From contig NC_068559.1 of the NCBI RefSeq assembly GCF_022201045.2, forward strand, positions 21,955,501-22,019,500: a stretch of DNA of 64,000 bases. The letters are read 5' to 3'. The stretch's first letter is position 1, and each line of letters begins with the position of its first letter. Of this stretch, positions 1 through 64,000 are shown piece after piece. The position numbers were made by a program, and so were the translations under genes. The notes beneath the pieces are model-generated. The model did not search any database and was not told the origin of the DNA. It saw only the letters and a program-made list of their open reading frames with translations. The DNA comes from Citrus sinensis (lineage: Eukaryota > Streptophyta > Magnoliopsida > Sapindales > Rutaceae).

Positions 1-742
1 AATTCAACCCCACCAAATTCGAACCCAAAGCCAACTGGGGCACATTAAACGGAACCAAAGGCACAGAAGTATTCAAAACAGAAACATTCAACTTCCTATC
101 AACAATATTATAAATAACATTCGTAAGCAACAGTATATAAGACTGAGAAGCATGAGTCCTCTCGCTTTGACACAAAGTCCACAAGTGACCAGCAATATCA
201 GAAAGCAAGCCGGGGCAATAAACTTCAAACTGTCGCAAGCACTCACAAGCTACAGCCCTAGTGTGTCTATCTAATCCGTGATTCGGCCGATTAATAATAG
301 TTAATAACAATTCAACGACATTTTCCAAATACCTAACTTCAAATTCTTTTAACACATCAACTGATATCAAAATCGAAGTTGTTGAGATCAAGAACTGGTC
401 TTTTAAGGCGTAAGTAATGTGGAAATTATCGACGGGAGATTGGACCACGAAACGCAGCGTTTCGATGAGGCGATCGAGGGATTTTGGATTGGTGAAAAGA
501 GTGAGGGAGAATTCTTCGAGGAAAATGATGAGAGCGAGCCTCAAAGGGAAGTCCTTTTTCAGAAGGGAGGTGAGGGCAAGGTCTACGAGGGAAGGGGTTG
601 GGTACTCGGAGGCCCATCTTTGGAGCCGTGCACCGCCGTGCTGGAAATCGCCAATCAGACTCTCCCAGTCTTGCCATGTGAGTGGCTTTGACGCTGCCGA
701 TGATGATGAAGATGATGATGTTGATGAAGCTCTGTCCGTCAT
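1..742 (-). CDS. AP5B1: AP-5 complex subunit beta-like protein (partial, 5' part of the CDS)
   Basis: A reading frame starts at the ATG at 742 on the minus strand and stays open to the window edge, giving 247 residues with no stop and no intron. The N-terminus is a Ser-rich run (MTDRASS...) followed by LTWQDWESLIGDFQ, then alpha-helical leucine-rich sequence (SLVDLALTSLLKKDFPLRL, FEVRYLENVVELLLTIINRP). This resembles the plant AP-5 subunit beta-like family, adaptor-like proteins of late-endosome/lysosome sorting that are built from helical repeats. The plant proteins are above 1000 residues, so most of this gene lies to the left. The family call is from memory of the N-terminal sequence, and the function is inferred from the animal AP-5 complex. 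A generic ARM/HEAT-like protein is the alternative. Confidence 0.72.
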   Translation of the reverse strand, partial: MTDRASSTSSSSSSSAASKPLTWQDWESLIGDFQHGGARLQRWASEYPTPSLVDLALTSLLKKDFPLRLALIIFLEEFSLTLFTNPKSLDRLIETLRFVVQSPVDNFHITYALKDQFLISTTSILISVDVLKEFEVRYLENVVELLLTIINRPNHGLDRHTRAVACECLRQFEVYCPGLLSDIAGHLWTLCQSERTHASQSYILLLTNVIYNIVDRKLNVSVLNTSVPLVPFNVPQLALGSNLVGLN

Positions 743-1507
743 CGTGACCGGTTAAAAAAAGAAACTAGATTCTGAAATTCGACATGGATTTTGATTTGAT
801 TGAATTGTGTGGGAAATGAACCTGTCACTACCGCTACTGCTGCCTCCTCCACTAATTACCGCTTCTTGCAGATTTATCGATATTTACAATTAACTACACA
901 ATAATTAAATATAAATTCAAATGAACCAGAATATTTTTCAAATCGATCAACTAAACCCCTCAATACTTTGACAGTTTATGGTTCATGATCTCAAAATATC
1001 TCACATTGGACCCTTGATTAATGTTGACTTAATTGAAGGGATAATAATCTTAAATAAGATTTCAAACCTCTTTCATTAGTCAATTCTATCATTTTTCATA
1101 TTTTTTTTGTTGTTTATATGATGTGTTAATCTTTCAAACTAGAACTTAAAATTAGCTTTGTAGTTTATTTTGTTATTGATGGGAAATTAAGAATGATTAA
1201 AAAATGAACTAATTTATTTAATTGATTAGGTTTCCTTGAATTTTAAATAACATTAGGAACTTAGTTGTAAATCACATTTATCAAATTTTGAACTATTATG
1301 AATTTATGTATGAAGTATCCCTTTAATATATAACATTATTATAAATAAAGAGAATTTTAAAGATACATAGAAGGGTTAAATTAAGAGAATAAATAAATAA
1401 TATGTTTTGATCACATAAAATAGTAGTCTATTTATAATAAAGCATCCACCGTGTATTTGATTTGTACTAGTAATTTGTGCTGTAAATTACGCAATACACT
1501 GCCGAAG
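743..1507. other. Intergenic: AP5B1-like promoter side and AT-rich spacer
   Basis: About 760 bp between the start codon of the AP-5 beta-like gene (which reads leftwards) and the LINE insertion. It must hold that gene's promoter and 5' UTR. I see no coding frame and no clear element beyond AT-rich sequence. Confidence 0.6.
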
Positions 1508-1524
1508 AGAAGACGCACTCAATG
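1508..1524. repeat. Left target-site duplication of the LINE (17 bp)
   Basis: AGAAGACGCACTCAATG at 1508-1524 recurs exactly at 6967-6983, immediately after an A-tract. This is what target-primed reverse transcription leaves, and it fixes both ends of the element. Confidence 0.95.
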
Positions 1525-1685
1525 CATCACAAAAGAAGAATATAACACAAAATAAATAAACAATTGAAAATTTTTCTTGTCTTGGTACAAGTTTGTCTCG
1601 TCTTGTCTGTATGACAAGTTTCTTCTCTGCAGAATTTAAATTTTCTAGTTAATTTACTTGCCTTTCTCTTTATTCGTCAGTGGCG

Positions 1686-2628
1686 ATGTCTGAAGGAAAC
1701 CCGGAGATCGAGATTAATAATGGTTATGCTCATATCAGTTTGGCTGAGGAGGAGGACGGGGGGCTCATTGTTGAAGGAGACGCTGGCAACGAGGGTGGTC
1801 CAGCGAGCATTGATTTTCGGTTCTGTCTGGTGGGGCAAATTTCTTACGGATAAAGTTATTAACTTCCCTGCCATGAAGAATACAATGGCTTCGATATGGA
1901 GGCCAGGGAAGGGAGTCTGCATTAAGGATTTATCCCCCTCACTTTTTCTATTTCAATTCTTCCATGAAGTGGATGTGAAAAGGGTTCTCGACTCAGGACC
2001 TTGGACATTTGATCAATATATTCTGCTTGTTAAGCGGCTGGAGGAGAAAGAACAGCCTAGGAATGTTCCACTGTACTTTACCTCGTTTTGGACCCAGGTT
2101 TATAACCTTCCAATAGGATTCATGTCTGCAAAAATTTTAAAAGACATTGGCAACTACGTAAGCACTTTTCTGGAATCCGATGAGCATAACTTAATGGGGG
2201 TTTGGCGAAACTATATGCGCATCCGAGTGACTATCGATGTTAGAAAACCTTTGAAGCGAAGGATGAAGCTAAAGAAGGCTGGCGAAGACGGGATTTGGGT
2301 GGATTTTAAATATGAACACCTCAACATCTTTTGCTTTATTTGTGGATTACTTGGCCATATTGAAAAACAGTGTCCTCAATTGTATGAATGCACTTCTAGG
2401 GAGATTGTGAAAGCCTATAGTCACTGGATGAAGGCACCAAATAGAAAAAATGCGATGAACTCCGGCGATCGGTGGCTGAGATCTATCCCACCAGAGGAAG
2501 CTGCTGAGGAAAAAAGAAGGTACGGAGACTTTGCAGTTACCATGGCAATTGACCCAATTCTTGCTGCAAATCCCAGGTATGCCATCCCTAAGAACCTCGA
2601 GGGAACGAGGACGTGGGAAGCATGGTAG
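1686..2628 (+). pseudogene. LINE ORF1: DUF4283 / CCHC zinc-knuckle RNA-binding protein, frameshifted
   Basis: The ATG at 1686 opens an acidic N-terminus (MSEGNPEIEINNG...) that ends with a DFRFCLVG motif and then meets a stop at 1851-1853. The continuation (KFLTDKVINFPAMKNTMASI) is in another frame that stays open to the TAG at 2626-2628. A small indel near 1835-1845 therefore breaks ORF1. The second part has the DUF4283 core (FLFQFFHEVDVKRVLDSGPW) and a zf-CCHC_4 knuckle (CFICGLLGHIEKQC, about 2329-2370). ORF1 proteins of plant L1 elements bind the element RNA. A further open stretch at 2613-2834, in a third register, may be remains of the variable C-terminus. Confidence 0.88.
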
Positions 2629-2917
2629 TTAATAAGAAAGGTGACAGCTTAGTATCTACTAAGACTCTATCACGTGTGAAAGGAAAGCAAGTTGCGGGGG
2701 CAATAAATGCAATTGATATCAATCCGGATTTTGGGGAAGATATGGATGAAGGAATAATTGTTAATTATTGCAAAAGGAGAAGGTCACAGGCTGGATTGTG
2801 CAGCAAAACGGGCTCTGAAGGAGAGGCATCTTAGGCATCTTCCCAAGTATTGCTTTTACCTCTTGAATCAAAAAATGGACCAGTGGTGGGCCCTATAAAT
2901 CAGGCCCACCGAGATCA

Positions 2918-5900
2918 ATGAGTGTCTTAAGCTGGAACTGCCGTGGGCTGGACCAACCACAGACAATTCAAATGCTGGAGGAATGGGCCAAATGTAAGAA
3001 ACTAATTTTTATTTTCCTTATTGAAACTCTTTGTAATAGAAATACTTTAGAAAGATTAAAATCGAAGTTGGGCTATGAGGGGCTGTTTGTCGTTGAGCCT
3101 TTGGGCCGTAGTGGAGGGATTGCCCTCTTTTGGAAAGCAAGCAGCAAAGTGAGATTAATAAAGTTCTCTAGGAACTTCATAGATGTGGAGGTTGAGTATC
3201 AAGAGCTTGGTAAGTGGAGGATGACGGGCTTCTATGGTTTCCCGGAATCCAGTCGTCGGCGCGATTCTTGGAACCTCCTTCGCACTTTATCTGCTGTGTC
3301 ATCTCTTCCTTGGGTGTGCATTGAGGACTTTAATGACCTTTTAGCTGCAAACGAGATGCGAGGAAAGCATAAGCATCCCAATTGGAAGCTATAGGGTTTT
3401 AAACAAGCTGTGTCGGATAGAGGATTACTTGACATCGGCATGGAAGGTTATCAATTTACATGGGAGCGGTCTCGGGGGACGGATAATTGGGTAGAGGAAA
3501 GGTTGGACAGAGTTCTAGCCACTGATCTGTGGATAAGCCGGTTCAAGGAAGCTCGGGTCTGGAGTTTGGAGTCTTCTACCTCAGATCATTTACCTATTTT
3601 TATGGACCCAAAGCCTTTAGCTCATTCCCGTACGCTTAAAAGATTCCGATTTGAGAATATATGGCTGAGAGAGGCAAACTGTGCAGAGGTGGTTCGGTCC
3701 AGCTAGTCTTCCTCGCGTGGGTATCCAATTCAGCAAAAAATTTCAGAGTGTGGGACTACTTTACTTCAATGGGGAGGCCACTTAGCTCAGGATTTCAGAA
3801 ACCATATTTCCGAGTGTAGGAGGCAGATGACTCTCTTGAGGGGGCGTCGTGATTCAGTTGGTCTTGAGGAGTTTTCAGAGGTCAGGAAGCGATTTAATGA
3901 GCTCCTCCACAGCCATGAGGTTTTCTGGAAGCAGAGATCAAGATTGCTTTGGCTCAAGGAAGGGGATATGAATTCTCGATTCTTTCATGCTACGGCAACT
4001 GCAAGAAAGCAAAGGAATTTTATTACGACTCTCTGCAATGCTCAAGGACACTAGTGTACCACCTCGGCTAACATCGATGGTTTGATCTCTGACTACTTCT
4101 CCAATTTATTTACTTCTGATGGTTGTCTAAACGTAGAGTCTTTAGATTGTGTCGAGATAAAAGTTTCTGCTGAGCAGAACAATTTGCTTCTCGAACCTTT
4201 TTCAACTGCTGAGGTTAAAGAGGCCCTTTTCGAAATGCACCCGGACAAATCACCAGGTCCCGACGGTATGAACCCGGCCTTTTATCAGCAATTTTGGCTT
4301 CATGTTGGTGAGGATGTGATGGAGGCATGTTTAAATTTCATTGCTACTTACTCATTTCCTGAGGGCTTAAATGACACATCTACTGTGCTGATCCCTAAGA
4401 AATCAAAACCAGAGTCTCTTTCGGACATGAGGCCTATTGCGTTATGCAATGTCCTATATAAAATTGTCGCAAAAATGCTCTCAAATCGTATGAAAACTGT
4501 TCTAGGCTCTGTAGTGTCTGAATCTCAGAGTGCTTTTATACCGGGTCGAGCCATCACCGATAATATCCTTATATCCTCTGAAATCATGCATTTTTTAAAG
4601 AGGAAACGTCAAGGAAAGGTTGGGGCAACTGCTCTTAAAATCGACATGTCGAAAGCTTATGACCGTATTGAATGAGATTTCTTAGAAGCTATGTTGCTTA
4701 GGCTGGGTTTTGATGGTAAATGGGTGACCTTGATTATGCTATGTGTTTCTACGGTTTGGTATCATGTTATTCGGGATGGGAAGGAGATTGGTCCTATTGT
4801 TCCTAGTAGAAGGCTTCGTCAAGGGGACCCTTTGTCGCTGTACTTATTCATCCTTTGTGCGGAGGGTTTATGTGCTTTAATCTGCAAGAATGAGCGTGCT
4901 GGCTTGCTCCATGGGGTTAAGGTAGCTAGAGGAGCTTCTGTTGTATCTCATTTATTTTTTGCGGATGACTGTTTTTTGTTCTTCAAGGCTACCAACAGTG
5001 AAGCTCATGTGATTAAGCGCATTCTTGGGGTGTATGGTCAGGGGTCAGGCCAGATGGTGAACTTCAGTAAATCCTCAATTTCCTTTAGTTCGAATGTTAA
5101 AGAAGATGTTAAGGAGCAGCTTTGTCATATTTTAGAGGTTAACACTACTGCTAACCATGGCACTTATCTTAGCTTACCCTCTTTTATTGGCAGGAATAAA
5201 AAGGAAGTCTTCAGTTATATTCGATATAGGGTGTGGCAGAAGCTTCACAGCTAGAGTATGAATTTTTTGTCAGGAGTTGGAAAGGAAATTCTGTTAAAAA
5301 CAGTGGCTCAAGCTATTCCCAATTATGCTATGCAGGTTTATCTTTTGCCTCTAGACCTTTGCAAAGAATTAGAAACCATGATGAACTCTTTCTGGTGGGG
5401 AAGCAGACGTGAGGGGCGATGTGGTATTCGCTGGATGAAATGGAATTTACTGTGTAAACCAAAGACCACTGGAGGATTTAGCTTCAAAAACCTTCACGAT
5501 TTCAATGTGGCAATGTTGGGGAAACAAGTTTGGAAGCTGTTAACGTATCTAGAATCTCTTATTGGCCAAATTTTCAAAGCTCGGTATTTCTCTCGCACAT
5601 CTATTGTAGAGGTTGTCTTAGGTCATAATCCAAGTTTTGTGTGGAGATCTCTGTTGGCAGCCAAGCATATTATTGTTCGCAGTAGTAGGATCCAAGTTGG
5701 CAGTGGTCAGAACACTCTCATCGGGTCGGATCCTTGGCTTCCTGATGTAGATAATGGGTTTATTTCCACCAACTTAAATGAAAGTTAGCTTCAACTCCAG
5801 TCAGCAGTTTGATGGTCCCTGGGCAGCGTAGATGGGACTATGATGTAGTGGCAGATCTCTTTGATACTCGAGACCGAAACCTCATTTTGAAAATCCCACT

Positions 5901-6925
5901 GAGTTCTCAAAGAGATAAGGATGTTTGGTACTGGATGGCTGACCCCCATGGGTTGTATACTGTTCAGAGTTGTTATAGATTACTTAATAACTATGTCAAC
6001 GCCCCATCTTCTGGTATTTAGAGAAAATTTTGGAGCTTGGAGGTGCCTAGTAAGGTGAAGGTTTTTCTTTGGCGAGCTCCGCAAAATGTGCTTCCCACCA
6101 CCGATAATCTTATTTGGAAGAGAGTCGAGGTAATGCCTATATGTTCCCTTTGCAATCAGTAAAAAGAAACTGCTGTGCATGCTTTGGTGAACTGTGTTTT
6201 TGCTCAGACTTGTTGGCTAACTTCTTCTCTTCGTTTAATTGGACCTCAACATTCTTTTTTTAATTGGTTGGAGCTTGTTTTTTCTTGCTGTAATAAAGAG
6301 ATGTGTAACCTTGTTGCCATGATATGTTGGAGGATCTGGTACTGGAGGAATGAGAAAGTTTGGAATAACAAAGTCTGTAATGTGTGTCATGTCCTCAACT
6401 CTGCTGGAAATTATTTGTTTCAATGGCAAACTGCGAGGCAGAAATCTGATGTCGATAATGCTACTTGTTTCCAAGGCTGTCATGGGGCAATTTGCTGGAC
6501 ACCTCCTCAGTTAGGTTGGCTTAAGTGTAATGTTGATGCCGCAACATTTTCAGCTCAAGGAAAAGTAAGTTATGGAGGGGTCATTCGCAAGTCTGATGGG
6601 CTTTTTGTGGTAGCTTGCTGTGCATTTGTCCTGGGTAGTTTTGGTGCAAGGGATGCTGAAGCGGCATTTGTCTTGTGTTGTAGTAGAAATTGACTGCATT
6701 CAGGTTTTTAAAGCTCTCACAGCAAGCTATTCTTGTCCGAATGGGTATGGTTTTATTCTTGATGATTGTCTAGCTTTAGCTAAGTCTATAGGAGATATTG
6801 AGTTCTCTTTTGTTCGAAGGTCTGCGAACACTGCCGCCCATGTTACCGCTCGGGTAGGGGGTTCTTTGTCAAGCTTTGAGGAGTGGAGTCATGTTCCACC
6901 TCCTTGGTTATTTACTTCTCTGTAA
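2918..6925 (+). pseudogene. LINE ORF2: endonuclease - reverse transcriptase - RNase H polyprotein, disrupted
   Basis: Domains in order: an exonuclease/endonuclease/phosphatase-type endonuclease (starts MSVLSWNCRGL at 2918; SDHLP near 3585); reverse transcriptase (PDKSPGPDGMNPAFY near 4235, SAFIPGRAITDN near 4530, KIDMSKAYDR near 4640, catalytic FADD near 4960); a zf-RVT-like region (FWSLEVPSKVKVFLWRA near 6030); and an RNase H-like domain (WLKCNVDAA near 6520). In-frame stops lie at 3392, 3704, 4052, 4673, 5252, 6019 and 6160. Net frameshifts occur near 5786 and near 6690, and the last frame ends at 6923-6925. Several stops replace an expected Trp, for example after AYDRIE. The copy is inactive. 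Confidence 0.92.
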
Positions 6926-6966
6926 TCTTTGCCTTTTAATGAAGTTTCCAGTTTGAAAAAAAAAAA

Positions 6967-6983
6967 AGAAGACGCACTCAATG
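6967..6983. repeat. Right target-site duplication of the LINE (17 bp)
   Basis: Exact copy of 1508-1524, placed directly after the A-tail of the element. Confidence 0.95.
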
Positions 6984-7995
6984 GAAAATGTGAAGTGGGG
7001 GATAGATGTATTAATTTATAACATAAACATTTTCAATAGGAATACAGAAAGAGGGACCAATTTGGTAGAAAGAAAAAATAGTCTATATTATGAAAATTAT
7101 AAAAAAATTTAGTACTCCGATGTTATTATTCCTTTCCCATTTATATTACAAATTATCTCAATGAACAATGAGCGGCAAAATCCACCGTCTCTCCTAACTG
7201 TTTATCATTGAGATTTGAAACCCTAAACCCTATCTCTTTCCTGCTTTTGGCGGATTTAAAATTTCATTCTCAATTTCTCAGTGCTCCATCAATTCTTCAG
7301 CAATGAAGGTAAAGTTGAAATTTGATTCCTCTTAAATTTATGAGGAAGTTTATTGAAAGGCGAATTGATCATTTTCAATTGATTCTGGGATATTACCCTG
7401 TATAGTGCACAGGAAATGGCGTTAGCACTTGTATTTTATTTTATTTATTTTTGCTTTCTGTTCGATATTTAAGTTCATATAAAACTTTTCATTATTTCTC
7501 TTACTTCTCAATCCTAAATTAAACTAGGCATCTCATATTTCTTTATTTGGCTTATTTTTAACGAACAACTTTCACTTATTGCAGATGCCTAGTTTCCATG
7601 AAATGATAGAACACTGTTCAATGTTCCATTACCGCAAAATGTGACATCAGGATATGTAAGTTGACAGTACATTGTCAAATTAAACTTCTTATTTCTCGTG
7701 AATATATACGTAATTTCTCAAATGGAATAGTACATTGTTTTGACAGTATATACTCATCACACATATTTAGCTAGTACTTTCTGCATCATAAGGCAACAGG
7801 TCGCTACTTTTCAATTTTTTCTAGATGAATATGCAAATAAATAGAACTATAATGGCCTTTAGTATTATATTTATGGTTCTTATTGCTCATATTGTAGATG
7901 AAGCAACTCATTCTGCAAATGGTTTGCTCTGAATTACAACTTTGAATTTTCCTCATAAGAAAGCAACTGAGAGGGAGAATCAATAGTTGAGGCAA
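6984..7995 (+). promoter_or_regulatory. PRORP promoter and 5' leader with a probable leader intron
   Basis: This stretch lies upstream of the PRORP start codon. A telo-box-like AAACCCTAAACCCT (7218-7231) sits where a core promoter or 5' UTR would be expected. Such boxes are common upstream of plant genes for translation and organelle gene expression. A donor-like CAATGAAG|GTAAAG at 7308/7309 suggests a first leader exon, and several acceptor-like sites follow (for example near 7584 and 7898). ATG triplets in the leader (7303 onwards) would make short upstream ORFs. The transcript start and splice choice are not determined. Confidence 0.55.
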
Positions 7996-10900
7996 ATGCT
8001 GCGTGGAAACTTTCTCACTCCTTCACTCATCAGAACCTCCCCTTTCTTGACATTCCTCTCCAAAATCTCATTGCCATTAATGCATCAAAGTAATTGCCAC
8101 ACCTACCGTCCACTTCTTTGCTGGCATATGCACTCCTTCACTAAACCCATCACTGATATTAAGCAAAATCGCTTCTCTGCGGACTTAACAACTGGTTTAT
8201 GCACCCTTGCTTTCTCTAAGAAATCAACTGTTAATGAATCCTCAGCCCCAAATACAGGCACTATGTCAAATAAATCAAAGAAGAAAGCACGCCGAGAATC
8301 TCCTGAGGGAGTGCTTAGACATAAGCTTGATATGTGTTCCAAGCGTGGCGATGTTTTTGAAGCCCTACGCTTATATGATGATGCACGAAGTAATGGCATC
8401 ACGCTCAGCCAACACCACTATAATGTATTGCTCTATGTATGTTCTTGTAAATGTGGTTCCGAATCAAGTGAAAATGGGGATAGAGAAAATGACTTGAATC
8501 TGGGTCTTAAAAGGGGTTTTGAAATTTTTCAGCAGATGATTACTGATAAAGTTGATCCGAATGAGGCTACATTTACGAGCGTGGCTAGGCTGGCTGTTGC
8601 CAAGGAGGACCCAGAAATGGCTTTTGATTTAGTGAAGCAAATGAAGAGTTTCGGCATTCCACCTAAGCTAAGATCGTATGGACCAGCTTTGTTTGGTTTC
8701 TGTAAGTTGGGTAATACAGATAAAGCTTATGAAGTTGATGCACACATGGGTGAATCAGGGGTGGTGCCTGAAGAGCCTGAGCTTTCTGCTCTTTTAAAAC
8801 TCAGTGTTGATGCAAAGAAGGTTGACAAGGTGTATGAGATATTGCATCGGTTGCGGACCTTGGTGAGGCAAGTTTCAGAATCGACTTTTAAAATTATTGA
8901 AGATTGGTTTGACTCTGTGGATGCTGCAGAAATTGGGGTGCTAAATTGGGATGTAAGCAAAGTAAGGGAAGGAATTGTTAGAGGTGGAGGTGGGTGGCAT
9001 GGGCAAGGGTGGTTGGGGAGTGGGAAATGGAGGGTAGAGAGGACTCAGATAGATGAGAATGGTGTTTGCTGTTCTTGCAATGAGAGGCTTGTTTGTATTG
9101 ATATTGATCCAAGAGAAACTGAAAACTTTGCTAGCTCATTATCCAACTTGGCTTGCCAAAGAGAGGTTAGATCTGATTTCAATAAGTTCCAGGTACAACG
9201 TTAACTTCCTTGCTTCTTTTTCTTTTTCTTTTTTTCTTTCTTTCTTTAGGGCACAAGTAATGAAGTTCTTTATGATGGTGATGGATTTCAGTTACTGCTT
9301 ATTTCGCATTCTTCTAATAGCATAACTTCTTTGTGGGACTGGGAAAAACCATATTTTTGTATATTAGTAATTGGAGTTTTAAAACTTCTTTCTTTTCTTT
9401 TTTTGGCCGCCCCCTTCAAAACCTAATTCGCATTCAAAGTATGGAGAAGTAGAGGTTCAATTTTGGGAATTAGTCTTCAATTTAGATTCATCAAATTCAA
9501 AGTTTGAGAAGTTATTGAAGAATTTAGTGATTTTTTTTGTTTTTTTGGGGCTTGAATGCTTGCCGAATACCAATAGTTTGATTGATAATAATATAATATG
9601 CAATAAGTTGAGTTCCAAAATCTGGGATTTTGACGTGATTTGACTTGTGTAAGCTATATGGTCTCATTTGATCATACATATATGCAATACATATAATTGG
9701 AGTGCTATAATGGTAGTTGATGGCCAATACTTGCAAGGAGCTGATTTCAAACATCTAGGAATTTGACTTGGTTAGATTTGACCTGTGTATTCATTTAACT
9801 ATTTAATTATGATAAGTGGGTCTTATTTGATCAAACTTCTAAAGTTAATGTTATTTTTGTGCTCTGATAACTAGAATGATTTTTCTATTTTGCTTTATAA
9901 ACAGATTGATTTGGCTAGTATTTTGTTTTTAGTTTCTTAGAATATTGTTACTAAGTCAATGGTCAATTTGCTGATTCTGTATGCTTCTGGAAAATGATAT
10001 ATATAATGACTTTGGTGAACTCCTGACTCGCTAAGAAGATGAACTTGTGCAGGAGTGGCTAGGTCGGCATGGTCCATTTGATGCTGTCATAGATGGTGCA
10101 AATGTAGGTCTTGTCAATCAACATAATTTTAGCTTTTACCAGGTAAAGAAGATGTTGAGGATTATTAGCCAAAGTTTTAATGTATTTAAACCATTTTATT
10201 AAGATGGGGTTCTTTTGGTTGTAGCTCAATACTGTTGTAAACCGATTACGACAAATGAGTCCATCGAAGAGAATGCCACTGGTTATTTTACATAAAGGTC
10301 GTGTCAGTGGGGGTCCTGCTCAGATCCCTAAAAACAAGAAGTTGTTGGACATATGGAGGGATGGCGGTGCTCTATACACGACACCACCTGGTTCTAATGA
10401 TGATTGGTAAGTCCCGTTTGGAGTTACTTTGTGAAGCAATATGTGTGTGTATATGTAGTTAGTGCCTCCGGCATTGGAAGAAGTTGCCAAAAGACAAACA
10501 TATGTTGAACTTCTTTTGTTAAAAATTTTTGCAGTCAGTGGATTGAAATCAATCATTTTTTAATGTTTTTGTAACTTATAGTTCTTGAATTCTTGGTCCA
10601 GATAATGGAAAAGTGGGGACATCCATGTTTATATATCTACATATAGATGCATTAATTGATTACCAGTGTATGGTTAACTAGTTGGTTCAATTTGGAGTTT
10701 GCATCTCGTTCACACTAGGCTAGAAGGGGTTTAGTTTACATTTTTGTAATATTTGAAAATAAAAAATCTTAACTGAAATCATTAGTTTGGATGTGGTTCT
10801 GTTATTAGCCACTTTGTGATTAGTGACACCAAATTAGGCTTTTTTTGTTTTTGTTTTTTTTCCTGTTATGCTTAATTTATTTTAGTTAACTATGATAGCT

Positions 10901-12782
10901 GTCCCCAAGGTGGACCAATTGCTTTCCTGTGATAAAGAATTAGGAGACTGGAGTTTCTGTGCTGGTTAATTGTGGATAAACACCATAATTTATCCCATTA
11001 GTTCATGTTTCTATTCTTATGGAATTTATATGACCTCAATTCCAGCTATTTACTGTATAATGATGACATGCATAGTTATTTGCCAGAAGTTTGTTCACAT
11101 CTTTATTTGCAGGTACTGGTTATACGCCGCTGTTAATTGTAAGTCTTTATTGGTGACAAATGATGAGATGAGAGACCACTTGTTTCAGTTGCTAGGCACT
11201 TCATTTTTCCCAAGATGGAAGGAAAAACATCAAGTATAGTTCATTTCTTGAACAGCATATTGTGATTTATTGATATTTTATGATCTTTGAGGTGCCAGCA
11301 TTCCCCTTTTGCATATATTATTGTCATGCATTGGGCATGAGTAGCCTCCTTGTTGATGCTTATAGATGGGAGAGTTCAAGATGCTTGAACTTGGTAGCTT
11401 CTAGTTACAAGCCTTAACCTTGAGTCTTCATCATTATTTCAATCCCACGTATCTTGTCTATAAGCACTTCATGTAGCCTTATGCACATGGGTTAACATCG
11501 ACGGTTTTGCTTTAATATTAAAGAAAGATTATCAATAAAGATATGTTGTGTTCAATCACTGAAGAATCTTTTAAGATATGCTGTTTTAAATTTTGATGAA
11601 AATCATAATAAAAATATTGTACAATGCTTAGTTATGTAAAATGATGAAGGCACAGTATTTACTAGATAAAAAAATTTTTCATGTATTTTAACAATTATCT
11701 GGCATAGTAAATATCACAAAATTTGTCTATCAAACCTCTCCTGTTTCTCTTCAAATAATAGGGAAATCTGTTTGGGTTTACATTTATTATTTTGTTTGCT
11801 GCTTTAGGAAGAGAGGTTTTTAAGAGGATGCTCAAGACATGGAGATAATTTTTTCATTTTTGTCCCCTTTTCTTCCATAAGATTATTCAGTTGGCACGAT
11901 GATCAACCCTCTAAATAGTTTTTAGATATGAATTGGTTAAGTGTTGTCATTTGGGTAATCATAATTGTACAAAGGGAGATCCTAAATTGGTTTCTTATAG
12001 CCTTTTTTATAAAATTAAAATGCTTGAAGATTTTTAACTTGATTAAGAATAAGAAATACTTAAATTACAATTAATGGGATATTGGGGAAAATTAGATTGT
12101 GTCTATTGATAAGTGAATGATGCTACTGACAATGTGTCATCTTCAAGGCTTACCATTTTGGGCGCTCGAATTTGGAAAAAAGAAAATTTTCAATTAAATT
12201 TTGAATCTATTGTTTCTGTGCTGATTTTGGTAGTAGAGTTTTATTTTTTGTCTTGCACAGCTACTCGTTTGTGGGATTTACATTAATAGTTGATCCTTTT
12301 CTGGTTATGTTCTCCAATATGGTTTCTTTGAAGTTCTTCTAGTGAGCAAAATTTCAGATTTATTTGTTCTTACTGTATAGCAGACTACTTTATCACTTGT
12401 GTCACTTATAGATACTTATAGATGATATCAGATGTTGCACTGATTTGGAAAAAGCAATGATGGAATTTGTCTTTTTCGTCAACAATTTGCAGATTCGATT
12501 GTCAGTCTCAAGAGATGGACTTAACCTGCTCATGCCGCCTCCTTATTCAATTGTCATTCAGGTGAGATGATCAATCAACATACCTTTCCGGTGTTGGAAG
12601 TTAATTAAGTTATGGAGTTATTGACAGACATGAATTCGTGTTGGGTTATACAAATGCAGGAATCAGAAAATGGTAGTTGGCACGTGCCAGTGATCACAGG
12701 TGATGATCTTGAGGCTCCAAGGCAGTGGTTGTGTGCAACCAGAGCCAGGGTTAAATCATTGCATTCTTTGTTCTCAAATTAA
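7996..12782 (+). CDS. PRORP1: Proteinaceous RNase P (PRORP1-like), organellar
   Basis: Protein-only RNase P, which cleaves the 5' leader from precursor tRNAs. Exons: 7996-9192, 10053-10142, 10225-10406, 11113-11233, 12493-12561, 12660-12782. They join in frame to 593 residues (Arabidopsis PRORP1 is about 570). The N-terminus (MLRGNFLTPSLIRTSPFL) lacks acidic residues and looks like an organellar transit peptide. PPR-type helices follow (e.g. VDPNEATFTSVARLAVAKED), then the split zinc site (C358/C361 with H561/C578), then the NYN metallonuclease domain with the expected aspartates D413 (VIDGAN), D488/D489 (NDDW) and D507 (TNDE). All key residues are present. The transit-like N-terminus favours PRORP1 over the nuclear PRORP2/3. 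Downstream sequence near 12867 may be 3' UTR or an alternative last exon. Confidence 0.93.
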
Positions 12783-13249
12783 TGTGCTAATTCTTAACCA
12801 AAAGTTGACGAGTTCTTAAATGAAAATCAATTTTGTATTCGTACATTTATTTTCTTTCAACTCTTCAGAAATTGGTTGAAGCGTGCACTGTTGAACGGGA
12901 AATGTCAGAGATCATCTGTTCTCCTTCTCAATGCACTTGAAACTAAGGATCCACATAAAATTCTGCCGAAATTGTGTGCGATTGAGAATTGAAATGAAAA
13001 ATATATACATGGAGTAATCTAATAGACGACGATATTCAATTGTGACACGTTAAGTGGTGCCGTCTAATTAATTTAGAGTCTCAAGATTATTTATAGACAG
13101 GGTTATAAAATTTTATCACTTGTCTTAACACTAGAAAATCTTCTATAACCTCACGAGTGGCGTTACTCATGGTGGGGCGAGTGACTACAAAATTATGTCA
13201 CGTGATTACTTGCTCGCTGTGGCAAGATGCGTCACAAGAACTGAAATAC
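12783..13249 (+). other. PRORP 3' flank / probable 3' UTR
   Basis: The stretch between the PRORP stop codon and the MULE duplication. An acceptor-like site near 12866 and exon-like sequence to about 12990 suggest a spliced 3' UTR or an alternative tail. No other gene is visible. Confidence 0.45.
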
Positions 13250-13258
13250 AAATGAAAA
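13250..13258. repeat. Left 9-bp target-site duplication of the short MULE
   Basis: AAATGAAAA at 13250-13258 is repeated exactly at 14699-14707, flanking an element with long terminal inverted repeats. A 9-bp duplication is the Mutator-family hallmark. Confidence 0.9.
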
Positions 13259-13352
13259 GGGTTAATTTCGCCCTGCCTCCAAAATTTTTCAACATTTTTC
13301 GCCTGCACCCAATTGTTTCAACTTCTTTCACCCAAACCGTCAGTTTGGCTGT
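13259..13352 (+). repeat. Left terminal inverted repeat of the 1.44-kb MULE
   Basis: Imperfect inverse of 14597-14698, matching over nearly the full arm with small gaps. Confidence 0.9.
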
Positions 13353-14128
13353 CATTTTAATGGTTTCCGTCTGAATATTATCTTATTTGAATTTAAACTT
13401 GTTAAATTACCGAAAGACCAAATCACCCTTCAATTTAACTACTGGTACTAAGTCATTTTTTGTAATTCTCAATTACTAAAAAATTATCTCCATTAAGAAA
13501 TTACTGAAATATTATTTTATAAAAGCAGAAAAATATTAAAAATTTTAATTTTTTTTTTCTTGAAAGGTTATTCATACGAATTATATCTGAGCTTAAATCT
13601 TGTCTAATAATCTCAAGAACAGGAGCACGATTTTAATTCCCACAAATTCTTAGAATTTTCCACCAAAGCATGATGCTGAAACACTAGGCAGGTTATACCG
13701 AAATCTCTTTCCATATTGTCGATGACAAAGCTACTACCATGATCTCCATTGTCTAATGAAAACAGCACCAACATGACCGCACCAACTCTCCATAAACCCT
13801 CGTCAATTTTCACACCACCGCAAACTCACCTCATTCCCCACTCTAAACCCAAAAGCCAAAACTCTTGCTGCGTAAACCCCAACCATCACCCAAATCAAAC
13901 AAATGGCACTCAAAAAGAAGCAAGGCGGAAAAAAAAAAATGAAAGCCATGAATAGAGAAAAGTGAAAAGAAGAAAATGAAAAATGTTATTTAGTTAGTAA
14001 ATGGGTTTCAAATTGGATGCTTTTTTAGAGACATTTGGGATTTCTCAAAATTGTTCGAGGATTTACGCGATCTAGGAAGTATAAGAAATGAAGAAAAAAT
14101 GAAGCAGAATAGACAACAAGAAAATAAA

Positions 14129-14386
14129 ATTCACTACTTTTAGTGTTATAAACATATATTGTCACCCAGTGCACTGAAGCACCAACTATATATACAATTA
14201 TAGTTTGAGCAAAATGTAAAACTTATTATGGAATTCACTAAGTAAATGGAAGCACCATTTGTGATTAATGGACTCACCACTTTGAAAGTGAATTCACTAC
14301 TTTGAGTTTTATAAACATATATTGTCACCCGCTGCACTGAGGCACCAATTATATATACAGTTATAGTTTGAGCAAAATGTAGAACT
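14129..14386. repeat. Pair of direct repeats inside the MULE
   Basis: About 95 bp at 14129-14223 recur at 14292-14386 (period 163) with roughly 10 differences. Both copies carry ATAAACATATATTGTCACCC and TATAGTTTGAGCAAAATGTA. The intervening spacer repeats part of the unit (GGAATTCACTA). Confidence 0.85.
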
Positions 14387-14596
14387 CGAAAAATGAGCTT
14401 ATCTTTATCTATTGATCTTCTTTAAAAAACTCGCAAAATATTGTAATAACATAAATAAATCTTTGTTACAAATTTTCTTATCTAATTCTAAAGGATTTGC
14501 TTCCAAATTTACAGCACACTATTCTTTCAAATTTATAACAGGATTATTAATTTTTACAACTGAATTTCTCATTTTACCCTTTAAGCGTTAAAGATA

Positions 14597-14698
14597 ACAG
14601 CCAAACTGACGCTTTTGGGTGTGCGGCTAAAGAAGTTGAAACAATTGGATGCGCTGCGGAAAATGTTGAAAGATTTGGGGGCAGGACAGAATTAACCC
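14597..14698 (-). repeat. Right terminal inverted repeat of the 1.44-kb MULE
   Basis: Inverse of the left arm; it ends in ...GAATTAACCC, followed at once by the right 9-bp duplication (14699-14707). Confidence 0.9.
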
Positions 14699-14941
14699 AA
14701 ATGAAAAAACAACAAATCAATTGCGTCTACTTGTAGAAGCAAGTAATACACAAGTCACAAAACAAACTTCACTTCACTACCAAAGACTGTTCAGAAGCTC
14801 AACTAACCAACTCAGGCCAGTTTCTAGTTTCAACGTTAATTAGATTTGAGAGCGAGCGAGGTGCTATATACCACCTACGTGAAATCGTTTCACGTGAATA
14901 GTAGCAAGTATAAAGCAGCATATTTCATTTGTGCCTGCCGT

Positions 14942-14962
14942 ATGTTCGACGAAATTACATAA
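14942..14962 (+). promoter_or_regulatory. Short upstream ORF in the presumed leader of the carrier gene
   Basis: ATG at 14942 and TAA at 14960 encode six residues (MFDEIT), 45 nt ahead of the chosen carrier start at 15007. Whether it is transcribed depends on the unknown transcription start. The 14708-15006 stretch is otherwise the gene's promoter/leader without recognisable elements. Confidence 0.35.
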
Positions 14963-15006
14963 ATTGTCTTCTGAGGCATAGGCTTCACGCTGACTTTGAC
15001 ACTAGC

Positions 15007-18000
15007 ATGATGTTAGAAGACAATTTGTTTGCAAGCCATGCCATTGCTGGCGTAGGATCGGTGGCTTTAGCCTCGTCCCTCACTTACCCTCTCGACACAA
15101 TCAAAGTCCTTAAGCAGGTAAAATCAAAAGCTTCTTCTACTTGTTTGTTTATCATCATGAAGTGATTTGCAACGTTTTTAATTCTATGATCGGTTTATTT
15201 TGTTGTAAAAAAAACAGGTGGGTTCGGGTTCCAACAAACAATTAAGCTCACTTCAGGTTCTCAATAGACTCGGTTCTCTTTCAGGTAAATGTTTTGCATT
15301 GCCCTTTTTGTCTATTACTGCTTTGTGGGCAACGATTAATTTTTGTTATATCTTGAACTATTGCGTTAAGTTTCTTATTTTCAGGGAAAGAAATCCAAAA
15401 TGTAAACATGAATAGACTACAGGGTGCTAGAATACTTCTCAGTGTGTAGCAATCGCTTCAGTTTGGTGTAGATATATCATCTTAATTTCCTGGTTATTCC
15501 TTATTTCTGATATTTTGTGTAAATGATTAGTGATATCTTCTTGTTTGATAAAAAAAAAAAAAAAAAAAGGCTTGTATAGTGGCTTGGGATGGTCGACTTT
15601 GGGAAGATCTTTCGGTATGGGAGCCCGATTTGGAGTCTATGAAATTCTGAGTGCCTTCTATAAAGGTATTGATTTCACTCCATTTCTTTCATTATTATTA
15701 TTATTATTATTATTATTTAATTGTGGTTAGAATTTTCTTGTTTTAGCTTGAATGCCTATATGATTGGTAATTAGGGATGGCAATGGGGAGGGGAGGGGAG
15801 GGGACCAATCTCCCCGTACCCATCCCCAACATTTTGCGTATGCCCCCGTCCCCTCCCCATCCCCGTCAAAATTATTTAAGAGAATCCCCATCCCCTCCCC
15901 GAATAATAACAGGGGATCCCCGAGGGTCCTCGATCCCCGAATAACTAATACATTTTTTTTTTCGATTTTGAGTTAATCATATTAAAATAAAAAATTCAAA
16001 TAAAAGTAAAATTCGAAATATATCTTACATTAGTATCCATTACAAAAGTCACATACATTAAATTAGTAAGTAACGCAGCATGCAAGGGATACAAACTATC
16101 ATGAACAAATTAATAGCCTAATACAAAATTGTTACAAATAAAATCAAATTTAGATTCAAAATTAACTTTTCAATGGTGGCGTGGGCATTTTATAAATGTG
16201 GACTATTCCCTTTACAGCACAATAGTTAAGTCGAAGCAAATCAAGAGCAAATATTATATTAGATTAGATATTAAAATTGTAATTTGTTGTGGGCAATTAT
16301 AACATCTAAAAATAAATAAAAAATAGATTTAAGTTTAAAATATTTAATGAATATTCAAATTAAAACAAAAGTTTTGGGCTAATAGAATCTGTTTGGTCTT
16401 TTTAATGTCCTAAATAAAAATTTAGGACTTTAATTAGTTAATTAGGCCTAAAAGTTTAATAATATAAATATTTTGATATTTTTTTTATTTTTACCAGTAG
16501 TTATAATTTTATAATTCAATTTTTATTATTTATTTACTAGTAATTTTAAAAAATAAAAATTAAATTAAAAATTAAAATGGGGAAATGGGTAGGGGATGAG
16601 GATTCCACCTCATCCCCGTCCCCTCCCTGAATAAGAAATTGGGTAAAAAAAAATTCTCGTCCCTTCCCCGAATAAGAAATTGGGTATGAAATTATCCTCA
16701 TACCCTCCCCAAATGGGGAAAATCCCCGAGGGTACCGGTCCCCGTGGGGATTTTTGCCATCCCTATCGGTAATATTTGCATAGACTCCATTTATCTTCGT
16801 TGTTAAAGATTGACAATGCCTAGAGGCTTATAAATTTCATTCTATAGTTTGTCGTTGGGGGAGCTGTCATTTTTCTCATTACGGTGAAGAAGATCGTGTT
16901 TGCTTTAGAAGATTCTCATGTCTCCTTTTAAGATATAGGCTTTATTGATTCCTTAATGAGACTTGGAGACCTCTTTTAAACTTCAAACTTCTGGATGAAA
17001 GGACTTTTTTGGCTCTTTACATTAGGGCATAAAACCCTATTGAGGTTGAAAGGTATTTTGGAATAGTAGACTATTTACTGCACTCCAAATATTTTTTAAA
17101 GAAAAATTAAAACTTTAATAGAACGCTTGCCAAGTTTGATTTAACTCTTGTAAGTACATTGAAGTTTGGTGAGGTGAGTATGAATTATCATAAAGCGTGT
17201 TAATTGAACAATGACCTCTTTTATCGCAACTGCAAGTAGAAGAAATATAAATCAGGGATTTTTTAGGTTACTGTGTACTGCTGTTATAGTTGCATTCCTA
17301 AGAGTTCATTTGAGATAAGTTCTGGATCCCCGAAAGTAAATTTGACTGAACTTCCTACTTTCATGATTACTGAATGTCTTGTTTGTGGCTAGCAACGTAG
17401 TGGCTTACTGACTAGTAGCGTGTATTAGGAAATTTGTTAATGTAATTCAAGTTAATTCTCATGAATTGTGGAATATAGTAGTCTTACTGAATTGAATTTT
17501 GCTCAATAATGCTGTACAGCTTTCAATCCATTTATATGGTGGTTACAATTGCTTGTGTGTCAGATGGTCGGGAAGACAATTATGTGTATGTCTCTGAGGC
17601 CCTAATGGCTGGAATGGTAGCTGGTGCTGCAGAAGCCCTTATAAGCTCTCCATTTGAACTTATGAAAGTGAGGGCGCAGGTCTCCTCAGCCATTCGAGTT
17701 CAAAACTCTACATCTGTTGCAGAAAATGTAACTGTCGCACCTGTCATTAGAAGACTACTTCATGGGTATACTCCTGATCTGAAGGCATTGAGCCACTCCT
17801 CTGGTCTTTTGTCTATATTGACCAACAAATATCCAGATTTGATGGGTGCCTTACAAGAGTACCCTTGGATGATGTCTGGGTCTGGAAGACCACCATTAGT
17901 AAGCAGCGTCAGGAGGCCATCTGATATTGTCTCCTTGGAAGGATGGGGTGCATTGTGGAGAGGTCTGCGGTCTGGAGTTGTTCGAGATTCTGTTTTTGGT

Positions 18001-19752
18001 GGCATATTCTTTTCAAGCTGGCAATTCCTACACCGAGCGATGCTTGATTGGAAAGCCGTTGGGATGGATCCTGAACCCAGGTATAAGATATATCCTTCGA
18101 TTGTATAAAGATTTTCCAGTAGCAGTATGCTTCCTGTCATGTTTTTGTTTCTTATTTTGGGCATGCTTATTTCTTATATTATCATGATACATTTCAAAAA
18201 AAAGAAAGAAGTTGGTTCGGTAAATATTTGGGAATTTCATTCACCAAATGTGTGGATTTGGAATTTTTATGCCTTTCTTACCCCTGTCTTTGTCTGCATC
18301 TTGCATTATTTACTTTGTTTAGTGTTCAAGGTGAAATGGATCTATAGAATGCTTTCTTTCCATTATTTAAACTTCTGGCAGTATCAAGAATGTTGATTTA
18401 AGTGTCATTTTATAGGTTTTAGGAATTTCTGCTAGTATTCGAGAATTGAGATTATGCCACTACAAACATGCATTGTATTGCTTGCTGAATGTCTATTTCT
18501 TCTTCTTCTCGTTTTCTTCTCCTTCTTCTCCTCCCAAGCTTCTCCCAGGAGGATTTCATGTTTGAATTTACCGTTTGTCTTATTAGCTACAATAGTACTA
18601 GCTGGCTGTTGCCTTGTCGGGAAGTTCTAAATGAGCTTTCATATTAGATGAATTAACCTATTTTCTGTCATTATTTGATGCTTTAAATAATGTTTAATAG
18701 CTTTTAGACGTCAATTAATTCTTGTATCTGTGTTAATCTCCAAGTTTCCTTGCGTTCTTTTAGATCTGATGAAGAAATTGGTCCCCTGCCTCCTTTATAT
18801 GTGAGTCTTGCTGCTGGATTTTCCGGTGCAGTTGCTGCCGCAGCATCTCATTGCTTTGACACTGCCAAAAATCGATCACAATCTATTGTGCTTCCAAAGG
18901 TATGTTATTTGCTACGGGCAGAGTTTGTTTTGTCCTTGTGTGAATATTTAATGACCTCATTGCATTAATGCTGTGAAATTAGTTTGGAAGCAATAATTTA
19001 ATGTGTGAACCATACTGAGGTGAAGATTTTGTGTAACCATTTTGAGGCACTTCTGTGAGATGGTCCTAGGTCAGGATGGCTTTTCTACCTAGTGGTAAAG
19101 CTTTTTCTGCTGATCCTCGCATATATTACAAAATTTAACCACAAATCTTAGAGCTCAGTGGTTTTAGTAATGAGTTGATTTTAGGTAAATATGATGATGA
19201 ACTGTGTTTCCTAGGTGGACTAAAAAGTTTTGGTTAGCCCATCTCGTGTTGTATATGTAGCATCAACTGTTAGATGATTCAGATACCAAACTGTTGCAGT
19301 GTTGCACGCATCATGCCAAAAATAAACTTGTATTTGAATGAATGATTCTCTTTGGTGATTGATCTTTCCATTTTCCTACTCTTATCTTATTTCATGCACT
19401 GGTCTTTTTGTATATAGTTTAGGTATTTATTCTGTTCTTTTGATCTCAATGCTTAAACACCAACATCATATGAGAGTAGTCCGTTGCTATGGTTCTCTTG
19501 AATCATTTTGCTTCTATTTACATTGCATACTATTGTAATCCTATTGTCTGATTGCAGTATGTGTCAATGGAGAGGAAGCTTCTGAAATGGAATCGACCAG
19601 GGAAAAGGTTTGAAAGAGCTACAGGGATCCACCCTGCAGATCGGAATCTCTTGTTCCGTGGCTTTTGGTTGCGGATGGCTCGCAGTGGGTTTGCATCATT
19701 TATGATTGTAGGAAGTTATTACTTAGCTGTTGATTATCTTGTTTCAAGATGA
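15007..19752 (+). CDS. Mitochondrial substrate carrier family protein
   Basis: Predicted inner-membrane solute transporter of the mitochondrial carrier (SLC25) family; the substrate cannot be read from sequence. Exons: 15007-15117, 15218-15284, 15570-15665, 17564-18080, 18764-18899, 19558-19752, joining in frame to 373 residues. The three carrier repeats show the degenerate signatures SLTYPLDTIKVLKQ, SSPFELMKVRAQV and SHCFDTAKNRSQS. The first lacks the usual Arg after K-x, and in the third His replaces the helix-breaking Pro. A matrix-loop insertion of about 90 residues follows the second signature (from about VSSAIRVQ to SDIVSLEGW). The start is the first in-frame ATG after a stop-free but Met-less stretch. 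The third intron is 1.9 kb and hosts a hAT-like element. Confidence 0.87.
15691..15717. repeat. (ATT)n microsatellite in the carrier gene's third intron
   Basis: Nine ATT units just downstream of exon 3. Confidence 0.9.
15772..16765. mobile_element. hAT-like non-autonomous element with GC-rich ends, in an intron
   Basis: The 994-bp unit begins TAGGGATGGCAATGGGGA and ends ...GATTTTTGCCATCCCTA, so the outer 12 bp form a perfect inverted repeat (TAGGGATGGCAA). The flanking octamers TTGGTAAT (15764-15771) and TCGGTAAT (16766-16773) match 7 of 8, as expected for a hAT 8-bp duplication. Subterminal zones about 150 bp long carry many copies of CCCCGAATAA, CCCCGTCCCC and TCCCC motifs, while the middle is strongly AT-rich and has no coding capacity. 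Confidence 0.88.
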
Positions 19753-21468
19753 ATAATTAGGCAGAGATTTGCCACTGGCTATTAATTTGCATTCTATTCA
19801 GTTTTTGCCCAATAGGAGTTTCATTTCAAATAGCAAATCACTGTTTAAGAATCCCTCTCTGTCCTGTTCCAGAGTAAAAATTAAGCGGCAAAAAAAAAAA
19901 CATTACTTGAATTGCACGGTATTATCATGTGTTTGTTATTTAAGCACGGCAAGTGGAAATAAACTTTTTTTTTTCTAAGTAGACAGATATTCTGAAAGCA
20001 AGCGGATGAATTACTATCATACATATCTTCTTTGTCGTGTCTCGTAAAAGCAACGAGTTGGACTCAAGTCGCCTGATACGCGGACAGAATTTACGCTTTT
20101 CAAATGGCAATTTTGTTTCCTCAATCCAACAAGGAACATAGCCTGGAGTTTTCTTTTGGCCTTTTTGTGGTCTACAAAACGGCTCTACATAATATGATCG
20201 AATCTTATGAAATGATTATTTTGTTCATATCTACATCTACTAATGCCAAGAACTCCACCCGGCACTGTTACAGACAATTGTTCGGGAAAATTTATGCCCA
20301 TTTTATATTTTTTCGTTATCTAGTCCAACCAACTAGTTGTGATTATTGATACGTACGGTGTGATCGCTGTCGTGTGATTAGATGTTATTGATTTTTATTA
20401 ATATTTTGATCCTTCAAAAACAGTGCCCAAATTGTGGTCCATGAAACTCTTAGGGTCACCGTGATCGAATGTCCCATTACTTCATTGGACCTAAGGTCGA
20501 TGTGGTGGGTGGTTAGCTGCACGAGTCTTTTCTTTTATTTTTCGGAGAGAAACTCGCATGAAATAAAGTTTGTAAACCCTCGTCAATAATCACATTTCAA
20601 AATGGGGAAAAAAGTATCTTTTTTTTTTTTTGCTTGCTAAAACGATAGCTATTTCATCCTCAGTTTTTAAAATATAACCCAAAATATCCTTTTATAAATT
20701 TATAATGAATTTACTATATAATTCATTACAAGTAAAATAGAATTTTTAATTAAATAAACACAAATTATTTTAAAATAAAAATCTTAAAAATAATTAAATA
20801 ACATCGAATTTTCTTATAGATGTTTTTTTTAATTTTGTTTGAAATTTTATTTTAAACTAATTTATCATTATTTAAAAAATTTATTTGTCCTTGATAAATT
20901 ATACAATATATTAATAAAATAATTTTTTAAACTATTGTTTAAAAAATACAGATAAAATATATTATTGTTTAAATAATAACAATAAAATAAATTATTACAT
21001 CAAAATTTTTAAAATTTACTGTTCTATCACCAGCACAGCGTGTCAAAGTGGTGAGCAGCCCATCTACAATGTTTTCTTTATTTTTTAGATTATGCACGAT
21101 TCGTGAGTCTTCTTGTCTGTGGGAATTGTTTATACACGTGAATTAGATATTTTTGTTTGTGTTTGGGCCTTTGTGTGCTGGACATATATCGACAAAAATA
21201 ACTAAATAAATAATAATAATAATAATAATAATAATAAAGAATATTCATTCATGCGGTTCGTATAAATGTGGTGGTAAATAAAACAACAGTTCATCCCCCA
21301 CCATAAAACCAAAACTAAAAGCAGTACGATTCCACTTGTAGTCTGTACTGTCGGGAAAAAAAAAAAAAAAAAACAACCAAACACACGGAGAGTTTTGGAG
21401 AATATAGGATTTTGAGTGAAAAAGGCTGGCTGGCTGGCTTAGGCTTACAGGAGGTACAGGTGGTGGAT
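19753..21468. other. Intergenic, AT-rich: carrier 3' end to ClpS1 promoter
   Basis: The first part should hold the carrier 3' UTR and the last part the ClpS1 promoter/5' UTR. 20600-21010 is extremely AT-rich, and a (TAA)n microsatellite lies near 21208-21237. The short open frames here (e.g. 20104-20349) show no domain. I see no gene. Confidence 0.55.
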
Positions 21469-23226
21469 ATGGCAGCAGCGGCAGCATCAACGACGTCGTG
21501 TTGTTCAACAACAAAGCTTGTTTATTTGTCTCCTCCAGTTCCAATCGTAAATCCTCCAAAATCAAGATGTATGATGAAGATGAAGATGAAGATGAAGATG
21601 AAGATGGCGGCTTCCAATAACAACCCCAAAAATTGTTTGTTTGTTGAGGCAAGATTTGGTACTTTTAAAACTGGTGGTGCTGGTGTCATAGAAAAACCCG
21701 CTTTTGATCAGTCCCAGTTTGACCCTTCTACCCAAGTTTTAGAAGGTAAATTTATTTTCTTTTTTTCTTTCTTTTATGTTATGTTATTTATTTATTTATT
21801 ATTATTTCATTCCAATAAAATTGCATTTACCTTATGTTGTTTTTTGCAATTGCAGGAGGAGATATTGGGAAGATGAAAGAGAAGAGAGGCACTGGCAGTG
21901 GAGATAGTTATAGAGTTCTCCTCATTGATGATACACGCCATTCTGAGAAGTTGGGTATGTAATGTAATTTCTCTGTTTGCTATTTTGCTTCTATGCAGGC
22001 CAATTTTCAGCTTTACTTGTGTTTCTTGGGCAGCTTTTGTTTTCCACCATTGGGGCTGCTTTAGGGTTTTTATTCTTTTTGTAACTTGTCATGATTACTC
22101 GCACCATAAATTGATGAGGTAGCTTAGATTTTGCTGAGCTCCGTTGAGTTCCACAGCTCTTTTGTGATTACTTTCTCTTTCAAAAACATTTTTTCCCCCT
22201 CCCAGATGTTTCTTATGTGTACCACCCAAGTGAGCAGCAGATAAAAATGTAAGGTAAATTTTTTTTAGTCTTTGGAGTTGATTCTGTCTGTGGGTGAAAT
22301 CCAACAGATTCTGAAGAGGAAAATGAAATGATTGAACCATTTGCTATTGTTGCCCCCAAGTGGACCTAAATTATTTGGCAATGTTGTGTAGTTCTTTACT
22401 TGAAAAGTTGTCTTCTTAGCATTGCATAATTTAAACGGGATATAGGATATAGTGGGTGTCATTAACTTTTTTGCTTATGTCTTTGTGTTTCTTTTCTTGT
22501 AGTTGCAAAGGTCTTGCCTCAAGTGGTTCCATCCGTTACACCTGATGATGCTAGAAAATTGTTTCATGAATCTAGAGAACATGGCATGGCAATTGTTATT
22601 GTAACAGTCAAGGTATGTGCTTCCTCTGTTTTAGAACTTTCATGCACTGGTGGGACTTTCTAATTGATCAACACTATGATCTGCTATTTATTTGGAAAAA
22701 CAAAGCCATGTCGACACAAATTGAGTCCCAGAATTTGGTCCAGTACTTCTCATCTAGATTGAATATTTGAAGAAAAACTCTAAAGATGTTCAGGCCTTCT
22801 GAACTCTGTTTCCAGAATGCAAGTTCTCTCATATTGCATTCTGGTTGAGCTTTTGTGTCTTTTTTTGTTCTGAGAGATTATGTGCCTCCTTCTTATGCTT
22901 TTCATGTACTTGTGAAAAGAACGCAAGCTTAAGGTGAAAAGAATGCAAGCACAAGGTGCTTAATTATGGGAACTTGAAAATAATACATGCATTTGTAGAT
23001 GAAAAGATTGACATTTACATGCCATTGCACTTACAACACACACTCAGGCATATCTTTGCATCAGGGAATTTTTCTATCTAAGCTCCTAATGTTAGTTTCA
23101 AATCTAAAACGAACCATGGCATTTAAATTGTGTTTTTGTTGACAGGAGCATGCAGAATTTTATGCTCAAATGATGGTACGTGGTGGATTGCGATCAACAA
23201 TCGAGCCAGATTCAAGTACTTTATGA
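21469..23226 (+). CDS. CLPS1: ATP-dependent Clp protease adaptor ClpS1, chloroplastic
   Basis: N-recognin-like adaptor that binds substrates bearing destabilising N-terminal residues and delivers them to the stromal ClpC chaperone and Clp protease. Exons: 21469-21745, 21856-21954, 22503-22612, 23146-23226, joining to 188 residues. The N-terminus starts MAAAAASTTSCCSTTK, a typical Ser/Thr-rich plastid transit peptide. The ClpS core follows (YRVLLIDDTRHSEKLVAKVL, then TPDDARKLFHESREHGMAIV and EHAEFYAQMMVRGGL). The usual ClpS elements are present, including the DD near the binding pocket and the H in the HESREHG region. An odd feature is a run of Met-Lys dipeptides (21568-21605) from a GATGAA microsatellite between transit peptide and core, which makes the protein longer than Arabidopsis ClpS1 (about 160). 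It is tail to tail with gluconokinase. Confidence 0.93.
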
Positions 23227-23573
23227 AGTCGCCACTGTGATCATAGCATCTAAAATTTTGCGGTGAGATAGTTATGAAATTGAAGGTATACAATAGTGGT
23301 GAAGTTACCATGAAAGATTTTGAATTGGATGATTTTTGCAGAATATTTTGAATTGGATGATTTTGTAGAATTTGTAGCTATACTCTATGTAATCATACAT
23401 TTCATTATGTAATCAGCTTGTTTTATGAATTATGGTGTTTAGCAAACATGTGGTATGTGGAACCAAATAGTACAACTATGTATGACATAAAACTTATTCA
23501 GCGTTTAATTCATTGTAACATGGTCAAGATTGATAATAAAATCACGATATTTTGTTATTGCAAGTCTAAATTA
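23227..23573. other. Shared 3' region of the convergent ClpS1 and gluconokinase genes
   Basis: Only 347 bp separate the two stop codons, so both 3' UTRs must lie here and may overlap. No other feature is seen. Confidence 0.6.
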
Positions 23574-24417
23574 CTAGTTATATAATTGCTGCAATGTGTT
23601 TAGTATGTAATTCACAATGGCTTGCGGACTCAGAGTGGCATCGACCTTAAGTATCCCTTCAGAATCATCTATCGCAAGCAAATCTAACTGAGATTGCAAA
23701 AGTGAAGCTGGCATGAAATGTTTCCCTTGTGCAGCTCTTTCCTTTAGCCGAGCAACAAGCACCTCTGCCTGAACATCCAAAAGAATAAACTTCACCAGGC
23801 TAGTGTAGCTTTCGGATTCATAATTGGGGTCAGCAAATCTTAGAATTTCCCGGTATCCCTTCTGCAGAGCAGAACATCCGAGTATCACAGTCGTTCCGTT
23901 GGTTATTCTTTCTCTCAGGACGTCCCTCAGCCTCTCCAGCCACGGATTCCGATCTTCGTCAGTAAGAGGAATCCCATGATGCATCTTTTCTGCAATCGAA
24001 ATTCATCAACTCATGCCACACAGAATTGATTTAAACTTAAAAGAATAGACATTCATGCATGGCTACATACCCTTGTTGGCTTGTGGGTGGAAATCATCAG
24101 CATCAAGAAAGTCACAACTCAAAACTCTGGCCAGCATCTCACCTATGGTGCTGTTGAAGCAAGTTTTGAAATCCATGACCGCCCATCAGATTTCAAACAT
24201 CAAATGCCTCACAAGTTTTATTAAAAATGAAATGAGGAAATGTGAAACTTACGATTTCCCAGCACCACTAACGCCCATAATAACAATAGCCTTTCCTGGA
24301 AAGAGCATAATGATGGCAATTATGTTTTTAAACTTTTAATCATCTGAAGACTGAAGATCAATTTGAACTCTATAAATTTGTACCTGTTGTGGATGAACTC
24401 TTTGAATCAGAACCCAT
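23574..24417 (-). CDS. Gluconokinase
   Basis: Phosphorylates D-gluconate with ATP to 6-phosphogluconate, feeding the oxidative pentose phosphate pathway. Minus-strand exons: 24417-24384, 24295-24253, 24150-24071, 23989-23574, joining to 190 residues, the usual length for the GntK family. The N-terminus MGSDSKSSSTT leads straight into a Walker A loop GVSGAGKST (residues 19-27). Then come FLDADDFHPQANKEKMHHGI (gluconate-site region), PLTDEDRNPWL, and the family motifs VILGCSALQKGYR, AQGKHFMPASLLQSQ. No transit peptide is evident, so a cytosolic location is likely. The start is fixed by the short exon directly before the P-loop exon. It shares a promoter interval with the TAF15-like gene. Confidence 0.94.
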
Positions 24418-25205
24418 TTTCCAGTTGAAAGAGATCGGCAATGAACCAAAAATGAAGACAATTCGATTACACGTGGGGGAAGAACATAAAACAAACTAAC
24501 AAGTTGTTTTGTTTACGGCTCCTTAAGTTGCAGTTGGCAGTTAATTTACAAATTTGCAATTGTATGCTGGGCCTGGACTTTTAATGATGGCCCAATATAA
24601 ACCTGATGGCGTGGCGTGGACTGTGGCGGCGGGATGTTGACTTACAAATTTGGGGGGCATTTTAAATATTGCCAATATATAAGGGATCTATTTGAAATTA
24701 ATCCCAACCACTAGAAAACTTTAAAGTGAGGGATTTTTAGATACTGACTTTGGCACACTCAGAAATAGCCTTTTAAAAAAAAAGAGAGGTTGAAAGCCAG
24801 CCCACCTGAAGTGGATGATAAATTCTTTTTTTAAAAAAAAAGGCCTTTTGTACTATTTGGATCTTCCCCTTCAGAATCCCCTTACTTCCAAACAAGAAAT
24901 CAGGGATTTCAGAGCAGTGGCGGCTTTTTGTTCACTGCATTCCCATCTTCATCTTCGTCTTCGTCTTCGTCTTCGTCTTTTCTACCAGTAAGTAAAAGGT
25001 TTTTTTTTTTTTACTCTTAGGGTTTCAATTTTAATTGATTGTATAACAGTAGGGTTTCTTAAATCTATTCAAGGCTTACGATCTGCAATTTCCGAATTTG
25101 ATAATCAAATTATTTAGTTGTGTTTTCCTCATTCTTTTCTGATTCTTTTTTGTTTTTTCCTTTCAAACTAGCTCTATACACATTCAAATCAATTGATGAA
25201 ATTGG
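24418..25205. promoter_or_regulatory. Bidirectional promoter interval: gluconokinase (-) and TAF15-like (+)
   Basis: 788 bp separate the two divergent start codons. On the right, a CT-rich leader with a (TCTTCG)n-type microsatellite (about 24948-24982) ends at a donor-like site (CTACCA|GTAAGT, near 24989). A leader intron probably reaches the acceptor AAACTAG near 25171. That intron contains two TAGGGTTT telo-box-like motifs (25017 and 25051 areas). An ATG at 25196 opens a 14-codon frame that overlaps the main start. Confidence 0.5.
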
Positions 25206-28200
25206 ATGACAATGGCAAATGGGTCTGTCTATGTTTGTAATTTGCCTCACGGAACTGATGAGGATATGTTGGCTGAGTATTTCGGTACCATCGGCTTGCT
25301 AAAGGTATGAAATTCCGTACGTCTTATTTTTGGTTTTATATCAATGTTACTAATTTTTTCTGTTGCTAATGTCATGGATACTTTGTGTATGTTGCTTTGG
25401 CTTTTCAGAAAGACAAGCGAACCGGTCGGCCAAAAGTATGGTTGTACCGAGATAAAAGTACAAATGAATATAAGGGAGATGCTACGGTTACATATGAGGA
25501 TCCACATGCTGCATTGGCTGCTGTTGAGTGGTTTAACAACAAGGATTTTCATGGTAATTTAATTGGGGTTTTTATTGCGGAGTCTAGGGGAAAAGATGAT
25601 CATGCCTATAATTCAGCTGCTGCTGCTGGAGATCCAACTGTTGCGGGTGATGTCAGCGGATTGGATGAAAATTCTAGGGATGTTAATGGGTTTGCTGGAC
25701 GAGGTAGAGGTCGGGGTGATGCTGTGGGGAAAACTTGGCAACAGGATGGAGACTGGATGTGTCCGAATACAAGGTCTGTGATGTGATATTGGTGAGCAGC
25801 TCCTTCTTGATCTTTTTTATGTAGGCTTGTTTTATTCTTCTGTCCGTACTTCGATTGTTCTGCAATTAGCTGCTTATTGTTTATTGTGGTAGCAGTTGTT
25901 CAAATGTAAATTTTGCATTTCGTGGCGTGTGCAATCGTTGTGGAACTGCTCGACCTGTTGGTGGACCGGGTGCTGGGGGAAGAGCTGGTGGTCGTGGGAG
26001 AGGTCGTGCTGGCAATGAATCAGGGAGCCAGGGCCGGCAAATTGGTGCTGCTACTGGGCTTTTTGGTCCAAATGATTGGTCTTGTCCCATGTAAGCCTCT
26101 TTCTGTGAAGTTGTATCGTGTTGATGTCATACAGCAAATATACTGTTTCTCTGTAACCTTTCATTTGGTAAGAAGTTTTCTTGGGTTCGTTTTCGTATAG
26201 TTCCTGTGACACGTTAATGCTACTTAATGTGATGACGTTATGCTACTTATCTCATAATTTAAGCAACTACCTATATCTGGCAAAATAGAACAGATTAATG
26301 GGTGCATATTAATGAGTGCATATTTTCTGTAGACATCTGTATTGACTGGAAGGAGATACCGAAAGGCTGTTCTTGTAAAACTCGGTTTGTTAAAAATTTA
26401 TAGAGGTTGAGCCCCAATAGTGCTATTCTAATTCTAGCTCACTATATTGTTAATGAGTGCAGACATATTGAAATTGGCCCAAAGGGTTCAGGTCCTTGTG
26501 GGTTTATGTGATGAATTCCTTGATAATTCTGAATTTATTAATCAATGTTGGTGACATTGTTCATGGCTTAACATATATCAACACAGATAGGAATTTATTT
26601 TTTTTTTGAAAGGTGAGTATGGAAATTTGCTTGTGCAGTTGTGTGTTTGTGTGATATTTATCTTTGGAGGAATATCTATCATACTTTTGCATCTATTATC
26701 TTGTATGTGGCGTGTGTATGTTAATTACAATGTTTTATGATCACTGGATTATGTTATGCTGCTAGGACAATTTGGTCTTGTTTTATGCGTAACATTTTTC
26801 TACCTTGGTTAAACAGTAGCTTGGAGCAGATGCTTTAATTATCATATATATGTAAGCTCCCTATTTTTTATGGTTTTTCTTCTTTAATTTCTTTTTCCCA
26901 GGTGTGGTAATATCAACTGGGCAAAGCGAACAAAGTGCAATATCTGCAACACGAATAAACCTGGTCACAATGAGGGTGGTGTTAGGTATTAGATGATAAT
27001 CAACTTCTTGTTTTATTTTATATTTGTTTTCATGCTTATGTTTTTTAGCTATCAACAGTGGAAACTTTGATCAGTCCTCTAAAATTAATTCACTGTTGTG
27101 CATTATTTCGCAAGTTGGTGGTTTAAGATATAACATGATAGTCAACTTTCTGTTTGTTTTACCATTTCTGTCTATCACATATATTTACTTGATAATAAAA
27201 ATAAGCTCTTTAGCTGTCATTTATAGAATTCATATAATTGCAAGTATGTCCAATTTTCCATACTTCGTAGGTCTACACCTAACCCTCTCCTTTTTTGAAG
27301 AGAGAAGGGGTGGGGGGTGGTTCTTGGATTGAGTTAAATGTGAGGTAAGAGCTAGATATGTTTGCTCATTTTGATCTTTGGTTGTTGTTGCAAGAAAACC
27401 ATGAGCCTCGTTTAATTGCTAGTGGGCTGTGGCAATATGTTGACTCTGTCAAAGTGGGGAGATACTTTAACTTGCAGTTTGCCCCTAATATGTTGCAACA
27501 AAGTATATTCTTGAGACTTTTTAAGTAGATTAGGACATGAACTCGCTGTCATGGAGTGTACATTTGGCAACAGACTAAGGACTTTCCCAATAAAGTTCAT
27601 TTTTGTGCTCATTTGATCATAAGAAAAATGGGAAAACATGATAAATATAGCCTTTAACATGTTTGTTCTTGTACTGCCTCCATTTAATCTCTTTAATAAT
27701 TCTCAAGTTGTTAGTTATGATTGCTGTGCTGTGGAGCTTTTGTTAATGCAATATATGAAGTGGTACATGGTCAATTGTGAAAGGTTATTGGGTATCATGA
27801 GATCAACATAAACAGCAAGATGATTGTTTTTGTGCCATCACATGCCAATTGCATACGGGAAGTGTGTTCAACATCAAAATGGATGGAAATTTTGCAAATT
27901 TTGAATCTAAGATTTATATCATTCATTGAATACAGAAAATGTTGGATGAAATGTTAGATGTCCTTTCAGACATCATCTCATCACATTTTAGGACTTAATG
28001 CAGTATCATTTTACGGATACATTTCCCTGGGAAGAAGCTACAACTTATGCATTTGTGTTATTTATTTTATTGCTGTACTCTTTAGATGACATAATCTAAT
28101 TCATAACTACAGTATTTTTTTTTCCCATACGTGTTTATATTTTTCTTTTGATTTTATTTGGTTCTATCTTTGAAAGGAAACTGGCTTATTAATTAGTGTT

Positions 28201-29664
28201 TCTTTCTGGTCTGTTGTTTGGACGTTAATATTTTGTTGAACAATCTTTGAACATCATATTGCTATTATATTGCTAAAATATGTGTATATCCTTGCTGAAC
28301 AGAGGAGGGCGTGGTGGTGGTTACAAAGAACTTGATGAAGAAGAACTAGAGGAAACGAAGCGACGGAGGCGGGAGGCTGAAGCAGTAATGATTACTCGAA
28401 CTAGAATTACTTGAAGTTACATAACTTATTCTGTATTCTTCATAGTCTTTATGTATATTTCAGGATGATGGTGAGTTGTATGATGAGTTTGGAAATCTCA
28501 AGAAAAAGTTTCGTGCTAAGACGCAACAAGTTGAAGCCGCGCAGGTGCTTCCAGGTGCTGGACGTGCAGGATGGGAGGTTGAGGAACTAGGTATGGCGAG
28601 CGTTCTCTTAGAAAAACTTTTTTGTACTATCTATATTTTCAGTCTTGGTGTCTTTTGGAAAGAGCATCCTCTAGAATTTACAATCTGGAGTTGGTTGAAT
28701 GGGTCTGGGGTTTGTCATTTTGAACCATTTCTATTAGTTCATGTCTTTTTGTTTGGCTCTAGTCAAGGGGACACTTGCTTTGTCTGCACTGTCTCTCCAG
28801 TTGGTGGCTTGGTGCCAGAGAAAGAGCTACAGTAAAATAGCAGTGATGTCATTTGTTTTAAATTCTAATATTAAACCATTTGGGATTCAGTTATATAAGA
28901 ATTCAATCCTGTAGAACTTTTGTTTATGGTATGAAACTCCAGTAAGAGGATTCTATCGTTATGTAGATAGGCTTCTTGAGCGATCTAGGTGTTGCCCTTT
29001 GGAGTGAAGTATGATGTTATTGGCAACTGGTGATTCAGCAGTTCAATTATGGAGAGTCAAGAAGGTTCAATACCCATGTTGTGTGGTGTTTTTAGAAGAA
29101 TTCAAGGATGAAGAGCTACTGGTTTATCTTTGCAGTTAATTACTGTGCTGCAATGTATCTTTATTCGCTGTGAAGAAGGGAGATGGAGATAATAAGTCCG
29201 CAGATATTGCAAGTAAATATTTAGAATTCAACATGTGGGATGGAAATAATGGAATGCTACTTGGCAAGTGTAGTAGTAATATTCTTGTTATTATTAACCA
29301 CAATTTTGCTCATCTTAATTTTTTGGGAGTAATTCACCATGAAATTTGACAGCATTATAAATGGTCATTATTGTTGTGTTTTTGATGAATTGGATTGGCA
29401 CTCAAGTATATTGTTTCTTTACCAAGGATTAAGAAGAATCACGATGCAGGTGTGACTGATCGCGATGGGAGAGAGCGAAGCAGAGACAGAGGAAGGGAGC
29501 GAGAAGACAGGGGAAGCAACAAGAAGAGGGGCGGTGATGATAGGGAGAGGCACCGAAGTCGAAGCAGAGAGAGGGACAGGGGTAGAGATAGAGACCGGGA
29601 GTATGATTATGAACGAGCCAGAGAATATGAGAGAGGTAGGGACCGAATGAGGTATCGCCGTTAA
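25206..29664 (+). CDS. TAF15: TAF15-like RNA-binding protein (RRM + two RanBP2-type zinc fingers)
   Basis: FET-family homologue, nuclear, linked to TFIID/RNA polymerase II transcription and RNA binding. Exons: 25206-25304, 25409-25773, 25896-26090, 26902-26985, 28303-28384, 28464-28590, 29450-29664, joining to 388 residues. Residues about 7-90 are an RRM (SVYVCNLPHGTDEDMLAEYF; GDATVTYEDPHAALAAVEWF). RGG-type Gly/Arg runs surround two zinc fingers, C151/C156/C167/C170 and C218/C221/C232/C235. The C-terminus is an Arg/Asp/Ser-rich tail (RDRGREREDRG, RSRSRERDRG). The first in-frame ATG is 25206 (MTMANG), and 25212 is an equally good alternative. The exon 3 acceptor is a NAGNAG pair (25892 or 25895), which could add one Ser inside the first finger. 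Confidence 0.92.
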
Positions 29665-30454
29665 TGTTGGATGGGTGTCTTCTGTAATATTTGTCCTCGG
29701 GTAGCAGTGGTTAATTTGACCTATTTGCTGGGAGAAATGGCATTTTATTGTAATCAAATTTTCTGAAATTCTAGTACTTATTTTGGTTCGGTAAGTTCTT
29801 AATATTGTGTGATCCGCATTGTAATCTGATTTTCGTTTGTACTCAGAGCATAGATTCTGTTCAAGCATTTTAAACTTTGCTTGGTTGCCGTCTCCATGGG
29901 AACTGAGTTATTGAGAAATCTGATTTGAGTAGTAGATGTGTTGACCTATATAAGTCAGTCAGTCAAACATCTTGTGTACCTTCAAACATACGATGGATAA
30001 TTTGAAGTGAAGTAATGCGTTGCCTTCACTTTCCACGTGATACCCTGAGAAATGATATTTCTAATTTACTTATGGAATGGTTGATGAATTATTTGACAAG
30101 TGGCTGTTCTTTAGCAAAAGAATCGACAATACTTGCCAGCCAAAACATTTGATTACGTGATCATTTCTTATTGGTGGCCCCTCAAAGTTGTTTCCCCGAC
30201 CTGACCTGGATCATTAATTCGTTATTATAATTCGAAGTTGAATTTTTTTTTTTTTTTAAAAAAAAAGAAGAATCGTTAAGAAAAAAAAAAAGGGGTGGTG
30301 AATTGGTAACTCGGGAGCATTTGGCGGACAAGTTCTGTGAAAAACTGGTACGTTCTTAACGAACTTAATATATTATATATTATTAATCATGAGTTAATTT
30401 CGTCAACGAAATTCGGAAGTTTGAATTTATGTAAAATTATTTGTGGAAAAAAAA
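29665..30454 (+). other. Intergenic: TAF15-like 3' UTR and promoter of the next gene
   Basis: The left part carries the TAF15-like 3' UTR. Around 30240-30295 there are facing T- and A-homopolymer runs. A leader start near 30400 for the downstream gene is a guess. No coding frame is supported. Confidence 0.5.
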
Positions 30455-31573
30455 ATGGTTGGAGTCGGCGGTAGTGGCAGTAGAGCTGGGGATGGAAGCA
30501 GGAGGCGTTTACCGTCATGGATGGCGGGCGTAAACGTAAATAAATCCGACGGCGAAGGACTGGATCGTAATTCCAATTCCAATTCCAATTCCAAGGAGCC
30601 TGCAGATATTGTTGGGAAGTCTGAAACAACGAGAAGGCCCCGACGAAGGAAATCAACTCAACGACACCAAGAAGAAGAAGAAGAAGAAGAGGGCGGAGAG
30701 ATTAACGTCACTGGAACTCAGAAGAAAAGAAAAGTTCGGGAACCGGCCCCACCGAAGAAGAGAAGAAAACTCAAGCAAATAACTCATACGAGGGTCGATC
30801 AAATTGAGGATGATGATAATACTAATGGAGATGAAGAAGAAGAAGAAGAAGAAGAGCAACTCACTCTCACTGTGGAAGATTTACTAAGCATTGCTAAAGA
30901 GGTGACTTGTGCTTTCTCATGCTCCAAATTTTTATATTAGACGTTGCTCAACATATGTTGAGCCACGTTTTAAACCTGTCGCTATTTGGTTAATCTATAG
31001 TTTCAACAATATTCACGCACCGCTGATCCAGTAGAGGATTCAAATTCCCATGCATTGTAGTGTGTACGCCTCTGCAATTGCTAAACATAAAGTGCGCGAA
31101 GTTGCTAATCAGATCATTCATGATGCTAAGGTATCTTATGTTTCAATTATGTTTTTGTGCAGTATGTCCAAGCTGATGGGGAAAGAGGTGAAGTGCAATC
31201 ATCATCACGTAGAGAATTGGAATCGGAGAAAGAGCTTCTGGCATCGACTTCTCTTGAGAATCGTGATATCCTGAACCAGAAATTAAGTACTGATTCGGCA
31301 ATGGGTTCAATGAGTGAACAAAGTTTGGTCTCCGTCAGCAGAACAGGGGATCCGGCACAGGACATGCTTGATTTATTTTTGGGTCCTTTGTTGAAGAAAC
31401 CCGTTGAGGACCAAAACAGGACTAAATTTACTGCTAACGATATTTTTGATATTGAGTTTAGAAAGCTGAGTGAGACCCAGAAGAATGATGCTGGACAAGA
31501 ACACACTGTAGCATCCCCGGTGATGAAAAAGAAGAGCAGTCTCAAAGACAAGGTAGCAGTGTTACTTGACTGA
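30455..31573 (+). CDS. Uncharacterised basic/acidic low-complexity protein, probably nuclear
   Basis: I do not recognise a named family. Two exons (30455-30901 and 31163-31573) join in frame to 285 residues. Visible features: Gly/Ser/Arg-rich N-terminus with RRRLPSWMAGVNVNK; an Asn-Ser repeat (NSNSNSNSK, coded by ATTCC repeats); bipartite basic clusters (RRPRRRKSTQ, KKRKVREPAPPKKRRKLK) that look like nuclear localisation signals; two Glu runs; a short helical segment LTLTVEDLLSIAKEYVQAD; and a conserved-looking C-terminal part (DPAQDMLDLFLGPLLKKP, FTANDIFDIEFRKL). Nuclear location is inferred from the basic clusters. An in-frame 96-nt candidate cassette exon lies in the intron (31035-31130). 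Confidence 0.7.
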
Positions 31574-33175
31574 ATAGGATTTTGCAAATTCAAGCATACA
31601 CATTGTGTGCTTGAATTGGGACACACTCTTGTACTTGCCACTAATTATCTTCACCTTTCTCTTTTTGTCTGAAACAATACAGCATATACATAGAACAGAA
31701 TGGAACAGTGATTTCTGTAAATGAAGCTTTACTTGTTTTTTTTTTGTGTTACTCGCTGTTCATCATAATAGCTTTAGCTGGCTTTTTTTTTTTTTTGGGC
31801 CCCCGGCTTAAAGTGAATTTTGTTTAGTATTGTCACATTTTCTCATTTTCAGTGTGCCGAAAGGTGTGAAATGATTTAGAAATTGTAGCCCTCTATGTTC
31901 ATAGAGCAGACATGTAGTTGATCTGTACAAGTGGTTTGAAATAAATTATTGTTGCACCTTTGGAATGTCCTTCTGAATGCTTCTCTTTTAATTAATATTA
32001 TGTACATACTCGTACTTAAATATCAATTGCTGGAAGTGTTTAATAATGTAAATATGCAAACTTAAACTTCTATAGCCGTGTTCCAGGTGTTCTCGTATCG
32101 GATACCTGGCATCCAGTGAAGACCCGGCAATTTTGTCTCTTTAACTAATAGGTTTAAGAGTTACACTGCCTTTTAATGGCTGTATCTTTCTCGTCCTAGC
32201 ATTGCCTCAAAATTTACTCTAGTTTTGGAATTATCTTTTGAACCTCCAATGATTTTTGATTGTTAGCAACCTTAAAATCTAAGAAAATATAGCATTCTGA
32301 GAACACCAGATGTTGTATTTCCCCATGTCCTCGGTTTCAGTGTATTTTAGTTCTTGCTGGATGTTGCTTTAATTCCAAATATTATTAATGGAACCATGTC
32401 GCCTAATGGTTTACCATGCTTCGTAATACAGTTCTGAGCTGGAAAAGCATTTTTTCAGGGTGATTATATGTGATATCATAGCAGAAGAGAAGAGCGATGA
32501 CTAGGTAGTAGTGAAAAATGATAAGATTAAACATTTGGAGTTTCAAATTTAAACTGAATTTTAAATTTGATGTTCGATAATGTAGAATACTAGAATGCAT
32601 GGAACTATTAGATTTTAAGGCTCTCTTATCTTAGCGTGTCGTTCTCTTCCAAATATTGATCTTTGCAGATATGGATAATTAATAGTTTTAAGTCGCTTCT
32701 TTACCTGTTTGTTTGGGCTTCGGAGATGTAGCTTGAATGGACAAGAGAACTAAGGACCCATTCTATATGCTTGATGTTTAAGAGAAATAGCCATTTACGG
32801 TTATATGTTTTCATCAAATGTTTTCTTTAGTTTTCCCCGCCTACTAGTTGAAAGGATTTATTATTATTTATAAGTATTCCATAGTCAAGGTGACAAAATT
32901 TCACATACCTACCAGGAAAGAAGGAGAAAATAAAACAAAATACAATAGATCCTTCCTACATTGATCCAAATATAAATAATATTGTCAACTGTTATATTAT
33001 TTTCTTTCCCTTTGTCTTGGTGTGTATAAAGTACAAATGGTTTGATTGGTGTTTACAATTGATAATAAGGGGGCATAGTATTGATCAAACCGCGTGCTTT
33101 TAAAATTTTTAATTTAAAAATAATAATTATAATAAAATCAATTGTATCTATGCATAGAATGTGTTGTTTGACTCC
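31574..33175. other. Intergenic between convergent genes (uncharacterised + and GA2ox -)
   Basis: 1.6 kb of AT-rich sequence that should include both 3' UTRs. T-runs lie near 31738 and 31785. I see no further gene or element with legible ends. Confidence 0.55.
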
Positions 33176-34434
33176 TTAAAGCTGAGCGTTCTTCACTTGT
33201 AAAAATCTTGGAAGGCCAACTTTATGCCCAGTTTGCTTTACATCTTCTTGAACTTGTTTTCTGTATTCTTCAAAAGTGAATTTTCTGTAAGTAGAAGGTT
33301 CTGTGCAACTCCCTATTGAAGAGTCATATGAAGGGCATAGGAAGTAAGCTACTGAGTATCTTTCCATCTTCCCATTAGCCATCACTTTGTGCTCTACGCT
33401 TTTGTAAACATCATTGCTCCAGGCCTGCATTCGTTTTACTGATTATCAGGAGGAAAAAAACAGTGTGCATAATAGGACTCTTTTTTGGTTGGAAAGAATC
33501 AAAAAAGAAATGGTGATATTTGTTATGCTTGATGTTTGTTTACCTGGAAGAGATCGCCAATGTTGACAATAAGAGCATCTGGATTAGGTCTAACGGCCAC
33601 CCATTTGGAATCCTTCATGAGTTGAAGTCCACCGACTTGATCTTGATATAGGATTGTAAGAAAATCGCTATCAGTGTGTGGTACTAATCCGAACATTTCA
33701 GCAGATATTGGACAGACTGGATAGCGATTCAAGCGAAGAAAGCAAGTGCTTTCATTGCAGATATCATCAAGCATTCCCCCTTGCTGGCTTAGATTCTCTG
33801 CTAGAATCCTTGCAAGTAACCTTGCTAGCTTTGACATCGCTGCCGCAAATTCTGTCATCACTAACCTGTTCACAGAATCAGGCAAAAGATAATAACGTTA
33901 GGCTTTACAGTTATAGAAGGAAAATTACATAGAATTGGCTGCGATTATGATAGTTTTGTCTTAGTACCTTAGAGAAGTGAACTCTCCATAGCAAGATTGG
34001 TCAGAAATTTTGGTGAGAGGAATGTGAAAAGCTTCAGACCAAGAGAATTGCTTTGGACAGGTAGCTGTAGGAGTCCCCCACCTGTATGAGTTATTCAAAA
34101 GTCCACAAGTAGCTTTCCTTTCGAATGGTGTCTTAAACAATAACTCTTGCTCTTTCCTCATCTTCCTAAGTAGTTCAGGGCTTATCCCATGGTTCACCAC
34201 TTGGAAGAATCCCCATTCGGATGATGCTCTGCAAATGGCTTCGGCGCTAGCTGCCCTTTCCCTTTCATCATGGCTGTTCAGGCCAATGAGGTCTATCAAT
34301 GGAAGTTGGCATTCTTCCATCATGATTCCACTTTGCTGCTGACAGTCATGGGGCTCAAGTGTAGAAATCTCATCCGGGTGGCACACAAGTTTCTCAAAAT
34401 GATGTCCTAGAGGTGGGTTAGAATCAACCGTCAT
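33176..34434 (-). CDS. GA2OX8: Gibberellin 2-beta-dioxygenase 8-like (C20-GA 2-oxidase)
   Basis: Fe(II)/2-oxoglutarate-dependent dioxygenase that inactivates gibberellin precursors by 2-beta-hydroxylation; the C20 subgroup acts on GA12/GA53 and lowers active GA. Minus-strand exons: 34434-33968, 33865-33544, 33424-33176, joining to 345 residues, normal for the family. The DIOX_N domain has CQLPLIDL and ASSEWGFFQVVNHGI. The catalytic domain keeps the iron ligands H219 and D221 (HTDSD) and H275 (SVEHKV), plus the 2-oxoglutarate pair R285/S287 (RYSVAYF). The exon layout and FSWSEAFHIPLTKI segment fit the C20-GA2ox clade better than the C19 group; enzyme class is otherwise inferred. A TATA-like octamer lies about 70 bp upstream of the ATG. 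Confidence 0.9.
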
Positions 34435-34506
34435 TTATTCTATAAGCTTGTATCAGTTGGTGATTGATGATAAGAGTTGTCTTAGGAGAATTGAGTGTGA
34501 TGTGCC

Positions 34507-34514
34507 TATATATA
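34507..34514 (-). promoter_or_regulatory. TATA-box-like octamer of the GA2ox8 gene
   Basis: TATATATA lies about 73-80 bp upstream of the start codon on the minus strand, within typical distance for a short plant leader. Confidence 0.5.
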
Positions 34515-36368
34515 CAGTCTGAGAGAACGAAAGAATGGGGAAAAAGGGAGAGAATACAAAGAGCACAAGGAGAAAAGAACAAGAGGATAGTAACCAAACG
34601 ACGACAGTTGTCACAAGGGGAGCATTTCCTTCTGAATTGTCTAACGAGAGACTAAGTCTGGACACATGGATTAAAATATCGACACACAAAAATGGCATAG
34701 GCAAGCAAGTGGGGATTTGATAAAAAGGGTGGATCCAAAATCTAATTTAACTTTTTGACTTCTTTCACAGCTTGGAAAAACGTAGGCTTTTAGCGGGGAC
34801 CTCTTTAACCGCTGCAATATGTCAAAGTGTGTTCCCATTTAGCAATAGTGCTTCTTTTGGACTTTTGGGAAATGATCGTTTCAGCTTATTTTGGTAGCAT
34901 TTAGTTGCTTTTTTCTTTTTTTTACTAATTCTCCGGTTGTAATGATAATTCTAGAACCATATTCTTGAACAATAAATTTACACGGCATATACGGCCTAAT
35001 TTGGCAAGCTCTAAATTCTTTAAACTTCTCACCACAAACGGTAGCTTAGTGGGCGGTTGATGCTCTCAAGAAATTTGCATTTCCCTACTCGGATCTTTTA
35101 ACAATTTTTTTCTCCATAAATGTAGGTGAATGCAGATATATTACTTCAAATATATCTCATAACCAATTTTTGCAAAGGAACTATTTGTGTGATTGGATTA
35201 TTTAGATCCAAAGCTTGAGAGAATGGATCTCGCCTCTAGTTAGCACATATTTGTAAACTATGATTGGTAGACCTCTAAATTCTATTATTAATGTATGAAT
35301 TCACACTTTTAATATGCCCCAAAAAAAAAATTTCCTTATTTTTTTTTTCTTTCCTTAAACTTCTCGAGTAATAATAGGAAACATAATCTTTTGACTTTCC
35401 GAGGGAAATGAAATAGGAAAGGGGTACGTGGTAGTTGGGATTCTTAATGATCAACAGTACAAATTCTCCCTCTAAACCCTAATTGAAATTTGATTTCTTA
35501 GACAAAATCATTAGATTCCCATTCAGGAAAGACACCTGAGTCCTAACAATCTTAAAACGTTCCATTTTCCTGCAATAATTCAACCGTCAGCTCCGTTTTA
35601 AGTTAATAATGATGGAAAGATTCCTATTCTTTTTCCCTTGCTTCTGTGGAAAAGATTCCTTATTTGGTACACACTCATTACTACTGACCCCATTATTAGA
35701 CTTGGAACGTGATTTAATAATTCAAACCAACAAGCATTCTTATATTTAATTAAACTACAACACAAGCAAGTGTATGCAAATGTTATTTATTATACCAGAT
35801 AAGAGTCTCATATGGGAGGCAACATAAAACGGTGACATTGTTCCTGTTAAAGTGAATGATACTCTGACGTGATGTAGTTTTGATTAATCTGTATTTTCAA
35901 CATCATTCGTAAGACGTATGTTAATTTGTTGATGGACTTTTTGCGGCCTCAAAGAATTCTTTGCCAAGAAACTAAACAAGAAAACGAAAGGTAGATCAAA
36001 GAGCAAGCAAGCAGTAGCGGCAGGAAGCATGCATGTGCATTCTTGAAAGAAAAGACATGCATGTGAAGGAAGGGCCCAAAGTCATAAGTATAATCATGCA
36101 GAATTGAAAGAACATGGTGCCGCCCAGAAGAGTCAAAAGCATTTGAAATTGAAAAATGAACCAGAGTGTTAGTTAATGTGATGCCGCCCAAGGATACTGC
36201 CATATTAATGAACATGTCATTATCAATATCTTATATGAATCATTGGTTTAGTTAAGGCGCATGCATAAGCATAAGCGTAAGCACTCGTGGGGGAAAAGAA
36301 GAAAGATCAAATGATCACTTTCTGTATTAATTAATAAACATATAAAGAACCAATCACGCAGCATACTG

Positions 36369-36416
36369 TTATTGGCATAGAATAAGATGCCCTTATTGGC
36401 GTAGAATAAGATGCTC
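36369..36416. repeat. 24-bp tandem direct repeat, two copies
   Basis: 36369-36392 and 36393-36416 differ at only two positions. Confidence 0.85.
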
Positions 36417-37790
36417 AAACTCAATGCATAAGCCCTTGAAGATTCCCATAATCAATTTAATTGACATTTGACCTAAGCCTGAAGACCCTTTAATAATTCA
36501 ATGTACATTTCCATTTGGAAGAACCTGTTTAGTGGTCTTTAGTTATGGGCTATGAAGAACCATTTTTGTTGTTAGTGACGCTAACAAAATCTTATTCATC
36601 ATTGAAGACAAAAAGGCCACTAGAAAGCAAAAGCGTAGGCTGCTTGTATGTGAAAATTGAGGTGCCCATGTGTAGACAAAATTAAAACATTGTATTTTGA
36701 ATGGTAAAGTCAGCCCCGGTTGGAAATTGTTTTTTGTTGGGACTAATTAATTTTGTCACTTTCCTTTTGGAAGTTAATGACTACTGAGAATTTTTCTCTC
36801 TTGCTTTGATTTTGAGGAGGACAGGACGTTCAATCGGCAAACGAAGCACAAATAATTGGGGAGCACTAATTTTGATGGAAAATTGTGACCCATCATGTGC
36901 TGCACATTCAACTTTTGACGTTTTTACTCTTGTGTTTCACGTTCAACTTTGACTTGGGACTTATTTAGGTTGCAATTTTCTAACGTGAGTGGTGGACAGT
37001 TACTGTAAAGTATTCAATAAACATTGGTAATTGGAATTTTATTCCAAGCTTATATAATAAAAAAATGTTATGTTATTTTTATAATTTTAATAAAATTATT
37101 GTTCAAAAATCATAATTATTCCTTACAGTCAACTTTTATTTCATACTTTTCATATATATTCCGTACGGTGAACTTTGGGTTCACACTTTATTTTCGTCTA
37201 CGGCACCAAACAAGGCTTTGTTAGATTCAACAGTTGCACTAATTGTTTAGTAGCGAAACTCGTGCATCAACGTGTAAGTTTGTGAAACGTGCTTTTGAAT
37301 GGTAAAGGATAATATATTCGACTTTTAGGATTAAAGTTCGATCTTGAAAGCAGCTTTAGATCCTCTTTTAAAGTAGGCCTTATCCTAATAGATCCTATAA
37401 ATCCTTTGAAACACCATTTAAATTATAATTAATTGATTTGTCTTTCAAATTTGAAACTTCACAGTTTGCCTAACCATGGCGTAGGTAGCAAGCAAGAATA
37501 TCAATCAAGAATCTACTGCTCAGATAAGATAATATAAAACAAAAAATAGTCTAAAGCAAATACTTGCCTAGTTCTAGTAACCACTATAAATTAAGGGGAT
37601 AATATTTCTTTACGCATTACATAAATGAATGAAAACAATAATCAGAATTTGTTATATTTTTGAACTCACCGAAGAACCAGCGTTATTGTTTTGTTATTTC
37701 TTTTCTTTCTGCACTAAAGGACCTTCACGGAGAATGGGCGGGATGCCAAACATAGACTTGACACACATTCAGGAGCGTCTGTTGGTTTCA

Positions 37791-40700
37791 CTAGCTTTCA
37801 GCAAGCAAAATAAATAGCTCTTCGTCAGTAATTGCTCCCATCTCCATTGCCCTTTCTAGCGAACTTAGCCCTCCACCATCCTTAATTGATGGACGTGCAC
37901 CTCTGTACAGAATACAAGTCAGATTTAGAGTTAAAAATAAATAAATAAATAACATGCAAAGAAAGATTTAGAATGAAGAATGCAGTTAGTTGATTGATTG
38001 ATTTGATTACAGGAGATAGGAAAAATGGGAAGCTTTTACCTTCTAAGTAGGAACTTTGCGAAAGTGTAATTCTTTGAGGAGATGCAATGGTGCAAGGGAG
38101 TCCTTCCATGGAAGTCACGCATATTTATATCAGCACCAAATTGTATCAGAAGTTCAAGCATCACAAGGTTGCCACACTGACATGCAAGGTGCAATAATGA
38201 ACCACCTTGAAGACAATTCCCAGGATCATTGGAATCCTTGATTCTCTGACAACCAGCTGGACCATTATTTTCTTCCTTTTTCACTTTGTGAAAATCAATT
38301 TCTGAGTATTGTGTATTATCAACATGGTGATACGAATCAACACCAACCACATCATCAAAGGTGGTATTGATGATATTTGCATCCGATGTCACAATAAGGT
38401 GGTATACTTCTTGCAAATTCTGGGTTTTAACTGCTTCCCAAATGCTTGTGGTGCGAGACTTAGCGTCAGATGTATCTCTAATGACTAGCAATTTCTCCAC
38501 ATACTGGGTCAGGACAACAAAAAAGGTTTGAATTTCAGGTTACAACTAATACAGTGAAATTAATATTTACCTTGTAGCAGGATGACAATTTGACAAGAAA
38601 AAGCATTAAAATTTCACTTTTGTATTTATTATGATCGGTGAGGTGGATTCTTGGGCCAATTTTTGTAATTCATTTGGTTTGTTTCCCACTAAAAAGTCCT
38701 GGACATACTATGGCCAGATAATAAAACCAGTGAGCCAAGCAGTGGTTTTACAGAACAGCAGTTCATTCCCTATCTATTGGTTGCACATGGATGTAGAAAC
38801 ATAAATTGAATATCTGATAATGTGGCAAATTCTACTACTTAAATCTACAAACTACAAGAATCCTTTGTAATAGCAAATAGAAAGACTCGAAAATCTAATT
38901 ATCAATGCATTCAGAAGACTCAATCAGAAGGAGATAGCATCCAACACAGAATTGATAGAAACAATATGACCACAGAAAAAACAATTGCCTATGGAAACCA
39001 CTGATTGCTTAAAGCTCACATGCCTTCAAGATTCCAGAAGAAATTTCAGTACTAATGTCAAGTGTAACATAAATCCCACAAAACTAAAATGGATGAAAAG
39101 AAAAAACCTATATACCTTCGCATGAATGTATTGCTCCTTGTAATGAAAAACATCTTTGGAGCAAGGTTTCCTAACTGATGGAATGGTAGTATTTGATTTG
39201 TCCACTCTGCACAGGATTACAATCAAGTGGAATTATGAAGCAAAAGCATCATAAGATTACATAAAATTTAACATTCACAACTCTGTTTGCAAGTAAACAT
39301 GCTTAAGACAAATTTAATAACAGAAGTTCCATATTGTATCCAACTAAAAATATTCTTACTCTCGATCCTTGAGCAGAAGCAATCCCTCCCATATGGAGTT
39401 GCAATATGCATTACCCAAAGAACCAAATAGATCCAAGATTGTAGATTCCCAGACCTTGACGTCCAACGTAAGAGATCTCACCTGCAATGTATACAATTGA
39501 GGCTCCGACAATGGAATGGTTATCATGATATGATAAAAATAGATGTGTAAATGAGGATCAACACAGATTTTTTGCGAAGAAGACACCATACTTTCTTCTT
39601 TTTCCTTTTTTTTCCATAAAAAAACTAGAAATTTTAATAAAATGAAGAGAATTAGAAAGAAGTAAAAAGCATAATGAAAAAGATTAAAACAAGTTAACAA
39701 CAGGAGAAAGGAAAAAAGGAAAAAAGGAGAAAAGAAAAAAAGAAAAGCTATGATAATCATCAAACAACAGCTTACTCAATTTTCTTGAATAAAAAACAAA
39801 AAAAATCTTAAATTTATTGGAAACAGATGCCGATAGAATTGATCTTATAAGACTACAACTAGAAGGTTGCAATTAACCAATCAAGTGAAAATTAGAGCAA
39901 TAGTTTACATCATGGAAGGTGTCAGCACTGAAGCACCACACATGACAATCTTAGCTGTATCTAGAAAAATCTTCAGGTAGAAACTTTGTATTAGCTACTA
40001 AACTAGTCATCTGCATGCAGAGCTTCTTGATTCTGTTAACAATTCAAACACTTGCAGAACTAAATTCTCACGAGCTTTAAGCGCTCCACTTTTTAAAATT
40101 TTCACACCTTTGATATATGAACGCCAAGATTCCGGTGAACACCAGAGCATTCAATGCACAGCAATATGCCAAGATTAAGTGATGCCCAATCGGGATCAGG
40201 AGCACTACACTCTGCACAAAGATCATTTCCAGGAATTTGCCTAAGGATTGCAGAAACACTATCAGATTTATTGGCTTTCACTTCATCCTCTAGACTGCAA
40301 TGACTACTAAGTGATGGAACATCACGAGTACTGAAGGGATCATTTCCGTCAATATGTTTTGCACTAGGACGTAACTGCAAAGATGCAAATAATTCTTATG
40401 AGCAAGAGTTTCAACTCTTGTATTCGCAATTTAATGTTGTTCAAAAGAAAACAGAAAGCGAGAGAGAGAGAGAGAGAGAGAAGTATTGGAGGGATTCAAC
40501 CTGTTGCAACAAGTCAGAATTCAAAAGAGATGCAATAACACCAGTTATCTTGCTGGTCCAGTCCATCCTGTCTGCTTCTGTTTCAGCCTAAAAAAATAGC
40601 AGCCTAAAAGTTGGCATAATGATTCATAAAATGCCTCAGACATTTTGCAATTTTTTCAAGGGGAAAAAAATGTTTAACATAGAAAATAGAATATATTTCT

Positions 40701-43700
40701 TTATCCATATGTAAAACCACCAAGTCCAAGTTTCTGAGGAACAATGCTCAACTCTTGGTTGAAAGAGACCATTATTTTGCAATAAAATAAAAAAGAATAT
40801 TGAAATTAGAGCCCATCATATGTGAAGGTTCAGCTTTGTACCAACATATCACCAAGTTTTTATACCAACATAAACTTGAAGCATCAGCCAGAATTTTAAA
40901 TCAAATCCACTAGAACAATAGTCAAAGCCAATCCAAATGTTTCCAAATTGTTAGGCCAATTTCCTCACATTTCTAAAGGTCTTCAATTTTGGGCTTTCAG
41001 GAATGGACAAGGTTAAATGCTCAATGTTTGGAGGTTACATGCTTTACTACAGAAGTCTGTGCTGTTCGGCCTAGAGACAGAATTAGATTGTCCAATCTCA
41101 AGTAGTTCAAATTAGAGTTTTGCCAAGTTCTTTTAACCATGGCGTAAGCAGACTCAACGATACAGCAGCATAATTGAATGTCCCAAACCCAGCCAAATAA
41201 ATCACCTGCAATGTGAAAGTTTTCACAGGAGAAATTATCCTGAAGCAGAGTCGTAGATCTGTATCCTCTGCATCCATTTTTATTGCTGAAGTACGAAGAT
41301 CAACAGTACGGCAATTCAGGCTGTCTTCATTGAATGAAGATGACCTATAGTGCCTTGAACGGAATCTACTAAATACGCCACCATTGTGATCAGCTGAACC
41401 AGCATAATGATGGTGAGAACCCTAGGAAAGAAGAGATAAGAAATTAGTTCATCATGATTATTCACTGAAAATATCAATATACAAATGAGGAGGGGAGAAG
41501 AAGAAAGAAATGAAATAGTCAGACAAATACACATCGGAACAAACATTGGCATAGAATAAAAATGTTGCATTTATCTCCAAACTAGATATCCATTATTAAT
41601 GTATCTTCTTATTAAGGGTATGTCTTCAGTTCTACACAACCCTCAAAACAAGGTGACACATAAAATATTCCAATGCAGTACAAGAAAAGCTCCTTCCTAC
41701 CAATGTATGCTAGAAGTCAGCTAGGAGAGACATGCCAGGCCTTAAGGAATAATTGAAGCCATGCCCAATAAAAATAGAATCAACATAGATGATCTCAGTC
41801 AAGGGAGGTTCTCTAGTGAGTTATGTATAGGAAGAATGAAGAGTCAGCTGACGATATCTTCCTCCACTATTCCATAGCAACTTGTTGATGGACCAAGGTG
41901 TGTAAGGAAGCTGGAATTTCTGGGTTGTTCCTAGTTCTTGCAGCTCCTTGATAATGATAATGTTTCTGCATTTTTTAAGATAAGAGAGAAGATGAAGTCT
42001 CTTGTTTGTGTAACAAAGTTTGTTTTTTCTCATTCCTTTGGGCTTCTGTTGCAAAAGAGTTCATAGGCACTTCTTTCTTCTTTAGCAATCTTAGTAGGGA
42101 AGGGGTTTTGAGACAAATCAATAGAAAAGTCTTTTTAGCATGGGTTAGGGTCAGTTTTTGAATTTCAACACACAAGAAGTTTCTGAATTTTCTGCAGTTT
42201 TTGTGTAGATATCCCCTATCAGGTTTCTGTGGTGGACTTCTGGTCCATTTTGTACTTTACACCATTAATATACTTGCTTTTCTATTTCAAATAAGAAAAT
42301 GGTTAAATTTAATGAGAATTGCTATATAGCCACAAACTCTTAGTAAAAAGTAATGCGACTTAATAGTACAGGTTGGATGAAAACATAAAATATAATGAAA
42401 CTAAATCATATGGGTTATAAGGCATTTTCACCCAACCAATACTGATATGCCACATCAATTTGAACCGAATAGTTTGCAGAAAAGTTTGTGCCTCTAGCAT
42501 TACTTAACTTTAATACTGTGTCTCTTTCTAACCTTGCATAATTGATCTTTTCTTGTCAACAATAAACATAGCAATTTTCTAATTAACATATTTAATTTAT
42601 TAATTACAACATAATAAGTTAAAAGGAATAGTGAAAGAAGCAAGGTAAGGCAAATTTTTTCATTTTTTTTTAAAGAGAAAAACAAGGTAGGGGTGGGCAA
42701 AGCCCAAATTGACTTTTTAGCCCCTACCTCCCACAAGATTCGAACTTGGATGGCCAGCCAAAGAAAACTGCTTGAAAACCACTCGGTAAAGTCTCTAGGG
42801 GCAGCAAGGTAAGATGCATTGGGAAAGATAAGTCACAAAATAGTGGGACAATATAACATACCATAGATTTTATACCCTTATTTCGGTAGTAATACAAAGT
42901 CCCTTGACTATTGAGTACAAAGAACCTCCTCTTCCAATCTCCCCTCAAATTTGAGGAACGCTTTAAGAGATACCCTTGTTTGATTGTCTGGACCTATACG
43001 ACAAAAAGAACTATAATATTATATTTCCTAGAAGCACTCAGTAATGCCATAGAAATGATACTAGTTCAAACTAGATATTCATCTCAAAGAGATTTACATG
43101 GAGAAAGCATGCAAAAGTCTTAGAAACATTGCTATCACAGCACAAAGAGATTTGCAAACCTAATAACTTACTTCCCCTGTGGCACTAGACCGCATAACTG
43201 CTTCTATGTTCTTGTAAGAGACCGTACCACCAACATGAATGCCATCAGCACTTACTGAATGCTCCACGTCAACTGGAACTCCCAAGTTGTCCAACTCTGC
43301 TTGGGTCCTAAATTCCTGAATCCGTTTTGCAAGTTTATCTTGTTCAACATTAGCCACTTCTTTGGATTGCTGCGCATAAGTCAACACCTGTAACAGGCAA
43401 AGAAAGAAGCTCATTCCAAAACTAGAACAATATCTTCCCAAGGAAAGATAAGTTTATGTTGAGATCAAGCTGATAAAATAATTTTGTAAATTGATTAATA
43501 CAAATGCATACAAAGACACATCTGTGCATGACTCATAGTTTGTTCAAGGCATCAGTTTCTCACTACACAGGCTGATTGTTGCATCATATAACTCAATCCC
43601 AAACTTCTAAATCGTTTTGAAATTAAATGGAGTTTCCAAAAATTAAGGGTGCGTTTAGTATTGTTTTTTATATAGTGTTTTTTATTTTGTTTTATAGAAC

Positions 43701-43868
43701 AAGAATGATTAGTTTTTGATAAAAATAAAAACATGTTTGGTAGCTCATTTTTAAACTAATGTCTGAAAATGAAAACTGTAAAAATATGTTCGGTTGTTTG
43801 TCTGGAAAAATAAAAATAATAAGGTCTTATTTGGTATATATTTAAAGAAATTATATTTCAATAATTAC

Positions 43869-43899
<31 letters not shown>

Positions 43900-46800
43900 A
43901 TATTTTAATATGTTTTCAAAATAAAAATTTAGTCAAAATTTAAGAAGAATATCATCCGTTGATTTTGTAAATTTCTAAGCTTTGAAAGAAATTAATTTTG
44001 TATTTAAATGATTTATGAGAATTTTAAAAATTATTTGTTGATTGTTACATTTATTTATTTTAATTATGCTAAATTTATTTTTCAATAATATATGCATAGT
44101 ATTTTTTTATCACAGATATGTTATATTAAAATAAATTATTTATCTAACAAATATGTGGGACCTACAAGATTTTAGTAATAATTATTACATTCGAACTGTG
44201 GGACCCATGATGGCAGAAAACAAAAAGCTAGAGAACGCCAATTTGGCGTTCTCCACACCTACAAAGAAAAAGTGGAAACCAAAAAGTTTTTGATTTTTAT
44301 ATTTTTTGTTTATGTTTTAAAAATGCATCCACCAAACAAGTTTTACATTTTTATGTTTTCATAAAACAAAAAATGACTAGTCAAAAACGATACCAAACAC
44401 ACCCTAAACTAGCATTAAATCTTTATCTTCATTTTCCAACTTTGTGCAACATCCAATAAAAAATGGTTAATGAAAATTTTTTCAAATCACCATATGAGTT
44501 CCGTAAACCGATTTCCAGTTCTAGAGTTTGTATATTCTATGCTAGTATTTCTTGAAACCTCCAGTTGTTTCCATTTGACCACTAATTGAACTGAACTGAA
44601 CTTTGTTTATCTACAAAAATCTTAACATCTACAGACACCCATGTTGTGCTTAAAGGTCATACACTAAGCCCAGACTGCAGTATCCTGAAGACCAACATAG
44701 AACCAGCCACATCTTACGAACGCTACCCAATGTAACATTTAATTCAAAAGTTTTGAATTCATCCATTGACACAACTGTAGCATCTTTAGTGTTAGAAAGT
44801 TATATGCAAACGATTGCAAAGACAGTTGACATGGTAATGATGGCCGAAAACCTTTATAGAAACTTGAAAATTCAGAACTGACATTGAGCAAAGGAGCAAG
44901 TCTATTTTAGATTGAAATTTGAGTTGGTTAGACAAAGCAAGCATCCTATTTAGCGGGGGAAGATTAAAAGCAAAGGTTCCCACCCTATCTGAAATAAATC
45001 TAGTGCTAAATAGTTAATACCCTGCATACAGGGTGTGAACTATTACATATGTAGGTTCCTATTTAGAATAAAATTATAAGTACAGCAGCTCCAAATCTTA
45101 TTGTGCACTTCAGATAATCTTAAGCGTATATCCCATATGCCATCAGTAAATGAGCCACACACAATACAAAGCATGTCAGACACCTCCATTGCTGGATGAC
45201 AAGAAAGGAGTCTGCAACAATTAGTTTGAAATTTTGAGGGAAAAAGAAAAGGAACTAGGTAGTCAGAAAGGAAAGGAACCTTCAAGATGGTTTTCTAGAT
45301 GATGTCACTTTATCTGAATTAATATTATATCATGCAAACAATAAATTCAGGGCTTGTTAATGATTTACTCCCAACAATTCCACTGAGTATCCCCATCTAC
45401 AATATATTAAACTGATTGAAAATAAAGCGAGCCCTGGATAGAAACTTTGTTTACGCCTCTCAAGATAGTTTCTTTTCAAGATGTTCTCTTAATTGTAAAA
45501 CCTTGGAGTTGTTTTCGGGGCTAGAGGAAAATTTGTTCGCCTTTAGTAAATCTTTCTTCTTTCAATACAATCTTCTTAGCTTTTATTCATATATATATAT
45601 ATAGAGAGAGAGAGTAAGGCACTGTTTTACCTGGTGGACGTATGGCTCTATTTTGCTCAACAAGTCAAATCCCTACAACATAAAGAAATAAGTTCATCTC
45701 TGCACACTGAATAAACAGGCAAACACATCAAGATGTTTAATTTAATAGAAAATGAAAAAGAAGAGCAGACCAGCTTGAAATATCTCAAATGCACATCCAT
45801 AATTGCACTTATAGATTCCAAGAACTCATACTTCTTTTTCGCTTCAATATTTGTGAGTGCGCTAACCTGCATTCCTTAAAGCCAAAGGGAGAAGGTCATT
45901 AGAAGCAAAAGGATTGAAGAGAGACTTACTTAGCAGAAATCAAAGAAGATTTGAAAATGCAGTGCACATACTAAATTAAAACGGCTTTTCTCAAATGCTG
46001 ACTTTGAGTTCTGTAGATCCTGTCACCACAAACGACAAATGGTAATTCCTAGTTTCAGCATCAAGGCTGTCTCAGAGTCGAGATGGACAAATAAGTCAAA
46101 ACAGAAAAGAATCCGCAATTTCATGCATGAAGAAATATGGCTAAAAGGCTAAACCATGATATACATTGACAATATAAAATAAATAAATAAAGAAAATTAG
46201 ATGCTGTTACTAAATTATGATGAACGGAGAAAAAGGGATCCATCATTTTTAGACAAATAAAGCATCCACCAAGGCAATTTCAGAAAGTCAAGATGTGGGA
46301 ACTTGCTACATATGTTCACAAATCTAAGTCAAATGTTTAATATCTATAATATTTTATATTTTCTCCAATTAAGTATTCTCAAAATCTTTTGTTCTACTTT
46401 TCTTTCTTCTGTTCTTCTGAAAGACCTTTGGTTGAATTTGTACTTTGATTTTTGTTTCAACAGGGACAAATTCTGAAATCCTTAAAAGACCCAAATCCAG
46501 TGAGTAGTTTCATACTACTAAACCATCCATTCTGATATTATTTCTAAACTAGAAGATCAATACATTAGATGTGAACATTATCTAAGTCAGTCTCTTAGAA
46601 AATTGTCTTTCCCTTAAAGTGAATAGAATATATTCTAACTTGATTTGCCGTCAAACTTAACTACTAGACCAACAACTAACAATATGGTTTCCTCACCAAC
46701 GCTTTTGTATCTCCAGTGGCTTAGATTATTATTTCCTTGGCTATGAACATTTTCTTAATCAGTCTCTTAGAAAATTACCTACCCCTCCAGTCAAGAAAAT

Positions 46801-49800
46801 GTACACTCACTTGATTTATTTTTTGAAGAAAAGAAATGAGGTTTAATTTGCAATAAAAAAGAATAAGGGGGGTTGGTGGCGGGGGCGGCATGGGAGACAT
46901 ATCTCTCCAACTCAGCAAAATATAATAGAAGCAAATGATTGCACAATTATAAAGAACGTACCTCTTCTAGTTCTGCAACAATGTCATCTCGTGTATTCTT
47001 TTTCAAAGACACAAACTTTTCACGTGCCTGGAAACGAATAATTTTTAACAGCATGAAAAACTTCTCAAACAATCACAAAAGGGATATGCTACAGTAATAT
47101 GCTCCCAAAATTAAGAACACAAAATAGGTTGTTTAATATAACAATAATGGATTCAACATTTTAGTTTTCCATCTCAATTTATTACCAAACTCTTGTGCAA
47201 GAATACATCTTTACTGGTTGAGTTGATGCAGAACAAAGATGAAGATTACTTAGATTTTTAGGGTTTTGTAACTATTATCTACTTAAAACTCAGTAGTCTT
47301 CTTAGCTAAGGAGTTTATATTTTTCATGTTCACAAGTAGATTTACTGTTTTATTTAGGGCTTGACCACTATAAACAGCGCCTAGGTCTTCATTGTCATCA
47401 AACGTTGATGATTATTGAATGCAATACTATGATTTCTACCGTATAATCTGTGTTGTTTCACCCTTTTTGTCTACTTCTCTCCTTTTTTCTATTTTTCTAT
47501 CTTTTCTAACTGTGATATCCTTGTGGACAGCCCATCCTATATCACTAGCAGTTGCAATAAAATGTGAGATAAAAATATAGTCAAAAGGCATCATCAATTG
47601 TGGAAATGAAAAATAATTGGTCATCCCACTAGATTTTTTTCACAATATGGTAATTGCATAAAGTGAGCATACACAATGTAGACAAAAGATATCTTTTCCA
47701 CTTTTAATATTCTGCTCTTCTTTTCCTTCACCACCACAACCCCCCCCCCCCCCCCCCCCCCAACAACATTAGGATATAAAATTGTACTGAGTGAAAAGAA
47801 AAAATCAAGAGTGAAAAGAAAAAATCAAGAGTGAAAAGAAAAAATCAAAAGTGAAAAGAAATGATTAAATTTCCACTAAGACACCAAAGATTTTTTTTTC
47901 TCTAACAATCCAGTCAGGTTGGGGCTGTAGTCAGAAAATCCAGAGCACTAAATGATTCTTGGCAAATTCCAAAAACCTCTTCATCCAGTAATGAACATGA
48001 CTGGTCATCATATTGGATTTTGTTACCTGCCATACTAATAAATAAATAACTAAATAAAAAGATCAGCAGTTGCCATGAATGTCACACAGTTAGTTTTCAC
48101 TTGTTGATTGTTTATAAAGCAATCCTTACCGTCATTAATGCAATAAATTTTCTACTACACCTCTATTGAATATCTATGCAATCATGTGCATGAAGATACA
48201 TGTATATGTAGTGAAAAATTCAATGAAATTTAATTATCCAACCACAAAATGAAAAAGGGTTATATTTTTACTAAAAATATTGCCCTAGAAATACCTGATC
48301 ATAAGCATGTATAGATTTGTCAAAGCGCCGACGGGATTCCTGCAAAAGGTCAGAATATAAGGGACATAAAACAAGTCACAAGGTGCTGGATGCTCCAGCT
48401 GATATTCTGTGCCTAATTGTTACATCCCTAATTTCCAATGTTGAAATAGTTGGCCGATAACTTTCTATGACTGATAGCAATTGTTTACATAAAAGGAGGA
48501 TTCTTTCATAAAATAGCTTGTATCCTCTATTATAAATTTTGTGTCTTCTACCAGAAAAATTTTACTTGAGAGATATATTTTCTTTTCCTACACGTGGGGC
48601 TTCTCTTTTTTACCGTCCATCGAGCATTGTCATTTGATCATATTTTATTAACTCTCATTTGCCTTATGTATCAGAAGGCAGGTTCTTCTTAATGAAAAAT
48701 TAGATACATATACTTAGGTCACGGAATAGGCATGTTACTTCCTATTACATTTTTAAGATAGGATTTTGATTATCATGAAACTCAAGCTATTTCTGAATTT
48801 AATTTAAGGCAGCATAGCGCAATATTTGATTAAAAGGTATCCAAATGCCAGTAGCCATAATCATTGACATTGCAGGTATATCCCCAAGGGGTACATACCA
48901 CAATAGTTGATTTGATATAAGATCTACCTTTGCATCATGCAGATCAACAGTCAAAAATTCCGTCAGCCGATTAATTAACACATGCTCAACCTGCAACATA
49001 CATTTCTCAGAACTCAGTTACAACATAAAATAGACTAAAGAATCATGTATAACAGCAACGGTAAAAGGCCTCTTTTGAGATCGTAGTTAGGCAATTGTTA
49101 TATAAATAAACATATATTAAAGTTTTTTTTTTGTGTGTTCAGTGGCATCCTCATGAATGAGGATGTCATACACACGCGCATATATATGCACGTATGTACG
49201 TATGTATGTATGTATACTTTCAAGAATTAGCTTCACTTCTTTGATGTTAATGTAAAGGTCCAGGCATGGTTTTTCAGCCCCTTTGCATGTTCATAATGTC
49301 CTTCATCCAATTCTTAATGAGGTGGAAATGGAAATGAATTTAAGTATAATTGGACAGATTAGAATGCTTTGGATCCCCACCCACCCATCCTGGTGATTTA
49401 GGGATTGGAAGGCTTGCATCTTTCAATTAGGTTAAACGTAAAACATGATTGTTGTGGTTTGGGGTGGAAGTAAAAGAAAGCACAGAAAATAAGCAATGCA
49501 AACGACAATATTTTGAGTGCAACATTAGCAGTGAAAGCCTGTTAACAAAGTTCCACAAGAACAAAACCTAGGCAGTTTGGATGAGTCAGAGATACAAAAA
49601 GCATAAAAGAGTTGTATGCCTCATGCTCATTGTCCAATATCATTAAAGAAAAAAATCTTTCATTAGACACCAATTTGAGCACTCACTTGGGACCGAAGAA
49701 GCTCTTTATATGTAGCAAGCTCACGAAATGCACTAATGAACTTGGAGATAACCGGACCTGAGACAGGGAACCACATAAGAAGCCAACTATATTCAAACAT

Positions 49801-50305
49801 AACTAGTTACTTAGCTTGCCACAGTACTTGGAAACGAAACCCTCCATACTGTTCTAGATTAAACAATCAACAAAATGCGATGCCAGTTCTCATAATGAAG
49901 AAGAATATAACTACACCTCCAATTGAAACACTGACAGGATCATCATGTCCACCGCCAAAAGCTTCTAATGCATCTGCGAAAGCACTGTCACCGCTACACG
50001 CTACTCCAAGAGCTTCCCTATAAAAACAAACAAACAAACGAAAAATTTTAATAAATTGGTAAGCATTTCCCTAGCCAAAACACGGTGAGTGAGTGACATA
50101 CGTAAACTTCTTGCAGCCTTTATACAGTCTTTGGCAACGATCTTTTAACTCCTCAGCTGACTCTTCCATAGAAAATAACTGCCACAACGACGGGAAAAAA
50201 GAGTTCAGATTGAACAGAGATCAAGACGAAATTGAAGCGAATCCAATCTGACGTTACCTGCTTTTGAAACATTGGGGAATCCTCGAGCTTGATAAACGCA
50301 GACAT
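37791..50305 (-). CDS. AGD4: ARF GTPase-activating protein with BAR, PH, ArfGAP and ankyrin domains (AGD2/AGD4-type)
   Basis: Stimulates GTP hydrolysis on ARF GTPases during vesicle traffic at trans-Golgi/endosomal membranes. Nineteen exons, high to low: 50305-50258, 50178-50102, 50017-49917, 49757-49687, 48990-48928, 48339-48295, 47027-46962, 46019-45972, 45866-45771, 45672-45631, 43387-43172, 42993-42862, 41421-41206, 40587-40501, 40374-40108, 39481-39360, 39206-39116, 38503-38040, 37902-37791. All join in frame to 787 residues. Domains: BAR (about 5-225, starts [16 protein letters not shown]), PH (about 293-435, [20 protein letters not shown]), ArfGAP with zinc ligands C489/C492/C509/C512 and arginine finger R517, and ankyrin repeats (about 690-770, [10 protein letters not shown]). 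The N-terminus fits AGD2/AGD4 rather than AGD1 or AGD3/VAN3; which of the two cannot be decided. Introns host a SINE and a Tourist-like element. Confidence 0.95.
40460..40481. repeat. (GA)n microsatellite in an AGD4-like intron
   Basis: Eleven GA units, about 20 bp from the exon 14 donor on the minus strand. Confidence 0.9.
42650..42802 (-). mobile_element. tRNA-derived SINE in an AGD4-like intron
   Basis: The 153-bp unit reads on the minus strand. Near its 5' end it has an A-box-like TTTACCGAGTGG, and about 35 nt on, a B-box-like AAGTTCGAATCTTG, the two internal Pol III promoter boxes. It ends in an A-rich tail (T-run at about 42655-42672 on the plus strand). Exact 11-bp duplications AGCAAGGTAAG flank it at 42639-42649 and 42803-42813. 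It sits in the intron between the exons at 42993-42862 and 41421-41206. Length and structure fit plant SINEs; the family name is not determined. Confidence 0.88.
43647..44404. mobile_element. Tourist/PIF-Harbinger-like MITE in an AGD4-like intron
   Basis: 758 bp. It begins GGGTGCGTTTAGTATTGTTT and ends with the inverse of GGGTGTGTTTGGTATCGTTT, so the terminal repeats match about 17 of 20. Inner parts (TTTTATTTTGTTTTAT) also mirror each other. TAA trinucleotides (43644-43646 and 44405-44407) flank it, as in Tourist elements. The interior is AT-rich with an (AT)n tract near 43877-43899 and no coding frame. It lies within the 2.2-kb intron between the exons at 45672-45631 and 43387-43172. Confidence 0.85.
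47740..47761. repeat. Homopolymer of about 22 C in an AGD4-like intron
   Basis: A run of C from 47740 to 47761. Such runs are uncommon in AT-rich plant introns and prone to length error in sequencing. Confidence 0.8.
47791..47863. repeat. 20-bp tandem repeat (about 3.6 copies) in an AGD4-like intron
   Basis: The unit GTGAAAAGAAAAAATCAAGA starts at 47791, 47811 and 47831, with a partial fourth copy at 47851. Confidence 0.9.
49193..49216. repeat. (GTAT)n microsatellite in an AGD4-like intron
   Basis: Six near-perfect GTAT/GTAC units. Confidence 0.85.
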
Positions 50306-53300
50306 TGTGATTTGAGTTTTCAGATCGAGGGAGAGGGATGAAGCAGAGGGTATTTTAGTAATTTACGATAGAAAAAATGTTGTGGTGGATCAGATGTTGT
50401 TGGAGCGAAAGCTTGAGACAGGAAACGGAGATAGAGACAGCAGCAAGCATCAAAATCAAACAAAGAGTGAGCTAAAGCTGAGCTCCCCTGCCGTTGACCA
50501 AACGGACAGAATGGTAATTTTCACTTTCTGTAGGAGGACTGATTGCCGTGGATTCCACCACCTTCAAACGATATGAACTCGTCATCTACTACAAGCTGGA
50601 AGGGATTGTCGCTGTCGCTGTCGTTCTGATTGCTATTTTGAACAAATGGTTGAGACATAACCCTCATTTTATCTTATTGACAAATACTGGTCGGACTTTT
50701 TGAGAATAATCAAAAATCCCCTCATTGAATGAACTTTGCGCTTTGGGGTGATTCATAGATTTTTCTCAAATCTATGTCACTTGGAGAATAAATAGAAATA
50801 TAAGACCATCACATGATAATTCTTAATTAATAACTGAGGAAGCAATCGGGAATATATCAATATACCACCCAACTTTTATGGAAAGTTCAATTTAACTACT
50901 AAGGGATAAAAGTAAAACCTTTGATCCACCCACGTTTTACCGTTCTATATTAATTTACCATTAAAATAATACGTTGATGTCAACGAGGCATTCATGTAAT
51001 TTCAAATAACGGTAAATAGTAGATGTTGTAGATTATCTTCCAAATTCAGGCCCAAGCTCAAGTTTTCTAAGGAGGTCCAGGTACTCAAAAAATCTGGCCC
51101 AGACTGGATGGCTCAGGCTGAACCCAACCTCCATGGGCCCGGCATGAGCCCAAGCCCTCTTCTTTTAAATAAACAGAATTATTTATTTTTTAAAAAATAT
51201 AAACTGTTCCATGAATAGAAAATTTCCCAAAATTAATTAATTTCGTATTTGTCTTTTTTACATGATTTTCACTGATTATATCACACTGATAACATAAATA
51301 GGATTTTATGAGGATATTAAAGGGGTGCGACAAGTATTACTCTCCATTATTCTTAATAGAAAACCTTCGCCCAAATGACTACTTTACCCACCACAAGCAC
51401 GCAACATTGTGAAACTTGAAAGTAAAAATACTAAAATCGTTAACTTCTTACATGGTCCAGCCATGACGAATAGATTCGGAGGCAGATCAAAATTGTTCAC
51501 TTCATATTCGAGGTTTATTTATTAATGGTGTTATTTTTCTACCTATTCATGTCGTATGTCATTTTCTTAACTGGTTAAATCGTGAAACCTTATAGAAAGG
51601 AGCTCATGCTGTACAATTTTTCTTAGCATGAAATGTAGAAAAGAAATTGGTTTTTCATTCATTATATCTCGAGACATTAGACCAAAAAAAAAAAAAAAAA
51701 AAACCCTAAAGAATATCCATTTTTATTATTTGGAGTAACACGATTTAAAGTCCTTATCATAAAAAGAAACATAATTTAGAGTAATGACTTATAGATATTT
51801 GATTAAGTGCTTGTTTATTATAGTTTATTTAATAGTTACAGTACTTATTTAATCTCATAATTTCTTTTCATTTTTTTTTTTTGTTGTTGTTTTTTTAGTA
51901 GAACTTTTGAAAATTAAATAAGTTATTTTACCTCTAATAGTAAAAACTCAAATTTTGAGCTTTTGTGAGTAAGAGTTGAAAAGTTTTTTTTAAATGTTAA
52001 AATATTTAAAATATCATTTATTTGTTTCATAATCTTATTTCATTCATTTCATAGCATAACTTTTAATAACTTCCTTATTAAAGTAATTTCATAATTTTTA
52101 ATAAAAACTTTCATTGACAACTAAACAACAAATTTTTTATTTTTTATTTTGTGAAAGCTCTACTAACAAAAAATCTACTTTTTTTTTTTTTGACAAAACC
52201 AAAAATTTGTACCAAATGTAGCCGAACTAAATGCAACCAACTTACAAGAGAGGGCTTATTACCTTTTTAAACAAAAAATTTATTAAAGCAGAAGAATAAG
52301 CCTCTAAAGTTTGGGGAAAAAAAAGAGGAAAAAGAGAAATGCAAGAGCAAGGGATAGTGGGACACAAACAAGCACGTATTACCTTTAAAAATATATATAT
52401 TAAAAGAGAAGCATACAAATTAAGTAATTAAGATTCTATTTGATATTAAAATTGGCAGCTATAATTTAAAAATTATAGTATTAAGTTATTTGGTAAATAT
52501 TAGTTATTGTTGCTTAAAAGTTAAATTGATTTGATCTACCACTTATATGATAAAAATTTATAATATCTTTACTATTTTTATTAAAATCATTATTTAAAAA
52601 TTATATTTACTACATAATATTAACTTTTATTTTATCGTTATTTTTTTTTCACAACGATTGTAGATTGCAGTATTTCAATATCAAATAGAACCTAATTGAG
52701 GCAGCAACTAGACTATGACGACTTTTTTTTTCTATTATTTTTTTAAATTTATGTACTAAGCTTTGTATAATGATATTTACTTAACAACTAAAACTAAAGC
52801 TTAAAGAGATAGCACCATACTACCAACAAAAGTAACACATTTCTACTAGTAAATATTTATTTTTATAAAATTTAATGAAATTAAAAAAAAGGAAAATAAA
52901 ACAAAAAACAACTGCCAAGTTACCAAAGACACTATCAGCCGCTAATACAAAATTTATATGTCAACTAACATGACATTAATTATCTCGTAATATGTTTATT
53001 AATCATTCAGTTTCTCTATTTCTTATATAAACGGTGAATTTATATTGATGCTATATCAATTAAAATACAAGTTTTCAATCCAATTTTCTATAAATGTATT
53101 AGCTCACTCTATGATTAAAACAAAAAAAGAAAGTTATAAATCTTCGACCCTTTCTTGGAAGGACAAAAATAATGCATTAGGGATTGTTGTGAATAAATTA
53201 TCGAATAAAAAACAGTAAATTAGAATTAAAAACCTTATATATTATGCTTAATCACGGGACTCAATTGATCAACATTCACATATATAATGACATAAACCGA

Positions 53301-54448
53301 CAAAATGCCACAGCATAAAATAAACTAGATTGTGAGATCATCCATATATAAAAACCTATCGCTATATTGTCCACATCAATATTTTTTTATTTTTTTCCCT
53401 ATATTGATGTGATGACACAATAATATAATTTGTCTTAATTTCCATTTTTGTTTGAACCCATCAATATTTGATGGTGATGACACAAATAATAATATTATTA
53501 TCCTGAGAAAGCAAAACGAATCCGTGAAGAAATATCATAGAGAGGGTGTTGGATTGCAAATTGACAAGCGAACGAATTAATGATGAATGAAACCAAAGTT
53601 TCTTGTGCTTGACTTGCCAGACCATGTCGCCTGTAACTGACAAACTCTGCACTTTTTTATCTTTTTGCATTCTTTGTATCAACATGCAATTTTTATACGC
53701 AAATGTTCCCTTTCAACTTGTTTGATTCGGAGAAATTACAATGAAAAAACCAATAACCCATAAGGAATAAGATGGACCTGTGATACCATTAAATTCCACG
53801 TACATACTAACATATATGGTAACCTCGCAAAGCTTTCAATGTCACAGTTGATAATTGAATGAATTCAACCCAAGTATTTAGTAATATTATAATTTTTTTT
53901 TTTAAAAAAAAATCTATTTAGAATGAAAGAATCTCACTTGACCTGGTTAGAAAAAAAAGTACCGAGTTATATACATAAAATTACTTAATATATAGTAAAA
54001 TCAAAAGAGCTAACACCAAATCGGACAATATAATAGGTGGTATGATGCGATGAAACTTAGATTAAAATTCTACTCCAAAGGAGGGGTTTATTTCTAAATT
54101 ATGAAACATTATACTCCTACGATAGATACAGACGAACTAGGAGGCCACAAGCTGCTCACTTGAAGTTACAAGTTACAAATTCAACTTCACCCATGGCATA
54201 TAATTAACCAGTAACAATATGACCTAGCAGTGAATAGAATATTGATTTGTTGTACTTGTATGCATATGTGTCATAAATTATTTATTTTGTGCGATTGTTT
54301 CATTGTTTGTCCTATTTATAAGCATGTTCTTGTAGTTGGTTCTTGCCTCGTGCCAGCACATCATACGCCATTGAGTGTTCGTTTCTCAAAAAGAAAGCGA
54401 GAGAAAAAAACAGATTCCTTGGTTTCATTCTATGCAAATTAAGCAGCA
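50306..54448. other. 4.1-kb AT-rich spacer between divergent AGD4-like and NPH3-family genes
   Basis: The ends hold the two divergent promoters. Most of the rest is very AT-rich sequence with long A and T runs and no supported coding frame. One MITE with readable ends is present (52432-52692). The 51700-52230 stretch looks transposon-like (facing poly-T/poly-A-rich flanks), but I could not define its ends. Confidence 0.5.
52432..52692. mobile_element. Small Tourist-like MITE (261 bp)
   Basis: It begins GATTCTATTTGATATTAAAA and ends with the inverse of GGTTCTATTTGATATTGAAA, giving 17 of 20 matching terminal positions. TAA trinucleotides flank both ends (52429-52431 and 52693-52695). The interior is AT-rich and non-coding. 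Length, duplication size and lack of coding capacity fit a Tourist-type MITE. Confidence 0.8.
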
Positions 54449-56811
54449 ATGTCTCAGCTCTGTGATATCCAAATCCATGTCAATGGTCACCAAACATTCT
54501 TTCTCAATGAGGTAATCAAAAGGTTCCTGAAAGGAAAGAAAAACCATAGTTTGACCCACTTCACTATTCATTTACTTTTCTTTTTTCTTTTTTGCAGCAA
54601 ACTATCACAAAATATTCGGAAAGGCTGAAGAAGATCATCAAACAAGAAAGCAGAAGAGTCATTGAAATCAAAGGATTCCCTGGTGGCCCAACTGGGTTTG
54701 AGCTGGTTTCAAGATTCTGTTACAACAATGGAAGAATCAAAATCACAGTGTCTAATGTGTCGATCCTCCATTGTTGCTCAATCTTTCTTGGTATGACTGA
54801 TACGGTATCATCAACAAACAATCTCTTGCAGCAGACAGAGTCGTTTCTTGAAGGAATGTTTTATTGGTCATGGAGTGACATAATTGCTAGTCTCAAGAGT
54901 TGTGAATCAATCTTTAAATATGCATATTCATGTGGTCTTGTAGATAAATTTATTTGTGCATTGTTAGCAAAGATTGCTCAGCATTCAGATTTAAGCCTCA
55001 TTATTGCCTCACCATCAACTCCTTCCTCTTCCTCGTCTCCTGAAACTTCATATGGGTGTAGATTCTCCTGTACTTCAACCAAAACCACCCCAGAATCAAT
55101 AATCAAGCCATCATGTTCATCATCACCATCACCAAGCAAAGCGTGGTGGTTTGATGATTTGACAATTCTATCGCCAGTCATTATAGAGAAAATCAGCAAG
55201 GGGTTGGGGGCTTACGGGGCTGAAAATAACAGCTTAATCCTAACAAGATTCCTTCTTCATTATCTAAAAGGTTGTGTTCAAGCTCAGAGCAAAGGCGGGG
55301 GCTATGGTGGCAATGGCAGCTACAGTGGTCTTGCTGACACAGCTGTTCATGGGGTCATTTTTATTGGAAAATGTTCATTTTCTTGCAGGAAATTGTTTTG
55401 GGTACTTAGAATTGTGTCTAATTTTGGTATAAGCAAAGATTGCAGAGCTGGTTTGGAGAACATGATTGGTGGGATGCTTGACAAAGCAACATTAGATGAC
55501 TTGTTGGTATCAGGCCAAGGCTACGGCAATGGCCATGATAGAGGTGTTTATGATGTAAATCTTGTTATAAGATTTATTAAGATATTTGTTAATAGTAATA
55601 GTAGCAATAATGACTTGGTCGGTTCACAAAAATTGAAAAAGGTTGGAAGATTGATTGACAAGTACTTGAGTGAAATATCACCTGATCAGAAGCTTAAGGT
55701 CCCAAAGTTTCTTGGAGTTGCAGAGAGCTTACCAGATTCTGCTAGAGAGTGCTTTGATGGTGTCTACAGAGCTGTTGATATATATATTGAGGTGAATAAA
55801 TTTATCATCAACTTTATTAATTTTCTTGCTTTTGCAATTGCTCATCCTTTTTATCTATAAAGATCAAGTAATTGGAGTTTTTGGAAAAGAGAGAAAAAAA
55901 TTATTTGTAGATAGGACAACATTTATAGACGCTTTTGTTGAAACTAGAAGTTAGACTTTCTCATCTGCTTTTCATCTTTTTTTTTCCCCCCCTTTTTGTG
56001 AAGAAATTAACATGCTTTCCACATAATTTAACTTGTTTTCGTGGTCATAAAAGATTTGACGAGCCATTGTATATATGGCATCATTTAATATTTGTTAAAT
56101 ACGTAAATTAATTAGACAATGTCATGTGACAATATTATTCATCATAATATGAACTACATTATCTAATAGATTACTCGTATATTTTTCATATATATGAATA
56201 TTTTTAAACACAAATTCGAGGTTAAAGGATATTATCAACCTTTTTTTTTTAACAATTGTATTGCAGTTGGACAATACGATCAAGGTTTGACCTTGAATTT
56301 TATATTTTAAAATATATACTAACGTCTGCACAAAATCTTATTATACATCTTTCTCATAAAACATAGTTTATGGTTATTGCAGTCTCATCCAACTCTTTCC
56401 TTTAAGGAGCGATCAGAATTATGCAGATGCCTAAACTACAAGAAGCTCACACTTGAAGCAAGTAAATATCTTGCAAAGAATCCAAAAATTCCCCCAAATG
56501 TAGCCATTCAAGCACTTATGTCCCAGCATTCCAAATTACCAACAAAAGATCATGAGTTTCCGTATCAGCAAAGTGATCCCAAAAGAAAGATTGATCCAAG
56601 CACAAAGAATTCTCAAGTTGTCTTACACAACGGCGCCGGCGCCGGGGTCATTGATGATGCAGAGAGATTTTCAGAAGAAAATGAAAATACGAGATTTAAT
56701 CTACAGACGATGCAACGGAGGGTCAGGGAGTTGGAGGAAGTTTGTAGGGAGATGAAGGGTCACATGCACAAATTGGTTAGGCATAATAGAAATTTGCCAA
56801 GATTATGTTAA
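54449..56811 (+). CDS. NPH3/RPT2-family BTB/POZ protein
   Basis: Predicted substrate adaptor of CUL3 ubiquitin ligases at the plasma membrane; the family includes phototropism regulators NPH3 and RPT2. Exons: 54449-54511, 54598-55791, 56383-56811, joining to 561 residues. BTB region at about 1-95 ([39 protein letters not shown]). The NPH3 domain spans about 190-450 ([60 protein letters not shown]). The C-terminal coiled coil ([20 protein letters not shown]) is typical. The tail ends NLPRLC rather than the basic phosphorylated tail of phototropic members. The closest recalled relatives are the At3g19850/At3g22104 type, whose roles are unknown to me. The exon pattern (tiny first exon inside the BTB) supports the chosen start. 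Confidence 0.92.
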
Positions 56812-58058
56812 TATCATTGAGACTCTTGCCCTCTCATGGAAAATATACAAATGTATTTGTAAAATGATAATGTATTGTATTATGTTTGTGTATTTTAATT
56901 AATGATAAACAGATGAAATTTTTATTATAATTTGGAATGTTCTCATGAGAAGAAATATGAGCCAACCACATTTAAATATTTGATTGATCTTATGTATTAA
57001 TGGACTTATTTTGACTCAGAGATTATGATCATCTTCCTATTTGAGTTCTCCTAAGTTTTTAAAAATTCAGTCACATGTACATTTATTGATATATAGTATA
57101 TGAATGGGATTTAAGTCTTTTATTTTTTTATTTATCAAGCACCAATTCCACAATTGTATTTTTGCTTAGTCGAAAATCAGGTTATGAGAAAATCTTAATT
57201 TTTTTAAATTAATGTAGCAGCTGTACATGTGATTAATTATTAAAATTTTATATGATGTGGCAATTATAGATTTATTATCATATAAATGAGACTTGAATAT
57301 TGAAATACCTAACATTATTGAGTTTTGAAAACGAAAAATTTAACATAAACTTTTACTTAGCAATTAGTATTTACTATCTATTCATATATTTGAATTTACT
57401 ACTTCCATTCTGCAGCAACTATATCCAAACATACCCTAAATTTGCTTCGGTTTTGTACGCTAGCTTGTTAATACAGGGCACGACCTCATGCAACATTTTA
57501 ACCTAGAAACTTGTGCAATTAAAAACTTACCAAAGCAATTTGCTATATCATAATTTATTCTTTGTAGTGAGTTAGTTGATATCCGGAATTGGATTATTCA
57601 TATTTTCACGTGTGAGTCAATTTAAAAAATAAAACAAATAAATAATAAGGAATCCACCTTTGCCGGTGCCCGATCAAAGATTTTGTTTTGGCATTAAACA
57701 CCCACGAATTAATTTATAGTGTACAGCAATAATTTAGATTGGAAATTCTGATGCGTGTGGACAGAGAATGGAGCCTTCTGAAAAATGTTGTGGGATAAAG
57801 CCAAGAATTATTGGGGGGAAGTCCTGGAAAGTACACGCAATAGCCAATGGATTCAAAAACAGGGGGCTTTTCAACAAGTTGTGACTGAGGGCTCCGGGAA
57901 TTTAATTTCAATTATTTTTCTATCTTGACTAGTAATAGTGCCAAGTGCCAGTTTTTGATCCCGTGATTGCTGATGTCGTGTAGTTTTAAGTATCAAAATT
58001 TTGAGTATCTATCTATAGTGCGAGCGAACGTAGATCATTTTAGAACAATGATTTAAAA
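56812..58058. other. Intergenic: NPH3-gene 3' flank to the left end of the large MULE
   Basis: 1.2 kb of AT-rich sequence. 57650-57910 is less AT-rich and has a 65-codon minus frame (57714-57911) without a recognisable domain. No gene is supported. Confidence 0.5.
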
Positions 58059-58381
58059 GGGAAATTTACAAAAATAACCATTAATATTTTATTATTTTCG
58101 TAATTAACCCTCTCAACTTTTTTCTATCAACATTAGCCAAACACAAGCCTTTCTTCCCAAATTACCCTTCTTTACAGAACAAAACCAACATTGTTTCTCC
58201 CATCTCGCCAAACCAAAAGCAGCTTTTCATTCTTGAATCATAAGCCAACGGCGACCGCAAAAGACAACTGTAAAAGTGATATCCGATCATAATCTATCCA
58301 AATTCAACACAAATCGACGTCACTTACTGGTATGAATTATTTTCTGAACTTACTGAACTGAGTCGGGTGAATCTGAATCTG

Positions 58382-58495
58382 GCGACAGGGTGCCTGTCGC
58401 AGCAAAACTTGGTGCGACAGGTGCCTGTCGCACCAGGTTTGGTGCGACAGGCACCCTGTCGCACCAAGCTTCGGGCGACAGGTTGCCTGTCGCAC
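58382..58495. repeat. Array of four GC-rich palindromes upstream of the MULE transposase
   Basis: Four inverted-repeat units built on GCGACAGG...CCTGTCGC: 58382-58400, 58411-58434 (GGTGCGACAGGTGCCTGTCG then CACC), 58441-58465 and 58475-58493, separated by 6-10 bp. Loops are only 0-4 nt. The array lies between about 80 and 190 bp before the transposase ATG. It is far richer in GC than the sequence on either side. Confidence 0.93.
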
Positions 58496-58573
58496 CCACT
58501 CTTGGAGATTTATTAAAATTGTATTATTTTAATTAGGACTGAAATAAAATATTTTTTTTTAATTTCAGGCTTA

Positions 58574-61210
58574 ATGGATTCAGTTGTACTTGAATTGTGT
58601 TACGATGGTTGGTGGGAGACATTAGAGAATGGCTGTATGGAGTACGTGAATGGTAAAAATCGAGCTTTTTTTGTTGGAAAAAATTACATGTTTGATCAGT
58701 TATTGACAAGAGTATATGAGGTGTTAAAAATAAATCGTAATGACTATAGTATCACAATGAAGACAACTTTGAGGTCTAGTAACACATTATATCGTATATG
58801 TGCAATGCCCATGGATATATGTGATGATGAAATGGTGAGGGTTGTGTTGCATATGGCATCTGACGTAGCTAATTTTGGATGCATTCCTATATTCGTGACC
58901 ACATCACCTCGAGTTCCGAGCGAAGGTATTGAGCCACATGTCGATACAGAAACTTCGTTTAGAGCAAATATGTCTGGCCCCGATAATGATGAAGAGGTGT
59001 TGCCAAGGACAATATCGCTGCAGCAATATTACTCTCCAATCGACGACAATTATGACAACATTGATGATAATGGCGTTACGTTACAGGATGTTGGAGCAAC
59101 GGTATTTCCAATAACAACGTCGTTGGAGCAACAATATTCTCCGTATCACAACAATGATTTTCGGGACAATGATGATTTTCATAATGAGACAGAGGGGGAT
59201 AATGTTTGTGCAGAACCTTCTAATAATACAAGGCGGGGCACTCGTTTCAATAATGATGGTGATGATGGAGGAGCCGGTCCTTCGAATGTTCCGTCGTTTC
59301 AGGATGAGGATGAGTGTGAAGACAATACTCCTATGAATAACAGAGGCAATAGACCTATTCCTTCTATGGTTCGATCGAGAAGGAGAATTGACCCCCTTAC
59401 AAGTCTTGCTCCAACTTTACCTTCGAACATGGTTGCTCCAAGCTTTGTTAGCAGTTGTGACTCAGATGATATCAGCGTGGGTAAGCTATTTGCTGAGAAG
59501 AATGAGCTTATATTACAACTACGCAAGGTGGCCTTTAGAGATAAGTTTGATTTTAAGATTGCACGGTCTACTACGACACGTTTCGAGGCTCACTGTTGTT
59601 CAGAATCATGTAAATGGCGTATTCGAGCAACTAGAAGTTCGAACGAGCAACATGTTCCTTGGGTGGTGAAGAGAATTGATAATGTACACACTTGTCATAA
59701 TGAGGTATTGGTTGATGGACGTCATCAACTAAGGAGCCGGGTTGTCGGTCATATTATCGCAGAAAAATATATTCAAGATAAGAGGATTTATACTCCCAAT
59801 GACATAAGAGCAGATATGCAACAAGAATACGGTGTTCAGTTAACATACCAGCAGGCATATAGGGCGAGAGAAGTTGGTCTTGAAATAGTACGCGGCAACC
59901 CTGCAGAGTCATACAACTTGCTCCCTAAATACTCTCACGTACTAACTACAGCGAATGAGGGTACAGTCACTCACCTCGAGCAGGATGGAGATGGTAATTT
60001 CTTGTACTATTTTGTAGCACTCGGATCTTCCATCAAGGGGTTTATGCAGTACATTCGGCCTGTCATTGCTGTAGATGGTACTCATCTGAAGGGATTATAT
60101 CGTGGAAGCATGTTCGTGGCAACATGTCTTGATGGTAACAATCAATTGTATCCGTTAGCCATTGGGATCATGGATTCAGAAAATAATGATGCTTGGGAAT
60201 GGTTTATGATGAAGTTACATGGAGTGATTGGTGATAGACCTGAGTTGGTAATTATCTCTGATCGATGCACTGCCATAAGGAGAGCCGTTCTTAAAGTATT
60301 TCACAATGCAACTCATGGCGTTTGTTTTTACCACGTCAAAGGTAACATTAAGTCACAATTTAGAATGTCCAAAGCTCTTTGGGATGAATTTGAGCCTGCC
60401 TTTATTAATGCAGCAAAAGCATATGGCCACGAGGAATTTAAGAGACAACTTGAAGGGTTGTGGATGATCCACTCGGGTGCGGCTGATTACCTAGAAAATA
60501 ATGTCGGTACGTGTAATTGGGCAAGGTCTCAGTTTGAAGGTAGGAGGTACAGCATTCTTACCACCAACATCGCGGAGAGTGTTAATGCTTTCATGAGGGA
60601 ACCTCGAAAATTTCCTGTTACTCATCTTGTTGATCACTTCAGGAAAACATTGCAGCAATGGTTTTATGATAGAAAAATTGTGGCTGAATCCATGACTACT
60701 CGGCTAACAACATGGGCGGATGAAATAGTCACTGAGAGGAGAACTATAGCTGAAAGAATGATAGTTCGGCCGGTGTCTCCGCATCGCTTTCAAGTTATAG
60801 GCGGTGGGCTTAAGGAAGGGTTGGTTGACTTGCAAAAGAGAACTTGCTCCTGCAGAGTGTTTCAGCTTGATCAGCTTGTGTGTGCTCATGCAATTGCGGC
60901 GTGTCTAACACACCGGGTGGATTTTATTAACCTTTGCTCGGACTTTTACACTACAGAATCGTTGGCGATGGCTTATGCACAACCAGTGGAGCCAGTTGGT
61001 GATGTGGCTGATTGGGAAGTTCCAGATGAAATTCAGGAGCTGCAGGTATACCCACCAGTTGAGGCACCGCCACCTGGACGTCGTAAAGAGCGCAGAATAC
61101 CCTCGGCTGGCGAGGACGTTGACCGGCGAACTGTAAGATGCGGCCGGTGTCATGAACTTGGCCATAATCGTAAGCGATGTAAGAATCCTATTGCGTCGAC
61201 TCGAAGTTAG
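58574..61210 (+). CDS. MURA-like transposase of a Mutator-like element
   Basis: An intact, intronless 878-codon frame. It should cut and insert the element by a DDE mechanism in the nucleus. Order: N-terminal region with a PB1-like fold seen in many MULE proteins (MDSVVLELCYDGWWETLENG), acidic low-complexity linker, MuDR DNA-binding domain (KLFAEKNELILQLRKVAFRD; WVVKRIDNVHTCHNE), MULE transposase domain, SWIM zinc finger C758/C760/C770/H772 (CSCRVFQLDQLVCAH), and a CCHC knuckle at 856-869 (CGRCHELGHNRKRC). Candidate catalytic residues are D501 (AVDGTHL), D563 (IISDRC) and E668 (NIAESVN); the Glu is the least certain. No stop or frameshift is present. The start is the first ATG, 79 bp after the palindrome array. 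Confidence 0.95.
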   Translation: MDSVVLELCYDGWWETLENGCMEYVNGKNRAFFVGKNYMFDQLLTRVYEVLKINRNDYSITMKTTLRSSNTLYRICAMPMDICDDEMVRVVLHMASDVANFGCIPIFVTTSPRVPSEGIEPHVDTETSFRANMSGPDNDEEVLPRTISLQQYYSPIDDNYDNIDDNGVTLQDVGATVFPITTSLEQQYSPYHNNDFRDNDDFHNETEGDNVCAEPSNNTRRGTRFNNDGDDGGAGPSNVPSFQDEDECEDNTPMNNRGNRPIPSMVRSRRRIDPLTSLAPTLPSNMVAPSFVSSCDSDDISVGKLFAEKNELILQLRKVAFRDKFDFKIARSTTTRFEAHCCSESCKWRIRATRSSNEQHVPWVVKRIDNVHTCHNEVLVDGRHQLRSRVVGHIIAEKYIQDKRIYTPNDIRADMQQEYGVQLTYQQAYRAREVGLEIVRGNPAESYNLLPKYSHVLTTANEGTVTHLEQDGDGNFLYYFVALGSSIKGFMQYIRPVIAVDGTHLKGLYRGSMFVATCLDGNNQLYPLAIGIMDSENNDAWEWFMMKLHGVIGDRPELVIISDRCTAIRRAVLKVFHNATHGVCFYHVKGNIKSQFRMSKALWDEFEPAFINAAKAYGHEEFKRQLEGLWMIHSGAADYLENNVGTCNWARSQFEGRRYSILTTNIAESVNAFMREPRKFPVTHLVDHFRKTLQQWFYDRKIVAESMTTRLTTWADEIVTERRTIAERMIVRPVSPHRFQVIGGGLKEGLVDLQKRTCSCRVFQLDQLVCAHAIAACLTHRVDFINLCSDFYTTESLAMAYAQPVEPVGDVADWEVPDEIQELQVYPPVEAPPPGRRKERRIPSAGEDVDRRTVRCGRCHELGHNRKRCKNPIASTRS

Positions 61211-61398
61211 TTGTATTTTGTGTGTTATTCGTTGGTTAAAACTGTTATTGTTTTTTGTATTTCGTTGGTTAAAATTGTTATTATTCATAAAACTTTATTT
61301 TATTTTAAAGTTCAAAATGTGAGGTATTAAAATTATATAAAATTAAGTGCGGAAATTAAAAAAAATGTAAATTTCAACATTGAAATTACTACATAGGT
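61211..61398. other. Short intergenic spacer between convergent MULE genes
   Basis: 188 AT-rich bp between the transposase and protease stop codons. It contains a repeated TTCGTTGGTTAAAA[C/T]TGTTATT (61229 and 61261 areas). Both transcripts must end here or overlap. Confidence 0.6.
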
Positions 61399-64000
61399 CT
61401 ACAATATAATATCGTCATTAAATATATCAACCGCAATCTTCTTTCTAAAGTACTCGACATGACTAGCGTTAAACTCCAACCTAAGCCCGAACATTAAATA
61501 CATCGTAACCATCAATACAAAAACACCGCAATCGCCAGTTCCAGGCTCTTGTTGTGGCGCGCTCTTAACTGCGATAACTTTCCACGGGTCTTCACTCCGC
61601 AACTCAGGTCGTATATTGTAGAAGCCAACATATTCCAACCAGCGAGGGAATATAACTTCAAGTGGCTTGAATTTCAACTTGTACCTTTTGTCGTCGCGAA
61701 ATGTGAGTAATGAGTCATAAATCCAGACTTTATTTTTCCGAAAGTCAACTCGTGCTAGTACCCAATGCGCGCCGTCCAAGTTAACAGGGATGAGTAACTG
61801 CATATAAAAATTTAAAAACATGTTCGTTATATATGAAATTGAAATACAACAAAGAAAAAACAACTCCTCGAATATTTTCATTATAGAACATGTGAAATGT
61901 AATAAAATACATACCATATCGACATCCGTCATTGATTTTGACATTGTGTGCTGTCGCCCACACAGATAACTATTCAAGCGGTCGTCGAATACCATTGAAT
62001 CGACTGCACAATTCCCGTTATTCCATAACTGATTCAAGAACACCTAGTACATAGATAACCAAGAAATGCATAAATTAATTAAACTTAAAGGCAATAATTA
62101 AAGAAATTAAATAGTATTTGTAAGTTTTGTCGGCACGTTACCCAAAAAAATGTGTCCGTATGTGTGACACGTTGGAGTAAGGCATTTGGATACTGCCGTT
62201 GTTTCCCGCTAATCAAGCGGAGATACTCGTGAATATGCTGTAGAGAAACAGAAATATTACGATTTAAAAAAAAATTATACACAAATACACAACAGTATAC
62301 ACCACGAGGAAAATATAAATACCTCATCGCCTAGCCATCCCATCGAAGCTGTCCCCAAAATTATTTGAAAGAATGACCGCGGGTGCTGGACGTTCCGGCG
62401 GACTCTGATATCACCAGTGAACCATCGATCAAACTCAGCAAACCAACTAGAGTCCTCCAATCCTCTCAGCGGATTTACATCCACACTCGTACTCATGTCA
62501 ATCGCATGCTCCATGATTTGGGGTCGAGGTAACCTCCGGACGTTCTGTCCTCGCCTGACCGGAGGAATCATGTAAGGACTGTTATAAACATACGACGGTA
62601 TGTACGCGCGGCCGAACTTACTAACGCCCGGAGGCACCTCTGTGAACACCTGCACGCTCTCCCCACTAACATCCCCGTAGAAACTAACCAATGACGTGGG
62701 CGTAGACAAATTTTCATTGCCCACGTCAGTATACACTCCATAGTCATCCGGGGCCTGTACAATCGCCAAAAAGAACATATTAAATAATTATCAAATTAAA
62801 AGTTAAACGAACATAATTATTTAATATAAATTAGCTTACCGCATACGAGCGTGCAGTGGGAGAATCCTTATTTGGACGTTTAGAAAATGTGTCGATGAAG
62901 CCAACAACGGTTTCTTTAAAATCTTTTAATTCTGACTTTATTTCATACACGTTACGATCAATCTTATCCAGCCGTCGTCGTACGTAATCATTAAACTGCT
63001 TTGTCCTCGACTAATACAAAAGAAAAAAATAAAACTTTAGAATAACAATAAAAAAATAATAACAACCAAAGTGAAAAATATCGTATATTATTTATAACCT
63101 CAGAATCCCGTGCGTCATCAGAGTTGTCTGTTTGCTGCTGGTCATCAACAGCCACCTCATCCTCAAAAGTGTCATGACGCTGCTCAAAAGCGTCATGACG
63201 CTGCTCAAAAGCGTCATGACGCTGCTCAAAAGTGTCATGACGCTGCTCTGGTATTGGGTTTGGTATGTCGTCATGATCGTCATGCTCGTCCGATTGTCTT
63301 GTAACCGACGGCATCGCGTTGATTGAGGGTTGGTGCTGTATAAAGTATCATTTAAAATTACTAAATGAAAAGTCAAAAATTTCGATAAAAAAATTTTTTG
63401 TACTTACAGTATACCGACCTTATGAACCCAGTCTGGAATGCTTGGCAAGTAATCCTTCACAGAGAGCCAATATTTTCTGCTACTCTCCTTTGAATTTGGC
63501 TCAAGAGTTTGTAAAACATTCGTCTGCCATAAATTTAATTGAAAAATTTAAGTAAGTAAACCCAACTTAAATTTAGTAAAGTTAAAAAAATAAGTAATAC
63601 ATATTACTTACAAGACGAGATTCGTCGTTGAAGAACGAATAAACCTCCGCAAAGTTGATTCTCGAAGACGCCATAGGCTTCCATTGCAGAATGCGGGGAA
63701 TCTTACTCTTCGTTTTGACGACCCATGTTGATGGTAACCCTCCGATTGCTTCATAAATCCAAGCCTACAACAACCAAAGTGAAAAATCAAATAAAACAAC
63801 TATCAAATATTTAATACTATAAAACTTATTAATAAACAAAAAAAAGCACCTGCACCCCAGACGTAAATCCGTAAAGATTGTATTTTTCAATATTATGATC
63901 TGGATTTTTCAACCGAGTCTTCTTAAATTTCTCGTCTTTTTCGAACAGTGCATTGTCAAGACTCTCATAAATCATTTCCCACGACAATAGACCCCATGGA
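61399..64000 (-). CDS. DUF1985 / Ulp1-like cysteine protease carried by the MULE (partial, N-terminus outside)
   Basis: Ulp1 (SENP) proteases process or remove SUMO; in MULEs the role is unknown. Nine exons fit on the minus strand: 64000-63850, 63764-63612, 63523-63419, 63335-63099, 63010-62840, 62754-62323, 62237-62142, 62043-61915, 61797-61399, about 623 visible residues. The first part matches DUF1985 (YNLYGFTSGVQ|AWIYEAIGG). A low-complexity stretch with EQRHD(A/T)F repeats follows. The C-terminal C48 peptidase has the His (LDGAHWVLARVDF), Asp (KVWIYDSLL), Gln (SAPQQEPGTGD) and Cys (GDCGVFVLM) expected of the active site. Every internal exon is a multiple of three, and all introns are phase 0. 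It converges with the transposase; stops are 188 bp apart. Confidence 0.88.
63162..63246 (-). repeat. 21-bp tandem repeat, four copies, inside a protease exon
   Basis: The unit CTCAAAAG[C/T]GTCATGACGCTG (plus strand) repeats four times in frame and encodes EQRHDAF or EQRHDTF. It lies in the exon 63335-63099, in the linker between DUF1985 and the protease domain. GCGTCATGACGC within the unit is itself palindromic. Confidence 0.93.

Follow-up and report, generated by a model that had tools for sequence, protein, structure and literature searches.

Towards the right edge of the window, the 64,000-nucleotide stretch of Citrus sinensis DNA analysed here, begins a complete two-gene MULE that is one of a recently multiplied family. 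The element measures 7,291 bp and runs from window position 58059 to the equivalent of position 65349 (C4:22013559-22020849); its right end, at C4:22020849, lies 1,349 bp outside the window and was reached by reading the sequence past the window edge. The original prediction was of an intact Ulp1-carrying MULE with a matching right end within about 15 kb, and that end has now been located, together with both genes and the residues of their motifs. The features are collected in Table 1.

Table 1. Features of the element and its left flank, in window coordinates; window-equivalent positions continue the same numbering beyond the window.
Feature	Position	Strand	Basis
Left flank, expected TSD position, GATTTAAAA	58050..58058	.	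flank comparison
Left TIR, degenerate, starts GGGAAATTTACA	58059..58214	+	blastn of ends
Predicted leader intron of transposase gene, enclosing left array	58330..58568	+	donor G/GTATGA, acceptor TTTCAG/G, by eye
Left palindromic array, four head-to-head half-site pairs, core TGCGACAG/CTGTCGCA, ~31-bp period	58381..58497	.	half-site search, repeats, folding
MuDR-type transposase (gene 1), 878 aa, one open frame	58574..61210	+	ORF, Pfam, motif residues
Gene 2 exon 9, catalytic His, Asp, Gln, Cys	61399..61797	-	splice model, SENP1 alignment
Gene 2 exon 8	61915..62043	-	splice model
Gene 2 exon 7	62142..62237	-	splice model
Gene 2 exon 6	62323..62754	-	splice model
Gene 2 exon 5	62840..63010	-	splice model
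Gene 2 exon 4, variable linker	63099..63335	-	splice model
21-bp in-frame tandem repeat, 4.1 copies, within exon 4	63162..63248	-	repeat analysis
Gene 2 exon 3	63419..63523	-	splice model
Gene 2 exon 2	63612..63764	-	splice model
Gene 2 exon 1, DUF1985-bearing	63850..64000 in window (whole exon 63850-64608)	-	splice model
Right palindromic array	window-equivalent ~64690-64860, outside window		half-site search
Right TIR	window-equivalent 65192-65349, outside window		blastn of ends

The transposase gene was predicted to run for 878 codons without stop or frameshift, and the single open frame from 58574 to 61210 bears this out. Pfam places MULE, MuDR DNA-binding, Transposase_mut and SWIM domains in the protein, and all the residues expected of its DDE candidates, SWIM finger and CCHC knuckle were found: D501, D563 and E668, CxxH at 584/587, C758/C760/C770/H772 for the SWIM finger and positions 856/859/864/869 for the knuckle, which we take to be the correct positions for these motifs. 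By its Pfam domains and motif residues the protein is a MULE/MuDR transposase with a DDE triad. The search for relatives in the PDB gave none beyond one chance match (E 0.85). The focal protein carries one private missense change, H157D, at a position where all 23 other aligned copies have H. The donor and acceptor of the predicted leader intron have counterparts, again judged by eye, in another copy (L029) and in a related leader (L044).

Gene 2, on the minus strand, starts at window-equivalent 64608, ends at 61399 and consists of nine exons that join in frame to encode 826 aa; its eight introns are all phase 0 and all GT-AG, the part between 64000 and 64608 having been read beyond the window. 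That part completes the open frame and holds no disabling mutation, and the nine-exon model and the alignment with SENP1 agree with the earlier claim of a protease gene in frame over eight introns that keeps its His/Asp/Gln/Cys set. SENP1 is the closest solved structure (E 1.8e-12), and the catalytic residues H705, D722, Q776/Q777 and C784 are in place and match it. The protein contains a Peptidase_C48 domain at residues 615-821 (E 3.9e-29) and a DUF1985 domain at residues 76-215 (E 1.2e-18; 67.8 bits against a cut-off of 35.1), and with a second gene that has an Ulp1 (C48) domain and runs in reverse to the transposase the element has the make-up of an Ulp1-MULE, or KIU, element. Differences in the length of exon 4 over 25 copies are always multiples of 3. 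Gene 2 also has one private missense change, D306N, with D in all 15 others. The original prediction had covered the protease alone; it had missed DUF1985, the larger part of which is outside the window, as well as the palindromic arrays near the ends, described below, which are the most informative part. These features suggest what gene 2 may do for the element.

The left and right TIRs, whose outer ends read GGGAAATTTACA and TGTAAATTTCCC, respectively, are about 72% identical across about 157 bp (blastn), in keeping with the TIRs of MULEs, which are long or, in non-TIR MULEs, degenerate. A 9-bp copy of 58050-58058 had been predicted at the right flank, and on this one point the prediction failed: the copy was looked for and is absent, the flanks (GATTTAAAA before GGG at the left end, TTTAAAATT after CCC at the right) being identical at 3/9 positions in register. 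Instead, the 7-bp TTTAAAA abuts both ends flush, and this match may be a 7-bp or trimmed target duplication. We scored TSDs over 25 copies, 20 of which have both ends in the DNA read; one of these, L030, ends 3 bases after its right end, leaving 19 scorable copies. Sixteen of the 19 match at 9/9 positions, one at 8/9, the focal copy at 3/9 and L013 at 2/9. The 8-11 bp TSD typical of MULEs is thus seen at the level of the family (17/19 with 8/9 or 9/9) and not at the focal copy. No partner for a recombination that would explain the missing duplication could be seen by eye among the flanks of the compared copies, five of which are without a right flank.

The 25 copies are the best candidates from a search of family DNA; end searches listed at least 40 left and at least 40 right ends, and the family is therefore larger than the set compared. 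A full-length open transposase frame is present in 15/25 copies and gene 2 is open and spliced in 8/25, although copies without a right end in the DNA read may score as broken for gene 2 merely because they are cut. Both genes are open in six of the 25 (the focal copy, L012, with L015, L017, L023, L029 and L030). One SWIM cysteine has been lost in L017, and the second catalytic Asp is gone from L022, whose transposase is open. When the 25 transposase sequences are placed in a tree, an older group, in which many frames are broken, stands apart from a young group A, whose youngest clade includes the focal copy, and from a separate clade B of three near-identical copies; the bootstrap of the tree is rough, as given by the program, and 13/22 inner branches are poorly supported.

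Purifying selection has maintained both genes, the protease core included, on the branches that connect A and B. Between the focal copy (A) and L030 (B) the transposase has a pS of 0.105 and a pN of 0.014, a pN/pS of 0.13 that is 0.02 in the catalytic core, and gene 2 has a pN/pS of 0.25, made up of 0.21 for DUF1985, 0.17 for C48 and 0.51 for the linker. Introns have diverged by 8.6% between the two sub-lineages, which is near the synonymous divergence and therefore supports the exon model. The ratio between two copies of the older group, L027 and L028, is 0.71. Comparisons inside group A draw on few changes and yield higher ratios (0.28-0.83, for instance, when the transposase is set against its closest copies). 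The family has amplified recently, since the focal copy and L023 have zero synonymous changes in both genes (replacements 5 and 4). As for the proposal that the element is autonomous, this is plausible, with reservations, given that both genes are open and keep their motif residues; the suggestion that it is possibly active gains from the recent amplification and purifying selection and loses from the missing 9-bp TSD and from the private missense changes, one per protein.

An array of short palindromes precedes the start codon of each gene, inside a leader intron whose splice sites were predicted by eye. The unit is a half-site, TTGGTGCGACAGG, opposite its own reverse complement over a short spacer, and the head-to-head half-sites, GGTGCGACAG/CTGTCGCACC, are mostly 30-34 bp apart; the search preset a half-site seed of eight bases, and did not preset the flanking TTGG and G. 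The two focal arrays lie approximately 320-440 bp and 500-660 bp in from the ends. The element contains 20 half-site cores (with at most 1 mismatch), compared with a mean of 3.9 and a maximum of 10 in 100 first-order Markov sequences, and the remaining 58 kb of the window contains 27. As single strands, the focal arrays fold beyond shuffles with z-scores of -12.8 and -10.3. Left-end cores occur in 25/25 copies (3-22 each, some counts taking in one coding match) and right-end cores number 1-21 in the 20 copies whose right end is readable, the six such copies of the older group retaining just 1-4. At least one complete half-site pair is present at the left in 25/25 copies and at the right in 16/20; the four readable copies with no complete right pair are decayed (L026, L027, L028 and L035+L038), and they count against the reading, developed below, in which the gene 2 protein binds the arrays. 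The arrays turn over rapidly in copy number.

Pair centres are spaced by 30-34 bp, or about three DNA turns, in 69/72 intervals at the left and 47/49 at the right. The spacers within palindromes differ, at 4-5 bp on the left against 3-8 bp on the right, whereas the half-site is identical at both ends. Sasaki, in EMBO J in 2022, is said to report the motif density and helical periodicity of VANC targets in eudicots; our literature search linking VANC with helical periodicity, or on CiMULE, found nothing relevant. The TIR and the first array unit occur together at 56 genome sites. We had considered treating any array end without a transposase start as a derivative, but dropped this when L018 (C5:22891503), whose transposase is open, fell among the 16 of 39 TIR-plus-array ends without a listed start, a figure that was obtained against the 100 exact-match starts listed and is no count of derivatives.

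Searching the genome with the DUF1985 exon gave at least 151 scored matches, with identity falling from 100% to 56%. We examined the leaders of seven gene 2 relatives and one transposase-side leader (L042-L049). Six of the eight fold beyond shuffles (z -6 to -22); folding reveals no array in L045 and L046 (z -0.9 and 0.3), and the DUF1985 exon of both has a stop. A stricter measure counted 8-mers opposite their own complement within 12 bases, again against shuffles. By this measure the focal arrays, with 20 and 23 pairs, L044 with 24 and L047 with 20 stand far above shuffles and L049 is in slight excess (3, shuffle maximum 1), whilst L042 (11, maximum 11), L043 (0) and L048 (3, maximum 5) are not above them; among 30 control pieces of the window, seven had any such pair, with a maximum of 5. 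Leaders with no array (L045, L046) or no excess over shuffles (L042, L043, L048) also count against an array-binding role for the gene 2 protein. The short repeats in noncoding sequence are family-specific in the manner of VANC targets, with exceptions among the related leaders.

L042, L043 and L048 carry an exact copy of the 12-mer TTGGTGCGACAG or of its complement; L047 contains TTTGTGCGACAG and TTTGTGCGACGG, and L049 contains TTTGTGCGACGG. L042 represents a related family with about 62% identity to the focal element in the DUF1985 exon, so that the 12-mer is found exactly upstream of gene 2 in that family too. On its transposase side (L044) this 62%-identity element has the variant GTGAGACAGG, and on its gene 2 side other palindromes along with TTGGTGCGACAG. 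It would appear that the related lineage switched motif variant on the transposase side, and, because the arrays at the two ends of this element are unlike, a single reader that recognises a single motif is too simple a model; this is the main difficulty for the array-binding reading. Ends like GGGAAATTTACA are retained in L044, L045 and L046.

Across the genome the palindrome GGTGCGACAG-N2-12-CTGTCGCACC occurs 252 times and the variant GTGAGACAGG-N2-6-CCTGTCTCAC 87 times, each with 0 occurrences of its control (reversed, for the focal motif), and a third pattern, GTGCGACGGG-N2-6-CCCGTCGCAC, at 6 sites. The first 50 listed sites per motif were grouped into clusters, orientation being judged by eye, and compared with transposase starts, of which 100 exact matches were listed out of 220 in total. 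Of the 30 listed clusters of the focal motif, 10 precede a listed transposase start, A-type (focal-type) in every case, 5 are upstream of a DUF1985 exon and 15 are near neither, three of the latter (C1:11305374, C1:14412182 and C2:11909168) lying inside a TIR plus first array unit. The variant gave 20, with 16 upstream of a listed start (10 lettered, all C-type, and 6 unlettered), 1 near a DUF1985 exon outside the leader position and 3 near neither. Since the listed starts are exact matches only, 100 of the 220, the numbers near neither are upper bounds. The variant is found beside 10/13 listed C-type starts and 0/52 listed lettered A-type starts, and so is clearly tied to C-type elements, with no variant palindrome near the other 3/13. 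The exact focal palindrome is beside 10/26 A-type and 0/2 C-type starts in the stretch covered by the listing, and the exclusiveness of the focal motif to A-type elements is weakly tested because that stretch has just two C-type starts. The C-type starts without the variant, the A-type starts without the exact focal palindrome and the 15/30 focal clusters beside no listed start again count against array binding by the gene 2 protein.

The closest known systems offer a model for these arrays. In the available portions of the reports, VANC proteins contain DUF1985, bind short noncoding motifs arranged as tandem repeats and bring about a loss of DNA methylation, and related VANCs use different motifs, with targets that differ between related elements (PMC5735166, PMC10398659); KIU genes, which are Ulp1-carrying VANC genes, are reported to act likewise on their own elements (PMC13317346, from the parts available). 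As far as the accessible text of PMC5735166 goes, VANDAL21 (Hiun) and VANDAL6 resemble our element in having DUF1985 in the second gene, a variable repeat-bearing region in its protein and family-specific short motif repeats in noncoding parts. The motifs themselves differ, being YAGTATTAY for VANC21 and AGTTGTCC/AGTTGTAC for VANC6 (same source and extent), compared with the TTGGTGCGACAG half-sites in head-to-head pairs here, and the word Ulp1 is absent from the text of PMC5735166, whereas our gene 2 has an Ulp1 domain. The KAONASHI (KI) MULEs with KIU of Arabidopsis and the Ulp1-MULEs of melon, rice and grapevine share with the focal element a MuDR-type transposase and a reverse Ulp1-domain gene (PMC2528002, PMC13317346, in the parts seen), the likeness between Arabidopsis KIU and our gene 2 lying in shared domains. 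KI-MULEs are called non-TIR; the focal TIR is degenerate and may also be non-TIR by the definition in the available part of PMC4334395, and this is no firm difference. Unlike the focal element, the KI/KIU and Ulp1-MULE papers, in the portions available, make no mention of palindromic arrays in both leader introns, and we found no description of such arrays in an incomplete coverage of the literature on Ulp1/KI MULEs, VANC and citrus MULEs.

In the reading we favour, with a probability of roughly 0.6, the element is a KIU/VANC-type MULE and its DUF1985-Ulp1 protein probably undoes silencing by binding the arrays. The transposase would presumably act on the GGGAAATTTACA ends, since the family has conserved ends of this kind and 9-bp duplications. 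Gene 2 supplies a KIU/VANC-like protein, composed of DUF1985, a linker and an Ulp1-type SUMO-protease domain, which most likely binds the half-site arrays within both leader introns and, once there, relieves DNA methylation or related silent chromatin, as VANC does in Arabidopsis, allowing transcription of the transposase and of gene 2 itself. The protease domain could remove SUMO locally from silencing proteins, the least supported step. We infer binding, demethylation, SUMO cleavage and present mobility.

The transposase might itself bind the arrays, as subterminal sites that it requires in cis for cutting, with the protease protein unrelated to them. En/Spm has subterminal repeats of this sort, bound by TNPA, and the presence of half-sites near both ends of the compared copies, together with the coincidence of TIR and first array unit at 56 genome places, would suit such an arrangement. 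We nevertheless regard it as unlikely, as L044, L045 and L046 retain GGGAAATTTACA-like extreme ends although the array motif changes, the focal arrays sit some hundreds of base pairs inside the ends in predicted leader introns, and targets of this type already belong to DUF1985 proteins in Arabidopsis (PMC5735166, available part). Still less probable, in our estimation, is that the arrays are passive, hypermutable GC-rich minisatellites with no function. Unit number does vary widely, slippage can expand palindromic repeats and 2/8 related leaders have no array, but a minisatellite does not readily account for the same location at both ends with a common half-site and unlike spacers, for an exact 12-mer retained at 62% protein identity, or for a motif variant that goes with transposase type.

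A different doubt concerns the focal copy rather than the arrays. Despite its open frames it may be inert, whether silenced or a product of ectopic recombination or repair, with the activity of the family residing in other copies, and we give this not much less than an even chance. It has no 9-bp duplication where 17/19 scorable copies have 8/9 or 9/9, both of its proteins carry a private missense change (H157D and D306N), and dissimilar flanks have been reported at a citrus MULE insertion that is itself tied to a deletion (PMC4334395, in the part available). Against this, the flush TTTAAAA fits a target duplication that was short or has been trimmed, none of the listed motif residues has been lost, and the copy belongs to the youngest clade with zero synonymous difference to L023.

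If the gene 2 protein does bind the arrays to undo silencing, the arrangement of the half-sites invites a more specific, and decidedly tentative, proposal. The DUF1985 protein, perhaps dimeric, could be tethered to palindromic half-sites about three turns apart in both leader introns and so bring a working SUMO protease to chromatin, in a self-specific form of anti-silencing from which sister lineages would become independent by switching half-site from GGTGCGACAG to GTGAGACAGG. The role of Ulp1 is called unknown in the accessible part of a review (PMC13317346). Here the gene has been kept by selection, bears DUF1985 and is accompanied by a defined candidate target motif, not the same in related families, so that the part played by Ulp1 becomes directly testable, outside Arabidopsis.

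Other citrus MULEs have been described. CitMule is likewise a citrus MULE, with AT-rich 9-bp targets and some dissimilar flanks (PMC4334395, part available), and is set apart by its description: it is 6,926 bp long and has a FAR1-domain transposase of 795-805 aa, and the word protease is absent from the text of PMC4334395. The three MULEs responsible for somatic insertions in sweet orange, one insert being 5,086 bp, are also citrus MULEs like the focal element and are again set apart by description (PMC9832951, as far as available).

Besides the focal group of the Ulp1-carrying MULE, sub-lineage B is a second lineage that has amplified recently. Its three copies (L029, L030 and L034+L039), which lie on contigs C9, C8 and C3, have transposases that are almost identical to each other, with a synonymous divergence of about 10% from the focal group, and their palindromic half-site arrays are large. 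Four other MULE-domain loci, with equal match scores, are perhaps a further MULE family that was also amplified recently.

In the transposase tree, copy L013 groups in the same young clade as the focal copy, and its transposase frame meets a stop after 795 residues. L013 is the second copy lacking a target duplication, its flanks reading TATATAATT vs CTGAACTTC. The protease gene (gene 2) contains an exonic repeat with a palindromic core, the number of which differs between element copies in steps that are multiples of three bases.

Positions of the features discussed (C, contigs in genome coordinates)
Feature	Position	Detail
Copy L013	C8:25137970-25145236	
21-bp in-frame repeat CTCAAAAGCGTCATGACGCTG	window 63162-63248	within exon 4 of gene 2
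MULE-domain matches	C3:6791747, C3:46306594, C8:13628879, C8:28580079	737-aa open frames
Array	C1:5201838-5202050	7 exact focal-type palindromes
Array	C1:21511840-21512084	6 exact focal-type palindromes
MULE right end TGTAAATTCCCC	L049 about 475-490	adjoins leader-array piece

Among the matches listed, neither a transposase start nor a DUF1985 exon lies close to the two C1 arrays of head-to-head half-site pairs. These arrays may represent derivatives, relatives with mismatches or targets on the host side. In L049, the leader region of a gene-2 relative, the array piece beside the MULE end is common to L047, another such leader, an arrangement that looks like the insertion of one element into another element's array.
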